NCBI RefSeq assembly: GCF_029023725.1
Contig: NZ_CP119075.1
Span: forward strand, 3,219,501 to 3,283,500
Length of the DNA: 64,000 bases
Direction of reading: 5' to 3'
Source of the DNA: Synoicihabitans lomoniglobus
GTDB lineage: Bacteria; Verrucomicrobiota; Verrucomicrobiia; Opitutales; Opitutaceae
The notes under the pieces are model-generated. The model saw only the letters and a list, made by a program, of their open reading frames with translations. It was not told the DNA's origin and did no database searches. The position numbers and the translations under genes were made by a program. Positions within the stretch are counted from its first letter, which is position 1; each line of letters opens with the position of its first letter. Shown in pieces: positions 1-64,000 of the stretch.

Positions 1-1
1 T

Positions 2-319
2 TCCATCGGCGAAAACTCCCTCAATTTCATTTCGATCAAACCGTCCGCGATCAGCCCCGGCGACACCCTCTTCGTGACCGTGCTGCAACCCGGCGCACCT
101 GATTCCGCGCCGCCCACCGTTACCACTCATTCCACCGCCGATACCACGCGCATCTCCATCGCCAAACATCGCCAATCGACCACGGTTGATTTCGCCCGAT
201 CTTCCTCCCTGGTGCTCACCCACGTGAACCACCATGCGGTCGCCCCCCCGATCGCACCGACCGAACGCACTTTCACCCGCCTGACGGCGCCACTCGACGC
301 CACTCCCAAACCACGCTAG
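2..319 (+). CDS. C-terminal fragment of an unidentified secreted protein
   Basis: An open frame enters from the left edge and ends at a TAG at 317-319, giving about 105 residues. The start lies outside the window. The visible part opens with a beta-rich stretch (around SLNFISIKPS and DTLFVTVLQP) followed by a Thr/Pro/Ala-rich tail. That pattern resembles the C-terminal beta domain of bacterial heparinase II/III-like polysaccharide lyases, but no catalytic motif is visible, so the family is a guess. The next gene starts 17 bases downstream on the same strand. Confidence 0.5.
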   Translation, partial: SIGENSLNFISIKPSAISPGDTLFVTVLQPGAPDSAPPTVTTHSTADTTRISIAKHRQSTTVDFARSSSLVLTHVNHHAVAPPIAPTERTFTRLTAPLDATPKPR

Positions 320-336
320 CCCTCCCCTGCCCCGCC

Positions 337-3324
337 ATGCTCTTGCCCCGCCGGTTCGTCCTCCTCCTGCTCTGCTTTCTGTATCCATTTTACGGTTTCG
401 CCCAGGACGGCTTCCCCGTCGCCGCCGGTTCCGGACTCCTCCCCGAGGATGCCGCTGCCGCCATGACCATGCCGGAAGGTTTCCAGGCCAAGCTCTTCGC
501 CGGTGAACCCGACGTGCATCAACCAATCGCCTTCACCATTGACGAACGGGGCCGTCTCTGGGTCGTCGAAAACTATTCCTACCCCGACTGGTCGCCCTAC
601 GGTCGTGATCGCATTCTCATCCTCGAGGACACCGACGGCGACGGCTCGTTCGACGAGAGCACCGTCTTTTTCGACCAGCTCAACTTTGCCACCGCCATCG
701 CCGTCGGCCACGGCGGCGTGTGGGTCGGCACCGCCCCCTACTTGATCTTCATTCCCGACAAGAACCGCGACGATATTCCCGATGGTCCGCCGCAAGTCGT
801 GCTCGACGGCTGGGGGCACCAGGACACCCACGAAACGCTCAACAGTTTTGTCTGGGGACCCGATGGCTGGCTTTACGGCAACCAAGGCATCTTCACCCAT
901 TCCAACGTCGGCGCCCCCGGTGCCCGCGACGACGAACGCACTCCGCTCAACGCGTGCGTGTGGCGCTACCACCCGACCAAAAAGATCTTCGAGGTCTTCG
1001 CCGAAGGCATCAGCAATCAGTGGGGCCTCGACTTCAACGACACCGGCGACGCCTTCGTCACTGCCTGCGTCATTCCTCACCTCTATCACGTGATCCAAGC
1101 GGGCCACTACCAGCGTCAAGCGGGCCAGCACTTCAATCCCTACACCTACGGCGACCTGCAAAACATCGGCGACCATCTTCACTACGACAACGGCGTCAGC
1201 TGGGTGGATTCCCGCTTTGGCGCGGGTGGCACCGACGCCGCCGGCGGCGGTCACGCGCACGCGGGCACGCTCATCTACCTCGGCGACAATTTTCCCGCCG
1301 AATACCGCGGTTCGCTGCTTACTCACAACATCCTCGGCAACCGCATCAATCGCGACACGCTCGCCCCCGTCGGCTCCGGTTACATCGGCTCGCACGCGCC
1401 CGATTTCATGAAAGCCAATGACGGTTGGTTCCGCGGTCTGCGGCTCGAAACCGGTCCCGACGGATCGCTCTTCAACAGCGATTGGTATGACCCGCGCGCC
1501 TGCCACCAACAGCGACCGCACGACCGCACCAACGGCCGCATTTACAAGATTTCCTACGGCACCCCCGACCCCGTCCTGGTCGACCTCGCCGCCCTCAGCT
1601 CCGCCGAGCTCGTTGCGCTCCAACTTCACCCCAACGAGTGGCACGTGCGCCGGGCTCGCTTGATCCTCCAAGAACGCGGCCCCGATCCCGCCGTCCATGA
1701 CGCACTGCGGGAGATCATCCGCACCAACCCGGATGTCACCCGCCAACTCCGCGCCCTGTGGACCCTGCATGTCACGCGCGGTCTCAACAGCACCCTCGCC
1801 CTCGAGCTGCTGCGTTCCCCCGCCGCCTACGTGCGCGGCTGGACCGTTCAACTCATGACCGAGGATCGCAATCCCGCTCCCCGGGTGCGCGCCGCGTTCG
1901 TCGAGCTCGCCACGAACGACGCCTCGCCCATCGTGCGCCGATTCCTGGCCTCCGCCGCCCAACGCATCGCTCCGGCCGATCGCTGGGACATCGTGGCAGC
2001 ATTACTCACGCACGGCGAGGATGCCGACGACGCAAACCTGCCGCTGCTGTATTGGTATGCCGCCGAGCCTCTGGTGGCGCTCGATCCCACCCGGGCCATG
2101 GCCCTCGCCACCGCCAGTCCGCTGGCATCCTTGCGCCCATTCTTTCTGCGTCGCCAAGCCGAAGCTGCCGCGACCGCCAGCGCCGCAGGTCAAGCCGACG
2201 ACTCCTCCGGCCTGGCCAACCTCGTGCAAACCCTCGGTGCCACGGACGACACCACGTGGCAACATGAGGTCCTGTCCAGTCTGCTCGCCGCCACCGCCGG
2301 TCGCACGGACCTGGACGCGCCAGAAGGTTGGGCAGACACCTATCGCAAGCTCAACACCAGTCCCGACCTCGATCTCATTGCCCAGGCCGACACGCTCGCC
2401 GCCCGCTTCGGTGACAAAGGCATTTACTGGGCCAAACGTCGCGTCGCCGGAGATGCCTTTGCTCCGCTGCCCGCACGCCAGGCTGCACTCGAAATCGTGC
2501 TCCAGCGCCGCAACTTCCAGATGGCGCCATTCTACCAGGAACTGCTCACGGAGCCCGGCCTGCGCCTCCAAGCCCTGCGCGGACTCGCCCCCTACGAGGT
2601 GCCGGGCACGCCCGAGGCCATTTTCGCGGCCTACCCGACCTTCGAACCCGACGAAAAACGTCTCGCACTTTCCATTCTCGCCCAACGGGAAACCTACGCC
2701 CGCGCGCTTTCCACCGCCATCGCCTCCGGCACGATCCCGGCCAGCGATCTCGATGCCGGTCTCGTCCGCCAGCTCCGCCTGCGCAACGACTCCGAGATCG
2801 ATCAGGTGCTAACCACCCATTGGGGAGTCATGCAGGAGTCGTCCGAATACGCCCAAGCGGAAATCGATCGCTGGAAAACCATCCTTACCCCCCAACGTAT
2901 CGACTCCGCCGATACTGCCAATGGTTACCGCATCTTCGCCGAAACCTGCGCCTCCTGCCATGTGCTCTTCGATGAGGGCGCCGACTTGGGACCCGAACTC
3001 ACCGGTTCCAATCGCAAGGACATTGACTACCTGCTCGCCAACATCGTCGACCCCAACGGCACCATCGGTCGCGACTACCTGCTCACCATCGTCGAAACCC
3101 ACGACGGCCGTTCGGCCGCGGGCATCGTCAAACGCGAAACCCCCACCGGCGTGACACTTGCCAACGCTGCCGAGACCGTGACCTTCGCCCGTGCCGATAT
3201 CAAAGCGGTCAATCGCCTCGAAGTTTCACTCATGCCCCCCGGCCTGCTCGAAGGTCTCGCCGAGCCCGAAGTCGTCGATCTGGTCGCCTACCTCAACGCC
3301 CTCGGTCCGGGCGCTCAGCCGTAA
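337..3324 (+). CDS. PVC-type membrane-bound dehydrogenase with HEAT-like region and C-terminal cytochrome c domain
   Basis: The 995-residue protein begins with a signal peptide (residues 1 to about 23, ending GFAQ). Residues about 40-410 form the beta-propeller-like dehydrogenase domain typical of Planctomycetes and Verrucomicrobia (for example LEDTDGDGSFDE and FVWGPDGWLYG). A helical HEAT-like region follows. The C-terminal heme domain holds CASCH at residues 871-875, binding one c-type heme, and the MPPGL segment near the end probably supplies the distal Met ligand. Such proteins are thought to oxidise sugars or related alcohols in the periplasm and pass electrons to a respiratory chain; the substrate is unknown. 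An unknown secreted protein follows 12 bases downstream, so co-transcription is likely. The ATG at 337 is chosen because it directly precedes the signal peptide. Confidence 0.85.
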   Translation: MLLPRRFVLLLLCFLYPFYGFAQDGFPVAAGSGLLPEDAAAAMTMPEGFQAKLFAGEPDVHQPIAFTIDERGRLWVVENYSYPDWSPYGRDRILILEDTDGDGSFDESTVFFDQLNFATAIAVGHGGVWVGTAPYLIFIPDKNRDDIPDGPPQVVLDGWGHQDTHETLNSFVWGPDGWLYGNQGIFTHSNVGAPGARDDERTPLNACVWRYHPTKKIFEVFAEGISNQWGLDFNDTGDAFVTACVIPHLYHVIQAGHYQRQAGQHFNPYTYGDLQNIGDHLHYDNGVSWVDSRFGAGGTDAAGGGHAHAGTLIYLGDNFPAEYRGSLLTHNILGNRINRDTLAPVGSGYIGSHAPDFMKANDGWFRGLRLETGPDGSLFNSDWYDPRACHQQRPHDRTNGRIYKISYGTPDPVLVDLAALSSAELVALQLHPNEWHVRRARLILQERGPDPAVHDALREIIRTNPDVTRQLRALWTLHVTRGLNSTLALELLRSPAAYVRGWTVQLMTEDRNPAPRVRAAFVELATNDASPIVRRFLASAAQRIAPADRWDIVAALLTHGEDADDANLPLLYWYAAEPLVALDPTRAMALATASPLASLRPFFLRRQAEAAATASAAGQADDSSGLANLVQTLGATDDTTWQHEVLSSLLAATAGRTDLDAPEGWADTYRKLNTSPDLDLIAQADTLAARFGDKGIYWAKRRVAGDAFAPLPARQAALEIVLQRRNFQMAPFYQELLTEPGLRLQALRGLAPYEVPGTPEAIFAAYPTFEPDEKRLALSILAQRETYARALSTAIASGTIPASDLDAGLVRQLRLRNDSEIDQVLTTHWGVMQESSEYAQAEIDRWKTILTPQRIDSADTANGYRIFAETCASCHVLFDEGADLGPELTGSNRKDIDYLLANIVDPNGTIGRDYLLTIVETHDGRSAAGIVKRETPTGVTLANAAETVTFARADIKAVNRLEVSLMPPGLLEGLAEPEVVDLVAYLNALGPGAQP

Positions 3325-3336
3325 ACCCGCCGGGCC

Positions 3337-4557
3337 ATGAACTTCACCGCTTCCAGCCGCGCTTGTCGGGCCACCATGGGGCTGCTGACCGCTGTTCCCG
3401 CGATGGCGGAAAGTCAGCCCACCCCCGTCACCGTGACCAGCCAACCTCAGTTCCAGCTCTTTGTGGGCACCGAACTCTTGGTGGATCTGGCGGGTGATCC
3501 GGCCCCCGTGGAGAGTTTTGGTCGCGACGTGTTCGTTGCGCGCACCGCCGACGGCCCCCGACGCCTGCCGGTGGAAACCCTCGATCAGGTCCGGGTTAAA
3601 TCGCGGGTTCGACTCACCGAACGATTGGCCACGGTGACCGACCTTCGAGGTAAACCCACCATCGCGCGCGCCACCCGATCGAGCGATACGTCCGGGCAGT
3701 TGTCCCGCATGGTCATGTCGAATCTCCAACAGCAGCAGCAAAGTGGGCAAGACTTGGCCATCATGGCGGCGGAGGACCAAAATTCCGCCTTGGCGGAGAT
3801 GTCCGAATCCTATCAATCGCGCCCTTTCGACACCCAGATGCCCGACCTGACCACATCGGACGGGAGCGTCCGTGTCACTGAAGCGTCCCCCATCGCGATC
3901 TGGCAGCGGGACGACTGGGACAGGCGTCCGCCGACCGATCGCGAGGTGGATGCATACGGTAACGCCCTCGAGGTATCGTGTGAAATCTCCACTTCCCGGC
4001 CCGTGGATTCCCCCTGGGGCGCCTGGATCTGTCTCGTGCGTGATCCCCAACGCAACGTGCGCGAGCTTCAGGTCCTGCGCCTGCATCGCCTGCCGTCACT
4101 CGGACCGGCACCACGCCGCATCTCCCAACAGCTCCGAGGCTTCCCCCCCGGGTTCGAACTCCAAGAAGTTCGACTCGCACTCTACGACGAAGTTGGGGAG
4201 TGGGCCACTTCCGTCAGCCCCCGGCGCTACGCCATCACGGCACCACAGGCCCGGGAGTATCTTATAACCGAATACACGACGGACCACCGCCGGGCCACCA
4301 CCCCGCCCGTCCCCATGCGGGACCTCGCCTCACTATGGCGCGAGCTAACCACGTCCGGACTGTCGCCGCAGCAGAAATTCAGGGTCGAGATTGACGCGAC
4401 CGGCATCGCCGGAGCCGTGGAACTCGTCGACCCCACCCCCACCGCCGACGTCGAGGCCTACCAGACCTACCTGCAACACGTCATCTTCTACCCCGCCCTC
4501 AGCCAGGGCTCACCCGTCGCCGGAATATTCCGCGGCACGCTACCGGACCTGCGCTGA
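3337..4557 (+). CDS. Unknown secreted protein
   Basis: I do not recognise a family. The 406-residue product has a plausible N-terminal signal sequence ending near AMA (residues 21-23), so it is probably exported. Residues about 125-160 are rich in Gln, Ser and Asp (LQQQQQSGQDLA) and may be an unstructured linker. The middle and C-terminal parts are mixed alpha/beta without evident catalytic motifs, transmembrane segments or cysteine pairs. It sits 12 bases after the PVC cytochrome gene and 34 bases before the sialate O-acetylesterase, so it probably belongs to the same transcription unit. It may be a partner or maturation factor of the cytochrome protein, but this is inferred from position only. 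Confidence 0.6.
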   Translation: MNFTASSRACRATMGLLTAVPAMAESQPTPVTVTSQPQFQLFVGTELLVDLAGDPAPVESFGRDVFVARTADGPRRLPVETLDQVRVKSRVRLTERLATVTDLRGKPTIARATRSSDTSGQLSRMVMSNLQQQQQSGQDLAIMAAEDQNSALAEMSESYQSRPFDTQMPDLTTSDGSVRVTEASPIAIWQRDDWDRRPPTDREVDAYGNALEVSCEISTSRPVDSPWGAWICLVRDPQRNVRELQVLRLHRLPSLGPAPRRISQQLRGFPPGFELQEVRLALYDEVGEWATSVSPRRYAITAPQAREYLITEYTTDHRRATTPPVPMRDLASLWRELTTSGLSPQQKFRVEIDATGIAGAVELVDPTPTADVEAYQTYLQHVIFYPALSQGSPVAGIFRGTLPDLR

Positions 4558-4591
4558 TCCCCCCCCTAACGCCTCCTCCTCCATCCTTCTT

Positions 4592-6139
4592 ATGCCTACC
4601 TCCTCCCGCCTCCGCCTCCTCCTCGCGGCCGTCCTGATCGCGACCGCCGTGCATGCCGCCGTCACCCCTGCGCCCCCGTTCGCGGACGGTGCCGTGTTGC
4701 AACGCGACAAACCCATTGCCGTCTGGGGCACGGCCGATCCCACCGAATCCGTGACGGTAAGTTTCCACGATCACACCGTCAGCACCACGGCCGCTGCCGA
4801 CGGCCGTTGGTCGGTCACGCTGCCGGCTCTCCCCGCGGACAGTCGCAACGCCACGCTGACCATTGCCGGCACCAATGAGATTACGGTGGCGGACGTGGTG
4901 GTGGGCGATGTCTGGCTCCTCTCCGGTCAATCCAATATGGAATGGCCGCTGAAACGTGCGAACGATGCGGACAACGAAATCGCGGCCGCAAACCATCCGC
5001 TGATCCGACACCTCAAAGTGCAGCACCGGCTGGCGGCCGAACCCCGCATCGCCGTGGACAACACCGGCTGGGTCACCGCCACCGCCGCGACCGCCGGAGA
5101 GTTCTCCGCCATCGGCTATTTCTTCGCCCGCGAGGTGCAGGCCGAGATCGGAGTTCCCATCGGTTTGCTCAACATTTCCTGGGGCGGCTCGCCGATCGAG
5201 CGCTGGACCAGTGCCGAAGCCATCGCGACTCAGCCCGACCCGTCACTTTATCGGACCCGGTTCGAAGCCGAGGTCGCGAGCTACCCGGAGCGCCTCGCCC
5301 ATTGGGAGCACGTCAACGGGGCCTACGAAGCTGATCGCGCCGTCGCCGAGGCGGCCGGCGAGCAAGCCCTCGCCGCGTTCGACCAGACCACACGTCGTCC
5401 GTGGAAACCCGGCAATCCCGCGCATCACCACGGCCGCCCCTCCAGTATGTTCAACGCCATGATGACTCCGTTCGTGCCCTACGGCATCCGTGGCATGCTC
5501 TGGTATCAGGGCGAAGCCAACGCCAACCGCCACGGAGAATACCGGGATCTGTTCACCGCTATGATCACTGACTGGCGCGCGAAATTCGGCCAGGGCGATC
5601 TGCCCTTTTATTGGGTGCAGCTGACAAACTTCCACCAGCCTGCGCGATGGGAATGGGACGGACGCGAGTGGGGCTTTCTGCGGGAAGCTCAAACGCAATC
5701 CCTCGCGCTCCCCAATACGGCCCAGGCCGTGATCGTCGATATCGGCAACAACTTCGACATTCACCCGCGCAACAAACAGGATGTCGGCGCCCGCCTCGCC
5801 GCCATCGCGCTCACTCGCATCCACGGCATACCCCGTGAAACCTCCGGGCCGACATTCGCCGGAGTCACCCGCGATGGTCCTCGCCTGCGCGTCGGTTTCG
5901 ACCACGTCGCCGGCGGACTCGTCGCTCGCGACGGTGCGGTCCGGGAGTTGGAAATCGCCGGAGCCGACGGCGTGTTTCACCCCGCTCGCGGCGACGTGGT
6001 GGGTAGTGTGCTCATCGTGTCCTCGCCGCAGGTGCCCGAGCCGGTCGACGTGCGCTACGCCTTCACCAACGGCCTGGAGGTCAATCTGTTTGGCGCCAAC
6101 GGTCTGCCCGTCGCTCCCTTCCGCAGCGACGATCGATAA
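4592..6139 (+). CDS. Sialate O-acetylesterase (SASA-type carbohydrate esterase)
   Basis: The ATG at 4592 is preferred to upstream in-frame starts because it opens a signal peptide (MPTSSRLRLLLAAVLIATAV) and clears the previous gene. The 515-residue product has the SASA/SGNH esterase layout: an N-terminal beta domain, then LLSGQSNMEWPL with the nucleophile serine at residue 114. Later come SWGGSPIERW, a GMLWYQGEAN block and a C-terminal immunoglobulin-like region. The enzyme should remove acetyl groups from sugars in the periplasm or outside the cell. Sialic acid is the family's reference substrate, but in this phylum these esterases more often act on acetylated plant or algal glycans. It closes the first cluster; a 181-base gap follows. 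Confidence 0.85.
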   Translation: MPTSSRLRLLLAAVLIATAVHAAVTPAPPFADGAVLQRDKPIAVWGTADPTESVTVSFHDHTVSTTAAADGRWSVTLPALPADSRNATLTIAGTNEITVADVVVGDVWLLSGQSNMEWPLKRANDADNEIAAANHPLIRHLKVQHRLAAEPRIAVDNTGWVTATAATAGEFSAIGYFFAREVQAEIGVPIGLLNISWGGSPIERWTSAEAIATQPDPSLYRTRFEAEVASYPERLAHWEHVNGAYEADRAVAEAAGEQALAAFDQTTRRPWKPGNPAHHHGRPSSMFNAMMTPFVPYGIRGMLWYQGEANANRHGEYRDLFTAMITDWRAKFGQGDLPFYWVQLTNFHQPARWEWDGREWGFLREAQTQSLALPNTAQAVIVDIGNNFDIHPRNKQDVGARLAAIALTRIHGIPRETSGPTFAGVTRDGPRLRVGFDHVAGGLVARDGAVRELEIAGADGVFHPARGDVVGSVLIVSSPQVPEPVDVRYAFTNGLEVNLFGANGLPVAPFRSDDR

Positions 6140-6226
6140 GAACCGACACCACACAAATCGGCTCGGCGCGCCCAGCAGCATGGGCCGTCGAGCCGGATGC
6201 AGCGCGCACGCTTTATCACGCATAAC

Positions 6227-6249
6227 AACGGGATGAATTTTTTCCCGTT
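6227..6249. terminator. Weak hairpin in the 6140-6320 gap
   Basis: A 7-bp inverted repeat (AACGGGA / TCCCGTT) flanks a T-rich 9-base loop, about 90 bases after the esterase stop. It lacks a clean run of T after the stem, so it is at best a weak terminator. The rest of the gap holds nothing recognisable and probably contains the promoter for the rhamnosidase run. Confidence 0.25.
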
Positions 6250-6320
6250 TGAGCCTGCCCGTCACCTGATGGGATGAAGTGCGGCGGAACTTCAACTCTG
6301 ATTCAGTTCCGTCAAACCCC

Positions 6321-8681
6321 ATGCCTGTCGCCCTGTCCTCCTCACCCGCCGTCGCCGTCGACGCGTTTCCTCCTTTGCACGCCCGTTTCGTTTGGTCGGA
6401 TCAAACCTGCAACGAAGACCTCACGGTTCACTTGTTTCGCCGCACGTTCGAGGTCGCCGATCTCCCCGCTTCGCGTCGCATCATTGTCACGGCGGACAGT
6501 CGCTACGTTCTGTGGCTGAATGGAGAACGCCTCGGCCGCGGTCCGCTGAAGGGCACGCTCGAACACTATCACGCCGAGGTCTACGAACTCGCCGGACGCC
6601 TGCGCGCCGGGCGCAATGTGCTGGCCGCCGAGGTGCGATGGTTCGGTCGTTCCTGTCCTCGCAGCGAAGTGCACAGCTCACTGCCGGGGTGGTTCGTGCA
6701 GGGACTGGAGGACGACGAACTTGATACACCGGGCGCGTGGCGCGTCTGCTCGGACGATTCCGTCACCCCCGGCTGGGATGATCCCTATTCCGACGCCCAA
6801 AATTGGTTGGGCCCGCTCGACAAAGTCGATCTGTCACGGCGTCCGCGCGGTTGGGCCGGTCTGGAATTCGACGATCACAACTGGACGGCGGGGCAAGCGG
6901 TGGGCGGATCGTTGGCCCCCAATCCGTGGGCGGAATCCCACACCCATCAACTTCAACCGTGCGACATCCCCCTGCTTTCCGAACAGCGGCGGCTCCTGCC
7001 CGATGCCTGGATTGATCGGCAACCCGCAACCTTGCCCTGGACGGTTCCGGCGGGCGAAGCCGGTGAACTTTGGCTGGGCGCGGGCGCCTTGACCACCGGG
7101 TATCCGGTCTTCGAATTTGCCGGCGGCGCCGGGCGCGAGGTGCGGGTGGTTTATGCGGAGGCGCTCGGTCATTGGGAGGAGCGACGCGGACGGAAGGTCT
7201 GGGTCAAACGCGGTCGTCGCGATGACGTCGCCCACCTGTATCCGCACGGCAATCGCGACGTGATCTGCCTGTCCGGCGAGGGCGATGTGTTTGAACCGTT
7301 TCACTGGCGCACGTTTTGGTTTATCAAAATTGAGATTCCGGTCGGCGACGCCGCCGTGACGCTGCGCACCGCCCATCATCGGTTCACCACCTTTCCGCAA
7401 TCGTTCACCGCCCGCTTCACCTGCGCCGAACCCGATATCGCTCAGTTGTGGGACATCAGCCTGCGCACCCTGCAACTGTGCGCGCACGAGACCTACGAAG
7501 ACTGTCCCTACTTCGAGCAGCTCAACTACACCGGCGACACGCGCCTGCAGGCGTTGTGCAGCCGGTATCTCGCCAACGACACCCGACTCGGCCGCCGTTG
7601 CCTGCGCTTGTTTCGCGAATCCCTCGGTGCCGATGGTCTGACCGGAAGCCGCATCCCGGCGCGGGGTCGGCAGGTCATCCCGGCGTTCTCACTGCATTGG
7701 ATTCTCATGTTGCGGGATCATTGGGAGTGGGTTGGCGAGGACGACCGGGAATTCGTGCGCGGCTCGTTGGCATCCGTCGATGCCATCCTCCTGAATTTCC
7801 GGGACCGTTTGCTCGACAATGGCTTCGTCGGTCGGCGACGCGGCTGGGATTGGACGGACTGGGCGGAGCGGCGGCATCACTGGCACCACGGCGTGTCTCC
7901 CGCCGTCGCGGCCGGCACCGGATCGACCTATCTTACCGCGCTTTATGTTCTCGCGCTCGACGCGGCCGCCGAGCTCCACCTCGCGACCGGCATCACCGCG
8001 GAAAGCGTGCGTTGGATCGCCCTGAGTCGCGAGTTGCGCGCTACTCTGGCCACAACGTGGGACGAGCAGCACGGCTATTTCATCGAGGGGCCGGGCCGGG
8101 AATCCGATCCCTTTTCGCAACAGACACAGACGTTTGTCATTCTCGCGGGTGGGGCCAGCGACTCCCAGCTCGCTCGCATCGGCGCGCGGCTGGTCGACGA
8201 TGACACCCTGGTGCGGGCGTCGTTGGTGCATCGCTACTACGTCGCCCAAGCGCTGGCCCGACTCGGCCGCTACGACCGTTTCTTCCCCGCTTTACTCGAA
8301 CCCTGGCGGGAGATGCGCGCGAACGGTCTCACGACCTGGCAGGAGCATGCCGACCCCTCCCGCAGCGATTGCCACGCGTGGTCGAGTTGGATCGTGATCG
8401 CGTTCTTCGCCAACGTGCTCGGGGTGCAACCGGCGGCTCCCGGCTGGACGGCCATTCGTATCGAGCCGCAGTTAGACGCCACGGACCACGCCGAAGGTGA
8501 AATTAACACACCCGTCGGCGGGGTTCAGGTCGCGTGGCGGGTCACCGGCCCCAATCAAGTCGCACTCACCATCGAAGCCCCGGCCGATGTGCCGGTCTTG
8601 GTGAAGTTGCCCGGCCAAGCCGAAAAATCGTTCGCCACCGGCGGCTCCATCCATCTCACCGCCCACCGTCAGGCCAGCTGA
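6321..8681 (+). CDS. Alpha-L-rhamnosidase-like glycoside hydrolase (GH78 type)
   Basis: The 786-residue product starts at ATG 6321; an in-frame GTG at 6279 would only add a poor extension. The N-terminal part is the beta-sandwich seen in bacterial rhamnosidases (DSRYVLWLNGERLGRGP). The catalytic (alpha/alpha)6 barrel starts near residue 370. It contains the family hallmark DCPYFEQLNYTGDTRLQ near residue 393, an acidic block GWDWTDWAE, and a C-terminal HAWSSWIV segment that leads into the last beta domain. The family removes terminal alpha-L-rhamnose from oligosaccharides. No signal peptide is visible, so it probably acts in the cytoplasm on imported oligosaccharides. It is the first gene of a tight run with a TIM-barrel isomerase 6 bases downstream. 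Exact substrate unproven; related barrel enzymes can accept other sugars. Confidence 0.8.
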   Translation: MPVALSSSPAVAVDAFPPLHARFVWSDQTCNEDLTVHLFRRTFEVADLPASRRIIVTADSRYVLWLNGERLGRGPLKGTLEHYHAEVYELAGRLRAGRNVLAAEVRWFGRSCPRSEVHSSLPGWFVQGLEDDELDTPGAWRVCSDDSVTPGWDDPYSDAQNWLGPLDKVDLSRRPRGWAGLEFDDHNWTAGQAVGGSLAPNPWAESHTHQLQPCDIPLLSEQRRLLPDAWIDRQPATLPWTVPAGEAGELWLGAGALTTGYPVFEFAGGAGREVRVVYAEALGHWEERRGRKVWVKRGRRDDVAHLYPHGNRDVICLSGEGDVFEPFHWRTFWFIKIEIPVGDAAVTLRTAHHRFTTFPQSFTARFTCAEPDIAQLWDISLRTLQLCAHETYEDCPYFEQLNYTGDTRLQALCSRYLANDTRLGRRCLRLFRESLGADGLTGSRIPARGRQVIPAFSLHWILMLRDHWEWVGEDDREFVRGSLASVDAILLNFRDRLLDNGFVGRRRGWDWTDWAERRHHWHHGVSPAVAAGTGSTYLTALYVLALDAAAELHLATGITAESVRWIALSRELRATLATTWDEQHGYFIEGPGRESDPFSQQTQTFVILAGGASDSQLARIGARLVDDDTLVRASLVHRYYVAQALARLGRYDRFFPALLEPWREMRANGLTTWQEHADPSRSDCHAWSSWIVIAFFANVLGVQPAAPGWTAIRIEPQLDATDHAEGEINTPVGGVQVAWRVTGPNQVALTIEAPADVPVLVKLPGQAEKSFATGGSIHLTAHRQAS

Positions 8682-8687
8682 ACTTCC

Positions 8688-9425
8688 ATGTCCACCATCC
8701 CCGCTTCTCTGCAACTCTGGTCCGTGCGCGACGCGGTCAAAGCGGACTTCGCTGCGACCGTGCAAGCCGTGGCCGACATCGGCTACGCCGGCGTCGAAAC
8801 AGCCGGCTACGGCAACCTCGACGCGACGGCTGCCGCCACCGCTATCACCGCCGCCGGGCTCAAGTGCTCCGGTATGCACGTCGCCCTCGCGCGGCTGCGT
8901 CACGAGGCAGACGAGGTCCTGATCGAAGCCAAAGCGTTGGGCACGTCCCACGTGATCTGCCCCTTCTTTCCGCGTGAACTCACGACCTCGGCCGCCGCCT
9001 TCGTCGCTCTCGGCGAGGAACTCGACCGCATCGGCGCCTACTTCCGCGCCCACGGCGTTGCCTTGCACTACCACAATCACGAACACGAGATCGCCCGCTT
9101 CGACGGCCGCCTCGGTTTTGACTGGCTCCTCGATGCGGCTCGCCCCGCCAATCTGGGCTGCGAGCCCGACGTCTACTGGCTGACCGTCGGCGGCAAGGAT
9201 CCGGCGGCGTTTCTCCGCGAGCAAGGACGCCGCGCTAAACTCATCCACCTGCGCGACAAAACCGAGATCGGCACCGGCGCCGTGGACTTCGAATCCGTAT
9301 TCGCCGCAGCCGATGCCGTCGGCGCCGTCGAGTGGTATGTGGTCGAAGTCGGCGAGCCCAGCATCGAGCCGCTGGCGGCCGTGCGGCAGTCTTGGGAAAA
9401 GCTCCGCTCGTGGGGCCGCGTTTAA
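8688..9425 (+). CDS. Sugar phosphate isomerase/epimerase (xylose isomerase-like TIM barrel)
   Basis: The 245-residue protein has the AP-endonuclease-2/xylose isomerase-like fold. It has SLQLWSVRDAV at the N-terminus, YHNHEHEIARFDG in the middle with metal-binding His and Glu residues, GCEPDVYWL, KLIHLRDK and a C-terminal VEVGEPS segment. Proteins of this group isomerise or epimerise sugars, or act on 3-keto sugars and inositol derivatives, using a divalent metal. There is no signal peptide, so it is cytoplasmic. It starts 6 bases after the rhamnosidase and 18 bases before a Gfo/Idh/MocA dehydrogenase; this pairing with a dehydrogenase and a DUF1080 gene suggests a keto-sugar pathway. Substrate unknown. 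Confidence 0.82.
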   Translation: MSTIPASLQLWSVRDAVKADFAATVQAVADIGYAGVETAGYGNLDATAAATAITAAGLKCSGMHVALARLRHEADEVLIEAKALGTSHVICPFFPRELTTSAAAFVALGEELDRIGAYFRAHGVALHYHNHEHEIARFDGRLGFDWLLDAARPANLGCEPDVYWLTVGGKDPAAFLREQGRRAKLIHLRDKTEIGTGAVDFESVFAAADAVGAVEWYVVEVGEPSIEPLAAVRQSWEKLRSWGRV

Positions 9426-9443
9426 GCCAATCAAACCCGCTTC

Positions 9444-10520
9444 ATGTCCTCATCCTCTCTCAACATCGCCGTGATCGGTGCCGGTGCCATCGGCCTCAAT
9501 CATCTCGAAAATTTCCAACAACATCCCGACGCCCGCATTGTCGCGTTGGCCGAAACCTCGCCCGAGCGCGGTCGCGAGGCCGCCGACAAATTCGGGGTGC
9601 CCGAGCTGGTGACCGACTACTCAACGCTGCTCGAACGCGACGATATTGATGTATTCTCGATCGCGTTGCCCAACTTCCTGCACGCGCCCGTGACGCTCGC
9701 CGCCCTGCGCGCCGGGAAGCACGTCATGCTCGACAAACCCATGGCGACCAACGCGGCCGAAGCCACCGAACTCGCCGCCGAGGCGGAGCGTCAGGGCAAG
9801 GTCCTCATGGTCGGCCAGAACAACCGCTTTACCCCCGAGGTGCAGACCGCCAAGCAGCTCATCGCTGACGGCGTGCTCGGCGAGGTCTACCACGCCAAGA
9901 CCGCATGGACGCGCCGCGCCGGGATTCCGAAAATTGGCTCGTGGTTTACCCAACGAAAATTCGCCGGCGGCGGGTGCTGCTACGACATCGGCGTGCACGC
10001 GCTCGACCGCTGCCTCTATCTCATGGGCGAGTTCGACGCCGTTTCGGTGACTGGCCAAACCTACGCCAAGTTCGGTCCGCGCGGTCTCGGTCAGGGCAAC
10101 TGGGGCAAGAGCGAAGCCGATCCCCACGCGACCTTCGACGTCGATGATCTCGCCGTCGCCTTCATCAAACTGCGCAGCGGTCGCACCGTGCTGCTCGAAG
10201 CGTCGTGGGCCGCTCACCAACCCGATCCCGACTTCAACGGCACCCAGCTTTTCGGCACCGAAGCCGGCGTGCAGTTCCCGCCCCTGCGCCTCTTTCGCCA
10301 CGGCGAACACGGCTATCGAACCGAGCTCGTCGATAGCACCACACCGCTCGCCGACCCCAACCGCATGGTGCACTTCGTCGACGTCGTGCTGGGTCGCGCC
10401 GAACCCTACGTCAAAGTCGCCGAGTCCGTCGCCGTGCAGCGGATACTCGACGCCATTTATCAATCCACCGCCAGCGGCCGTGAGGTGCGACTGGACGAAA
10501 CGCCCGTCACGCCATCTTGA
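9444..10520 (+). CDS. Gfo/Idh/MocA-family sugar dehydrogenase (cytoplasmic)
   Basis: The 358-residue protein opens with a Rossmann fold (AVIGAGAIGLNH), followed by the family's conserved lysine motif as LDKPMATN, and a C-terminal domain with CYDIGVHALDRCLYLMG. These enzymes oxidise or reduce sugar hydroxyls with NAD(P), often at C3. No signal peptide is present. Its stop codon overlaps the TTG start of the DUF1080 gene, so the two are probably translationally coupled. With its neighbours it could form or consume a 3-keto sugar, but this is inferred from context. Confidence 0.85.
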   Translation: MSSSSLNIAVIGAGAIGLNHLENFQQHPDARIVALAETSPERGREAADKFGVPELVTDYSTLLERDDIDVFSIALPNFLHAPVTLAALRAGKHVMLDKPMATNAAEATELAAEAERQGKVLMVGQNNRFTPEVQTAKQLIADGVLGEVYHAKTAWTRRAGIPKIGSWFTQRKFAGGGCCYDIGVHALDRCLYLMGEFDAVSVTGQTYAKFGPRGLGQGNWGKSEADPHATFDVDDLAVAFIKLRSGRTVLLEASWAAHQPDPDFNGTQLFGTEAGVQFPPLRLFRHGEHGYRTELVDSTTPLADPNRMVHFVDVVLGRAEPYVKVAESVAVQRILDAIYQSTASGREVRLDETPVTPS

Positions 10521-11179
10521 AACGAATCCTGTTCGCTCTATCGCTTTTGACGGCGGCTCTCACGGCCGCCGCTGACGACTGGGTGTCGCTCTTCAACGGC
10601 GAGGACCTGTCGGGCTGGCGGGTGCACGGCGGCGGCGCGACTTTCGTCGTCGAAGACGGCGCGATCGTGGGCCGCAACGGTCCCGACCATAACACGTTTC
10701 TGTGCACCGATCGGGACTACGCGGACTTCGAGTTGGAGTTCGAAGTGAAGCTGATTTCACCGCTCAATTCCGGAGTGCAAATCCGCTCCACATTTCGTCC
10801 CGAAGAACGGGACGGCCGCATGGTCGAGCGCGTCTATGGACCGCAGATCGAAATCGAGGGATCGCCCGGTGAATCAGGCTACATCTTCGGGGAACGCGCC
10901 GGCGGTTGGTTGACGCCGGCGGACAAATTGATTCCGCATGACCTCTTCAAAGCCGGTGAATGGAACCACTACCGCATCGTCGCCCAGGGACCGCGGATCC
11001 AGACTTGGATCAACGGCGCGTCGGTGAGCGACCTGACGCATCCGCTGATTTTCGCGCATCACGCCACTGGGTTTATCGGCCTGCAAGTGCACCAGATCGA
11101 AGCGGAGCCCGCCACCCGCAAGGTCGCTTGGCGTCACATCCGCGTCCGCGAAGTCTCCGGCAAACCCATCCAACCCTGA
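10517..11179 (+). CDS. DUF1080 protein (3-keto-disaccharide hydrolase domain), secreted
   Basis: The 220-residue product starts at a TTG that overlaps the previous stop in a 4-base TTGA junction. This start is supported because it begins a clear signal peptide (MKRILFALSLLTAALTAAA). The mature part is one DUF1080 concanavalin-like domain: WVSLFNGEDLSGW, NTFLCTDRDYADFELEFEVK, NSGVQIRS, WNHYRIVAQGPRIQTWING and a C-terminal GFIGLQVH. Members have been linked to hydrolysis or lyase cleavage of 3-keto glycosides formed by Gfo/Idh/MocA enzymes. The adjacent dehydrogenase and isomerase fit that pathway, though DUF1080 is exported here while the coupled dehydrogenase is not. Confidence 0.85.
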   Translation: MKRILFALSLLTAALTAAADDWVSLFNGEDLSGWRVHGGGATFVVEDGAIVGRNGPDHNTFLCTDRDYADFELEFEVKLISPLNSGVQIRSTFRPEERDGRMVERVYGPQIEIEGSPGESGYIFGERAGGWLTPADKLIPHDLFKAGEWNHYRIVAQGPRIQTWINGASVSDLTHPLIFAHHATGFIGLQVHQIEAEPATRKVAWRHIRVREVSGKPIQP

Positions 11180-11180
11180 T

Positions 11181-12566
11181 ATGTCGATGAAACGAATAAT
11201 TCGAATGCTCGGACTGGCGACCGTGATCATGTCGGTGCCAACCGCGTTTGCAGAAACGCGTCCGCCCAATTTGGTGGTCATTCTCGCCGACGACCTCGGC
11301 TACGGCGATCTCGGTTGCTACGGCAATACGGCGCACGCCACGCCCAATCTCGATCGGCTCGCCGCCGAGGGCGCGCGCTTTACCGATTTTTACGTAACGT
11401 CATCGGTCTGCACGCCCGCCCGCGTGGCCTTGCTGACCGGGCGGCATCCCGTGCGCGTGGGCTTCAGCACGCTGCTCTGGCCCACCACCGAAGGCGGCCT
11501 GCCCGCGACCGAACACACCTTGCCCGAGCTGCTCAAACCACACGGTTACGCCACCGCCCTGGCCGGCAAATGGCACCTCGGACACAGCGCGCCGGAGCAT
11601 CTGCCGCTGGCCCACGGATTCGATTCCTTCTATGGCATGCCCTACCCCAACGACATGGGTCCCGGGCACCCCGCGGAGGCCTCGCACGGAGGCGATTGGC
11701 CGCCGATGCCCATGATGCGGGGGAACGTCATCGTCGAGGCCCCGGTCGATGTGAATCTGCTCACCCAGCAATACACCGCCGAAGCCGTCCGTTTCATTGC
11801 CGCCCATCATCACGAGCCGTTTTTCCTATTTTTGAGTCACGCCATGCCGCACTCCATTGTCGGCGCGTCGCCGGACTTTCGCGGCAAATCGCAAAACGGT
11901 CTCTACGGCGACGCGGTGCAGGAGCTCGACTGGAGCACCGGCGAGATCCTGCGCGCGTTGCGCACGTTTGGGTTGGACGAAAATACGCTCATTGTTTTCA
12001 GCTCCGACAACGGCGCCATGCTGCGCGCCGCTTACGATGATAAACCCGACATGTTGCCGGTGATGTTTCCCGACCGCACCATGGGCACCAACGGCGGCTT
12101 GCGTGGCGGCAAACAATCCACCTTCGAGGGCGGCATCCGCGTGCCCACCATTTTTCGCTGGCCCGGCGTGATTCCCGCCCACCAAACCGTCACCACCCCC
12201 GCCGGGATCGCCGACGTATTGCCCACGTTCCTGGACTACGCCGGTTTCGCGCCGCCAGCCGACCGAACCTACGACGGCGAGTCCCTGCGTGCCGTGCTGT
12301 CCGGAACCAGCTCGCGCCCCGCCCGCGAATTTCCTTTCGGCCGCAACGGTCTGACGGCTCTGCGGGTGGGAGACTGGAAACTCGTGCTGCCGACACAACC
12401 GTGGTTCACGCCCGTCGACGGCGAAGGTCCCATGTTGTTCAACTTGCGCGATGACCCGGGTGAAACCACCAACCTCGCCGCTGCGCACCCGCAACAGCTC
12501 GCAAAACTGCGGGATCGCCTCGCCGCCCTTGCCACGGCATTCGCGGCGGACCCGATTTCGCGCTGA
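11181..12566 (+). CDS. Type I sulfatase with CTPAR formylglycine motif
   Basis: The 461-residue protein has a signal peptide (residues 1 to about 25) and starts two bases after the previous stop. The metal-binding segment is NLVVILADDLGYGDLGCYGN. The formylglycine motif is C77-T-P-A-R81, and AGKWHLGH, FLFLSHAMPH and SSDNGAM supply further active-site residues. Cysteine-to-formylglycine conversion would be done by the enzyme encoded at 16492-17448. It should remove sulfate esters from glycans in the periplasm or outside the cell. It lies between DUF1080 and an aldo/keto reductase, linking desulfation to the keto-sugar run; the glycan is unknown. Confidence 0.9.
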   Translation: MSMKRIIRMLGLATVIMSVPTAFAETRPPNLVVILADDLGYGDLGCYGNTAHATPNLDRLAAEGARFTDFYVTSSVCTPARVALLTGRHPVRVGFSTLLWPTTEGGLPATEHTLPELLKPHGYATALAGKWHLGHSAPEHLPLAHGFDSFYGMPYPNDMGPGHPAEASHGGDWPPMPMMRGNVIVEAPVDVNLLTQQYTAEAVRFIAAHHHEPFFLFLSHAMPHSIVGASPDFRGKSQNGLYGDAVQELDWSTGEILRALRTFGLDENTLIVFSSDNGAMLRAAYDDKPDMLPVMFPDRTMGTNGGLRGGKQSTFEGGIRVPTIFRWPGVIPAHQTVTTPAGIADVLPTFLDYAGFAPPADRTYDGESLRAVLSGTSSRPAREFPFGRNGLTALRVGDWKLVLPTQPWFTPVDGEGPMLFNLRDDPGETTNLAAAHPQQLAKLRDRLAALATAFAADPISR

Positions 12567-12572
12567 ACCACC

Positions 12573-13547
12573 ATGCGTGAAGAATTGATTCCCTCCACCG
12601 ATCTGCGCCCCCGAGGGGTCGGCCTGGGCACCGCCGATCTCGGCGTGCGGCAGGATGAACCATCCGCTCATCGGCTCCTCGACCGGTTCGTGGCACTCGG
12701 CGGCAACCTGCTCGACACGGCTCGCGTTTACTCCGACTGGATTCCGGGAGAATCGGGACGCAGCGAACGCATCATCGGCGACTGGATCCGGCAGCGCGGT
12801 CACCACGATGATGTGATCGTGAGCACGAAAGGAGGTCACCCACGTCTCGACCGGATGGATACCCTCCGACTCGACGAACCTTCCCTCTGCGCCGATGTGG
12901 ACCTCAGCCTGCACGCCTTGCGGGTCGACGCCATTGATTTGTTTTTCCTGCATCGCGATGCGCCGGATCAACCCGTCGAGCCGTTCATCGATGTCCTCAA
13001 TCGACTGTGCGATACCGGCAAAATACGCTGGTTCGGCGCGTCCAACTGGACGGCGGCCCGCATCGCGGCGGCCAACACCTACGCCGCCGCCTCCGGCCAG
13101 CGCGGATTCGTCGCCTCCCAATCCCTGTGGAACCTCGGCAGCGGCACCATGCATCGTCCCCCCGACCCCACGCTGGTGGTCGTCGACCACGCCGAAGCCC
13201 GCGCCCTCCGGCCGCTCCGCATCGCCCATCTGCCCTACTCCGGCCAAGCCGGCGGTTATTTTTCCAAACTCGTCGAATCCGACGACTCGGGCACTCCGAC
13301 CGCGACCCTCAATCCGCTCTACGACACGCCGGCCAATCGAGCGCTGGCGGAGCCGGTGCGCGACCTCGCCCAACGACACGCGTGCAGGGTCAACGCCGTC
13401 GTGCTGGCCTACCTTTCGCACCAAGCGTCCACCGTCGTGCCCGTGGTCGGCTGCAGTCGACCCGAGCAGCTTGAAAGCACCTGGGATGACTTGAATGTCC
13501 CCCTGTCGCCCGCGGAACTGGCGACCCTGCAGGTTTCAACCGGATGA
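12573..13547 (+). CDS. Aldo/keto reductase
   Basis: The 324-residue protein is a complete AKR-type TIM barrel. LLDTARVYSDW supplies the conserved Asp and Tyr, VIVSTKGGHP the catalytic Lys, and FFLHRDAPDQP the catalytic His. GASNW and a C-terminal VPVVGCSRPEQLE cofactor-binding segment follow. It should reduce a sugar or aldehyde carbonyl with NAD(P)H in the cytoplasm. It starts 6 bases after the sulfatase. The same sulfatase-then-AKR order recurs at 44997-47334, where the AKR is truncated. Confidence 0.87.
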   Translation: MREELIPSTDLRPRGVGLGTADLGVRQDEPSAHRLLDRFVALGGNLLDTARVYSDWIPGESGRSERIIGDWIRQRGHHDDVIVSTKGGHPRLDRMDTLRLDEPSLCADVDLSLHALRVDAIDLFFLHRDAPDQPVEPFIDVLNRLCDTGKIRWFGASNWTAARIAAANTYAAASGQRGFVASQSLWNLGSGTMHRPPDPTLVVVDHAEARALRPLRIAHLPYSGQAGGYFSKLVESDDSGTPTATLNPLYDTPANRALAEPVRDLAQRHACRVNAVVLAYLSHQASTVVPVVGCSRPEQLESTWDDLNVPLSPAELATLQVSTG

Positions 13548-13643
13548 GGCGAAACAACCGTTGAGTCAGCGGTCGTAAAGTGATTGTTTGGACCCTCGCT
13601 TTTAGCGCTCTCCCTTCACCCCCCAACCCAATCCCCGAATAAC

Positions 13644-15008
13644 GTGCAGCACGATCCTTCGAACCTGTTCACCCGACGCAGCTTTCTCCAAAAAACGACC
13701 CTGGCCTCGGCCGCGTCGCTCGCGTTTCCCGCCATCCTGCGGTCGCAATCGGGAGGAGCCTCGCCCAACGAGAAACTGAATATCGCGATCGTCGGGGCCG
13801 GGGGCCGTGGTCGCAACGCCGTGCAGGCGCTGACCAACGAAAATTTCGTCGCGTTTTGCGACGTCGACGACGCCCGCGCCGCCGCTTCGTATGAAGAGTA
13901 TCCCGACGTGCCGACGTTCCGCGACTACCGCGAGATGTTCGCCACGCTCGGCGACAAGATCGACGGCGTCGTGATATCCACGCCCGATCACATGCACTTC
14001 CCGATCGCGATGACCGCGATCGCACTCGGCAAGCACGTCTACGTCGAAAAACCGCTCACGCATACCGTCGAGGAAGCCCGCCTCATCGCCGCCGCCGCGC
14101 GCAAACACGGTGTCATCACCCAGATGGGTAATCAGGGCCACAGCAACGAAGGCACCCGTCTCCTCAAGGAATGGATCGCCGCCGGGGTGCTCGGTGAGGT
14201 GAAGGAAGTCCACAGCTGGACCAACCGTCCCATTTGGCCGCAGGGCCTGCCGATGCCCGACCACAGCAAAGCCATCCCCGTGGTGCCCGACACCCTTGAT
14301 TGGGATCTCTGGCAGGGCGTCGCGCCGGAACGGGCCTACGACCCAACCTATGTGCCCTTCGCCTGGCGCGGCTGGTGGGACTACGGGTGCGGCGCGTTTG
14401 GAGACATGGCCTGCCACATCATGGATGCCGCCTACTGGGGACTCGAACTCACCGCCCCCACCGCCGTGGAAGCGTTCTCCGCCAAAAACAGCGAAGTGAG
14501 CTGCCCGGTAAGCTCGGTGGTTAAGTTCGATTTCGCCGCGCGCGGGTCCATGCCCGGAGTGAAATGGACGTGGTATGACGGCGGCCTCACCCCGACGCTG
14601 CCGCCCGAATGGGAACTTGGCCGCCAGCTGCCGCGCGATGGCAGCGGCAGCATGGTTATTGGCTCCGAATGCAGCGTGCTCACCAACACATACAACGCCA
14701 GTGTGCGCGTCTTCCCCGAAACCCGGATGCGCGAGATCGCGCCCAATCTTCCGCCCAAAACGCTGCCGCGCGTGGCCACCAGCAATCACCACGAGGCGTG
14801 GGCCATCGCCATCCGCGCAGGCCAGCAGCCCGCCGCGAACTTCGACTACGCCGGGCCGTTCTCGGAAACCGTGCTGCTCGGCAACGTGGCGATCCGCGCC
14901 GGTCGCCGCATCGAGTGGGATGCCAAAAACATGAAGATCCCCAACCTGCCGTCGGCCGAGAAATACCTCACCAAGGACTACCGCCCCGGCTTCATGCCGT
15001 CGGCCTGA
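13644..15008 (+). CDS. Tat-exported Gfo/Idh/MocA-family oxidoreductase
   Basis: GTG 13644 is preferred to an ATG at 13584 because it places a twin-arginine signal (TRRSFLQKTTLASAASLAFP, residues about 10-29) near the N-terminus. The protein is then 454 residues. The Rossmann domain starts at IAIVGAGGRGRNA, followed by YVEKPLTHTVEEA with the family lysine, QMGNQGHSNEG, and a C-terminal domain with WWDYGCGAFGDMACHIMDA. It is probably folded with NAD(P) in the cytoplasm and exported by Tat, as in glucose-fructose oxidoreductase relatives. It may be a tightly bound-cofactor enzyme acting on periplasmic sugars. A strong hairpin follows at 15051-15084. Confidence 0.85.
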   Translation: MQHDPSNLFTRRSFLQKTTLASAASLAFPAILRSQSGGASPNEKLNIAIVGAGGRGRNAVQALTNENFVAFCDVDDARAAASYEEYPDVPTFRDYREMFATLGDKIDGVVISTPDHMHFPIAMTAIALGKHVYVEKPLTHTVEEARLIAAAARKHGVITQMGNQGHSNEGTRLLKEWIAAGVLGEVKEVHSWTNRPIWPQGLPMPDHSKAIPVVPDTLDWDLWQGVAPERAYDPTYVPFAWRGWWDYGCGAFGDMACHIMDAAYWGLELTAPTAVEAFSAKNSEVSCPVSSVVKFDFAARGSMPGVKWTWYDGGLTPTLPPEWELGRQLPRDGSGSMVIGSECSVLTNTYNASVRVFPETRMREIAPNLPPKTLPRVATSNHHEAWAIAIRAGQQPAANFDYAGPFSETVLLGNVAIRAGRRIEWDAKNMKIPNLPSAEKYLTKDYRPGFMPSA

Positions 15009-15050
15009 TCTCCGCCCCGCTCGCGCGCGTATCTTTAAATCAACTACACC

Positions 15051-15084
15051 GGAAGCATCTGCAACCCGCGCCAGATGCTTCCGG
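15051..15084 (+). terminator. Strong stem-loop after the oxidoreductase cluster
   Basis: A perfect 12-bp inverted repeat (CGGAAGCATCTG / CAGATGCTTCCG) with a 10-base loop sits 42 bases after the Gfo/Idh/MocA stop. There is no T-run after the stem. It probably ends or stabilises the transcript of the 6.3-15 kb run. Confidence 0.5.
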
Positions 15085-15107
15085 GACCGGGGCAGCACTG
15101 TCACGAC

Positions 15108-16406
15108 ATGTCGGCGCCTCTTCCCTCCCCTCCCCGACGTTCCGTCGGTGCACTGCTGACCCGCCGAACCGGCTTCGCTATCCTGGTCATTTCGCTGACC
15201 GTGCCGTGGTTGACGCTGGCCTGGTTGGTCCGGAACGAACGGACGGTTTCCTCTCCGGCATCGCGCCCGGCCGTCGCCCCCACCGCCCCTGCCGTGCCGC
15301 CGGAGCAGCAGGACGGTCGCGAGGGAAATGTCCACGTCACCAGCGGTCGCTGGGGTCGGTTGGAGTCCACCCGGGTGGTCATCGAGCCACCCGACGAGGC
15401 CATCGCCTTCGAGGTCGCCGTCTATGACTATACCTCGTGGTTCTTTCCCGGATACACCGAGGCCACCCTCGACGAGCTGTTCGTCCGGGCGGACCTCTCC
15501 CCGACGGAGACCGCCTACTTTCGGGACGCCTCCCATTGGGTCATCGAACCAACCCTGATCCGTCTCGATGTGTCCAAGGCCATCATCGTGGGGCTGCGTC
15601 CCGCGACCCGTCGTCTGCTCTACGCGGCGCTGGCGGTTTTTCCGGAAAACCTCGCGCAACATTCCCCCGCCAGTTTCCGGGCCGATTCCAGCGAAGCGTG
15701 GTTCGCCGCCAGTGGGCTCACCGCGCACACGCTGAGCGTGGTGCGCCCCTTGCTCTATCGCCGCGGCGATTCGCTGCTGTTCTCCGACTTCCTCCTTATC
15801 CTTTCGGACATCAAAACTCCGGAGCAGCGTGAGTTGCTGGCGCGAACGCTGGGACGCTCCCAATCTCAGATGGTCAAACTCCGGCTCCGACCGGAGACCG
15901 ATATCGATGCGGTGGTCGCATACTGGTCAACGCTGCAGCATCGACGAAATTTCGAACCGATGCTGCGGTCGCTCTTGCGCCAGTCTCCCGATGCCACGGT
16001 CGATATTCTCCACCTGCTGCCACCCACCGCCCGCAGTTTACTCTACACCTACGCGCCTCCCCCCGAATCGGAAAACGAACTGCAGCGCGACTGCCACTGG
16101 ACCTCGCTAAACTTCAATCTCCACGAGTTCGATGAGCGCTATCGGGATGTCGCATTGTCCTTTCAAGCCTATCGCACCGAGTATGCCACCGTCACCACCG
16201 AGCCCGCTCTCGGCGACATCTACCTGTTCGTGACCGTGGACAACATGGTGGTCCACTCCTGCGTGCATCTGGCCGGCGATTTGGTGTTCACCAAAAACGG
16301 ATCATGGGAAGGCTCGCCGTGGGTGATCATGCTGCTCTCCGACGTCATGGCCCTCTACCCGGCCGACAACCCGCTCACGCTTCGACGCATTCGACGCCGA
16401 ATCTGA
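15108..16406 (+). CDS. Unknown membrane-anchored protein with possible papain-like/NlpC-like C-terminal domain
   Basis: ATG 15108 is chosen over 15075 because the latter overlaps the hairpin. The 432-residue product has one transmembrane segment near residues 25-45 (FAILVISLTVPWLTLAWLV) after a basic N-terminus, then a Pro/Ala linker. The C-terminal 80 residues read GDIYLFVT, VVHSCVHLAGDLVFTKNG and a short tail. This order of a Cys, a His and a FTKNG-like strand recalls permuted NlpC/P60 or papain-like amidases. I see no full catalytic triad with certainty, so the fold is a suggestion. It lies upstream of the FGE gene on the same strand but with 85 bases between. Confidence 0.5.
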   Translation: MSAPLPSPPRRSVGALLTRRTGFAILVISLTVPWLTLAWLVRNERTVSSPASRPAVAPTAPAVPPEQQDGREGNVHVTSGRWGRLESTRVVIEPPDEAIAFEVAVYDYTSWFFPGYTEATLDELFVRADLSPTETAYFRDASHWVIEPTLIRLDVSKAIIVGLRPATRRLLYAALAVFPENLAQHSPASFRADSSEAWFAASGLTAHTLSVVRPLLYRRGDSLLFSDFLLILSDIKTPEQRELLARTLGRSQSQMVKLRLRPETDIDAVVAYWSTLQHRRNFEPMLRSLLRQSPDATVDILHLLPPTARSLLYTYAPPPESENELQRDCHWTSLNFNLHEFDERYRDVALSFQAYRTEYATVTTEPALGDIYLFVTVDNMVVHSCVHLAGDLVFTKNGSWEGSPWVIMLLSDVMALYPADNPLTLRRIRRRI

Positions 16407-16491
16407 GTAATGTGCGCCCTCGAAACTCAGCGCCGTGCTTTTCCGTAGCAATATCACGTGGCGCCCAACTAGCGTGTAAGCCGACTTCGAC

Positions 16492-17448
16492 ATGAAAAGC
16501 TGCTGCTCACCATCACGCGGAGAGTCAAACGGCGCGGTTCCCCCGGCCCCTCCGCCACCCACCGCGAACACCGCGACCAAACCGTCCGGGCGGGACCGCA
16601 TGAAGCTCATCAAAGGCGGCTCCTTTGCCATGGGCAATGACCGCGACTATGGCTTTGCCGCCGACGGCGAGGAGCCGGTTCACGACGTGACGCTGGCCGA
16701 CTTTTATCTGGATGCCACCACCGTCACCAATCGGGAGTTCAACGACTTCGTCAACGCCACCGGCTACCGCACCGAGTCGGAACATTTTGGCTGGTCGTTC
16801 GTTTTCGAGGGTCTGCTGACCGCCAAGCAACTCTCGACTCAACCCCGCCGCGCGGTCGGCACCGAATGGTGGTGCGCCTTACCGGGGGCCACGTGGCGCC
16901 ATCCCGAAGGTCCGGGCAGCAATATCAAAAAGCGCTGGGAACACCCCGTCGTGCATGTCACCTGGAACGATGCCGCCGCTTTCGCCGCCTGGGCCGGGAA
17001 ACGACTCCCCACTGAGGCTGAGTGGGAATACGCCGCCCGCGGAGGACAGCCCACCGGCAATCGTTTCCCTTGGGGCGACGAACTGGAGCCCGGCGGCAAA
17101 CACCGCATGAACGTCTGGCAGGGGCTATTCCCCACCCAGAACACCGAGGCCGACGGACACTACGGCACCGCCCCCGCCCCATCGTATCGAGCCAACGGTT
17201 ACGGACTCTATCAGGTCACCGGCAACGTGTGGGAGTGGTGCGCCGATTGGTTCGACGCCGATTACTACGCGCGGTCCCCCATCGCCAATCCTCCCGGGCC
17301 GACCTCGGGCGACCGCCGCGTCATGCGAGGAGGAAGCTTCCTGTGCCACGCCTCCTACTGCAATCGCTACCGGGTCGACGCCCGCAGCAGCAACACGCCG
17401 GACAGCGCAGCCTCAAATATCGGTTTCCGCTGCGCCGCCACGCCCTGA
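16492..17448 (+). CDS. Formylglycine-generating enzyme (sulfatase modifying factor)
   Basis: The 318-residue protein has the complete FGE fold: IKGGSFAMG, YLDATTVTNREFNDFV, VHVTWNDAAAFAAWAGKRLP, TEAEWEYAARGG and GNVWEWCADW. The catalytic block RVMRGGSFLCHASYCNRYR contains both copper-binding active-site cysteines, C285 and C290. It is therefore a true oxygen-dependent FGE rather than a generic EgtB/PvdO relative. It should convert the Cys of CxPxR or CxAxR in the sulfatases here to formylglycine before export. No signal peptide is apparent. The N-terminal tail (MKSCCSPSR) itself contains a CxPxR motif, C5-S-P-S-R9. Confidence 0.92.
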   Translation: MKSCCSPSRGESNGAVPPAPPPPTANTATKPSGRDRMKLIKGGSFAMGNDRDYGFAADGEEPVHDVTLADFYLDATTVTNREFNDFVNATGYRTESEHFGWSFVFEGLLTAKQLSTQPRRAVGTEWWCALPGATWRHPEGPGSNIKKRWEHPVVHVTWNDAAAFAAWAGKRLPTEAEWEYAARGGQPTGNRFPWGDELEPGGKHRMNVWQGLFPTQNTEADGHYGTAPAPSYRANGYGLYQVTGNVWEWCADWFDADYYARSPIANPPGPTSGDRRVMRGGSFLCHASYCNRYRVDARSSNTPDSAASNIGFRCAATP

Positions 17449-17517
17449 GACCGGTCCGGGAAATGGACCGCGTCCCGAGAAAACCAACGTGGTGTAACCG
17501 GGCTCAGAATCGCGGAC

Positions 17518-18309
17518 TCAGGACTCACGCGCCCGCAGGATCCACTTGCGCAGGCTTTGCAGCGCCTGGCCGTGAATCTGGCAAATGCGGGACTCGGTGA
17601 GGCCAAAAACCTCGGCGATCTCGGCCAGTCGCATGTTTTCAAAGTAATACATGGCGAGCACTTTCTTCGGCGTTTCCGGCATTTCGCTGATCCGCTCCAC
17701 CAGCATCGCCTTCAATTCCTGCTGCTCCATGGAATCGCCCACGTGCTCGCAATTGTCGTCGGCGATCAGCTCGTGCAACGAACCACTGGTGCCCTCGGCG
17801 TCGCCCACCGGTTGGTCGATCGGCACGATCGTGATCGGACGCACCTCCGCCTGCCAGCGGGCCAGTTCCTGCGGCTCCAGACCCAAGTGCTTGCTCAACT
17901 CCGCGTCGGTCGCCACCCGGCCGAAACGTTGCTCCAGTTCACCCACCGCATCCCGGATTTGGCGGGACTTCGCCCGAGCGCGGCGCGGGCACCAATCCAG
18001 ACGGCGCAGTTCATCGAGCACCGCCCCGCGAATGCGCAGCGTGGCGTAAGCACCAAAGGTATTGTCTTGCGCGGAGTCGAAACGCCGCACGGCCGCGATC
18101 AATCCGGTCACGCCCACGCTGTGAAGATCGTCGGCCTCCACATGAGCCGGCAGTCGCAATTTGATCCGATTCACCACGGCTCTGACCAAGGGAAGGTGGC
18201 GCTCCAGCAGAACGACCTCGTCCGGGTTCAGTTCTTGAGAGGAGGCCTCGACCGTATTCCGAGTGGACGAACGGCCGGATGAGGTGGGAGTAAGCAGGTT
18301 TGATTTCAT
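17518..18309 (-). CDS. RNA polymerase sigma factor of the FliA/WhiG group
   Basis: The 263-residue protein has sigma70 regions 2, 3 and 4. Region 2 holds HVEADDLHSVGVTGLIAAV and FGAYATLRIRGAVLDELR. Region 3 follows around LEQRFGRVATDAEL, and region 4 ends with LAEIAEVFGLTESRICQIH, a helix-turn-helix for the -35 box. DELRRLDW is characteristic of the FliA/WhiG/SigF-SigB-like branch. No flagellar genes are nearby, so a motility role cannot be assumed; it may direct an envelope or differentiation regulon. Its stop faces the convergent FGE gene 70 bases away. Confidence 0.9.
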   Translation of the reverse strand: MKSNLLTPTSSGRSSTRNTVEASSQELNPDEVVLLERHLPLVRAVVNRIKLRLPAHVEADDLHSVGVTGLIAAVRRFDSAQDNTFGAYATLRIRGAVLDELRRLDWCPRRARAKSRQIRDAVGELEQRFGRVATDAELSKHLGLEPQELARWQAEVRPITIVPIDQPVGDAEGTSGSLHELIADDNCEHVGDSMEQQELKAMLVERISEMPETPKKVLAMYYFENMRLAEIAEVFGLTESRICQIHGQALQSLRKWILRARES

Positions 18310-18704
18310 GAAACGGTGGTCAGGTTAAGCTACGGTTGCGTAGACCCACTGCGTCGCAGCCCCGTGGCGCAGGGGCATGCTGGCGCGGTCTTCGAAAGTA
18401 TTCCGAATGCTCGCAGGGTGCGCATCGCGTCCGATCAACATGATCGAGCGCATGAAGAGTCCGGACGCACTGTAGGTCGGAACTACGGGCGACTTGACGG
18501 TCGCATCACGCGGCTCGGTCGCGGATTTCGATGGGCACAATGGAAGCATGACCGCCCTAAATGCAGTCCACGTGCCATGAATTTTCACCTTCTCCTTAGT
18601 TACTGGAGATAAGGCGTTTATTAATGTTTATTTTTCTCCTCCCCAGAAAACGCCCTGAGTCTGGTCGCGGCAACGACCCAAATCGGCAATAATTGCCTAC
18701 CCGG
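18310..18704. other. Intergenic region upstream of the sigma factor
   Basis: About 395 bases without a convincing gene. Short open frames on both strands (around 18316-18612) have no recognisable content. A short hairpin (GCCCC / GGGGC) lies near 18359-18376. The region from about 18600 is AT-richer and probably holds the sigma-factor promoter, but no clear -35/-10 pair stands out. Confidence 0.4.
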
Positions 18705-18728
18705 TAAAATCGGGTAAATTCCCGATTC
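18705..18728 (-). terminator. Rho-independent terminator of the acyltransferase gene
   Basis: Read on the minus strand, a 7-bp stem (AATCGGG / CCCGATT) with a 6-base loop is followed by TTT, about 20 bases after the stop of the gene at 18750-19430. An overlapping alternative stem uses ACCCG at 18699-18703 with CGGGT at 18711-18715. Confidence 0.5.
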
Positions 18729-18749
18729 TATGCTAATCATTCCAGCCGG

Positions 18750-19430
18750 TCAGTCGCGGCGGGGAATCTGCGTAACCGACGTCCGGCCTTTGGCGATGCG
18801 GGCCGGAGCCAAGTATCCACTGAACGCCAAGGTGGGCATCACCAACGCGCGTTTGCCCAGCAGGGTGCCGGGCTGCAATACGGCGTTGCAGCCCACTTCG
18901 GCTTCATCGCCGAGAATCGCGCCGAACTTGCGCAAGCCGGTGTCGACCACTCCTTCCGGCAACCGCAGCGAAATGGGCTGCTGATCGAGCCGAAGATTCG
19001 AGAGCACCACGCCGGCGCCGAGATGAGCTTTGTTGCCGAGGATGGAATCTCCCACGTAATTGAAATGAGGCACCTGCACATCGTCCATCAGCAGGCAGTT
19101 CTTGAATTCACAACTGTTCCCGAGCACGCACCGCTCGCCGACGATTACGTTGCCCCGGACAAACGCCCCCGGCCTGATTTCCGTGCCCGCCCCGATCCAG
19201 GCCGGCCCGATCAAGGTCGCGGTCGGCGGAAGCTTCACCGTCGGATCGATCCATACTTCACCTTCGACGCTGACGCCCGGAGGCAGGGCGAGCTCGCTGG
19301 TGTTCCCCCGCAGATCCGCCAGGGCCTGCTTGATTTTCGGCAACCACGCCCACGCGCTGGCATCGGCCGGAAAATACGCGGCAAAGGTCTGGAGGGAGGC
19401 CGGCAGGGCATAGAATTCGGCGGCGTGCAT
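18750..19430 (-). CDS. Left-handed beta-helix sugar-nucleotide acyltransferase-like protein
   Basis: The 226-residue protein has a short helical N-terminus, then hexapeptide repeats from about residue 50 (VWIDPTVKLPPTATLIGPAW, then AGTEIRPGAFVRGNVIVGER). The loop containing NYVGDSILGNKAHLGAGV and the run GAILGDEAEVGCNAVLQPG resemble the C-terminal acetyltransferase domain of GlmU and related sugar-nucleotide transferases. No pyrophosphorylase domain is present, so it is a stand-alone acyltransferase or a regulatory homologue. It is transcribed away from the glycolate oxidase genes, with 110 bases between starts. Confidence 0.75.
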   Translation of the reverse strand: MHAAEFYALPASLQTFAAYFPADASAWAWLPKIKQALADLRGNTSELALPPGVSVEGEVWIDPTVKLPPTATLIGPAWIGAGTEIRPGAFVRGNVIVGERCVLGNSCEFKNCLLMDDVQVPHFNYVGDSILGNKAHLGAGVVLSNLRLDQQPISLRLPEGVVDTGLRKFGAILGDEAEVGCNAVLQPGTLLGKRALVMPTLAFSGYLAPARIAKGRTSVTQIPRRD

Positions 19431-19540
19431 GAGCGCAGTGGATAGGTTTTTACGGCCGCTGCCAACCGCACCTTCCGTCTGTTTTCACGAAATCCTTGGC
19501 TCCGCGCCGCCCCGCGACATCGTCGGCTCCACCCCACCCC

Positions 19541-22051
19541 ATGCCTCCTTCGCTGCAGAGCCTCCGCGCGCAATTCCCCCCCGACCGCATCTCGACCGCA
19601 GCGGCCCTGCTGGCCGTCCACGACGCGGATGCGCAAACGTCCTACCGCTGTCGCGCCCGGGCCATTGTGCTCCCCCACACGATTGATGAAGTGGTGAGCA
19701 TCGTGCAGTGGTGCCACGCCGAGGGCGTGCCCTTCGTGGTCCGCGGCAGCGGCACGGGCTTGTGCGCCGGCGCGACGCCGGTGCCGGACGGGGTGGTCAT
19801 CGTTACCACCAAACTCGATCGCATCATCACGGTCGACCCATCGCGCCGACTGGCCCTCATCGAATCCGGCGTGGTGAACCTCGACATCACCCGCGCCGCC
19901 GCCCCGCACCAGCTGCACTACGCCCCCGATCCTTCGAGCCAGCCAATCTGCACCATCGGCGGCAATGTGGGCTTCAATGCCGGTGGCGCCCACTGCCTCA
20001 AACACGGCATGACTTCCAACCACGTGCTCGGCCTCACCGCCGTGCTCGCCACCGGCGAACGTGTGACGTGGGGCAGCGCCAGTCGCGAATCGATCGGCCC
20101 CGATTGGACGGGATTGTTCGTCGGCAACGAGGGTCTGTTTGGCATCGCCCTTGAGGTCACCGTCAACCTCATGCCCGTCGCCGAGACCCGCTACACCGTG
20201 CTGGCGGGTTTCGCTTCAACCGCCGCCGCCGGCGATGCGGTTTCCGCCGTGATTGGAGCCGGCATGATTCCCGTCGCCATGGAGCTCATGGACGAGCTCA
20301 CGATCGAAGCCGTGCGTCCCGTCGTCCCCCTCAATTATCCGCCCGACTGTCGGGCAATCCTCGTCATCGAGCTCGAGGGACCCGCCCCCATCGTCGCCGC
20401 TCAGCGCCCCACCTTGGAGGCGTTGCTCACCGCGCAACACGCCACCGGATTGGTCGTCGCCTACAACGACGCCGAACGCGCCGCCATCTGGCACGTGCGC
20501 AAGAGCGCCTACAGTGCCTTCGGCCGCCTCGCGCCGAGCAACATGGTGCAGGATTGCGTCGTGCCGCGGCGACACCTCGGCGCCGCTCTTCGCCGCATCA
20601 ACGAGATTACCACGGCCGCCAACATCCGCTGCGCCAATGTCTGCCACGCCGGCGACGGCAACATCCACCCGAACCTGCTCCACGACGCGGCCGAACCCGG
20701 CGCCGTTGAAGCGGTCGAACACGCCTCCGGTGAAATCCTCCAAGCCTGTATCGCGCTCGGGGGTTCCATCACCGGCGAGCATGGCGTGGGAATCGAAAAG
20801 AAATCCTATCTGCCGCAGATGTATGGCGCTGCAGAGATGGATCTGTTCCGCCGCATCCACGCCGCCTTCGACCCGGCCGGTATTGCCAACCCCGGCAAAA
20901 CGCTCGAGTCGGCTCCGACGCTTCCGACGTCTCCATCGGACGCGAATCCAGGGCCGGTCCCACCCAGTCAATCATTGCTTTCCGCGCCGACCACCATCGA
21001 TGAATTGGTCGCGGTCGTCCGCACCCACGTCGGTCCGCTCCTGCCGGTCGGGCGGCGCACCAAACCCGCCTTGTCCGACCACGCCGCCATGCTCCTGCCC
21101 ATGGATCGGCTTCGCGGCATCACGGACTACGCCCCCGAGGAATTCGTGCTCACCGCGCTGGCTGGCACGCCGCTGGCCGACATCGCCGCCGAACTTGCTC
21201 AACACGGCCAGGGCCTGCCCTTCGACCCGCCCTTTGTCGCGGCCGGGGCGACCTTGGGCGGCGCGGTGGCCAGTGGACTCAACGGCCCGCGGCGTTTCGC
21301 CCACGGCGGCGTGCGCGACGCGGTGCTGGGCATGACCTTGGTCGATGGTCGCGGACTGCGCCTCGTCGTGGGGGCCCGCGTGGTGAAAAACGTGGCCGGT
21401 TTCGATCTGCCTAAATTCATGGCGGGCAGTCTCGGTCGCTTCGGCGTGCTGGCGGAAATTACCATCAAAGTAGCCCCCCGACCCGCGGCCGAACGGACCT
21501 TGGTCATTGATTGTGACGATGCGGGTGAACTGGTGACGATGCTCGGCCAATTGGCCCGCTCGCCGACGGAACCCCATGCCATCGACGCGCGTCCCTTGGA
21601 AAACCGGATTTACCTCCGTTTGGCCGGACCGACTGAAGCCCTCGAAGCCTTGTCCGAATCGATTTCTCAAACCGCGTCCGGGGCTCGCCCGATCTCCGAC
21701 GCCAGCGCCAGCGCATGGTGGAGCGATGTGCTCGGATTCGGCTGGGCCCACGCGGACGGCACATGGTTGAAGGTGCCCACTCATCTCGCCAATCTGCCGC
21801 GGCTCATCGCGCTGCTATCGGAGTCACCCGCTGCGCGCCTGCATGTCAGTGCCGCCGGTGATCTGAGCTACGTCTCGCTGCCGCCCCACGACACCGCGAC
21901 CCGCGAGGCGATGCGTCAGCGTGGGTTCGACTCGTTGCTCTTGCGCGGAGCCGGTGCGGTCTGGCACCGCACCACCCCCACCGCCGCCATCGAACCCCGC
22001 ATCAAAGCCGTGCTCGACCCCTTCAACCGGTTTCCGACCGATCTGCTCTGA
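19541..22051 (+). CDS. Fused glycolate oxidase subunits GlcD-GlcE (FAD-binding)
   Basis: ATG 19541 is chosen; an upstream in-frame start adds a Pro/Ala-rich stretch unlike the family. The 836-residue protein holds two FAD-binding oxidase modules. Residues 1 to about 455 match GlcD: VVRGSGTGLCAGATPV, ICTIGGNVGFNAGG, CHAGDGNIHPNLLHD and SITGEHGVGIEKK. Residues about 480-836 match GlcE: GLPFDPPFVAAGATLGGAVA, RVVKNVAGFDLPKFMAGSLG. They are joined by a Pro/Ser linker (APTLPTSPSDANPGPVPPSQ). In most bacteria these are separate subunits. The complex oxidises glycolate (or D-lactate-like hydroxyacids) to glyoxylate and passes electrons to quinones. The iron-sulfur subunit starts 3 bases downstream. 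Confidence 0.88.
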   Translation: MPPSLQSLRAQFPPDRISTAAALLAVHDADAQTSYRCRARAIVLPHTIDEVVSIVQWCHAEGVPFVVRGSGTGLCAGATPVPDGVVIVTTKLDRIITVDPSRRLALIESGVVNLDITRAAAPHQLHYAPDPSSQPICTIGGNVGFNAGGAHCLKHGMTSNHVLGLTAVLATGERVTWGSASRESIGPDWTGLFVGNEGLFGIALEVTVNLMPVAETRYTVLAGFASTAAAGDAVSAVIGAGMIPVAMELMDELTIEAVRPVVPLNYPPDCRAILVIELEGPAPIVAAQRPTLEALLTAQHATGLVVAYNDAERAAIWHVRKSAYSAFGRLAPSNMVQDCVVPRRHLGAALRRINEITTAANIRCANVCHAGDGNIHPNLLHDAAEPGAVEAVEHASGEILQACIALGGSITGEHGVGIEKKSYLPQMYGAAEMDLFRRIHAAFDPAGIANPGKTLESAPTLPTSPSDANPGPVPPSQSLLSAPTTIDELVAVVRTHVGPLLPVGRRTKPALSDHAAMLLPMDRLRGITDYAPEEFVLTALAGTPLADIAAELAQHGQGLPFDPPFVAAGATLGGAVASGLNGPRRFAHGGVRDAVLGMTLVDGRGLRLVVGARVVKNVAGFDLPKFMAGSLGRFGVLAEITIKVAPRPAAERTLVIDCDDAGELVTMLGQLARSPTEPHAIDARPLENRIYLRLAGPTEALEALSESISQTASGARPISDASASAWWSDVLGFGWAHADGTWLKVPTHLANLPRLIALLSESPAARLHVSAAGDLSYVSLPPHDTATREAMRQRGFDSLLLRGAGAVWHRTTPTAAIEPRIKAVLDPFNRFPTDLL

Positions 22052-22054
22052 GCC

Positions 22055-23335
22055 ATGCAACATCGCCTCAACGCCCAAACGATCGGCCCCAACGGACCTG
22101 CCATGGTCGCCGCCGTGGATGCATGCGTGCATTGCGGGTTTTGTCTGCCCGCCTGCCCCACGTATCACGAAACCCACGACGAAACGGCCTCCCCCCGCGG
22201 CCGGATCGTGCTCATGAAGGAAGTCCTCGAAGGCACGCTGACTTGGGATGACGCCCAGCCGCATCTCGACCAATGCCTGGGCTGTCTCGCGTGCGAGCCG
22301 GCCTGCCCCAGCGGCGTCTCCTATCGCGACTTGATCAGTCCGTATCGCGCCCTCGCCGCTCCGCAGGTTCGACTCGGTTTCACCGCCCGCGTGCGCCGGG
22401 CGTTGGCCGCGTTCACCGTGCCGTATCCGCGGCGGCTGCGTCTGGCACTGCGGGCCGCTCGCCTCACCAAACCGTTGCACCGCTGGATTCCGGCCGCATT
22501 CCGCCCTTTGCTCGACCTGGCCCCCGCGGCACTGCCTCGTCGCCAAACCTTGCAAGCACTCTACCCCGCTCGCGGTAAACGTCGCGCCCGCGTCGCCCTG
22601 CTCGCCGGCTGTGCCCAGCAGGTGCTCGATCCCGACATCAATGCGGCCACCATCGAAGTGCTCACGCGCAATGGCGTCGAAGTCTCCGTGCCTCGCGCCC
22701 AGGGTTGTTGTGGCGGGCTCGCCTGGCACACCGGTGATCGAGCCACCGCGCAACATCTCGCGCGCGCCAACCTCGCCGCATTCCCCACCGACCTCGACGC
22801 CGTGCTGACCAACGCGGCGGGCTGCGGTTCGGCCCTCCACGAATATTCCATGATACTCGCCGGCACGCCCCACGAAGCCGCCGCCCGCCAACTCGCGGCT
22901 CTCACGATCGACGTAAGCGTGTTTCTCACCCGCCTCGGCCTGCGCGAGCCACCGACCGGTTTCCAGCCGACTCGCCGCATTGCCATGCAGGACGCCTGTC
23001 ACCTCGCCAACGCCCAGGGAGTCCGAGCCGAGCCCCGGCAACTTCTGGCCCAAATCCCCGGCCTCGAACTCATTGAGCCCGCCGATGGACACATCTGTTG
23101 CGGCAGCGCGGGCACCTACAACATTGATCAACCCGCCATGGCGGCCCGACTCGGACGCCAGAAAGCCGAGGCCATGCTGGCCACGGGAGCCGACCAAGTC
23201 GCCTCGGGCAACATCGGCTGCCAAACCCAGATCCGCCACCACCTCGCCCGGCTGAACGCGGCACTGCCCGTGCGTCACCCCATGCAAATCCTCCGCGACG
23301 CCTACGCCCCGGAAACGCAAAACGGCCGATCGTGA
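22055..23335 (+). CDS. glcF: Glycolate oxidase iron-sulfur subunit
   Basis: The 426-residue protein has two [4Fe-4S] ferredoxin motifs near the N-terminus, CVHCGFCLPACP and CLGCLACEPACP. Two cysteine-rich CCG domains follow (CCGGLAWHTGD and CCGSAGTYNIDQP). This is the GlcF layout. It should carry electrons from the fused GlcD-GlcE flavoprotein to the membrane quinone pool. It starts 3 bases after glcDE, so translation is probably coupled. Its stop codon falls in the loop of a strong hairpin that also serves as terminator. The tRNA-Gly relic begins 10 bases after the stop. Confidence 0.88.
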   Translation: MQHRLNAQTIGPNGPAMVAAVDACVHCGFCLPACPTYHETHDETASPRGRIVLMKEVLEGTLTWDDAQPHLDQCLGCLACEPACPSGVSYRDLISPYRALAAPQVRLGFTARVRRALAAFTVPYPRRLRLALRAARLTKPLHRWIPAAFRPLLDLAPAALPRRQTLQALYPARGKRRARVALLAGCAQQVLDPDINAATIEVLTRNGVEVSVPRAQGCCGGLAWHTGDRATAQHLARANLAAFPTDLDAVLTNAAGCGSALHEYSMILAGTPHEAAARQLAALTIDVSVFLTRLGLREPPTGFQPTRRIAMQDACHLANAQGVRAEPRQLLAQIPGLELIEPADGHICCGSAGTYNIDQPAMAARLGRQKAEAMLATGADQVASGNIGCQTQIRHHLARLNAALPVRHPMQILRDAYAPETQNGRS

Positions 23336-23347
23336 AGATCGGCCGTT
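23321..23347. terminator. Bidirectional terminator containing the glcF stop codon
   Basis: A perfect 11-bp stem (AACGGCCGATC / GATCGGCCGTT) encloses a 5-base loop in which the glcF TGA lies. On the minus strand the stem is followed by TTTT, so it would terminate transcription from the tRNA side. Before the island arrived it was probably the tRNA-Gly terminator as well. Confidence 0.75.
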
Positions 23348-23378
23348 AAGAAAATGGAGCGGGCGAAGAGACTCGAAC
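23346..23378. repeat. Left att-like repeat: orphan tRNA-Gly 3' end
   Basis: These 33 bases match 47451-47483 exactly. On the minus strand they read as the T-loop, 3' T-stem, 3' acceptor strand, discriminator T, encoded CCA and 9 downstream bases of tRNA-Gly. No 5' part of a tRNA is present here. Confidence 0.85.
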
Positions 23379-23746
23379 GAATTTGCTCACATCTGCATCA
23401 ATTTGCTGTTCAATTACGTTACGGAATTAGTGACTCCTCCAACGCACATGGAAACACACCCGAAGAAAATAGCGCAAAAATCGGGGAGAAAAGAGCCGAC
23501 TACCTACGCCAAGTCGCGGCGTATAATGCCTCCATTCCCGCGACCTCCGAGGCCGACGCTGTAGAGGTTCAGGAAATCGTATGGTCGTGGTTAAACCTAT
23601 CCTCTGACGTCAAAGCGGCGATTCTCGCAATTGTCCGAAATTCGAAGACACAAAACTTGGATACGGCAATTCCGAATCCTTCGACAGGGAAGGGTTGTGG
23701 AATTTCAAATAAAGTCATCTCTCTACAATCGGAGACTCCATTATGA
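23354..23746 (+). CDS. Relic or hypothetical small protein at the island edge
   Basis: The 130-residue frame opens inside the orphan tRNA fragment, so its first residues are not a natural N-terminus. The true start, if any, is later, possibly near 23450. The segment EIVWSWLNLSSDVKAAILAI resembles short proteins often found beside integrases and tRNA genes in Planctomycetes and Verrucomicrobia, but this is a weak resemblance. The DNA from 23379 to 23995 is clearly AT-richer than the neighbours, which points to foreign origin. From 23747 to 23995 I see no gene. Confidence 0.3.
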   Translation: MERAKRLERICSHLHQFAVQLRYGISDSSNAHGNTPEENSAKIGEKRADYLRQVAAYNASIPATSEADAVEVQEIVWSWLNLSSDVKAAILAIVRNSKTQNLDTAIPNPSTGKGCGISNKVISLQSETPL

Positions 23747-24050
23747 AGCCTTGTAACGAAGTTCTTCGCGCGTCGAGACCGCCCCGGTATCGGCGCGCGG
23801 GAGATATTCCCGCAGTCCCCATAGCGATTGAAATCGAAAAAAGTCGCGATTACTCTCACCTATAATCGGTCTTCATCGGGAAAATCTACTCGGGAACAAA
23901 GCTTGGGAGTGAGCTCCTTCCGGCGAACATCATTAAAATAGATAGCCTGCATTGGGCAGCGGCCGCGAAGATTTTGGCAAGCTGACGGTGGCGCTTGATC
24001 GGGCCTGAGATGGTGAGACACGGTCGTCTCTTATTTGGTGGGTTATGGGT

Positions 24051-24962
24051 TTAGTTGCGGGTTAGGCAATCGGGTTGTGCATTGCCCCCCATGGGGGGCA
24101 AGATTTTTGCCTCCGCCTGCATCGGGCTCAGGTAGCCCAGAGAGGCGTGTTTGCGGAATCGGTTGTAGAAGACTTCGATGTAGTTGAAGACGTTGGCGCG
24201 GACTTGGGCTTCGTTGGCAAAGACGTGGTCGCGCACTGCGGCCGTTTTGTAGCGACCAAAGAAGGACTCCATCGCGGCATTGTCGTAGCAGTTGCCCTTG
24301 GCGCTCATGCTCGGGTGCATTTTCAGCTTGGCCAGCAGGCGTTGGTAGCGATCCGCGGCGTAGGTGCTGCCCCGGTCGCTGTGATGCACGATGCCGGCGC
24401 GGACTTCGCCGCGGGTTTGCACGGCGTTTTCCAACGCGGTGCAGACCAGGGCGGTGTCGTTGCGATCGGAGACGCTCCAGCCGACGATGCGTCGGGTGCA
24501 TAGATCCATCACCGTCGCCAGATAACACCAGCTCTCGTCCGTGCGCAGATAGGTGGTGTCGGCCACCCAGATCTGATCGCGATGCTCCGGTTTCCCCAAC
24601 TGCTTGAGTAAGTTGGGATGGTAGCCAAACAGATGCTCGCTGTCGGTGCCCATCGGCTTGAACCGGGCATGGGAGCGGCCGACCAACTCCAACTCGTGCA
24701 TCAGGCGCAGGGTGCGATCACGGCCACAGTCCACGCCCTGCTCACGCAGATGTTGGTGGACCGGCCGGTAACCGTAGGGGCCGCAAGCCCGACGCACGAC
24801 TTGCTCGATCACTGGCTTGATCGCTTCGTCCTGCTCTCGGCGGACCGAGGGTCTGGCCTCGATCCAGCGGTAGTATCCGCTGCGCGAGACGCCGAGCGCT
24901 TCGCCCATCTCGGCCACGTCATACCTGTGCTGATGTTTTCGCATGAACACGAAGCGGCTCAC
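24051..24962 (-). CDS. IS3-family transposase OrfB (DDE integrase domain)
   Basis: The 303-residue frame contains an HTH_21-type region (LGVSRSGYYRW) and an rve DDE catalytic core. Asp residues lie in IWVADTTYLR and VHHSDRGSTYAADRYQ, and Glu in NAAMESFFGRYK. A typical LGYLSPMQAEA C-terminus follows. The GTG at 24962 overlaps the OrfA stop by four bases (GTGA). The functional transposase is probably the OrfAB fusion made by -1 frameshifting, and the frame upstream of the GTG continues openly through the slippery site. Confidence 0.92.
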   Translation of the reverse strand: MSRFVFMRKHQHRYDVAEMGEALGVSRSGYYRWIEARPSVRREQDEAIKPVIEQVVRRACGPYGYRPVHQHLREQGVDCGRDRTLRLMHELELVGRSHARFKPMGTDSEHLFGYHPNLLKQLGKPEHRDQIWVADTTYLRTDESWCYLATVMDLCTRRIVGWSVSDRNDTALVCTALENAVQTRGEVRAGIVHHSDRGSTYAADRYQRLLAKLKMHPSMSAKGNCYDNAAMESFFGRYKTAAVRDHVFANEAQVRANVFNYIEVFYNRFRKHASLGYLSPMQAEAKILPPMGGNAQPDCLTRN

Positions 24963-25252
24963 TCGTCCTTGGCGAAGTAGCTCACCGTTTTTTTTAGGAT
25001 CTCATTGATCCGCTTTTCTTTCGCCAGTTGCTTGCGCAGCTGGTCGATCTCGGCGGCCAACTGGGTCGGGCTCGACTTCGCGTGCGGCGGACTCGCCGCA
25101 TCCATCTCGGCCAGTTGCTCGCGTTTCCAGCGGTAAAGCAGACTCGGGTTCACATCCAACTTCCGGGAGACCTCCGGGGCACTCAGCCCGTCCATGATCA
25201 TCAGCCTGGCGGCTTCGCGCTTAAACTCGGCGCTGTGTCGGTTTCGTTTCAC
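24959..25252 (-). CDS. IS3-family transposase OrfA
   Basis: The 97-residue protein starts with an HTH_Tnp_1 domain (KRNRHSAEFKREAARLMI, LSAPEVSRKLDVNPSLLYRW) that should bind the terminal repeats. It ends with a coiled-coil leucine-zipper region (AAEIDQLRKQLAKEKRINEI). OrfA alone usually represses or regulates transposition; fused with OrfB it makes the transposase. Confidence 0.92.
   Translation of the reverse strand: MKRNRHSAEFKREAARLMIMDGLSAPEVSRKLDVNPSLLYRWKREQLAEMDAASPPHAKSSPTQLAAEIDQLRKQLAKEKRINEILKKTVSYFAKDE
24988..24995 (-). other. Probable -1 ribosomal frameshift site of the IS
   Basis: A run of eight A on the coding strand lies 27 bases before the OrfA stop. A -1 slip here continues in frame into OrfB without a stop, as in many IS3-family members. 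Confidence 0.7.
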
Positions 25253-25306
25253 TTTAGGTTTCTCTTTCTAAGAGATTCCCGTGTCCATTTTTCTCAGGCC
25301 CGATCA

Positions 25307-26170
25307 GCTTGCAACAGCAGGAGGCCAAAGCGACATGAAAAGGCCTACGGCGATGGCGGCTCTTAGCGCCTCTTCAAGCATTTCTTCGAATAAGGGCATC
25401 AGAACCTGTTGTCGATCGCCATGGAATGCGGTTTTCACGATGCGTCGCACCTGCCACGCTACTTCAGGAAGCGCACCGGCATAATCTCAGAAAACTACCG
25501 ACGACGCGTTATGAACGGGCCCCAGGGCGTAGGACCAGTGTAGCTTGCCCTACCCAGAGGAACCTCGCCAAAGAGCCATCCACTAGCGCCCGATCTAGCT
25601 GCAACCAAGACAGCCCCTCTTCGCCTCATCAGCTCCGTTCGTGTCACCGGCACCGATGCCGAAAAAGCCAACTTGCCGCTCAATCGTTCATCCAAATCAA
25701 GGACCCTGAATTCCTTCAGACCATCTTCAAAACTTCTGAAGGTGATCTCCGTCGAGTCGCCCCAAAATGCGTTTGCTTCTCTCCTCGACGATCCGAAGAG
25801 AACTCCAAACTTATAGAGCAGCACGAAGTGCTAAAAAACACTGGCATCCTCTACGAACCGCCACCGAGAGCTATTGCCCAAGTTGCGCGTATGAGCGACC
25901 GCACGGTGGCATGGATATATAAGGCGTTGGCAGGTCTAACGCAGTGACTGCGATAGCTGGTTGCGTCACCGCCATCAGCCCATCGCTCGCGTCCGGGGCA
26001 ATCCCAGCCAGACAACATCAATCTGGAAACACACATCGCGAGCATCCGTTCGGCGGTTCAAATCCTGTTCGAAACGCGGCCCCCTTTCGCCCGGCGACAG
26101 CCATCCTGCTCTGGCCAGAATTGGATGGCCAATTCGATCAGAAGCGGACGCTCAGATCTGCGGATGAATA
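25307..26170. other. Island DNA without a convincing gene
   Basis: About 860 bases between the IS and the giant gene. Two overlapping frames are open: 25426-25947 on + (173 residues) and 25495-25824 on - (109 residues). Neither has a recognisable domain. The end of the + frame (IAQVARMSDRTVAWIYKAL) looks weakly like a DNA-binding helix-turn-helix. The stretch is probably degraded island DNA. Confidence 0.4.
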
Positions 26171-29100
26171 CTACGGTTCCTGCAGATAGCCATTACCGTT
26201 GATTGTGAGCTGATCGGCGACGACTTTGCCGTGGATCGCGCTATTGCCATTGATCGTCACCGTGCCATTTGGCGCTACGACGGAACCATGCAGCATGACA
26301 CCCCCGTTTAGCGTCAAACCGCCGGAATGGATATTCACCGTCAGCCAATCCGCCTGATCGATGTGGCCCACATTCCCGTTGAGACTCACCCCGTTCGCCA
26401 ACGTGAGCACGACCGAGCCGACGAGTTGGATCGCACTGTTTCCATTAAGCGTGAGATTCTGCAACCCGTAGACGGCAGGCTCCGTCGACCCGGCAATGCC
26501 GAGCACAAAACCACTATTACCATTGGCTGTGAGCCGATCATAGTTACCCGGCGGCACGGCTCTTACTCCGGCGTTGCCGTTGAGGGTGAGACTCCGGACC
26601 ACAGTCCAATCAGGCACGTTTTGTCCGGTGGTGTTGAGGGTGATATTTGCCGTGCCGGTCGGAGCAGGTGGAGCGAACACCACCGGCAGATCAACCGGAT
26701 CGATCTGCGTGACAATGTAGCGGGTAACCGCGTTGCCGTTCAGCGTGATTTTGTGCCCCGTCGGGTCGGACGCTCCCGGTCCCGCCTGCGTGCCGACATA
26801 GAGCGCGTTGCCTTGCACCAGAACCTCAGGAGTGCCGGGCATCAACAGATCGCCACTAATCGAGGCGCCCCCATTCAAGGTGACACTCTGCGCCGAGGTG
26901 ACCTGCACCGAACCGTCGATATCGCCGTTCAGCGTCGGCCCGCGACGGATCAGCGCTCCCGTCGATATTTTGAGCACCCCGCTCGCCGAGCCCGTGTAAT
27001 TCGGGTCGTCAATCACCGCCACGACCTCGTAGGACCCGGGGAACCGCGGGGCGTCAATCTCTCCGGCGTAGCCCACGATGACGGGCAAACCGTCGGGAAC
27101 GACATCCACCCCGATTTCACGCGGCGTGCCATCGTAGGACTGGCCCAGACCATGCAGCGTAACCGTCGCAGGGGCCGCCGTGATCGTGAGCGTGCCTGCG
27201 GCCGAACCCACGTAGTTGGCATCCATCACTGTCGCCACCACCGCGTAACTACCGGCATGGCTGGGTGATGTTGGGTTCCCTGCGTAGACGACACCCACCG
27301 ATAACCCCGCGGGCGAGGTCGTAACCGTGGCGGATTTCGAGGTCCCGTCATAGACGAAGCTTAAGTCAGAGAGCGCGACGGCGGCAGTCCCGGGCGATAC
27401 ATTGAGTGTCATCTCCCGGGTTTGCACCCCTGACAAATCGGCGACCCGCAGCACGAAACTCGCGATCCCGGCCATCATCGGTTGGCCCGAGATCATGCCA
27501 TCAGATCCCAACACCAGACCGACAGGCAGTGCTCCCGATGCCAAATCAAACGCCTGGTCACCCGCGCCACCGACCGTCTCGATCTGTGCGGTGTAGGTTT
27601 CGCCAACGGTTCCGGCCCCGAGAGATTCCGTCACGATAGCCAGCGAGCTTTCAGTCTCACCTCCACCACCAGCACCAGCACCGCCCGCCAGATTGACCGC
27701 GCCGTTGAGGACAAAGTCATAGTCGCCGATCACGTTGCCCCCGTTGCGTAGCGAGAAGCCGCCCATGTCACCATCCGCATCATAAACATACACCCGGAAG
27801 GTGACAGCCGACTCGACATTGGCGAAACCGGGCAGATCGAAGCTCAGCGTCGTGCTGTCCCCGAAACCGGTCAGGCTGGCGAGGTTGCTCGCATAGTTGT
27901 CGACACTCGACCGCACAAAGATACCAGCGGTGCCATCGTTATCGTAGACCCGCATCCGGAATTGCAGCGTGTCCGTCGCATCGAGCGTGAAGCCATAGCC
28001 GTCGGCCGGGTCCAATGTGAACTCGACGTAAGCATCTGAAGCCGCCGTATCGTTTATCGGATCTGCCGACCCCGGGTAGGCGCGGAACCGGTAGAATCCG
28101 GCCTGGGCATTCGTCCCGGCCGCAACCCAACCCGGCCCTGCGGACAGAACCACGGTCGCCAAGTTGGCCGCCGTCGCACTGCCGGCGACATCAGTCGTCG
28201 CCAGCGGGTGCGGGGCAAAATCCCACGTCTCCGTCGGGGTCGAACTGAAGCCCGCGAAACTGTCCATGTCATAGCCGACCAGCACCCCACCAGGAGCTGG
28301 GGGCGCCACCGTGACACTTGTGGTGGCGGTGAAACCTCCGTCGGTGGTGGTAACCGTGATCGTCGCTCCACCGGTCGTCACCGCCGTAACCACCCCACTC
28401 GTATCCACCGTCGCAATAGCCGGATCGCTGCTGCTCCAAACCACACTGGAATCACTGGCGTTGGCCGGAGCCACCGTCGCAACCAGTTGCTGGGTTTGGC
28501 CGGCTGCCAATGCCACGCTACCCGGAGCCACACTCACCCCACTCACGGGCACGGTCGCCGCGTTGACCGAGCCGTTGATGACAAAGTCATAGTCGCCGAT
28601 CACGTTGCCCCCGTTGCGCAGCGAGAAGCCGCCCATGTCACCATCCGCATCGTAAACATACACCCGGAAGGTGACGGCCGACTCGACATTGGCGAAACCG
28701 GGCAGATCGAAGCTCAACGTCGTGCTGTCCCCGAAACCGGTCAGGCTGGCGAGGTTGCTCGCGTAGTTGTCGACGCTGGAGCGCACGAAAAAGCCAGCCG
28801 TGCCATCGTTATCGTAGACCCGCATCCGGAATTGCAGTGTATCCGTCGCATCAAGCGTGAAGGCATAGCCCGCGGCCGGGTCCAATGTGAACTCGAAGTA
28901 GGCATCTGAAGCCACTGTATCGCTCGTCGGATCAGCCGAACCCGGGTAGGCGCGGAACCGGTAGAATCCGGCCTGGGAATTCGTCCCGGCCGCAACCCAA
29001 CCCGGCCCCGCGGATAGAACCACGGTCGTCAGGTTGGACGCCGTCGCGCTACCGGCAACATCAGTCGTCGCCAGCGGGTGCGGAGCGTAGTCCCACGTCT

Positions 29101-32100
29101 CTGCCGGGGTCGAGCTGAAGCCCGCGAAGCTGTCCATGTCATAGCCGACCAGCACCCCACCGGAAACAGGCGGTGCCACCGTGACACTTGTGGTGGCGGT
29201 GAAACCACCATCGGTCGTCGTCACAGTGATGGTGGCGGCTCCGTCCATCACCGCAGTCACCACCCCACTCGTATCCACCGTGGCGATAGCCGGATCACTG
29301 CTGCTCCAAACCACACTGGGATCACTGGCATTGGCCGGAGCCACCGTGGCAACCAGTTGCTGGGTTTGGCCGGCTGCCAATCCCACGCTGGCCGGAGCCA
29401 AGCTCACCCCACTCACGGGCACGGTTGCCACCGCCATCGTGCCATTGAGCACGAGGTCGAGATCCTCGACAATGTTGCCATTGTTTCGAATGCCAAAACC
29501 GTCGATGACACCATCCGCATCATAAACATAGATCCGGAACGTAACCGACTGGTTGATACCCACAAATCCCGGCAGATCGAAACTCACCACGCCGCCATCA
29601 CCGAAGCCGGTCAGGGACGCCAGATTGGTGGCGTAGTTGTCGAGACTGGAGCGCACGAAGAGACCGGCCGAGCCGTCGCTGTCGTAGACTCGCTTGTTGA
29701 ATTGCAGCGTATTCGTGGGTGCGAGAGTGAAACTGTAGCCCGCCGCCGGGTTGATGGTAAACTCGACGTAAGCATCCGACGCGGCTTGATCGTCGCTCGG
29801 ATCCGGCGAACCCGGATAGAAGGGGAAACGATAGAATCCCGCCTGAGAACTGGTTCCCGCCGCGACCCAGCCCGGACCTGACGACAATACGACGGTGGCC
29901 AGGTGGGCATGACTGAAGCTGCCCGCCACATCGGTCGTCGCGAGCGGGAAGGGCGCAAAGTCCCACGTCGCGGTCGGACTGCTGCTGAAGCCGGGAAAAT
30001 TGTTCAGGTCGAAACCAAACAACACCCCGGCCGGGCCGGTCGGAGCGGCCGTCGCTGCCACCACCGCGCTCGCTGTGAACCCGCCATCGTTGGTGGTTGC
30101 CGTGATGGTCGCGGTGCCCGTCGCGACCGCCGTGACGAAGCCGTTGGCATCGACGGTGGCGACCGTCGGCGCACTGGTGCTCCAAGTCACCGTTGGGTCG
30201 GTGGCGTTGGCGGGCGACACCGTCGCAAACAACTGCTGCACCTGGCCGACCGGGAAGGATAGACTCGTCGGCGAAACACTCACACCCGTCACCGCACCGC
30301 CAGGGGCGGACGATACCGTGACCGTGGTATTGGCCGTAAAACCACCGTCGCTGGTGGTGACCGTGATGGTCGCACTGCCATCCGCCACACCGGTCACCAG
30401 ACCACTGGGGCTCACCGTGGCCACGCCAGGAGCACTGGAGGTCCAAACCACCGCCTGATTGGTGGCATTGAGCGGCGAAAGAGTCGCGGTGAGCGCCTGC
30501 GTGCCGCCTGCCTCGAGAGCCAGCGTCGCGGGCGCCAGGCTCACTCCGGTCACGGCCACACTCCCCGGAGCCCCGGAGTAGTTATAGGGCGCCGCGACGA
30601 TGCCTTTGTTAAAGCCCGCGCGGATGTAATTGTCGTAAGCATACGCCGTAAGATTGAATGGCATCTCGTGCACGGGCCGGTTGCTGGCGGCGGCGATAAA
30701 GCCGGCCCAGTCGGTCAACCCGAGTGAAGCGCCAAAGCTGTCGGCGTTGCGGGTCGGCTCAAGCCAGCCCGGATCAACGGACGGTTCGTCGTCGCGCGTC
30801 CAGTTCCAAGCGATGTTACCGGTGCCGAGTTCGTTAGCCGTCATCGCGTTGAAGGGGCGCATGTTGACGCCGCGGGTATCGCGGATGTTGGCGACAATAT
30901 TGTCGTCGATCGTAGGCACGGTGTTGAGCAGCACCCGCCAAATGCCCCAGATCGCCCCCGTCTGCGGGCTGCTGCTGTCGTCCGGAATCTGCGGACGCCC
31001 GTCCGTAACGACATTATCCGCTACATAGGTGGGGCCGTCGTAAAACGCCGGCAGGGACGAGTAGCCGACGTTCATCGAAATGGCATTGCCCACAAAGGCA
31101 TTCATCGTCGCATAACCGCCCGAGCGCAGCTGCAAGCCATGGGCGGCCCCGTAGGATAGGATATTGCCGCGCACAATGATTTCGCCGTCGTTGTGCACCG
31201 ACATGTAGATGTTGTGGTTGTATTGGTTGGCCCCGGCTCCAGCGACCACCTCGCTCCAGCCATTGTGATGAAAGAGGTTTTCCTCCAGACGCACATCAAC
31301 GACGCCTCGCACGAACATACCCTGGATCCGGTTATCCACTTCGGTGGTGCCATGCGCCCATGTATTCATCACGATGTTACGACGAATATGGACGTTGTGC
31401 AGGAAGTAGACCGAGGTCTGTCCCTGGGGTATGAGCCAGCAGTAACGCAGGCGACAATCCTCGACCAGCAGGTTGTAGGCGTCGTTGTTCCCGGCATTGA
31501 ACGAGAAGCCGAGGTCGCAACTGGTATTGGTGAAGTCCGGGGAATCGGGATCGCTGATCGAGCGGTAAAGATCGAGCCCGACGAACGCCAGGTGGTTACG
31601 TGCCTCGCCATTCCAGTAGATAAGTTCCTGGGTCAATTTAATCACCGGCCGCGCCCCGGTCTCGCCGTAATAGGTCATGACCATCGGTTCATTCACCCCG
31701 CGACCATTTTTCCAGCGACCGAGATTGGGCTGAGGAAAAGTGTCGCCCCGCTTTAACAGCATCCAGTCGGGGAATCCGTCGCGGATCAATGCGTTGGCCG
31801 CGTCGATCGTCGCCTTGGGCGTGGACGGGGAAAGCCCATCGAAGTTGTTGTCCCCTTCGGAACTGCTCACGTAGACCATCCGCGAATCGGGGCTCGGAGT
31901 GAGGATCGTCCAGCCATCGGCATCGACGGATCCAATACCCGGCACCACCGTCGAGGTCACCGTAACGGTGCAGGTGGCAGTCAGGCCGCCGTCATCCGTC
32001 GTCACGGTGATGACCGTGGATCCGGCCCCGACACCTGTGACCACGCCATTGCCATCAACTGCCGCCACGGCCGGGTTGGCCGAGGTCCAGACCACGCCCG

Positions 32101-33913
32101 GAACGGTCGGGTTCACCGGCGTGAGGGTGGCCTCGAGCAAAAGCGTTTCGTTGATGCCCAGACTCGCGCTGGTCGGCGCGACGCTGACGGCGGTGACGTC
32201 GATATTCGCCACCGTCACCGTGCAGGTCGCCTGAAAGCCGCCGTCATTCGCGGTCACGGTCACGATGGTCGTGCCCTCCGTGATCGCACGCACCGTGCCA
32301 TTACTGTCCACGGTGGCCACCGCGGGATTGCTGGAGCTCCACTGAACGGTGGGATTGCTTGCATCGGTGGGCGTGACGCTGGCGGTGAGCACATCCAGTC
32401 CGCCCTCCTCCATCGTCAGCGAGGACCGCGAAATCACGACCCCGGTCACGGCGATGCCCGCGTTGGCATCATAGGTGTAAGGCGGAGTCACCGCGCCCTT
32501 GTCGAATCCCGCCCGCACGTAGTTATTGTAGGCATACGCGGTGAGATCGAAGGGCATCTGATGCACGGGACGATTGGTCACCGCCTGCATAAAACCGGCC
32601 CAATTGTTCATGCCGAGCGATGCGGCGTAGCTGTCACCATTCCGGGTCGGATCGAGCCAGCCCGGATCGGCCGCAGGTTCGTCGTCACGGGTCCAGTTCC
32701 AGGCAATGTTGCCCGTGCCCAGCTCATTGGCCGTCATGGCGTTGAAAGGCCGCATGTTGACGCCGCGGGTGTCGCCGATGTTGGCCACGATATTGTCGTT
32801 CACCGTCGGCACGTTGTTGAGCTCGACGCGCCAAATTCCCCAGATGGCTCCGGTCTGCGGGTTGCTGGTATCGTCCGGGATCTGGGGGCGCCCGTCGGTC
32901 ACGACATTATCGGCCACCAGGGTTGGCCCAAAATAGAAGGCCGGCGGCGAGGGATACCCAATGTTCATCGAGATGGCGTTGCCGACGAAGGCGTTCATGG
33001 TCGCATAACCACCCGAGCGCAGTTGCAGGCCGTGGGCCGCCCCATAGGACAGGATGTTGCCGCGCACCACGATGTCGCCGTCGTTGTGCACCGACATGTA
33101 GATGTTGTGATTGAATTGGTTGGCCCCGGCTCCGGCGATCACCTCACTCCAGCCATTGTGGTGAAAAACGTTCTCCTCCAGATAGACATCGACCACGCCA
33201 CGCACAAACATGCCTTGCACCCGGGTGTCCGTCTCGGTGGTGCCGTGCGCCCACATGTTCATCACGATATTACGCCGGATATAGACGTTGTGCAGGAAGT
33301 TCGTGTCCCGCTGGCCTTCCGGCAGCGGTGCGCAGTAGCGCATGCGGCAATCCTCGACGAGGAGGTTGTAGGCATTATTGGCCCCCGCGATAAAGATCAG
33401 CGCATTTCCACACTCGGCATTTGTGAAGTCAGGCGACCCGGGATCGCTGATCGAGCGATACAGATCGAGGCCGACAAAGGCCTGGTGGTTGCGAGCCTGC
33501 CCGTTCCAATTCACAAAAGCACCGGTGAGCTTGATCACCGGACGCGGACCGGAATCCCCATAATAGGTCAAGACCATCGGCTCTTCGGCACTGCGACCAT
33601 TCTTCCAGCGACCGAGATTGGGTTGCGCGAAGGTATCGCCTCGTTTGAGCAGTATCCAATCGGGATACCCGTCGCGGATCAACGCATCGGCGGCATCGAT
33701 GGTGGCCAAGGCCGACGCCTCGGAAAGGCCGTCGTTGTCATCATCGCCTCCTGAGCTGCTGACATAGATTTGGCGGGAATCTCCGCTCGGGGTCAGGACC
33801 GTCCAACCGGCGGAATCGATGGTGCCGATGCCTCCGAAAAGGTGGATGGTGAGCGATAGGAAGATCGCGATCGCGATACCGACTTTGCAAAGCGGATTTA
33901 CAGTTTTGGTCAT
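26171..33913 (-). CDS. Giant secreted multi-domain protein: duplicated beta-helix and Big2 modules
   Basis: The 2580-residue product has a signal peptide (residues 1 to about 28). Residues about 32-655 and 656-1290 are two copies of one unit: a right-handed parallel beta-helix of about 440 residues (entry motif YVSSSGGDDDNDGLS) followed by two Big2 immunoglobulin-like domains (for example VQWSSSNPAVATVDSNG). Residues about 1297-2075 hold three 290-residue repeats, each starting GYDMDSFAGFSS or similar; the first two end in a Big2 domain. Then come an Ig-like domain, two MBG-type domains (FVYDGTSKSATV, SYDGTPREIGVD) and a C-terminal domain rich in LNGN repeats. No autotransporter barrel, LPXTG or PEP-CTERM anchor is visible. 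It may be a glycan-binding or glycan-cleaving surface protein. A palindromic operator candidate lies 181 bases upstream. Confidence 0.85.
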   Translation of the reverse strand: MTKTVNPLCKVGIAIAIFLSLTIHLFGGIGTIDSAGWTVLTPSGDSRQIYVSSSGGDDDNDGLSEASALATIDAADALIRDGYPDWILLKRGDTFAQPNLGRWKNGRSAEEPMVLTYYGDSGPRPVIKLTGAFVNWNGQARNHQAFVGLDLYRSISDPGSPDFTNAECGNALIFIAGANNAYNLLVEDCRMRYCAPLPEGQRDTNFLHNVYIRRNIVMNMWAHGTTETDTRVQGMFVRGVVDVYLEENVFHHNGWSEVIAGAGANQFNHNIYMSVHNDGDIVVRGNILSYGAAHGLQLRSGGYATMNAFVGNAISMNIGYPSPPAFYFGPTLVADNVVTDGRPQIPDDTSNPQTGAIWGIWRVELNNVPTVNDNIVANIGDTRGVNMRPFNAMTANELGTGNIAWNWTRDDEPAADPGWLDPTRNGDSYAASLGMNNWAGFMQAVTNRPVHQMPFDLTAYAYNNYVRAGFDKGAVTPPYTYDANAGIAVTGVVISRSSLTMEEGGLDVLTASVTPTDASNPTVQWSSSNPAVATVDSNGTVRAITEGTTIVTVTANDGGFQATCTVTVANIDVTAVSVAPTSASLGINETLLLEATLTPVNPTVPGVVWTSANPAVAAVDGNGVVTGVGAGSTVITVTTDDGGLTATCTVTVTSTVVPGIGSVDADGWTILTPSPDSRMVYVSSSEGDNNFDGLSPSTPKATIDAANALIRDGFPDWMLLKRGDTFPQPNLGRWKNGRGVNEPMVMTYYGETGARPVIKLTQELIYWNGEARNHLAFVGLDLYRSISDPDSPDFTNTSCDLGFSFNAGNNDAYNLLVEDCRLRYCWLIPQGQTSVYFLHNVHIRRNIVMNTWAHGTTEVDNRIQGMFVRGVVDVRLEENLFHHNGWSEVVAGAGANQYNHNIYMSVHNDGEIIVRGNILSYGAAHGLQLRSGGYATMNAFVGNAISMNVGYSSLPAFYDGPTYVADNVVTDGRPQIPDDSSSPQTGAIWGIWRVLLNTVPTIDDNIVANIRDTRGVNMRPFNAMTANELGTGNIAWNWTRDDEPSVDPGWLEPTRNADSFGASLGLTDWAGFIAAASNRPVHEMPFNLTAYAYDNYIRAGFNKGIVAAPYNYSGAPGSVAVTGVSLAPATLALEAGGTQALTATLSPLNATNQAVVWTSSAPGVATVSPSGLVTGVADGSATITVTTSDGGFTANTTVTVSSAPGGAVTGVSVSPTSLSFPVGQVQQLFATVSPANATDPTVTWSTSAPTVATVDANGFVTAVATGTATITATTNDGGFTASAVVAATAAPTGPAGVLFGFDLNNFPGFSSSPTATWDFAPFPLATTDVAGSFSHAHLATVVLSSGPGWVAAGTSSQAGFYRFPFYPGSPDPSDDQAASDAYVEFTINPAAGYSFTLAPTNTLQFNKRVYDSDGSAGLFVRSSLDNYATNLASLTGFGDGGVVSFDLPGFVGINQSVTFRIYVYDADGVIDGFGIRNNGNIVEDLDLVLNGTMAVATVPVSGVSLAPASVGLAAGQTQQLVATVAPANASDPSVVWSSSDPAIATVDTSGVVTAVMDGAATITVTTTDGGFTATTSVTVAPPVSGGVLVGYDMDSFAGFSSTPAETWDYAPHPLATTDVAGSATASNLTTVVLSAGPGWVAAGTNSQAGFYRFRAYPGSADPTSDTVASDAYFEFTLDPAAGYAFTLDATDTLQFRMRVYDNDGTAGFFVRSSVDNYASNLASLTGFGDSTTLSFDLPGFANVESAVTFRVYVYDADGDMGGFSLRNGGNVIGDYDFVINGSVNAATVPVSGVSVAPGSVALAAGQTQQLVATVAPANASDSSVVWSSSDPAIATVDTSGVVTAVTTGGATITVTTTDGGFTATTSVTVAPPAPGGVLVGYDMDSFAGFSSTPTETWDFAPHPLATTDVAGSATAANLATVVLSAGPGWVAAGTNAQAGFYRFRAYPGSADPINDTAASDAYVEFTLDPADGYGFTLDATDTLQFRMRVYDNDGTAGIFVRSSVDNYASNLASLTGFGDSTTLSFDLPGFANVESAVTFRVYVYDADGDMGGFSLRNGGNVIGDYDFVLNGAVNLAGGAGAGGGGETESSLAIVTESLGAGTVGETYTAQIETVGGAGDQAFDLASGALPVGLVLGSDGMISGQPMMAGIASFVLRVADLSGVQTREMTLNVSPGTAAVALSDLSFVYDGTSKSATVTTSPAGLSVGVVYAGNPTSPSHAGSYAVVATVMDANYVGSAAGTLTITAAPATVTLHGLGQSYDGTPREIGVDVVPDGLPVIVGYAGEIDAPRFPGSYEVVAVIDDPNYTGSASGVLKISTGALIRRGPTLNGDIDGSVQVTSAQSVTLNGGASISGDLLMPGTPEVLVQGNALYVGTQAGPGASDPTGHKITLNGNAVTRYIVTQIDPVDLPVVFAPPAPTGTANITLNTTGQNVPDWTVVRSLTLNGNAGVRAVPPGNYDRLTANGNSGFVLGIAGSTEPAVYGLQNLTLNGNSAIQLVGSVVLTLANGVSLNGNVGHIDQADWLTVNIHSGGLTLNGGVMLHGSVVAPNGTVTINGNSAIHGKVVADQLTINGNGYLQEP
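27711..30020 (-). repeat. Three tandem 870-bp in-frame repeats
   Basis: Equivalent positions recur every 870 bases (27711, 28581, 29451), equal to 290 residues. The first two copies by coordinate (27.7-28.3 and 28.6-29.15 kb) are almost identical in bases, while the third is diverged. This suggests a recent duplication within the giant gene. Confidence 0.85.
30560..33870 (-). repeat. Duplicated 1893-bp beta-helix/Big2 unit
   Basis: Equivalent sites lie 1893 bases apart (for example 30871 and 32764), equal to 631 residues. The beta-helix parts are clearly similar in bases but with scattered differences, so this duplication is older than the 870-bp one. Confidence 0.8.
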
Positions 33914-34093
33914 GGCAACAGAGCACAGGGGACGCCGATTCGGGATGTGCTTTCACGGATTTCCAAGCGATCCGGAAAGATCGGAAACAAGTCGGCAGGG
34001 TAATTCGACAGAGGGGAAACGCGGAGCAAATGCCGCGGGGGTTTAACAGATACAACCTTGCCGCGATCACGCCGGGGGAACAATCCGGCGGAA

Positions 34094-34109
34094 ATTAATC
34101 TTGATTAAT
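34094..34109. promoter_or_regulatory. Perfect palindrome, candidate LacI-family operator
   Basis: ATTAATC-TT-GATTAAT is a 16-base palindrome, 181 bases upstream of the giant gene, in an otherwise empty 276-base gap (33914-34189). It shares the ATCYTGAT core with four other sites in the island. The binding protein is inferred. Confidence 0.5.
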
Positions 34110-34189
34110 ATCCGCGCCCCGTGCCGACAAATTCGCCCCCCGCATGGACTCCGGTAACACGCGGTGTTCACCGCTGTCCTGAGCTCTGC

Positions 34190-35755
34190 TCAATGATCGC
34201 CTCCGACTGATTCTTTCGCGATCAAACCATCCGGAAAATCCGCCGCTTGCCGGCCGCCACGATCGCCGTCGCGGTAGTTGCGCAGGCGACGCGCCGGGGT
34301 TGGATGCAGCGGGATTTCCGTTCCACCCAGATCGTCCATCATCTTGAAGAGCCGGGTCTCCATTTCGTAGGCCAGTTTCGAATACTCCGGCTCGTAACGC
34401 AGGTTGTGCAGCTCTGCCGGATCGCTCTGCAAATCAAATAATTCATCCGCATCCCAAATCCCGTGATAGGTGATCAGCTTGTAGCGATCCCCCCGTAACG
34501 CGAAGGTCGTCGGCGTCTGCGGGAATGCCCGCTCCCAATAGTAGACGTAGAGAAATTGCTCGCGCCAATCAGTCGGCTGCCCTTCCAGCAAGGGCACGAC
34601 ACTGCGCCCGTCGAAATGCGGCGGCGCGTTCAAGCCCATCACCTCCATAATGGTCGGCGCAATGTCGATATTGGCGACCACCTCATCGATCACCGCGCCC
34701 CCCGGAAACATAGCCGGGCAACGCATGAGCAAGGGCACCCGGATCGAGGCCTCATAGGCCACCCGCTTGTCGATGAGTCCGTGTTCGCCAAACATGAAAC
34801 CATTGTCGCCCATATATATCACCAGGGTCTCGTCGGCGATCCCCATGCGCTCCAACTGCGCCATCACCCGACCGATGCTGTCATCCACCCCGCACAGCGT
34901 TTCACCATAGGCTTTGTAGAGGTCGTCCAGATCGGTCTCGGTATGATACGGAAAGTCGATGCCGTGCCAGCTGTTACGCTGATCGCGCAGCCAGCGAGGC
35001 TGGTTTTGGTTCCAGTCCCCGTGGGGCGATGCCAGCGCCGGGCGGGTCCACTGGCGGTCGGCAAATCGACCCAGATCCCGCGGGGCCGGGGTAAATCCGG
35101 CGTGCACCGCTTTGTGCGAGAGGTAGAGGAAAAATGGTTTTTCCTCCGGCTTTTGCTGCTCCAGCCAGTCCACCGCATAGTCGGTCAACTCATCGGTAAT
35201 GTAGCCCTTCTGTGGCACACGCTGGCCATCGACGTTCAGGGTGTAGTCCGGCGTCGGCGGATAATAGACCCCCTGCCCGGGAAAACTCACCCAATGATCG
35301 TAGCCCCGCTGCGGCTCGTCGCCATCCGAGCCCATGTGCCACTTGCCGAGGAAGGCGGTCGCGTAGCCAGCCTGCTGCAGATACTGGGCAAAAAACGGGA
35401 TGCTCGGATCCATCGGCGTGCCATTGTCGGCCACCCGATGGCGAAAGGTGTAGAGCCCCGTCATGATGGAAGCGCGACTCGGCGAGCACAGCGAAGTAGT
35501 CACCATGGCGTTGGGGAAGTAGGCCCCTTCGTGAGCGAGCCGATCCATATTGGGCGTTTCCGCCAGCGGATGGCCCAGAAAACTCATCGCGTCGTAACGA
35601 TGATCATCCGAGAGAATGAACACTACGTTGCGCGGTTTCGCCCTTTGTATCTGGTTTATAATCACTTCCTGGGGAATCGGAGCTGTAGTCGCCGAGCTGA
35701 TACTTCCCGCCCAGGCCGCCAGCAGGCCCATCGCCACAGTAAATTTGATTTTCAT
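34190..35755 (-). CDS. Type I sulfatase with CSPSR motif
   Basis: The ATG at 35755 is chosen because it begins a signal peptide (MKIKFTVAMGLLAAWAGS) and lies 19 bases after the previous stop; an upstream extension only reads into that gene. The 521-residue protein has VVFILSDDHRYDAMSFLG, the formylglycine motif C90-S-P-S-R94, FLGKWHMG, LYLSHKAVH and YMGDNGFMFGEHG. The C-terminus has the usual sulfatase subdomain (DLQSDPAELHNL). The overall sequence resembles N-acetylglucosamine-6-sulfatase or mucin/heparan sulfatase relatives, but the substrate cannot be told. Likely co-transcribed with the DUF4886-sulfatase fusion. Confidence 0.9.
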   Translation of the reverse strand: MKIKFTVAMGLLAAWAGSISSATTAPIPQEVIINQIQRAKPRNVVFILSDDHRYDAMSFLGHPLAETPNMDRLAHEGAYFPNAMVTTSLCSPSRASIMTGLYTFRHRVADNGTPMDPSIPFFAQYLQQAGYATAFLGKWHMGSDGDEPQRGYDHWVSFPGQGVYYPPTPDYTLNVDGQRVPQKGYITDELTDYAVDWLEQQKPEEKPFFLYLSHKAVHAGFTPAPRDLGRFADRQWTRPALASPHGDWNQNQPRWLRDQRNSWHGIDFPYHTETDLDDLYKAYGETLCGVDDSIGRVMAQLERMGIADETLVIYMGDNGFMFGEHGLIDKRVAYEASIRVPLLMRCPAMFPGGAVIDEVVANIDIAPTIMEVMGLNAPPHFDGRSVVPLLEGQPTDWREQFLYVYYWERAFPQTPTTFALRGDRYKLITYHGIWDADELFDLQSDPAELHNLRYEPEYSKLAYEMETRLFKMMDDLGGTEIPLHPTPARRLRNYRDGDRGGRQAADFPDGLIAKESVGGDH

Positions 35756-35774
35756 GAAAATAAATAAAGGCGTC

Positions 35775-38276
35775 TCAGGGGGCAGCTTGGGTTGACAAGC
35801 TCTCGGCCATGTCTTCGGCCAGATGGAAGTTCTGCGCGGGCAGGTTCGAATATTCCGGGCGTTGCCGCCACGTCTCCAGATAGGGCTGATAACGGGCATC
35901 GTCCGACCATGGATGTGACTCCGGCTCGGTCGGATCGACCCTACCTGCCGGGTAATCCTGGCCCGCGACACTGCGGTCGACCGACGCACTCCAGGCCTCA
36001 TAGTCCCGCCCCATCCGACCGAGCCGCTCCGGTTCGACCGCAGCCAGATTACGCGACTCCGTCGGATCATTCGTCAGGTCGTAGAGTTTGAAACCACCGG
36101 TTCCCTCCCCGGACACGACCAACTTGTAGTCGTTGTCGATCCAGGCGCCGCCGTCTTCGAAGCGAAACGGGATCGGCTTAACCCGCGGGACATCCCTGCC
36201 CGCGAATAGCGGGGCCAAATTCGCTCCGTCCACCGGGTCCAGCATTGCATCGGAAGGTAAACCGACGATCGCGGCCAACGTCGGGAAGATATCCATCGTG
36301 GAAGCCGGGTAGGATGATACCCGTGGCACAATCGCCGCCGGCCATTCGATTACCCCCGGCACGCGGATGCCTCCCTCCCAAAGCTCGCTCTTGTGCCCGC
36401 GCAATCCGCCCACCGTATCCGGAATCATGCCCGGCAATCCTCCGTTGTCGCTGCAATACCAGACCAGGGTATTCTCCGCGACGCCGAGGTCTCGCAGTCC
36501 TTTGCGCAGGTGCCCAAGAGCGCGGTCAAACGCCACCAGTTCCCCGTAGTGGTGCTGGCTCCTAAAATTCAGATCAGCGAGATCTCGCCGGTCCGCGTCG
36601 CTCGCCACCCATGGACCATGCGGCGAGCCGTCCCACACCACGGCGAAAAACGGTCGAGAGTCATGCACCGCACCTCGGATAAACTTCAACGCTTCATCCA
36701 CCACGATCGTCGATGAATCCCCTCGGAACGCCTCGACCGCCCCATTGCGCCCCATCAGCGGATTGAGGTCGAAGAAGTTGGTCACCGACAGCCACTGCTC
36801 GAAACCAAACTTCCCGGGATGGTGCGTATCATCGGCCAGAATCGGGGCTCCCGGGCCGCGCAGGCCATCGAGGTGCCACTTGCCGAAATGCGCGGTTGCG
36901 TAACCCTCCGCCTGCAACGCACTGGCCAGACTCTTCTCCTGCCGACGCAAGGCGTGACCGTGCGTGGGAACGCCCGTGCGGTCGTTGCTGCGGCCCGTCA
37001 GGACGGTGGCACGGGTCGGTGAACACACCGGTGCCCCCGCGTAAAACCGATCAAAGCGCAGCCCGTTCGCGGCCATCCGGTCCAATTCCGGCGTCCTCAG
37101 CACCGGGTGCTGATAATAACCGGTTTCGCCCCAGCCTTGGTCGTCGGTCATGACCAGCACGATATTGGGCCGCGTTCGCGCGGGCGCGACCTTCGTCGGC
37201 TGTTTCACCTGTTCCAGCACGGCCCGATGGGCCGCCCCGCGCAGCGAGTCGGCTTGCCCGGCCGTTAACTCCGGCGGACGCCAGGCATCGTCGCCAACGC
37301 GTTGCCCCACCAGAGTCTCGTAAAATACGCAGGCCCCCAGATATTGGCCCGCCACATTGGCGTGCTTCGCATCGAGGGCAAACTCACGCTGCCCGGTTTT
37401 CGTATCCGTCCGCCAATGCCAGCCTCCGATCAAACTCCCGGTTTGGTCAGGCCGCTGTTCAGGAGGCGGATGCGCGTAGTCGAAAGTGGGATCAGGGTGC
37501 ACGAAGTGCCACTCCGGCATGGCGCGGGCGATCTGGAACGCGTCGCCCACGGGCACCGTCAGCAAGCCGTAACGCGTCGCCAATGCCCCGTAGGCCGCCT
37601 TCAGGTCGGCGTGCATCGCGGTTTGGGAAAATGGCCCCGCACTGCGCAGCTGATCGCGACTGCGGGCCACCAAAACCGCCTCATAAGGCGAAAGTGAACT
37701 CGATGGCGAAGGCAGATATATCGGGTGATCGGACCGGTAGGCCCACGTCTCATGCACCACGATCCGCGCATCGGGGGCATGAGCCCGGACCACCGCGATG
37801 AGCTCGGCGGATGCGGGTTCATAAGTTTCCGGCTTAAAGCTGTCCCCGCTGAATTGTTGCAAGGTGACAAAGTCCCAGTGATCACGCTCCAACATCTCCA
37901 CCAGACTGTAGTGGCGACGGTTCGGATCATCCCGCTCCCAGTAGGGTTTGCCTTCCGGGTCTGATGGATCTCGCAACGCGATGCGCAAATACCGGGCGTG
38001 ACGCTCCAAGTCCGAACCGCCGATATTGGCCTTGGTCACCACGATCTCCACTCCCTGACTTTGCCCCAAGTCCGGCAGAAAGTGCGTCGCGTTCACCGCA
38101 AAACTGCTGCCGATCGTCAGAATTTTGATCGGGTCACGTCCTACACCATTCCCGTGAAGCGGCCCCCACCCGAATACCACCATCACCCAAACAAGGCACC
38201 CCCAACCCCATGGCCTGGTCCCCCGATGCCAACAACCGCCCGGCGAAACGAAATCTAATGGATGTGACATAGACAA
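35775..38276 (-). CDS. Fusion of a DUF4886/SGNH-like domain and a type I sulfatase
   Basis: The 833-residue protein has a hydrophobic export segment near residues 24-42. Residues about 48-330 form a DUF4886-like SGNH hydrolase domain: ILTIGSSFAVNATHFLPDL with the candidate nucleophile serine at about residue 57-58, VTLQQFSGDSFKPETYEPA, IVVHETWAY and DAKHANVAGQYLGACVF near its end. A short linker leads to a sulfatase domain (about 368-833) with NIVLVMTDDQGWGETGYYQ, the motif C418-S-P-T-R422, FGKWHLDG and WYCSDNGGLPG. Both domains look complete. The enzyme may remove an acyl group and a sulfate from the same glycan. DUF4886 activity is not well defined, so esterase function is inferred. Confidence 0.85.
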   Translation of the reverse strand: MSMSHPLDFVSPGGCWHRGTRPWGWGCLVWVMVVFGWGPLHGNGVGRDPIKILTIGSSFAVNATHFLPDLGQSQGVEIVVTKANIGGSDLERHARYLRIALRDPSDPEGKPYWERDDPNRRHYSLVEMLERDHWDFVTLQQFSGDSFKPETYEPASAELIAVVRAHAPDARIVVHETWAYRSDHPIYLPSPSSSLSPYEAVLVARSRDQLRSAGPFSQTAMHADLKAAYGALATRYGLLTVPVGDAFQIARAMPEWHFVHPDPTFDYAHPPPEQRPDQTGSLIGGWHWRTDTKTGQREFALDAKHANVAGQYLGACVFYETLVGQRVGDDAWRPPELTAGQADSLRGAAHRAVLEQVKQPTKVAPARTRPNIVLVMTDDQGWGETGYYQHPVLRTPELDRMAANGLRFDRFYAGAPVCSPTRATVLTGRSNDRTGVPTHGHALRRQEKSLASALQAEGYATAHFGKWHLDGLRGPGAPILADDTHHPGKFGFEQWLSVTNFFDLNPLMGRNGAVEAFRGDSSTIVVDEALKFIRGAVHDSRPFFAVVWDGSPHGPWVASDADRRDLADLNFRSQHHYGELVAFDRALGHLRKGLRDLGVAENTLVWYCSDNGGLPGMIPDTVGGLRGHKSELWEGGIRVPGVIEWPAAIVPRVSSYPASTMDIFPTLAAIVGLPSDAMLDPVDGANLAPLFAGRDVPRVKPIPFRFEDGGAWIDNDYKLVVSGEGTGGFKLYDLTNDPTESRNLAAVEPERLGRMGRDYEAWSASVDRSVAGQDYPAGRVDPTEPESHPWSDDARYQPYLETWRQRPEYSNLPAQNFHLAEDMAESLSTQAAP

Positions 38277-38290
38277 AACAGTCGTGGACA

Positions 38291-38302
38291 GATCAGGATT
38301 AA
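38291..38302 (-). promoter_or_regulatory. Candidate operator between sulfatase genes
   Basis: On the minus strand TTAATCCTGATC lies 15-26 bases upstream of the fusion gene, within a 36-base gap. It keeps one full half-site and the ATCCTGAT core seen elsewhere in the island; the other half-site is degenerate. Confidence 0.35.
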
Positions 38303-38312
38303 CTTGAGGGGA

Positions 38313-39773
38313 TCAGGAGATAACCGGATGAGACGCCGCCGCCGCGTGATCGCACAGGCGTCGCCGCAAGGTATGGAGCACGATGGAAAAATCTGAATCC
38401 GGTGCGAGATTCCTCAGCTCTTCGGGATCAGCCTGCAAATCGTAAAGCTCTTCGAAACCGTCCTCAAAACGAATCAGCTTCCAGTGATCGGTGCGAATAC
38501 TCGTGCAGTGATCCCCGGGTAAATTGTAGTCGGCCGTCCGTTTCAGCGGATGTTCGCCCAAGGTGCGCTGCCCTTCCGCCCAAGCCGCGCGGAACGCGGC
38601 AGCATCAGCATAGGGGTTGGCATAGCCGGGCGGGCACGCGACGCCAAACACCTCCGTTTTATGCGCCGTGATTTCCCCTCGAAGCAAAGGCACGAGTGAG
38701 CGCCCCTGCATCCAGTGATCGATCGGCAATCCGGCAAACTCGAGTAAAGTAGGCGCAAGATCAACATGCTCGGTGAGCACAGCGACCTCGCGACCAGAAG
38801 CCCTGGATTGGGGTAAACGCACCAGCAACGGCACATGGAGCAAAGCGTCCAGCAGAACCAAGTCCTTCTTACACATTCCGTATTGAAAGCCAAAATCACC
38901 GTGGTCCGATGTGAAAAGCACCACCGTATTGGCGGCATCCGGGCGAGCGTCCAAGGCCGCCAGAATATGGCCGACCTGCTCATCGACAAAACTCACCATC
39001 GACGCATAGACCGCGAGGTAGCGTTGCTTCTCGGCGCGGGTCGCACGATCCGCACCTTGGATGGATCGCTTAATCCGAAAACGGCGGTGTTTGCCGGCCA
39101 CCGGATCATCGCCAACGTCGGGAGGATGGATGGCGGACTCATCGTAGAGTGATTGAAACCGGCGCGGGGCCAGATGGGGCACGTGCGGATCGAAAAACGA
39201 GGCCACATGAAAGAAGGGCCGCTCCACCGTCGCCTCCTGCAGGAACCGCACCGACTCCGCACCAATCACCCCGGTCGTTGTCAGCTCGTCGGGCAAATCA
39301 TGAAAAATCCCGGAAGCGTGGCATCCGCGCGAACTCAACCAACCTTTTGATTGATCCACGAGCGCCTGCCACTCGCGGTAGCGGGCATGCGCTGGATCCG
39401 GGGCCCCACTGTGCCAATGATCGAAGGTGGGACGACCATCTGCCGGAAACAGGTGATCCTTGCCCGCGTAACCAAGTTGATAACCCTCCTCCTGCAGCCG
39501 GGTGAAAATCGAAAGGCGATCAGGGGCCACCTTGAGGTGATTTTCCCCCACCCCGGTTCGCTCGGGATATTGCCCCGTGAACATCACCGCTCGTGAAGGT
39601 CCGCAAACCGGACACTGACTGAAATGGGCCCGCAGGTCGACACTCTGACCAGCCAGCCGATCGAGATTGGGTGTTACCGCCAATCCCCCGTGAACCGAGA
39701 GTGCATCGAAACGCTGCTGGTCGGTCACGATGACCAATAGGTTGGGCGAACGAGAAGAGACTGAAGACATCAT
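38313..39773 (-). CDS. Type I sulfatase with CGPSR motif, no visible signal peptide
   Basis: The 486-residue protein starts almost directly with the sulfatase fold (NLLVIVTDQQRFDALSVHGG). The formylglycine motif is C57-G-P-S-R61 counted from the first of two start methionines. Other active-site blocks are YAGKDHLFP, FFHVASFFDPHVPH and LFTSDHGDFGFQYG. It resembles choline-sulfatase-like and related S1 sulfatases more than the two downstream enzymes. No hydrophobic signal sequence precedes the fold, so it may be cytoplasmic and act on imported sulfated sugars. It follows the TonB receptor gene on the same strand by 133 bases; that gap holds no evident motif. Confidence 0.87.
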   Translation of the reverse strand: MMSSVSSRSPNLLVIVTDQQRFDALSVHGGLAVTPNLDRLAGQSVDLRAHFSQCPVCGPSRAVMFTGQYPERTGVGENHLKVAPDRLSIFTRLQEEGYQLGYAGKDHLFPADGRPTFDHWHSGAPDPAHARYREWQALVDQSKGWLSSRGCHASGIFHDLPDELTTTGVIGAESVRFLQEATVERPFFHVASFFDPHVPHLAPRRFQSLYDESAIHPPDVGDDPVAGKHRRFRIKRSIQGADRATRAEKQRYLAVYASMVSFVDEQVGHILAALDARPDAANTVVLFTSDHGDFGFQYGMCKKDLVLLDALLHVPLLVRLPQSRASGREVAVLTEHVDLAPTLLEFAGLPIDHWMQGRSLVPLLRGEITAHKTEVFGVACPPGYANPYADAAAFRAAWAEGQRTLGEHPLKRTADYNLPGDHCTSIRTDHWKLIRFEDGFEELYDLQADPEELRNLAPDSDFSIVLHTLRRRLCDHAAAASHPVIS

Positions 39774-39906
39774 GACGTATAAATTAGTGAGCCGACCTGC
39801 CGCACGGCACCATGCGAGCGCTCAGGCCTTGCCCGCCTGTCCCCGCGCCTTGCCCGAAAGACGGGCCAGCACGGAAACAAACGGGACCAAGCAGATGAAG
39901 GACGAC

Positions 39907-42900
39907 TCAGAACTTGAAGGTATTTGACAACCTCCAGCTCCGGCCTTCCTGGATACGATACTGGGCGACCGTGCCATCAGGATTCGCGAAGACAGGCAGC
40001 AGCTCGTTTTCCCCGAAGGCGTTGAAGACGTTTAGCTGGATTGTCCAATCGATCTTCTGATTGATCTTTCGACCGTATCTCAACCACACATCAAATCGAG
40101 TGTTGGACCCACGTTTGAAAGGATTCGCCAAATCAGTCTCCACGAATCCGAAATCGTCAAACTGCTTGGGGTAGCCAATACTCGCACCACTTTCCCAACG
40201 CACCGCGCTACCGAATCCAAAGCCCTTCAGCCGACCTTCGTCGAAGTTGTAGTTGGCGAGCGCATTGGCACGCCATTCCGCAATCTCGCCATTGCTGTTT
40301 CCGTTTTGCTGTACGACCGTCGAATAATCGGCCCATACATTCTCCAACCACCACTCGGAGAGAGAGGTATTCAGATCATCCCGAATCCTAAGGCTTCCCG
40401 CAGCAGTAGGCGTCGTGCCGTCGAAGAGCGCATCTTGAATATAATTGTAGAGCTGGTTATAGACGGAGCCCGGGACGTTATCGATCACCGCTGTCGTTTT
40501 TGAAGCGTTGATCGCCAGACGCAGATGGCTGGTCGGGTTGGCTACAAACTCAATCTCGTAGCCTTCCGAATACGTATCGCCTGTTGTCACCACGCCCGAT
40601 GGAGTTGTGAATCGCACATCTTCATCGTTGCTCGGTCCCCAAGACCCAAACTCCTGCCACAGGTCGACAAACTTCGGGAAGGCCGCGTCGAAGTCGCTTT
40701 CAAACTTCAGCCACGCCGGAGCCGCGACGGTTTCGACATAGTTCAGGTCCCAATTGACTGTCGAGGGATCCGGCACGTTATCACGCAACACCCCAGTCCG
40801 CGCATCCGACGCCGATCCAGCGCCGCGACCGAAGAACTGCGCGAAGCGGAAATTGTTCGGGATGGAAGATCCGGAGACGTTGAGCACTGACGTTTCGTAT
40901 TTCTGTACCCTCAGGCTGTAACGGTTGTCCTTGGTCGATATCAAAACACCGTATTCCTCGGTCGAGCCCTGCGGAGCAGGAAGCACATTGCCGTTAGGAT
41001 CGAGGCGACCAGCCGTCGGATCAAAGTTCTCTCCCTTATTGTAGGATAGAGAAACATCGACCGGCAAACGGTTGAGAACCGGCACCCGATTCAGGTGCAA
41101 GACCAAGCTGTGATTACGCGAGGTGACGCTGACTTCCTCTCGGTTCCCGTTGGCGAGGTTGTAGACGTCCGGGCTCACATCGTCTCCTTGGTCGTCCCGC
41201 GAAGGCGCGTCGCGCCGGATCGATACGCTGTCGTCCTCACGGTAGCCAAAGGTTCCGACCACCGCGCCATTAAATAAGTAACCCTGCCATGACAGCACCC
41301 GGGATTCGACTTCGTTGTAGCGAAGCGAAGCGCTGTTGGTGGCCAAGTCGAAGTCCGCCTGGTTACCGCTCAAGGCTTGATGAACCGTAAAATTGCCCGT
41401 TTCCCAACCGGCGTAGTTGGCTGGATTGGCGGCTTCTTCCCAACGCTGCCCGGCGGGATTGACCCATGCGGTAGCCGGGTTAACCGAGGAGGCTGCAGTC
41501 CATTGCGTATTGAAATACTGGAGTGGAATCGTACCGCCGGTGGGTAGCGCATCGAGCGAAAGGTTAGTGAAATTGGCCCCACTCAAGCTCGTCCGTCCGC
41601 GCAGGTCGTCGCTAATGTAATAGCGGACGGTTACCCGGTTGTTGTTATTGAAGCGTCGCGTCGGGTCGATCCAACCCAGTTGATTGAGAAGGTCATCACC
41701 ATAAACCACGCGAGAGAACGAGCGGCGGTCCTCTAGGGTCGTGTCGCGTGAGACGACACCATTGAACACGTGACGGCCCAAGAACTTCTGTAGCCAAGTC
41801 TCCCCTCCGTTTTCCCGGAAATCGTGATCGAAGTAAGCCGATGCCCGCAAGCCTTCGAGCTCGTAGGTATTGAAACGGTTACCACCGGAGGCCGATTCCT
41901 GAACGTAAGCCCTACCCACATTAGGATTGGGCTGCCCGTCGATGGTGAATTCATTCACGTCCACGAATATTCGACTGTTGAAATTCATCAGCGTCTTCTG
42001 CCCGATCTCGTTGTTCTCCTTAAAATAGGAAACCTCGTAGCCCAGCTTGTTGTGGAGGAACGTATTGGCCACTGAGATACGGAATTGATCAAACTCGTTC
42101 CACTCCTGCTTGTTGGGACCGTCGAGCAGTTTGTTATAGAAATCGAATACCGACGGGTCAGTCATCGACACGGGCACAAAGTAGGCGGAAAATGGATGAC
42201 CATCCGCCTGGGCCTGATCGCCGACGGTGCCGGGAATTGCATCCAGGTAACCCACGCCAAAGATGCGACGAGCGGCGTTCGGGTTGCCCGTATAGATTGA
42301 GCCGTCGGCGAGCGTGGATCCGTAGGAACTGACACGACCCACCCGCCAAATTGGATCACCCGTGCCGGAGTAGGTCAGACGTCCGCCGTTGCCATCAAAC
42401 GATGTCACCACGCCATCGGGAAAGGAGCGACTGATATTGTCCAGGTAGCTCACAGTCTGTCCATCGATGAAAAGCTGACTGCCGGGAATCACGCCGTTCG
42501 AGTAGCCATTGAAGTTGGAACCGTCGGGCAACTGGATTGGCCGAATGACCTGCGGGGAGATGAAGGAGGAGAACTGGTCAACCGGCGGAGCATTACGCGG
42601 ACGGTTGCTGGTGGATTCTCCGGTCTCGAAGTCAGTGGAAATTTCAAAAGAGATCCCATTTTTGTTCAGGAACGCGGGCTTGTATTTTCCCGCGACAAAG
42701 ATCCGATCCTCGTCATCGAAGGCCGGGTCCTGCTGAAATTTCTTGCGATCCACAAGACCCGCTACTCGGAACGCCAATTCGTCTTTTCGCACGACCTGGT
42801 TGTAGTTGAAATTCGCCCGCACACTGCCCTCGCCGTCGACCGAGAGCTGCACCTCGCCGCGGGTGCGACGAAGTTCGGCGGCGTCGACCGTGGCGTTGAC

Positions 42901-43470
42901 CACGCCCCCGGGGCTACCCAGACCGAACAAAATGCTGTTGGGGCCGCGCAGCAAATCGATGCGACCCACGTTGTAACCATCCCACGCCACCGTAGTGCGA
43001 AAGTAGTTACGCGTGTTGTCCGCACTGACGAGACCGCGCACCCGGGTCGACGTAGACGGATTGAAGAACTGGGTCGTCTCGTCAACATTACCGAACGAGC
43101 TATTGCTCGCTCCCAGAAAGTTCCCACGCGATCCGGTCACCTCGAAGTTGGTCGCATAGGCCAGCGCCTCCTGTGCATCATTCGCGCCGATGTCACTGAG
43201 AAATTCCTTGGTTAGCACACTGACCGAGGTGCCAATATCTTTGAGTTCAGTGCGAAGGCGTGTGCCAGCCAGAGTGCTGGTGGCCATGTAGCCCTGCTCG
43301 ACTGTGCCGTCGACGTTGAACGGATTCAGTACAAAAACTTCTTCATCGATAACGGCGGATGGGGTTGCCTGAGGCGCAGCCTGGGCTGTCGCTCGTTGGG
43401 TGCAAAATACCGTCAGCCCGACGGCGATGAGAGAAAGCCCAAACTTTCTTGAGCAAAGGGATGGAAGCAT
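39907..43470 (-). CDS. TonB-dependent outer-membrane receptor
   Basis: ATG 43470 opens a signal sequence (KFGLSLIAVGLTVFC, ending TAQA) and is preferred to an upstream TTG at 43491. The 1187-residue protein starts with VLNPFNVDGTVEQGYMATST and AGTRLRTELKDIGTSVSVL, a TonB-box/plug region typical of Opitutaceae receptors. A plug domain to about residue 230 contains RGLVSADNTRNYF and RIDLLRGPNSILFGLGSPGG. A 22-stranded barrel follows and ends in an aromatic residue (SNTFKF). It should import an oligosaccharide or other ligand using proton-motive energy. Its place between a LacI regulator and sulfatases suggests a sulfated glycan. A candidate operator lies about 110 bases upstream. Confidence 0.93.
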   Translation of the reverse strand: MLPSLCSRKFGLSLIAVGLTVFCTQRATAQAAPQATPSAVIDEEVFVLNPFNVDGTVEQGYMATSTLAGTRLRTELKDIGTSVSVLTKEFLSDIGANDAQEALAYATNFEVTGSRGNFLGASNSSFGNVDETTQFFNPSTSTRVRGLVSADNTRNYFRTTVAWDGYNVGRIDLLRGPNSILFGLGSPGGVVNATVDAAELRRTRGEVQLSVDGEGSVRANFNYNQVVRKDELAFRVAGLVDRKKFQQDPAFDDEDRIFVAGKYKPAFLNKNGISFEISTDFETGESTSNRPRNAPPVDQFSSFISPQVIRPIQLPDGSNFNGYSNGVIPGSQLFIDGQTVSYLDNISRSFPDGVVTSFDGNGGRLTYSGTGDPIWRVGRVSSYGSTLADGSIYTGNPNAARRIFGVGYLDAIPGTVGDQAQADGHPFSAYFVPVSMTDPSVFDFYNKLLDGPNKQEWNEFDQFRISVANTFLHNKLGYEVSYFKENNEIGQKTLMNFNSRIFVDVNEFTIDGQPNPNVGRAYVQESASGGNRFNTYELEGLRASAYFDHDFRENGGETWLQKFLGRHVFNGVVSRDTTLEDRRSFSRVVYGDDLLNQLGWIDPTRRFNNNNRVTVRYYISDDLRGRTSLSGANFTNLSLDALPTGGTIPLQYFNTQWTAASSVNPATAWVNPAGQRWEEAANPANYAGWETGNFTVHQALSGNQADFDLATNSASLRYNEVESRVLSWQGYLFNGAVVGTFGYREDDSVSIRRDAPSRDDQGDDVSPDVYNLANGNREEVSVTSRNHSLVLHLNRVPVLNRLPVDVSLSYNKGENFDPTAGRLDPNGNVLPAPQGSTEEYGVLISTKDNRYSLRVQKYETSVLNVSGSSIPNNFRFAQFFGRGAGSASDARTGVLRDNVPDPSTVNWDLNYVETVAAPAWLKFESDFDAAFPKFVDLWQEFGSWGPSNDEDVRFTTPSGVVTTGDTYSEGYEIEFVANPTSHLRLAINASKTTAVIDNVPGSVYNQLYNYIQDALFDGTTPTAAGSLRIRDDLNTSLSEWWLENVWADYSTVVQQNGNSNGEIAEWRANALANYNFDEGRLKGFGFGSAVRWESGASIGYPKQFDDFGFVETDLANPFKRGSNTRFDVWLRYGRKINQKIDWTIQLNVFNAFGENELLPVFANPDGTVAQYRIQEGRSWRLSNTFKF

Positions 43471-43580
43471 AGGTATATGGGGTTGAGCCAAGGGTAGTAG
43501 CTAGCGGAAGACCAGACAGGCACCGCCTTCGACCATCACGCATAGGTGTCTAATCCCATCCCGACAATTTAACCAAAATA

Positions 43581-43592
43581 CATCCTGATTAA
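43581..43592 (+). promoter_or_regulatory. Candidate operator upstream of the TonB receptor
   Basis: CATCCTGATTAA sits between the LacI stop and the TonB start, 111 bases before the latter. It contains one perfect GATTAA half-site and the shared ATCCTGAT core. Confidence 0.45.
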
Positions 43593-43619
43593 CTTCAGGG
43601 GCTTACCAACTAAATGCGT

Positions 43620-44735
43620 TCACCCTTTAGTCCCAGCTTGGGCACGGGTTTTCACCGGTAGCGACGTGCCCTCATACCACTGGGGCGCGATCAATACACG
43701 TCGTTGAACCGCAGGCGGGCCCCATTCGTTTTCCAACATCGCGGCAATCAAAGAATCCACTCCTGTCGCACTTACTTCGGCCTCATGCCGCACGCAACCG
43801 CTCATATTTGGACACTCCTCAGGAATTGCCACGATACCTGCTACCGCAATGTCTTGAGGGATGCGCCAACCACCCTCAATCAGCCAATCGTAAACTCTCG
43901 GAACCATCGCCAGCAAAACTTCCGGTCGATAGCGACGCACCCACTCCAGGAATGCATCCTTATCCTGAGGTCCAGCAGTGAGTAAGGGAACGCGCTGACG
44001 TGTCGTCAGCGACGCCAATTGCATTGCCAGACAAGAACCGATTCGCTCCGCGTCATCCAAGGCTTCGGGGGAATGCCTGAACACCGCCCCACCGATACGA
44101 CGATACCCGCGTTCCCAAATCATACGCCAAACATAGCGCGTCACTTCAAACATATCCGACGCCACCGCATGAAAAGGCACCGGCGTGTAACCTGCACCTA
44201 GGCAAACCACGGTGAAATGCTCCACCGGCATCTCTTTGATCGCCGGACCATCAGACGGCGGTAGTTGCGGCATCAATACACCCCGAATACCGCGAGCCCG
44301 CAATACCCGCATGGCGCTTCCGATTTCGTTATACGGCGCGAGGTCGAACGCCAACAAACCATAACCCCGTTGTTCGGCTCGTTTTCGTGCGGCATCCAAG
44401 AATCGCCGCTGCAGCGGCATCGTTGCGTAACGGCTGTCGACGATGTAAGCCAACACCGACCCGCTGCCCGTTTCATGTCCTGCCCACCGTTGCCGCGCTA
44501 GGGTCGCCAGGGCCGGATCGGGCCGGTAACCCATCTGCTCCGCAAGTTCGGCCACGCGCTTACGAGTCGCTACCGCGATCCGGGGATCGCTCCGGAGAGC
44601 CAAGGAAACCGTCGACTTGTTGATGCCCAAACTTTGAGCAATGTCCTGATGAGTCACCCGACGTGATCCCGGACCATTTGTAACAACGGGGCCGGCGTCT
44701 GGGCCAAGAGGAGAACTCGACTTGCGTTTATTCAT
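43620..44735 (-). CDS. LacI-family transcriptional regulator
   Basis: The 371-residue protein has an N-terminal extension of about 25 residues, then the LacI helix-turn-helix (VTHQDIAQSLGINKSTVSLAL, residues 27-47) and hinge (RVAELAEQMGYRPDPALATL). The periplasmic-binding-like sensor domain fills the rest (ARGIRGVLMPQLP, FHAVASDMFEV, VAGIVAIPEECP). It lies between the TonB receptor gene and a divergent sulfatase, and is the only regulator in the island. A CATCCTGATG-type site overlaps its own start codon, consistent with autoregulation. The inducer is unknown. Confidence 0.9.
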   Translation of the reverse strand: MNKRKSSSPLGPDAGPVVTNGPGSRRVTHQDIAQSLGINKSTVSLALRSDPRIAVATRKRVAELAEQMGYRPDPALATLARQRWAGHETGSGSVLAYIVDSRYATMPLQRRFLDAARKRAEQRGYGLLAFDLAPYNEIGSAMRVLRARGIRGVLMPQLPPSDGPAIKEMPVEHFTVVCLGAGYTPVPFHAVASDMFEVTRYVWRMIWERGYRRIGGAVFRHSPEALDDAERIGSCLAMQLASLTTRQRVPLLTAGPQDKDAFLEWVRRYRPEVLLAMVPRVYDWLIEGGWRIPQDIAVAGIVAIPEECPNMSGCVRHEAEVSATGVDSLIAAMLENEWGPPAVQRRVLIAPQWYEGTSLPVKTRAQAGTKG

Positions 44736-44742
44736 CAGGATG
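44733..44742 (-). promoter_or_regulatory. Candidate LacI autoregulatory site
   Basis: On the minus strand CATCCTGATG overlaps the regulator's ATG. Bound protein would block its own translation or transcription start. Confidence 0.35.
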
Positions 44743-44996
44743 CAACGCGCCTAAGTTGATAGAGACAGCCGTTAACGGTCAACCTCGAGAGCGATTCATC
44801 CTGATGTAATTTACCCCACAACGCACATGAAATCCGTCACGTTCTCACCCTCTTTCCCAGAGCCGATCGTCACACGGCCTTAAGCCCAGTCGCGAGGCCA
44901 CAGAGCTGACCTTCTATCGTGTGATAAATTCACGACATAGCGGTTGACCCTAACATGACGAATTCGTGAACCAGTCCCGGCGCTGCAATCATCCCC
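44743..44996. promoter_or_regulatory. Divergent promoter region of the LacI and CAAAR-sulfatase genes
   Basis: The 254-base spacer holds CATCCTGATG at 44797-44806, a second copy of the site over the LacI start. It also holds a 10-bp perfect palindrome CCGTTAACGG at 44769-44778, flanked by GTTGA and TCAAC (44755-44759 and 44779-44783). Either may be an operator. The rest up to 44996 shows no gene; clear -35/-10 boxes were not identified. Confidence 0.5.
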
Positions 44997-46895
44997 ATGA
45001 AATTCCCCCTGTTACTTCGGCTTGTCGGCACATTGCTCAATGCTTCGCTCCTGGCCGCCACGGAGCCTGCGGCCAATGAGGATTCACCGCGCCCACAACC
45101 CAACATCCTCTGGATTACCAGCGAGGATCACGGCATTGAGATGGGGTGCTACGGCGATGCCTTCGCCACCACCCCACATGTCGATCAACTCGCGACCCAG
45201 GGACTTACTTACCGCTTCGCCTGGTCCAACGCCCCCGTCTGCGCCGCCGCCCGCACTACTTTGATCACGGGCGTTTATCCGACGTCCACGGGGAGCGAAC
45301 ACATGCGCAGCCGCGTGCCATTTCCCGCCGGGATCGAGATGTATCCCCAACTGCTACGTAAAGCTGGCTACTACTGCACCAATAACGCCAAGGAGGATTA
45401 CAATCTCAACCAGCCAGGCCGGGTCTGGGACATTTCATCCCCCCAGGCCCATTGGCGTGATCGACCCGCAAACCAGCCTTTTTTCGCCATCTTCAATTCC
45501 ACGGTCAGCCACGAACACGCGATCCGCACGCGTCCTCATAGCCTCGTGCACGATCCCGCTCAGGTGCGCGTCCCGGCCTACCATCCCGATACGCCGGAGG
45601 TCCGCCATGATTGGGCCCAGTATTACGACTCGGTCTCGGAGGCCGACACCATCGCCGGAGATCGCCTCGCTGAGCTCGCCGCGGCCGGGCTCACCGACGA
45701 CACCATCGTATTCTACTACGGGGACCATGGTTCCGGCATGCCTCGGTCCAAACGCTGGCCGGGTAACTCCGGACTGCGCGTGCCTCTTGTGGTCTACATT
45801 CCGCAAAAATTCCGCGACCTGCGCCCTCCGGAATACACCCCCGGCGGCATGTCGGATCGCTTGGTGAGCTTCGTCGATTTCGCGCCTACCCTGCTCAGCC
45901 TCGCCGGGGTTAAGCCGCCCGCCTGGATGCAAGGCCACGCCTTTCTCGGGCGGTATGACACCCCGCCCCAACCTTTCTTGTTCGGGTTCCGCGGTCGCAT
46001 GGACGAACGCTACGACCTGGTGCGCACAGTCACCGACGGCCGTTTCGTTTACCTGCGCAACTACCTGCCCTTCCGACCGGCTGGCCAACACATCGCCTAC
46101 CAGTTTCGCACCGACACCACCCGAATCTGGTGGCAGCTGCACGAGGCCCACGCACTCTCCCCGGAGCAGGATGCCTTTTGGCATCCCCGGGCACCCGAGG
46201 AGCTCTACGACCTGCAGACCGATCCCGACGAAGTCCACAACCTCGCCGACTCGCGCGAGTATCAGGAAATCAAAGCCCGCCTCCGCACCGCGCAGCAGGC
46301 GCAGGCCCGCGCCACCCTCGATGTAGGATTCCTGCCCGAAGGGGAACTGCACCACCGCGAACCCGGCGTATCGCCCTACGCCTTTGCCCGCGACCCCGGC
46401 GTTTATCCCTTCGAGCGCATCTTCGCCACCGCTGAGCTCGCTTCCCTGCTCGACCCCGCCGCGATCCCCGAACTAGTGCAAAGACTGAGCGACACCGATA
46501 ATACCGTGCGCTACTGGGCCGTGCTCGGCCTGCTGATGCGTAAGTCCGCCGGGGGACCAACCGGCCGCGACGCCCTGCGTGTCGCCCTCCATGATTCCTC
46601 GCCCGACGTGCGCATCGCGGCGGCCGAGACGCTCGCCCTCTACGGATCCCCTGCGGATCGGACGATGACACTCGATCTGCTGGCCCAGGCCGCCGATCCG
46701 ACGCAATCGGACGCCCTCATCCCGATGGCCGCCCTCAATGCCATCGACGATCTGGGGCCTATCGCGCTCCCCATTCGCCCCATCCTCGCCGCCTACGCCG
46801 CGCATTCCGAACAACTGCCTCCGGACCGTTACCTTGGTTATTTGCAGAACCTGCTCGCGCGCTACCAACCACCGGCGGCCAGCGATCTTCAATGA
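44997..46895 (+). CDS. Type I sulfatase with non-canonical CAAAR motif and HEAT-like tail
   Basis: The 632-residue protein has a signal peptide (residues 1 to about 21). The core reads NILWITSEDHGIEMGCYGD, then the modification motif C82-A-A-A-R86, in which Ala replaces the usual Pro. Later blocks are FFAIFNSTVSHEHAIR and FYYGDHGSGMPRSKRWPG. CxAxR is a permitted variant of the sulfatase signature, so FGE could still act on it. The last about 130 residues (RYWAVLGLLMRKSAGG, IAAAETLALYGS) form HEAT-like helical repeats. It is transcribed divergently from the LacI gene and followed by a truncated AKR. Substrate unknown. Confidence 0.87.
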   Translation: MKFPLLLRLVGTLLNASLLAATEPAANEDSPRPQPNILWITSEDHGIEMGCYGDAFATTPHVDQLATQGLTYRFAWSNAPVCAAARTTLITGVYPTSTGSEHMRSRVPFPAGIEMYPQLLRKAGYYCTNNAKEDYNLNQPGRVWDISSPQAHWRDRPANQPFFAIFNSTVSHEHAIRTRPHSLVHDPAQVRVPAYHPDTPEVRHDWAQYYDSVSEADTIAGDRLAELAAAGLTDDTIVFYYGDHGSGMPRSKRWPGNSGLRVPLVVYIPQKFRDLRPPEYTPGGMSDRLVSFVDFAPTLLSLAGVKPPAWMQGHAFLGRYDTPPQPFLFGFRGRMDERYDLVRTVTDGRFVYLRNYLPFRPAGQHIAYQFRTDTTRIWWQLHEAHALSPEQDAFWHPRAPEELYDLQTDPDEVHNLADSREYQEIKARLRTAQQAQARATLDVGFLPEGELHHREPGVSPYAFARDPGVYPFERIFATAELASLLDPAAIPELVQRLSDTDNTVRYWAVLGLLMRKSAGGPTGRDALRVALHDSSPDVRIAAAETLALYGSPADRTMTLDLLAQAADPTQSDALIPMAALNAIDDLGPIALPIRPILAAYAAHSEQLPPDRYLGYLQNLLARYQPPAASDLQ

Positions 46896-46920
46896 TCTCG
46901 TGCTCACCTGGTCTCCCCCC

Positions 46921-47334
46921 ATGCTCTATCGCCCTCTTGCTGGCCTCGAAGCGGTTTCCGCGCTTTGCCTCGGTGCCGGACCCTTTGGTTCCCAGCTTCC
47001 CGCCGCCCGCGCCTACGATCTGCTGGACGCCTTCGTGAACGTCGGGGGCAACTTCATCGACACCGCCCACATCTATGGCGCCTGGGCACCGCAGGGCGAA
47101 AACGGCGGCTGCGGCAACAGCGAGGTGACCGTCGGCCGTTGGCTACGCCAGAACGGCCACCGGGATCGGATGATTGTCGCCACCAAGGGAGGACATCCCG
47201 ACTTCGCCACGGGTGAGACCCGCCTTACCCGCGAAGGACTGCGAAGGTTTCGCGCATGCGCCAACTGGTCGAGCATGATGTGTCGAAACCGTGTTACATG
47301 CCAACCGTGTGGGGCTTCGGCTAGTCGGTGCTAA
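46921..47334 (+). pseudogene. Truncated aldo/keto reductase at the island edge
   Basis: About the first 108 residues match the AKR at 12573: FIDTAHIYGAW with the catalytic Asp and Tyr, and MIVATKGGHPDF with the catalytic Lys. Similarity stops near 47240, after LTREGLR, where the helix leading to the catalytic His should follow. The frame then reads about 30 unrelated residues to a stop at 47332-47334. The C-terminal two thirds are missing, so the protein cannot form a barrel. The break lies about 210 bases from the att-like repeat. It follows a sulfatase by 25 bases, as does the intact AKR. Confidence 0.8.
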
Positions 47335-47422
47335 AGAAGCCCACATGGTCAGGTGGTGACGTAAGCTGGGCCATAGGGCCGTTAGTCTGGAAGTCGCTGA
47401 CTCTGACGCCTTAGGACACGAA

Positions 47423-47452
47423 AAAGCGCCTAGTGACATCACTAGACGCTTT
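47423..47452 (-). terminator. Terminator downstream of tRNA-Gly
   Basis: On the minus strand an AAAGCG...CGCTTT stem with one mismatch and an inner TAGTGA/TCACTA arm is followed by TT. It begins 8 bases after the encoded CCA and is the terminator brought in with the island side. Confidence 0.65.
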
Positions 47453-47459
47453 AAGAAAA

Positions 47460-47535
<76 letters not shown>

Positions 47536-47603
47536 TTGAGGGAAGGCAGACAAGAATGAGCCGGGCTGCCTCCGTCAATAGGTTTTTTGGTGATAATTTC
47601 GGA

Positions 47604-48506
47604 TCACTCGATGACCTCCAAATCAAATACCTGTTGATTACGAGCCGATCGCGGCAACGGCACCAGTCCGCTCGCCTCCAACGCCGCCGAAATTTCATCG
47701 CCATACCAGTGGCGCAACCAGGGTAATAGCGTCGGCGCGCGCTCACGCAAAAAAACCAAACGCAGCGCGACCCGCAGCGGATAATCCCCGGCGTGGAGGT
47801 TCTCCGGCGAGGGGCCAAACGCGACTTCCCCGGGTTCGGGGGCCACGAGCAGAGCCTTAAATTCTTCCTGACCCGGGCCCAACCAAGGCACAAAGGCCAG
47901 ACCACCGTCGTCCGCCCGCACGGCCGCCAAGGCACCGGCGGTGCGATCGAACCGCCGCACCTCGGCCCGGACGGGTTGGTCATGCAGCACAAAGTGCTCG
48001 ATCAGCGTTTGCGCGAATCCGTCGGCCGACGTCGTGACAACCGGCACAATCGGCACCGCCGCCGCGGGACCGGCATCGCCCAGGTCTCCCCACCGCATGG
48101 TCGCCGCATGACCGCCCGTGCCCAAAAGCTGTGCGATCATGGTAAAATCGATTTGCTCGACCTTCAGGCTGCGTGGGGCCACCACCACGGCCGTGGCGTA
48201 GCCGGCCGGCACCGCCACGTAGGCTTCCGGCAACGGGTCGGCTCCGGGATCGTCCACGAGCACCGCGATATCGAGGTTGCCCGCCAACAGCATGTCCCGG
48301 CCGGGTCGGCTCCCGGCAAAATCGACGCGCACGGTCAGAGCATCAGCCGTGGCGCGGGATTCGATCGCGGTCACCACCGATGGCCCCAACAGATCCGATC
48401 CCCCCCAATGCATCGTCTCCGCGCCCAGAGCCGCCACCGCCATCGTGGCGCCCACCCCTCTCAGCCCGCGTAAGGTGCGAACGCGCAGATTACGGCAAAT
48501 TTTCAT
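47604..48506 (-). CDS. PstS-like periplasmic substrate-binding protein
   Basis: The 300-residue protein has an N-terminal hydrophobic export segment and the PBP-like fold of PstS (GSDLLGPSVVTAIESRA, AGSRPGRDMLLAGNLDIAVL, and a C-terminal YPLRVALRLVFL). The phosphate-contact GSD is kept, but the typical PstS SGT/SRDSGSGT loop is not obvious. It starts 12 bases after the Wzc-like kinase, so it is probably part of the exopolysaccharide operon rather than a phosphate importer; no transporter genes are near. Confidence 0.65.
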   Translation of the reverse strand: MKICRNLRVRTLRGLRGVGATMAVAALGAETMHWGGSDLLGPSVVTAIESRATADALTVRVDFAGSRPGRDMLLAGNLDIAVLVDDPGADPLPEAYVAVPAGYATAVVVAPRSLKVEQIDFTMIAQLLGTGGHAATMRWGDLGDAGPAAAVPIVPVVTTSADGFAQTLIEHFVLHDQPVRAEVRRFDRTAGALAAVRADDGGLAFVPWLGPGQEEFKALLVAPEPGEVAFGPSPENLHAGDYPLRVALRLVFLRERAPTLLPWLRHWYGDEISAALEASGLVPLPRSARNQQVFDLEVIE

Positions 48507-48518
48507 GTAAAACAGGGG

Positions 48519-50690
48519 CTAACGGCCCGGTTCATCGAGGTCGATTCGTTCAGGGCCTCCGTCCGCAGTTTTGTCGACCGCCGGGCGGGATGAACGGGAT
48601 TTAGCGCGACGGCGGTTACTCTCACCGTAGTAGGCGTAATTGTGCGCGTAATAGCCGTAATCTTCGCCGCTGTCGGCCGGCACTTGATTCAATATGGCTC
48701 CAAACAAGGTCGTGTGCGCACTGGCCAGGGTCTGCTGCGCGCGAATCGTCATGGCCTGCGGATTGCGCCGGTGCTGGATCAGCAGCAAAGCGCCATCCAT
48801 GGTGGTCGAGAGCACGGAGGCATCGCTCACGCCGATGATGGGGGGCGAATCGAACAGGATGCGATCGTAGCGGCCGCGCGTTTCCGTGATGAGCTCCTGC
48901 AGGCGGCGCGTGTGCAACATGCCCAAAGTGAAGTCGGTGACGCCGCCGCTGCCGATCACGTCCAACTCCGGGGCGGCGCCCACCTGAATCACGTCGTCGA
49001 GACTGGCGTCGCCTTTGAGATAGTCCGCCAGGCCCGGCTCGCGTTTCCATCCACCCAGGCGGTGTTGGGTGGGCCGCCGGAGATCGGCATCGACCAGCAG
49101 GACCTTTTGACCGCTGCGCGCCATCACCAGTGCCAGTCGGTGCACGGTGGTCGATTTGCCCTCGCCCGGTCCGGCCGAGACAATCGACAGGGCGATGGAA
49201 TCCGCCTGGGGCAAGGCAAGGTTGAGGTTGGTCTGCAGCACGCGAAACGGCTCGGTCGCCACCATGTCGTCGGGATCGAAAGCGGCGGCATCGGCCAACC
49301 ACGGGATCACACCCACGACCGGCACTTGCAGCCGGGTTTCGATATCGGCCACGTTGCGAAAACTGGTGTCGAAATATTCAATCGCCACCGCGACGCCGAT
49401 GCCCAGCAGCAGCCCGACGGTCAGGGCCAGCACGAGATTCACCGTCCAGCTCGGTTTGCTCGCCCGCCGGGCGGGACGGGCTTCACCGAGGAGTTCGATC
49501 GTGCGCTTAGGCACTTGGAAATCGATCTCCCGTTGGCGCAACGTGAGTTTGAGCGTGGTCAGCAATCGCGTGCTGTCCTCGAGGTCCTGGGCCGCCTCCT
49601 CGAACGGACGCACCCGGTCGCGCGCCGACAGGATTTGTTCGACCTTGGCGGCGCTGAGTTGGCGTTCGAGTTCCGCCACCCGGGAGGAGGCTTCCTGGTA
49701 GGCGATTTCGAGGGCTTTTTCGTAACCCCGCAATTGGCCGTCGAGTTGCTCGCGAATCTTGAGCCGGTTTTCCACCGCGGCGACGAGATCGGGGTGAGCG
49801 CTGCCGAGGCGGGCCCGCAGGCGGGTCTCGGTTTGGTCGGTGACGAGATACGCCTGCAACAAGTCCTGAATGTTCGCGTCGGAGATGAGCTCCGAGTTCA
49901 CCAGATTGACGCGTTCCTCGAAGGGGATGTCGCGGAACCGCTCCCACCGGGTCTTGCGCCCGATGGCGTCGACGCGCAGCGCGATGAGCGAGTTCTGCAT
50001 CTGGCGCAGGGTCTCGATCTCCATGTCGGAGTAGCGGGCGTTCAGGTCGACTCCGGCGAGGTTGAGGTCGTTGCGCAACTGCTCGACGCGGTCACGTTGG
50101 GCGGTGACTTCGCGTTCCTGGATTTCCAGCTCGTTGCGCAGCTTGCTCAAGCCTTCGCGTTGTTCAGAGGTGGCGAAGGCGATGCGATCCTCGGAGTAAA
50201 CGCGGGCAATTTCGTTGGCGATGTCGGCGGCCAACTGCGGGCGCTGCGCATACACGTTGATGTCGATGAACGAGGAATTGCGCGGCGATTCCAGCTGCAG
50301 CATCTCGTTGACCAAATACCCCAGCGTGATGTCGATCGGCAGCGCTTCCGGGCTGTCCAGCATGAGACCGATCTCGCGATTGAGATCAAGGTGTTCAATG
50401 ACCGGATACAGGATCTTGGGGGACTGCATGATCTTGAACTGATCCTGCAGGAAATACGGATCGTAGGCGGCGCTGCCCTGATTCTGAAAGAGCTTCACTG
50501 CGCCGTCGGGCTTCTCCACCCGCACCTGCGCGGTGGAAAGATACCACTTGGGCAACAGCATCGTCACCACCGCCGCCGTGGCCAAAACGATCAGCGTCAA
50601 CCCCGCCACCATGGCTTTGCGTTGACGCAGGATGCGCAGGAAATCCGCGAGTGTAGTGTGATCCTGACGGGAGAGAGGCGCAGCCATCAA
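48519..50690 (-). CDS. Wzc-like polysaccharide co-polymerase with tyrosine-kinase domain
   Basis: The 723-residue protein has a Wzz domain with a first transmembrane segment near residue 30-50 (MVAGLTLIVLATAAVVTMLL). A long coiled-coil periplasmic region follows, then a second transmembrane segment (LVLALTVGLLLGIGVAVAI) near residue 425. The cytoplasmic BY-kinase domain has Walker A (GPGEGKST), A' (VLLVDADLRRP) and B (ILFDSPP). A tyrosine-rich C-terminal cluster (YGYYAHNYAYYGE) is the likely autophosphorylation site. It controls chain length and export of an exopolysaccharide or O-antigen. Confidence 0.92.
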   Translation of the reverse strand: MMAAPLSRQDHTTLADFLRILRQRKAMVAGLTLIVLATAAVVTMLLPKWYLSTAQVRVEKPDGAVKLFQNQGSAAYDPYFLQDQFKIMQSPKILYPVIEHLDLNREIGLMLDSPEALPIDITLGYLVNEMLQLESPRNSSFIDINVYAQRPQLAADIANEIARVYSEDRIAFATSEQREGLSKLRNELEIQEREVTAQRDRVEQLRNDLNLAGVDLNARYSDMEIETLRQMQNSLIALRVDAIGRKTRWERFRDIPFEERVNLVNSELISDANIQDLLQAYLVTDQTETRLRARLGSAHPDLVAAVENRLKIREQLDGQLRGYEKALEIAYQEASSRVAELERQLSAAKVEQILSARDRVRPFEEAAQDLEDSTRLLTTLKLTLRQREIDFQVPKRTIELLGEARPARRASKPSWTVNLVLALTVGLLLGIGVAVAIEYFDTSFRNVADIETRLQVPVVGVIPWLADAAAFDPDDMVATEPFRVLQTNLNLALPQADSIALSIVSAGPGEGKSTTVHRLALVMARSGQKVLLVDADLRRPTQHRLGGWKREPGLADYLKGDASLDDVIQVGAAPELDVIGSGGVTDFTLGMLHTRRLQELITETRGRYDRILFDSPPIIGVSDASVLSTTMDGALLLIQHRRNPQAMTIRAQQTLASAHTTLFGAILNQVPADSGEDYGYYAHNYAYYGESNRRRAKSRSSRPAVDKTADGGPERIDLDEPGR

Positions 50691-50762
50691 CTTACAGCAG
50701 ACGAGCGGGAGATCGTGGCGGCAAGGCCGGAGTCGCCTTCATATCCGGCAGAAAAATCCGGA

Positions 50763-51941
50763 TTAGAAGGAATACCGGACATCGACGCCGATGCGCTCGC
50801 GCTCGAGGCCCCGGTTCGGATCATCCGATTCGGTGAGATCGTAATCGTAGGTGCCGGACACCGTCCAATGGCGCTGCGGTTGGTAGGTCAGAGCGAGGCC
50901 GGCCCGTTGGGTGGTCTCGTCCCGGTCCGGCGAAATGCCCGTGCGACCATTCAGGGTGGAGGGTTCGACGTTGTAGAACACCGAACCGAAAATCTGAGCG
51001 GTCATCGCATGCTGGAGGTTCACGAAGAAACGGTTCACCTGCACGTCCGTGTAGATGTCGACGTTGGAACTCTCCTCGACGGCATGGATGTATCCGGCGG
51101 CGACGAAGCTCTTTTCGCCATACTGGTAACGACCGGTGATCTCGGCGTAGGGTGCGTCGTCATCGGGGGCCCCCCACCGGAAACGCTGTTCCAGACCGAC
51201 GCGGGCACTCAGGGAAACTTGTTCGCTCGGCGCATAATCGAGGCCCGCGAGATAATACAGGGAGACCTTGTCCTTCCGATTGCCTCCCGTGTCATAGCCC
51301 ACGTTGAGGTAACGGAACTCGCCGAGAACTTTCGTCGCTTCGGAAACCTCATAGTCGGCGGACGCCCCGGCCAACAACTCGGCGCGGTTCAATTGCGACG
51401 CCAAGGTGGGCAGATCAAAATCGTAGATGCTCGACCGCACTTTCAAGGTGTAGCCGACGCGCTGGGTGAGTTTGCTCAGGAACGTGCCGTCGAGCTGGTT
51501 GCTGCGAAACGATTGATCGGTGTTGAGCGGAATGCCCGCGAGAAGCGATTCCGGGTTCTCCGCGATCATGTAGACGTTGTTAAAATCGATCGTCGTGCTC
51601 TGGCTGAAAGCGTGAGCGAGCCGCACATTGAAGGTGTGGCTGATCAACTCCTGATTCTGCGGACGATCCTCCACGTGATCGTAGGAAAGGTGGTAACCCG
51701 CGGTCAGGAACGTCTGGTCGGTGAGCGATGAATTGAAACTCAGCGACGGGGCCAGCCGATACACCATGCTGGAAATCTCCCCGGTGGCTCCGCCGAAGAT
51801 GTTGGAATCATGGTAAACACCTCCGCCCAAACGGACGATAAATGCCTGCCCCAAATCCTCCTCCGGGATCGGCGCATACACCGCCGACAACGACGTCGAC
51901 AGCAAGGCGGCAAGGATCAGGGCAATGGGGCGCTTCATCAT
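50763..51941 (-). CDS. Outer-membrane beta-barrel protein of the exopolysaccharide module
   Basis: Start 51941 (Met-Met-Lys) opens a signal peptide ending AVYA; a further upstream Met adds a non-signal extension. The about 392-residue product has alternating hydrophobic strands with aromatic ends (FLTAGYHLSYDHVED, GVDVRYSF) and ends in Phe, as outer-membrane barrels do. Sixteen or more strands are plausible. Proteins of this type in verrucomicrobial and EpsL-like loci accompany capsule or exopolysaccharide export. It is between the PMT-like transferase and Wzc. Confidence 0.75.
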   Translation of the reverse strand: MMKRPIALILAALLSTSLSAVYAPIPEEDLGQAFIVRLGGGVYHDSNIFGGATGEISSMVYRLAPSLSFNSSLTDQTFLTAGYHLSYDHVEDRPQNQELISHTFNVRLAHAFSQSTTIDFNNVYMIAENPESLLAGIPLNTDQSFRSNQLDGTFLSKLTQRVGYTLKVRSSIYDFDLPTLASQLNRAELLAGASADYEVSEATKVLGEFRYLNVGYDTGGNRKDKVSLYYLAGLDYAPSEQVSLSARVGLEQRFRWGAPDDDAPYAEITGRYQYGEKSFVAAGYIHAVEESSNVDIYTDVQVNRFFVNLQHAMTAQIFGSVFYNVEPSTLNGRTGISPDRDETTQRAGLALTYQPQRHWTVSGTYDYDLTESDDPNRGLERERIGVDVRYSF

Positions 51942-51990
51942 CAGCAGGTTATGCGTAGTCAGGTAGAGGAATGCCCCCGTCAGGTGCAAA

Positions 51991-53739
51991 TCATTTTCCC
52001 CTGGGTCTCACCCACGCGGGATCGAGCAACAATTGAAAGTTCTGCGCCAATGATCGCGACTCCCGCAACGGGAAGTCCCGCGGCAATCGCCCGGAGATCA
52101 ATCCCGTGTAAACCTTACCCCATTCGCCGAACCGGGTCGTGCTCACTTCGCCGCCCAACAACTCCGAGAAAAACGGGCGGTCGAGCGTCTCGGGCGTGAG
52201 CACCAGAGCCAAAAGATGTTGGTCCACATTGACCGCATAAAAATCCCGCAAGGTGTGCGGCTGCGCCCACACCCGTTGCCCCGAATACCAAGCCGCCCCC
52301 GCCGGCACGTCCGCCATCCAACCCGCCACCGGATCGCCGCGGCGAGTCACCTCGTGACCCAGGTTGATGAAAAACGACGGGTAGTAAGGCGGATAACTGA
52401 AATGAATGCGGCGCGGCTCCGCCAAGTCATGCATCAGCGGCAGGGCCTGCACCGCCAACAACCCGCACGCCGCCCAGCGCGGGGCGCGTTTCAATACGTC
52501 ACTACTCGCCACCAACACCATGAAAAACCCCGCCCCAAACAGGATGATCAACGGTGCTGCGATGGCCGTGGACCCACGCTCCCCTTCCCCCGAGTTCAGC
52601 ATGCCCTGGGCGACCACCATGACCCCCAACGCCAAGGCGAACACCGTGCGCAGGCGATTCGAGCTCTTCCGTCGAAAACGATAAATCCAGCCCGTGACAA
52701 AAAACGCCGTCAGCACCAAGCCGCCATCGGACCACAACCGATCGCGCAGGGTGTGCTGCACGGCCGCCAGGGTTTTACTCCCGACTTTGTTCAGATTGAT
52801 CGCGGGGGATTCGGCCGACAGCGTCGTGCGCCACACCGCCGGATCGGCCGTCGGATCGCCGCTGCGCAACGCCACATCCTGCGCCGCCAGCGCCACGGGC
52901 GAGCCAGTGAGTTCGATGTTTCGCCACACCCACGGCAACGCCACCAGCACCGCCAAACCCAGCGCGATTCCCGCCGCCGCCGGCACCCGCCGCCACCACG
53001 CATGGCCCGCCACCACCAGCACGAGCAGGCCCAGCGGGTAGTCGGTTAAAAACAGGAGTCCCGCCATCAGACCGGCAACGCCCCACGCCGCCAGCGCTCG
53101 GCGCCGTCGATCGTCGTCCATCGCTTGATCCGCCGCTGCCAAACCTTGAAACAGTCCCAGCAACAACACCATCGCGAGCGCGGTGCCGTCGACCGCCACC
53201 ACGTGCGCCCACACCGGCGTGGAAATCAACAGAGCCAACCCCGCCACCGTGCCGACCGTGGCGTCAAACAACCGCGTGCCGAGGCGCCACGTCTGCACCG
53301 CCGCGATCCACAACAGCACGACATTGATGACCAGCAGCAGGTAATCCGCGCCAAAACCATCCGGCGGATTCGGCGCGTCAGCGAACAGCCCCGCGCGCAT
53401 CGACTCGGGCAGCACCGCCATGGCCGCTCCCAGGACGAGGGCGTAACCGGGAGCCTGATACAATTCCGGCAGCCGGCGGTCGGTCTCGAACAGGCGGCCG
53501 TGTCGCTCCATCACCGCATGCGCCTGCGGATAATTGATCGAGGTCGTAAAACCCGCGCCGGTGGCTAGAGATCGCCCGAGATCGGCTTGGCGCAACGTCT
53601 CTTCCGTGCGCGGACCGTGAAACTGCTTGAAGGCCACGGTGAACGACAGCGCGAGCAGGCCGAGCACCACCACCACGCCTTTGAGCGCGGCGGTCCCCCG
53701 TCCCTGCTCCAACCAGTGAATCCAGTTCTGCACGCTCAT
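51991..53739 (-). CDS. Membrane glycosyltransferase of the PMT/ArnT type
   Basis: The 582-residue protein has about ten hydrophobic segments (for example GVVVVLGLLALSFTVAF, TVAGLALLISTPVWAHVVAV). An extracytoplasmic loop near the N-terminus (RQADLGRSLATGAGFTTSIN and LPELYQAPGYALVLGAAM) resembles dolichyl-phosphate-mannose/ArnT-like transferases, though no clear DE pair is seen. It should transfer a sugar from a lipid carrier on the outer face of the inner membrane. It begins 31 bases after the NtrC-type regulator and leads the exopolysaccharide genes. Confidence 0.75.
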   Translation of the reverse strand: MSVQNWIHWLEQGRGTAALKGVVVVLGLLALSFTVAFKQFHGPRTEETLRQADLGRSLATGAGFTTSINYPQAHAVMERHGRLFETDRRLPELYQAPGYALVLGAAMAVLPESMRAGLFADAPNPPDGFGADYLLLVINVVLLWIAAVQTWRLGTRLFDATVGTVAGLALLISTPVWAHVVAVDGTALAMVLLLGLFQGLAAADQAMDDDRRRRALAAWGVAGLMAGLLFLTDYPLGLLVLVVAGHAWWRRVPAAAGIALGLAVLVALPWVWRNIELTGSPVALAAQDVALRSGDPTADPAVWRTTLSAESPAINLNKVGSKTLAAVQHTLRDRLWSDGGLVLTAFFVTGWIYRFRRKSSNRLRTVFALALGVMVVAQGMLNSGEGERGSTAIAAPLIILFGAGFFMVLVASSDVLKRAPRWAACGLLAVQALPLMHDLAEPRRIHFSYPPYYPSFFINLGHEVTRRGDPVAGWMADVPAGAAWYSGQRVWAQPHTLRDFYAVNVDQHLLALVLTPETLDRPFFSELLGGEVSTTRFGEWGKVYTGLISGRLPRDFPLRESRSLAQNFQLLLDPAWVRPRGK

Positions 53740-53770
53740 CCGGTGGCGATTGCGCTGGGTAACGGAGCGC

Positions 53771-55177
<1,407 letters not shown>

Positions 55178-55343
55178 TCTGACGCCAAGCGTCGGCCTGC
55201 GGTCAAGCCTAGGTGCGACGAATTGACTCGCCCCTCGCCGCCCGCCATGGAACTGGGCGTCGCGTTGGGAGTCTCATGGAAAGCCCCTTGTTCTCGTCCG
55301 CCGAGCTCGTCTCACCATAGTTTCATCCCTCCCTGATCAACTT

Positions 55344-56141
55344 GTGACTTTATCCGTTTCACCGCGACTTCGCCTCCTCCTGCTGCTGGCACCTTTGCTC
55401 ACAGTGTGGTCGGGTTGCGTCACGAACCACTCGAACCGGGAGCTGACGGCGGAGCGAAATCCGCTCAGTTACGCCATCATTCTTTATTTGGGCGGAGGGA
55501 CCGAATTAACGGAGGAAGAACGCACCTACGCGCTGTCATTCGCTCGCGACACCCTGTTGGCGAGTGGGTTGGTCAGCCCCTATGATCGGCTCATCGACGA
55601 TCCGGAACGCGCCGAATTGCTATTTCGCGCCCGTCTCGAAAACGGCCAATTGGTGGAAGTCGCCGGCGTGCCTTCGGTCACCAACCAAACCACGGTCGTG
55701 CTGACGGAGCTGCGACGAACCAACGATCGTATCTGGTGGGATACCTCCTACCCCTACGGTCCGCCCACCTACTATTCGGGCATTCACTCCGGCTTCCCCA
55801 TCCCCGGCCCCGGCTGGGGACATCCGCGACGGCCACGGGATTACTACGACAACCATGATCGCAATCGCGGTGATCGCGACCGTGGGGACCGCGACCGCAG
55901 GGACCGTGACCGCCGTGATCGGGATGACCGTAGGGCCGATCCTCCGCGCCATGGGGGCGACCGCAGTGGCGGTCGCGATAACGTCTCCACGCCCTCGGTC
56001 AGTCCTCCCCGGAATCGCACTCCCACGCGCCCGACGTTCACCCCGACGCAGCCCGATCGCACCCGCGACGAGCGGCCCGACCCTCGCTCCGACCGCGGCG
56101 TGATCGACCGCGCGCCGTCCCGCCCTCGTCAGCTCAACTGA
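55344..56141 (+). CDS. Lipoprotein-like protein with a long Asp-Arg-rich tail
   Basis: The 265-residue product starts at GTG 55344 and has a signal sequence ending VWSGC, a weak lipobox with Cys25. Residues 40-150 form a small alpha/beta domain (YAIILYLGGGTELTEEERTY, LLFRARLENGQLVEV). From residue about 165 the chain is low complexity: GDRDRGDRDRRDRD-type repeats, then Pro/Arg/Thr. No family is recognised. The charged tail may bind polyanions such as polysaccharide. It is divergent from the NtrC gene, whose 166-base upstream gap (55178-55343) shows no clear promoter. Confidence 0.65.
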   Translation: MTLSVSPRLRLLLLLAPLLTVWSGCVTNHSNRELTAERNPLSYAIILYLGGGTELTEEERTYALSFARDTLLASGLVSPYDRLIDDPERAELLFRARLENGQLVEVAGVPSVTNQTTVVLTELRRTNDRIWWDTSYPYGPPTYYSGIHSGFPIPGPGWGHPRRPRDYYDNHDRNRGDRDRGDRDRRDRDRRDRDDRRADPPRHGGDRSGGRDNVSTPSVSPPRNRTPTRPTFTPTQPDRTRDERPDPRSDRGVIDRAPSRPRQLN

Positions 56142-56153
56142 CGCGGCGGTCGC

Positions 56154-57326
56154 TCACGAACCGAGCATGCGCACACGGCGGTCTTTGCGGGGGAATTCCA
56201 GCGTCACGACCGTGCCGACCTTGGCCTTGCTTTCCACGCCGACTTGGCCGCCGTGTTCGCGCATGATGCGCTGCACGATCATGAGACCGAGCCCGCTCCC
56301 GCCGGGTTTGGTGGTATGGTAGGGTTCGAAGAGGCGCAACAGGTCCTCCTGTTTGATGCCCACTCCGGTGTCTCCAAACAGCAGATACACCGATTCGTCG
56401 TCCGACCGCGCCTTCAGCCGCAAGTGGCCGCCGGGCTCCATCGCCTCCATGGCATTCTTGATGACGTTGAAAAACACCTGCTTGAGTTGATTGCGGTCCG
56501 CCATGATCACGGGCAGCTCGCCGGAGGCTTCCACCTCCACCTCGATCTTGCGGTCGGCCAACTCGTTTTGCTGAAAGTGCAGAACCTCGTCCAGCACCTC
56601 CAGCAGATGAATCTCGGTCAAATCGGGCGCGCGCGGCCGGAGGGCTTCGAGGAAGTTGTTGATGATGCCATCAAGACGCCGGACCTCGTCGCGGCAGATC
56701 CCGATCGAGTCGCTCAGTGAGTCCACCGCCGCGGCGGGCGCGGCGAGTTTCTTCAGCTTTCGATCGATCAACTGCAGGTGGATATTGAGCGAGTTGAGGG
56801 GATTGCCCAGTTCATGGGCGACACCGGCCGCCAACAGCAAAACCGACGAAGTGCGCTCATCCTCGATGCGTTGCTCCGTGGATTCCTTTTCGCGCGAGAC
56901 GTCCGACAGAATGACGGCGTAGCGGGGTTGTTCCTCCCGGCCCTCGCCGCGAAACGGCACCATGTAGAGCCGCACCGTGCGGGGCTCCGGATAAGTGAGC
57001 ACGAACTCGCGGGCCACCACCGGCATGGCCCCATCCTGCAACGACGCCCCCAGCGTCGGCCGCAATCCCGGCACCAGGCGCCACAGGGTCTGGCCCGGCA
57101 GTTCGTCGTTGCCCAAACCAATCAGCCGATGCGCGGAATCATTGGCATACTCGATCTCGCCGTCCGGGGTGATGACCAGCACGCCCTCCTGCAACGCATT
57201 AAAAATGTCCTCGAACAGCCCGCGCTCCCGCGCCAAACGCTGCACAAGGTTGGTGAGATTCACGGTGTCGAGCGTGTCGAGTCGACCGAGCACGCGATCG
57301 AGAGAGCTGTGCTTTTTGGGAGGCAT
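56154..57326 (-). CDS. PAS-domain sensor histidine kinase (NtrB-like)
   Basis: The 390-residue soluble kinase has a PAS domain (residues about 38-150: FNALQEGVLVITPDGEIEYA). The HisKA domain holds the phospho-accepting H171 (GVAHELGNPLNSLN). The ATP-binding domain has NVIKNAMEAM (N box), GDTGVGI (G1) and GSGLGLMIV (G2). No transmembrane segment is present, so it senses a cytoplasmic signal. It is the likely partner of the NtrC-type regulator nearby. It follows the acyltransferase-3 gene by 18 bases on the same strand. Confidence 0.9.
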   Translation of the reverse strand: MPPKKHSSLDRVLGRLDTLDTVNLTNLVQRLARERGLFEDIFNALQEGVLVITPDGEIEYANDSAHRLIGLGNDELPGQTLWRLVPGLRPTLGASLQDGAMPVVAREFVLTYPEPRTVRLYMVPFRGEGREEQPRYAVILSDVSREKESTEQRIEDERTSSVLLLAAGVAHELGNPLNSLNIHLQLIDRKLKKLAAPAAAVDSLSDSIGICRDEVRRLDGIINNFLEALRPRAPDLTEIHLLEVLDEVLHFQQNELADRKIEVEVEASGELPVIMADRNQLKQVFFNVIKNAMEAMEPGGHLRLKARSDDESVYLLFGDTGVGIKQEDLLRLFEPYHTTKPGGSGLGLMIVQRIMREHGGQVGVESKAKVGTVVTLEFPRKDRRVRMLGS

Positions 57327-57344
57327 GGAAACAAAAACGAGTGC

Positions 57345-58445
57345 CTACGGTGCGGGGTTTTCGCCTGCGCGCAAACGCACAATCAGCTCCCGCCACATCC
57401 GTGGCGACACCACTTGTTCGACGAGCCACGCCACCGGCATCGTGAACGCCACGACCCCGACGCACATCAAACCGAACATCACCCCCGACGACGCGCCCAC
57501 CGGCAGCCCCGCCACCACCAGCACTTCCACGACATCAATCATGGCAAAGTGCACCAGGTAAGCGCCGTAGCTGAGCTGACCCAACCCGACCAAGGCCCGC
57601 CCCGGCCAGCCCCCCACCGCGAGATCCGCGACAGCCCACACCGCTAGGGCCGAGGCTGCCCCAATCCAGATCACCCGTTGCCACTCTCCGTCCGGACCGA
57701 CATCGCGAAACGCAAACAACAACGCCGCCATCCCCGCGCCCATCCCGCGCTGCCTCCACGTCAACGTCCGTCCTTCCGCGCGCCGACTGAGAAACCAGAC
57801 GATCACGCCGCCCAGAAACGTCGGCATGTAGCCGCCGGCCCAATAACCGCTCGCAGCGTCGCTCCCCCCCACTGCACTGGAGACCAGCCACGCGCGCAAT
57901 GTCTCTCCTCCACCGCAAACGATGCCCACCGCGACGGTCCAGGCCAGGACGGCCGTTTTGATGCTACGGAGCCAGGGCAACAGGGCCGCAAACAAGAGTG
58001 CATAAGTCGCTTCCGCACTGATCGACCAGCCTCCAGGCACGAGCAGATTTTCCCAGCCAAGCTGCCAGCCGTTGAACAGGAGTAGATTCCCGATCACCCC
58101 GCCGAAATCGTCGATCTGCGCCGCGGAAAACGAATTCTGCGGATACACCCAGCCATAAAACCAAATCCCCGCCGCATAGAGCGGCCACAGCCGCACCCCG
58201 CGTCGCCACAGAAACTCTCGTCGACTCACGGTGTCACCGCGTCGGCGGCGGCGTTCCACCGCCTCGCACAGGACGAATCCGCTGATGGCGAAAAACAGAT
58301 CCACGCCGTATTGGCCGATGGCAAAAAACTGCATCCAGGCCCACCCGATCGACGGCACCGCCAGCGAGCAGTGCATCGTGACGACACCCAGCACGGCGAC
58401 CCCGCGCAACGCATCAATCGAGGCGAGTCGGCCCGCGTCGCTCAT
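57345..58445 (-). CDS. Acyltransferase 3 family membrane protein
   Basis: ATG 58445 overlaps the rnhB stop (ATGA) and starts the conserved SIDALRGVAVLGVVTMHCS segment; an upstream extension lies in rnhB. The 366-residue protein has about ten hydrophobic segments and the family's GVDLFFAISGFVLCEAVERR and LVPGGWSISAEATYAL blocks. It should O-acylate surface glycans or lipids, with the active-site His in the first segment. It may modify the exopolysaccharide, but it is joined to rnhB rather than the EPS genes. Confidence 0.88.
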   Translation of the reverse strand: MSDAGRLASIDALRGVAVLGVVTMHCSLAVPSIGWAWMQFFAIGQYGVDLFFAISGFVLCEAVERRRRRGDTVSRREFLWRRGVRLWPLYAAGIWFYGWVYPQNSFSAAQIDDFGGVIGNLLLFNGWQLGWENLLVPGGWSISAEATYALLFAALLPWLRSIKTAVLAWTVAVGIVCGGGETLRAWLVSSAVGGSDAASGYWAGGYMPTFLGGVIVWFLSRRAEGRTLTWRQRGMGAGMAALLFAFRDVGPDGEWQRVIWIGAASALAVWAVADLAVGGWPGRALVGLGQLSYGAYLVHFAMIDVVEVLVVAGLPVGASSGVMFGLMCVGVVAFTMPVAWLVEQVVSPRMWRELIVRLRAGENPAP

Positions 58446-59221
58446 GAAGTGGAGTCCGGCCCGTCCGCGCTGAAAAAATCCTCCTGCGCCGGGTCGATCC
58501 TCTGGGCCATGAGTTTGCGCAGAAAGGTGGCCCGGTGGTAGCGGCAACGCCCGACGCGCAGAATGGCTTCGCGATGCTCCTCGGTGCCATAACCTTTGTG
58601 GCCCGCAAAGCCGTAGTCGGGGAACTCCCGGTCCAGGCGCTCCATTTCCCGATCCCGCGAGACCTTTGCGATGATCGACGCCATCGCGATGCACAGCGAT
58701 CGCGCATCGCCGTGCACGACTCCAATATGCGGATACGGGAAATGCTTCAGCCGCAACCCATCGACCAGGATGCGGGCGGAAACCTGCGGCGTGAAACTCG
58801 CAAGTTCCTCATCCGATGCGAAGAGATCCGGCTCGCGTTTTTGTTCGAACGCCGACGGCGGATAGATCCCTTCCAAGGCGCGACGCATGGCCAGTTTGGT
58901 GGCGCCCAGGATGTTGAGGTGCTCGATTTCCGCGACGTCCGCCATGCCGTAGTGGGCGTGGATCTGCTGCTCCGCCATGAGCGCCTCGAAATCGAGCCAC
59001 AGCGCATCGCGATCCGCGGGCGTGAGCTGCTTGGAATCATTGATGCGACGGGCATTGATCGCCACCCAGTTGCTGTCGAGAAACTCCCGCGTCACCAAAA
59101 CCGCGCCCGCGGCCACCGGTCCGGCCAACGCCCCGCGCCCGGCCTCATCGACGCCGATCAAGCACTCGACATCGGCGATCTGTTTGAGGTCGAAACCTCG
59201 CAGTTGACGGCGTTTGGGCAT
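58442..59221 (-). CDS. rnhB: Ribonuclease HII
   Basis: The 259-residue protein has the type 2 RNase H motifs: IGVDEAGRGALAGPVAAGAV (first catalytic Asp and Glu), RINDSKQLTPADRD, VVHGDARSLCIAMASIIAKV (third Asp) and a C-terminal GYGTEEHREAI. It cleaves RNA at ribonucleotides in DNA. It is longer than the usual about 200 residues because of an insertion around residues 120-145. The start lies 9 bases after the rnhC stop, so the two are one transcription unit. Confidence 0.93.
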   Translation of the reverse strand: MPKRRQLRGFDLKQIADVECLIGVDEAGRGALAGPVAAGAVLVTREFLDSNWVAINARRINDSKQLTPADRDALWLDFEALMAEQQIHAHYGMADVAEIEHLNILGATKLAMRRALEGIYPPSAFEQKREPDLFASDEELASFTPQVSARILVDGLRLKHFPYPHIGVVHGDARSLCIAMASIIAKVSRDREMERLDREFPDYGFAGHKGYGTEEHREAILRVGRCRYHRATFLRKLMAQRIDPAQEDFFSADGPDSTS

Positions 59222-59230
59222 CAGTCGCGG

Positions 59231-60235
59231 CTATCGCTCGAAGCGATCCTTGGGCTCGGGCAACGGGAGTTCATCCAGTTTGCCGGCGTCTTTGACCACT
59301 TCATAAGCGGTGCGGAAATGGAGTTTGGCAAAGTCCCCCAACGCCTTGGCGCCAAACTTTTCCATGATTTCGAGCGCCTGCGCCTTCACCATCGCGCTGG
59401 CGCCTTTTTGCAGCGGTTTCCCGAAGCGATCGGAGAGCTTTTTCAAAATGCGCACGTATTCGGCCCGAGCCACGATCGAGGCGGCGGCGACCACGGGATC
59501 GGACTCGGCCTTGGTGCGCATATCGAGGGTGAAATTTTTGAGCCCCTTGCGCGTCAGTTCGTTCTGCACCAGCGGCGTCTTGCTGAACTGATCGAGCAGT
59601 CCGCGCGGCACCGGCTGCTTTTCCAGCGCCTTGAGCAGCGCGAGACTGTGTTGCCACGCCAGCAGTCGGTTCAGGTTGGCGCGCGGACGCGACATGAGCT
59701 CGTTGTATTTGGGCATGCCGCAGTAACAGAGCTCGGCCGTCACGCCCCGCATGTTGCGAATGATCTGGTCCAGCCGTAGGATCTGCGAGTCGGCGATTTT
59801 CTTGGAGTCTTTCACCCCGGCTTTGATGAGCGCTTCAATCGCCGGTTTGGACGCGACGACGGTAGCGGCGACCACCGGTCCGAAAAAGTCGCCCTTGCCG
59901 CTCTCGTCGAGGCCGGCGTGGGGCTCGAACCAATCGGGGTTGAGCACCTCGTCGTAGCCCAATTTGGCTTCCCCGGTAATTTCGGGTTCGAGCGTCATGG
60001 TCACGAAATCCTCGGTGCCCTTGCCCGCGATGAGCACCTTGCGGCTCTCGTAGCCGGTCACATTGACGTTGGTGCCTTTGAAGGCGAAGCGGGCGTAGGC
60101 GACCTCGGTGCGCGGCCAGCCACGACCCGCGCACCAGTCCTCGAGTTTGGTCATTTGGGCATCGTCGAGCTTCACCGTGTAGGTGGAAAGTTTCTTGGGT
60201 GCGTCGGGATCGGCGGAAGGTTTTTTCTTGGGCAT
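59231..60235 (-). CDS. rnhC: Ribonuclease HIII
   Basis: The 334-residue protein has an N-terminal TBP-like substrate-binding domain (residues about 15-95) typical of RNase HIII. The catalytic domain starts AGLDESGKGDFFGPVVAATV, then GVKDSKKIADSQI and VVAAASIVARAEYVRIL. The DESGKG variant separates it from RNase HII. It should degrade RNA in RNA-DNA hybrids. A Lys-rich N-terminus (PKKKPSADPDAPKK) is present. It is divergent from mutY, with starts 86 bases apart. Confidence 0.92.
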   Translation of the reverse strand: MPKKKPSADPDAPKKLSTYTVKLDDAQMTKLEDWCAGRGWPRTEVAYARFAFKGTNVNVTGYESRKVLIAGKGTEDFVTMTLEPEITGEAKLGYDEVLNPDWFEPHAGLDESGKGDFFGPVVAATVVASKPAIEALIKAGVKDSKKIADSQILRLDQIIRNMRGVTAELCYCGMPKYNELMSRPRANLNRLLAWQHSLALLKALEKQPVPRGLLDQFSKTPLVQNELTRKGLKNFTLDMRTKAESDPVVAAASIVARAEYVRILKKLSDRFGKPLQKGASAMVKAQALEIMEKFGAKALGDFAKLHFRTAYEVVKDAGKLDELPLPEPKDRFER

Positions 60236-60320
60236 GAGCAGGGGGCCGGAATTGGCGCCAACCTCACAAAACGAATCTAAGGTCGCGCCGGGAGGTTTTT
60301 TTACGCCAGATGGGCGTTTT

Positions 60321-61340
60321 GTGGCGAAAACATCTCTGAAGCAACCCGCCGTATTCCAACGCGATCTGCTCGTGTGGTATCAGGCGCACCGTCGGCAACT
60401 CCCCTGGCGTGAGGCTCCCTCACTCTATCGCACGGTCGTGAGCGAGTTCATGCTGCAGCAGACCCAGGTCAAAACGATGCTGCCGTATTTCGCCCGCTGG
60501 ATGGACGCGTTGCCGGACTTTGCCGCTCTCGCCGCCGCCGATGAAGCCACTGTGCTCAAGCTCTGGGAGGGGCTCGGCTACTACTCCCGCGCGCGCAATC
60601 TCCACAAACTCGCCCGCGCCCTCGTGGCCCTGCCGGAAACGCCGCCGACCGCCGCCGCGTGGCAACAGTTGCCCGGCATCGGACCCTACTCTGCCGCGGC
60701 CATCACCTCGATCGCGCTCGGCGTCGCCAGTGCCTGCGTCGATGGCAACGTGGTGCGCATCCTCGCGCGACTGACGGCGGATTCGACGGAATTTCGCGAC
60801 AGTGCCAGCGCGTCGAAGGTGTTCACCCCGCTGGCGGAATCCCTGCTCAGCCACGAAAACCCCGGCGATCACAACCAGGCCATGATGGAACTCGGGGCAA
60901 CGGTCTGCCACCGGCGCAACCCGCTTTGCACCATCTGTCCGGTCCGGGCGCATTGTGCCGGTTGCGCCCAGGGCGAACCCGAATCGTTCCCCCGTCTGGC
61001 CGCCAAAAAGATCGAGAAGGTGTCCATCACCCGGGCGTGGTGCGAACGCGACGGGAAACTCCTGCTGCACCGCATACCGACCACCTCACGCCGCTTGGCG
61101 GGACAATACGAGCTGCCTTCCGATGAGCATGTGTTGGTCCCGGCGAAGGCACCCGTGCTGGCGGTGCGCAAACGCGGCATCACGCGTTACGCGATTACCG
61201 AGACTATCAAGCGCATCCCGGTCCCTTCGTCCTTGCCCAACGCGGATCTCATGTGGGTGCCGCGTGCCGAACTCGACACGATCACGCTCTCCGGTCCGCA
61301 CCGCCGCTGGATCACCGAACTGTTGAAGCCAGACGGTTAG
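60321..61340 (+). CDS. mutY: A/G-specific adenine glycosylase
   Basis: GTG 60321 is chosen because residues before it do not match the family. The 339-residue protein has LPWREAPSLYRTVVSEFMLQ with the catalytic Glu, QQTQVKTMLPYF, a helix-hairpin-helix (LPGIGPYSAAAI) and VDGNVVRIL with the catalytic Asp. The iron-sulfur cluster motif is C-x6-C-x2-C-x5-C (CHRRNPLCTICPVRAHC). The C-terminal NUDIX-like domain checks for 8-oxoG. It removes adenine mispaired with 8-oxoguanine. Confidence 0.93.
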   Translation: MAKTSLKQPAVFQRDLLVWYQAHRRQLPWREAPSLYRTVVSEFMLQQTQVKTMLPYFARWMDALPDFAALAAADEATVLKLWEGLGYYSRARNLHKLARALVALPETPPTAAAWQQLPGIGPYSAAAITSIALGVASACVDGNVVRILARLTADSTEFRDSASASKVFTPLAESLLSHENPGDHNQAMMELGATVCHRRNPLCTICPVRAHCAGCAQGEPESFPRLAAKKIEKVSITRAWCERDGKLLLHRIPTTSRRLAGQYELPSDEHVLVPAKAPVLAVRKRGITRYAITETIKRIPVPSSLPNADLMWVPRAELDTITLSGPHRRWITELLKPDG

Positions 61341-62287
61341 TCGCCGAATCGCTGATTGATCAACCCCGTGATGCGATCACGCGACTGCAACACATGTTGC
61401 GGCGTGGTGCGCGGACTCAGTTCGAGTGTCAACCGATGCTCCGGACGCCAGAACTCGCTGATCATTTTGAAATCAATCTGCCCGTAGCCGACCGGTTGAT
61501 GATCATCGCCTTCCGCAACGTCGTGGAGGTGAAACCCAAGCAGCCGGTCCACGTTTTTTTCGAGATGCTCGCGATGGTTCAACAGTCCCATCTCGGCCTT
61601 GAGTTCGGCGTGGCCGGTATCGTGCCAATAACCGCAGTGCGTGCCCTCGCCGAGTCCCTCGAAGAAGGACGGGAAATCGTCATCCACCGGTAGCTCCTGA
61701 AATTTCTCTCGGTTCTCGCATCCGAGCATGACGCCTTTTTCATTCGCGAGCGCCTTCACCTCATCGAGGCTGGACTTCACCTGTTCCCAATACGGAGGCA
61801 TCCGCGTCCGCAGCTTGTCGCCAGCCTTGGTCAGCATCTTGCGATACGTCTCGTCCGTCGCGGGGTTGATCTTGGAATCCCCCGCCAAGTAACGGCTCAC
61901 CTTGCGCATCGGGTTGCGCCAAAAGAAGTGCACGCTGCCCAAATGTGTGACCATGACCTTCGCGCCAAGTTGGGCGGTGAACTCGATCGAGCGCTTGGTG
62001 TGGCGCAACCACTGATCGTGCTCCTCCGCCGATCGGGCCGACGGCTCAAAGAGATTGGGGGCCGAGTGATTGATGCCGGTGGGCAACGGGCAAAAATTGT
62101 GCGTCGAACTGATCTTGATCAGCCCCTCCTCCACCGCCTTGAGAATACCCGGCACGAGCACGATTCGCGTGCCATGGCTCAACTCCGCATACTCGAACCC
62201 CATCGATTTTATCTCCGCCAGCATCTCGTAACCGTCGGAGTGGCGGAAGGAATTCCAGCAGGAAGATAAAGCTAACGTGGGTTTCAC
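61337..62287 (-). CDS. Sugar phosphate isomerase/epimerase (xylose isomerase-like TIM barrel)
   Basis: The 316-residue protein has the metal-dependent TIM barrel of this superfamily: LALSSCWNSFRHSDGYEML, FEYAELSHG, VMVTHLGSVHF, GVMLGCENREKFQEL, YWHDTGHAEL, GFHLHDVAEG and LTLELSP. His, Glu and Asp in these blocks bind a divalent metal. Its stop overlaps the mutY stop by four bases on the other strand. Its function is not evident from context; no sugar genes are adjacent. Confidence 0.82.
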   Translation of the reverse strand: MKPTLALSSCWNSFRHSDGYEMLAEIKSMGFEYAELSHGTRIVLVPGILKAVEEGLIKISSTHNFCPLPTGINHSAPNLFEPSARSAEEHDQWLRHTKRSIEFTAQLGAKVMVTHLGSVHFFWRNPMRKVSRYLAGDSKINPATDETYRKMLTKAGDKLRTRMPPYWEQVKSSLDEVKALANEKGVMLGCENREKFQELPVDDDFPSFFEGLGEGTHCGYWHDTGHAELKAEMGLLNHREHLEKNVDRLLGFHLHDVAEGDDHQPVGYGQIDFKMISEFWRPEHRLTLELSPRTTPQHVLQSRDRITGLINQRFGD

Positions 62288-62359
62288 AAATGATCGGCAG
62301 GCGATGGAAAGGCGGAGAAGTTACCGACAACGGCTTGCACTAAAAACGCAAGCGCGCAC

Positions 62360-62396
62360 AAAAAACCGCGCCCGGGACGATACGTCCGGCGCGGTG
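62360..62396 (-). terminator. Rho-independent terminator of rpsU
   Basis: On the minus strand a long GC-rich stem (ACCGCGCC...GGCGCGGT with an inner GGACG/CGTCC arm) is followed by T6. It starts about 40 bases after the rpsU stop. Confidence 0.85.
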
Positions 62397-62433
62397 AAAC
62401 TAGCAGAGCGGACCGCCATGGCGGCTCGCGGAA

Positions 62434-62631
62434 TCAGCTCGCGTGACGGTTGCGCAGCATCTGCGTGAAAGCCATCACCTTGTTCCGGCGACGCTTCTTG
62501 GCGCAGGGTTTTTCGAAGTAACGCTTGGCACGAACACCTTTGATGACGTTCTCGCGTTCGAGCTTCTTCTTCAGACGGCGCAGGGCACGGTCAACGGGCT
62601 CGCTTTTACGGATTTTGATTTCGATGGACAT
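62434..62631 (-). CDS. rpsU: 30S ribosomal protein S21
   Basis: ATG 62631 starts the conserved SIEIKIRKSEPVDRALRRLK segment; an upstream extension is not ribosomal. The 65-residue basic protein has the S21 core RALRRLKKKLERENVIKGVR, then RYFEKPCAKKRRRNKVMAF. It helps 16S rRNA interact with mRNA during initiation. A strong terminator follows, so it is probably monocistronic. Confidence 0.93.
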   Translation of the reverse strand: MSIEIKIRKSEPVDRALRRLKKKLERENVIKGVRAKRYFEKPCAKKRRRNKVMAFTQMLRNRHAS

Positions 62632-62788
62632 ATCGTCGGACTGATTTGGAAAGGGAAAAAGGATGAGCACGCCAAACCCCGCGCCCGGCGTCAACGGCAT
62701 TTTTAACCGGACTTGAGCGACCCAAAAAGCGCCGCTCCGAGCCACTTCTTCCTTCTTACTTAGCCCTTCTTACTTTCACATCAATCCC

Positions 62789-64000
62789 GTGCCTGCCGAT
62801 CCGAGTTTTGCCCACCTTCACGTTCATACCGACTACAGCCTGCTCGACGGCGCCTGCCGGATAGACCGGCTCATGGGTCGGGCCACCGAACTGGGCATGA
62901 CGGCTCTCGCCCTCACCGACCACGGTAACCTCTTCGGTGCCATTCAGTTCTACAACGCGGCCAAGAACGCCGGCATCAAGCCCCTCATCGGCTGCGAACT
63001 CTACATGACCACCGGCTCGCGGTTGGAGAAGAAGGGCCGCGCCGAGGACGGAAAAAGCTATTACCACCTCGGTCTCCTCGCCAAAAACCTCACCGGCTAC
63101 CAGAATCTGCTCAAGCTGGTCTCCGACTCCCATCTGCGTGGTTTCTACTACAAACCGCGCACCGATATGGAAACATTGGCCCAATATTCCGAAGGGCTCA
63201 TCGGTTTCACCGGCTGTCTGGCGTCCCTCGTGCCCCAGCATCTTATGCACGATCGCGAACAGGATGCCCGGGAGGCGTGCGCCCGTTTCGTCGACATCTT
63301 CGGCCGCGAAAATTACTTCGTCGAGATCCAGGACCATGGCATTCCGGAGCAAAAGAAGATCATCCCCGGCCTGCTCAAGCTCGGCGAAGAGTTCAATCTC
63401 AAGGTCATCGCCACCAACGACGTTCACTACGTCAACCAGTCCGATTCCGTGCCGCACGATGCCATGCTGTGCATCCAGACAGGATCCAAGATCGCCGACG
63501 AGAACCGCATGCGGTTCACCGGCTCCGAGTTCTATCTCAAATCCCGCGCCGAGATGGAAAAGGTCTTTGGCGAGGTGCCGGAATCCATCATCAACACGCA
63601 AGCGGTCGCCGAGATGTGCGAACTGGCGATTCCCTTCCCCAAGGGTTCGGAACGTTACCCGAAGTATCCGCTGCCTCCGGAAATCGAATCCAAGCAATCC
63701 CCCGGTGAGTTCCTGCACCAACTCTGCGTCGAGGGCCTGAAGGACCGCTACGACGTTGATTTCGACGCGATCGCGGCCGAACCCGAGGTCGCCGCCAAAC
63801 TCGATCTGCTCAACAACCGGCCCGAGGGCGAAAAACCCCAACCGCCCGACTACACCGGGTTGGACTTGCCGCGCGAGCTCATCGTCCGCCTCGGCTACGA
63901 ACTCTCGATTATCAACGTCACCGGGTTCATCGACTACTTCCTCGTCGTCTGGGACTTCATTCACTGGGCCAAGAAAAAGGACATTCCCGTCGGCCCCGGC
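62789..64000 (+). CDS. dnaE: DNA polymerase III alpha subunit (partial)
   Basis: An open frame from GTG 62789 runs off the right edge (404 codons). It begins with the PHP domain of DnaE: FAHLHVHTDYSLLDGACR, ALALTDHGNLFGAIQFY, IGCELY and VIATNDVHYV. Further on, FKPRTDMETL-like (YYKPRTDMETLAQYSEGL) and INVTGFIDYFLVVWDFIHWA mark the start of the polymerase core. It is the replicative polymerase. The long antisense frame 62756-63964 is its shadow. Confidence 0.95.
   Translation, partial: MPADPSFAHLHVHTDYSLLDGACRIDRLMGRATELGMTALALTDHGNLFGAIQFYNAAKNAGIKPLIGCELYMTTGSRLEKKGRAEDGKSYYHLGLLAKNLTGYQNLLKLVSDSHLRGFYYKPRTDMETLAQYSEGLIGFTGCLASLVPQHLMHDREQDAREACARFVDIFGRENYFVEIQDHGIPEQKKIIPGLLKLGEEFNLKVIATNDVHYVNQSDSVPHDAMLCIQTGSKIADENRMRFTGSEFYLKSRAEMEKVFGEVPESIINTQAVAEMCELAIPFPKGSERYPKYPLPPEIESKQSPGEFLHQLCVEGLKDRYDVDFDAIAAEPEVAAKLDLLNNRPEGEKPQPPDYTGLDLPRELIVRLGYELSIINVTGFIDYFLVVWDFIHWAKKKDIPVGPG

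Follow-up and report, generated by a model that had tools for sequence, protein, structure and literature searches.

Palindromic candidate operators of a LacI-family regulator in a TonB receptor and sulfatase island of Synoicihabitans lomoniglobus

Carbohydrate-utilisation (CUT-type) loci built around TonB consist of a TonB receptor, degrading enzymes and a dedicated regulator. In regulators of the LacI family the hinge usually reads PNxxAxxL, with a small alanine, and this motif is not essential for membership of the family. Among 1251 LacI regulators with even-palindromic operators, the main text of PMC4052901 gives a CG centre for 1173, another centre for 49 and a degenerate centre for 29; the string 'Verrucomicrobi' is absent from this text. 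In the sux locus of Xanthomonas campestris, according to the available text of PMC1790865, SuxR, a regulator of the LacI/GalR type, represses a TonB-dependent receptor locus. No regulon work on the LacI subfamily considered here was found in the open-licence PMC literature.

The window, that is, the whole stretch of 64,000 nucleotides analysed here, contains an island with the core of a CUT-type locus, namely a Plug domain, four sulfatases and a LacI-family regulator, P0001 (Table 1). None of the 17 window proteins scanned, which are a part of the window genes, was an inner-membrane sugar transporter, another element of CUT-type loci. P0001 has an N-terminal LacI-type HTH domain (PF00356; 6.1e-10, 39.2 bits, cut-off 27) and a sensor domain (Peripla_BP_3, PF13377; 1.3e-06, 29 bits, cut-off 26.5). 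Its start is uncertain, as its matches to the nearest relatives extend only from residues 15-24 onwards.

Five sites sharing the core ATCYTGAT had been proposed for this island in the initial annotation, and all five sequences were found at the positions given there. Their placement in front of island genes held in that they lie in the gaps before them, with the qualification that site 4 (44733-44742) overlaps the annotated lacI start codon (CAT 44733-44735, - strand). Read from the sequence, the centre of site 1 lies about 188 bases upstream of the ATG of the giant gene, site 2 about 25 bases upstream of the DUF4886-sulfatase ATG at 38270, site 3 about 116 bases upstream of the TonB receptor ATG at 43470, and site 5 about 195 bases upstream of the divergent sulfatase. 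Site 1 is outside every frame longer than 120 aa (L092). Site 2 (38291) has an imperfect left arm and a leave-one-out score of 13.1, while the remaining sites score 17.1-20.1. A longer block, ATCNNGATTAACTTSAGGGG, is common to the sites at 38292 and 43582, with 17 of 20 bases shared, and sites 4 and 5 are 64 bases apart from centre to centre. AGACATCATGACGTAT, which spans the start of the sulfatase at 38313..39773, is a weak candidate for a sixth site (score 13.7). No sigma-70-like promoter adjoined any of the five sites, and the promoter count equalled that of shuffled sequence.

Table 1. Genes and operator-like sites of the island (positions in the window)
Feature	Position	Strand	Remarks
Giant protein, 2580 aa	26171..33913	-	Big_2 and MBG_3 Ig-like repeats
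Sulfatase (frame)	34190..36070	-	overlaps the previous gene, so true start probably nearer 35775
DUF4886-sulfatase fusion	35775..38276	-	domain scan; likely ATG 38270
Sulfatase	38313..39773	-	Pfam domain scan
TonB-dependent receptor	39907..43491	-	Pfam Plug 1.9e-08; likely ATG 43470
LacI-family regulator P0001	43620..44735	-	371 aa; Pfam LacI HTH and Peripla_BP_3
Divergent sulfatase with HEAT repeats	44997..46895	+	domain scan
Site 1	34094..34109	.	ATTAATCTTGATTAAT; ATTAATC-TT-GATTAAT, perfect 7+7 arms; 5' of giant Big_2/MBG protein
Site 2	38288..38303	.	core 38291-38302, GATCAGGATTAA; 36-base gap 5' of DUF4886-sulfatase; weakest
Site 3	43578..43593	.	core 43581-43592, CATCCTGATTAA; gap between lacI stop and TonB receptor start
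Site 4	44730..44745	.	core 44733-44742, CATCAGGATG; covers annotated lacI start codon
Site 5	44794..44809	.	core 44797-44806, CATCCTGATG; lacI/sulfatase divergent region

The core was then counted in the window and elsewhere. ATCYTGAT occurs 8 times on the two strands of the window, against 2.2 expected from shuffling, the largest count in 100 shuffles being 6; the other three copies (39976, 54834 and 62112) are within predicted genes. The concern that the motif might be equally common in unrelated DNA was not borne out: the non-coding DNA of the window (5,111 bases) holds 5 copies, and that of 15 control stretches from the same genome (20,347 bases) holds 1. In coding DNA the counts are 3 for the window (58.9 kb) and 18 for the controls (279.7 kb); here and in the scans below, coding and non-coding were separated by a simple rule of length and codon GC, not by annotation. 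The difference in density between window and controls gave a one-sided Fisher p of 0.0016, which is not decisive by itself as the motif was picked post hoc, and the deciding tests therefore draw on other loci. Genome-wide, the bare 8-mer is common (416 copies in 5.93 Mb), so that the signal lies in its intergenic position; with this number of copies the bare ATCYTGAT was rejected as the motif, and the extended arms matter. Also rejected was an apparent strand polarity, with all copies on the plus strand past about 271 kb among the 100 of 416 matches listed; the controls carried 11 plus and 8 minus copies, including minus copies outside that list.

A matrix built from the five window sites only was run on 7 related stretches, with 6.9 kb of non-coding DNA in all, and gave 8 matches. 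These fall in 5 of the stretches, two of which, L063 and L109, are neighbours in one island. Its cut-off was the level exceeded by one control position. The matches are L063:9536 (TTTCATCCAGATGAAA), L063:556, L064:15437, L064:15392, L064:17700, L060:6478, L061:3579 and L109:16205. Neither count was reached by any of 500 column-permuted palindromic matrices, which gave 0.51 matches on average and at most 7 matches and 4 stretches. Scores of at least 14 were seen at 8 positions of the control stretches, 7 of them within predicted genes, and at none in 18 loci of about 4 kb around further LacI-type genes of the genome. Motif discovery, which had been suggested as a check of the initial annotation and was run here over the related loci, agreed: a palindrome scan that used no prior motif ranked CATC-N2-GATG first, in 5 of 7 loci. 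This count excludes two hand-added stretches (L062 9601-9902 and L065 10555-10890) and joins L109 to the L063 group; with the added stretches the count is 6 of 7. Among 200 dinucleotide shuffles, 27 reached 4 loci and none reached 5.

The own genome contains three close relatives of P0001, with 56%, 51% (two internal stops) and 48% identity. L010, an intact and close paralogue, sits some 53 kb left of the window lacI, adjoins another TonB receptor and has sulfatase and DUF4886 genes nearby. In its island (stretches L063 and L109), TTTCATCCAGATGAAA is located between lacI and the TonB receptor, and further left a divergent pair of sulfatase-HEAT and DUF4886 genes encloses ATTCAGCAGGATGAGT. The island of the 48% paralogue L012 (stretch L064) encodes an alpha-L-rhamnosidase, sulfatases and an esterase. 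Three of its gaps together hold four non-coding sites, ATTCAACCGGATGAAT, TTTCATCTTGATGATC, TTTCAACATGATGATT and ATTCAACTGGATGATT; the half-site is shifted to TTCAAC in 3 of the 4 non-coding matches scoring at least 12. The 1.5-kb flanks of the pseudogene paralogue L011 contain no ATCNNGAT, a single copy of which is inside its coding part.

Among 252 genomes of the family, 9 had a match to P0001, own genome included, and good relatives were found in G206 (53%), G242 (51%) and G246 (46%). G206 carries ACTCATCAGGATGAAT between lacI and the TonB receptor, an order common to the window, L010 and G206; G242 carries GTTCATCCTGATGAGT upstream of lacI, and G246 has GCTCATCCGGATGAGT within the 5' end of a YdjC frame. 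Absence of the motif from orthologous loci, which would have spoken against the initial annotation, was thus not observed beside lacI in G206 and G242. In G041 (39% overall, HTH nearly identical) no match of at least 12 was found in its 20 kb, and inspection by eye revealed only TTCAACGGGATGCC in the region divergent from lacI, which is not convincing. Among the relatives of 36-38%, G193, G189 and G120 had no non-coding match of at least 12, the one match of 20.2 in G193 lying within a predicted gene; G127 had a non-coding GTGAATCGTGATTAAA (15.6) and another match of 12.6, together with one of 17.3 within the lacI frame. Beyond the family, no subfamily member was found in samples of 372 genomes of the order (E <= 1e-60) and 384 of the class (E <= 1e-55), in which few first-look candidates were scored per genome. 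A scan of named genomes gave 6 loci with one full-length relative (33%, an Opitutia MAG), which had no convincing site, its best non-coding score being 11.5.

Exact copies of the site were also followed through whole genomes. TCATCNNGATGA occurs at 45 places in three genomes; 3 of them were judged not to be in coding frames, and each of these 3 belongs to an island of the LacI subfamily. Two of the 15 places in the own genome are outside frames longer than 150 aa, one beside the lacI gene L010 and the other about 4 kb from the lacI gene L012. One of 14 in G206 was judged non-coding (frame cut-off 120 aa, as for G001 and for TTMAWCNNGATKAA), and it is the lacI-TonB receptor site beside the orthologue; the 168-aa open frame in which it sits (L176) was discounted, since it occupies the space from lacI to the TonB receptor and shows no codon-GC signature. 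In G001, of the same genus, none of 16 was non-coding, all being in frames with a coding-like signature, and a search for the LacI subfamily there, in which 7 of 31 first-look candidates were scored, found no member at E <= 1e-60. Exact TTMAWCNNGATKAA occurs at 9 distinct places in the own genome, one of which is site 1. Four of the nine (978,433; 3,200,053; 3,209,033; 3,253,595) are in the window and paralogue islands, 3 are in coding-like frames, and 2, at 1,019,683 and 2,310,330, are apparently non-coding and outside the islands. The former is 5' of a Gfo/Idh operon, behind a gene for an AraC-type regulator, and these two could be distant regulon members or chance occurrences. Within one mismatch TTMAWCNNGATKAA has 193 genome matches, and a regulon beyond the islands was judged from the 100 of these that were listed.

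The collected sites give the consensus ATTCATC-NN-GATGAAT, an even palindrome of 14-16 bp with a two-base centre. The centres of 17 sites are AG/CT 7, AA/TT 3, CA/TG 3, CG 2, AT 1 and GA 1, and without the five window sites AG/CT 3, CA/TG 3, AA/TT 2, CG 2, AT 1 and GA 1; the tally covers 17 of 18 hand-picked rows, with L065 left out and the uncertain rows L062, L108, L109:17387 and L063:556 included. Since the centre is degenerate, the YT feature is confined to the window. The initial description of a YT centre unlike CG therefore stands in the lack of a fixed CpG, and YT itself is local. The recurring feature is the arm TTCATC together with the absence of a fixed CpG.

The sites are non-random, recur near paralogues and orthologues, and mostly lie in gaps before genes. 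Because the same kind of site is found near sister lacI copies in the own genome and in two other species, they look like LacI binding sites. Very probably, they are operators of the LacI-family repressor encoded at 43620-44735, controlling the island genes and released by a sugar; binding, repression and a sugar inducer would be expected by analogy with the LacI family. It is unlikely that the operators are read by another regulator or shared among the paralogues L010 and L012, with the window LacI then not being their only or principal reader. Several close paralogues do have similar recognition helices and overlapping site sets, and the nearness of L010 to the window lacI makes cross-talk between paralogues possible. 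Against this, strict TCATCNNGATGA places judged non-coding were found only in subfamily islands across the own genome, G001 and G206, and the shifted TTCAAC half-site of the L012 island is as would be expected of paralogues that each recognise their own sites. The single LacI regulon of the initial annotation is largely supported, with sites recurring in the L010 and L012 islands, G206 and G242, and has to be qualified by possible cross-talk with nearby L010.

It is far less probable that some sites, chiefly 43582, are parts of a transcript hairpin or terminator behind the upstream gene. A terminator-like hairpin, CCTGAAGTTAATCAGG, does lie at 43599-43584 directly behind lacI, but it pairs CCTGA with TCAGG and so covers just part of one operator arm; terminator-like matches were as many as in shuffles (13 versus 11.9 expected), and the sites in divergent gaps (44797, L064:15392/15437, L109:16205) are not behind any gene end. 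Least credible of all is the chance recurrence of a common 8-mer spotted by eye, for which the genome-wide copies, the post hoc choice and the matrix matches within control genes could be quoted, and which is contradicted by the related loci, the permuted matrices, the shuffles and the whole-genome tallies.

With the sites taken as operators of the resident LacI-family repressor, a LacI dimer would occupy each of them when no inducer is present, and would keep lacI, the TonB receptor, the sulfatases and the giant protein repressed. A sugar freed from the target sulfated glycan would then bind the periplasmic-binding-protein-like domain, and the inducer-bound LacI would leave the sites, allowing expression of the island. 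Sites 4 and 5 might, speculatively, support cooperative binding or a loop.

The hinge of P0001 reads PDPALATL, in which leucine replaces the alanine of the usual motif and the later leucine is retained. Alanine occupies that position in the aligned PDB matches 4o5a, 3e3m and 3bil, and is absent from 19 of 20 LacI-type sequences of the own genome (L009-L028), which often have P-[ND]-P-x-[LVI] instead; the paralogue with an alanine hinge is L028. The combination of a non-CpG centre with a non-canonical hinge is possibly new, and we hypothesize a tie between the two. It is conceivable, although we rather doubt it, that LacI proteins of this family read operators differently, through symmetric arms and no fixed central CpG, so that the hinge adds little base specificity.

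Two sister LacI groups were inspected in the 350 bases upstream of lacI. In the group of L018 and 29 relatives, 16 of 30 had a block within one mismatch of CTAA-N2-TTAG, including 8 perfect copies whose centres are CA or CT; the non-coding control DNA (20.3 kb) had 2. L018 itself had no such block there. The block extends asymmetrically (...TAGACTTG), and so could be a promoter element. Judging by the upstream blocks, this group may be a second case of altered operator reading. In the group of L013 and 29 relatives no clear palindrome was found, the best being TGCG-N0-CGCA in 5 of 30.

A candidate operator sequence is now available for this LacI subfamily, and the TonB receptor, sulfatases, DUF4886 fusion and giant Ig-repeat protein are joined in one predicted response to a sulfated glycan. 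Should altered hinge and non-CpG centre prove to be coupled, these proteins would offer a natural test of how the LacI-family hinge helix reads DNA.

Compared with the described systems, the island resembles the sux locus in that a LacI-type repressor gene neighbours those of a TonB receptor and of an enzyme that processes sugars, and differs in that the sux substrate is sucrose and sulfatases are not mentioned in the available text (PMC1790865). Repression and induction were measured for SuxR, according to the same text (PMC1790865), and are predicted for the island. With the LacI regulons of PMC4052901, as its main text presents them, the island shares the even palindrome, a regulator beside its targets, autoregulation, which is predicted here, and carbohydrate genes. 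The operators in that text are mostly CG-centred, unlike those of this subfamily, where the typical CG centre occurs in only 2 of 17 sites (PMC4052901).

A conserved block, CTAACWWTAGACTTG, lies upstream of lacI among the 29 relatives (L140-L168) of L018, the own-genome member of the sister LacI group. Upstream of lacI, CTAANNTTAG was found with at most one mismatch in 16 of the 30 loci (L018 and its relatives), perfectly in eight, whereas 20.3 kb of control non-coding DNA held two blocks of this type. The distance to lacI is 54-84 bases in 13 of the 16 loci having the block; L018 itself carries no CTAANNTTAG-type block upstream of lacI. The block is a candidate operator or promoter of that LacI group.

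Some 3.4 kb separate the pseudogene L011 from L010, a paralogue that is intact. Another TonB receptor gene adjoins L011, and the two genes together make up a second copy of the lacI-TonB receptor unit, now in decay.

Paralogous regulator and weak candidate site
Feature	Location	Remark	Score (five-site matrix)
L011, LacI paralogue	own genome 3204665-3205696	two stop codons interrupt frame	
Weak sixth candidate site	window 39765-39780	over start codon of sulfatase 38313-39773	13.7

Sites 2 and 3 of the window share a 20-base block, ATCNNGATTAACTTSAGGGG (38292-38311 and 43582-43601; 17/20 identical), which extends beyond the palindrome and stands at different distances from the following gene. 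Elsewhere in the genome, TTTCAACTGGATGAAT occurs at 1019683 (L108:16687), before a Gfo/Idh/MocA operon that stands behind an AraC/XylR-type regulator gene. This site is possibly a distant member of the regulon of L012, another LacI paralogue.

Among the own-genome LacI-type proteins L009-L028, the usual hinge Ala is missing in 19 of 20, and is kept solely by L028 (hinge PNAAARNLA).
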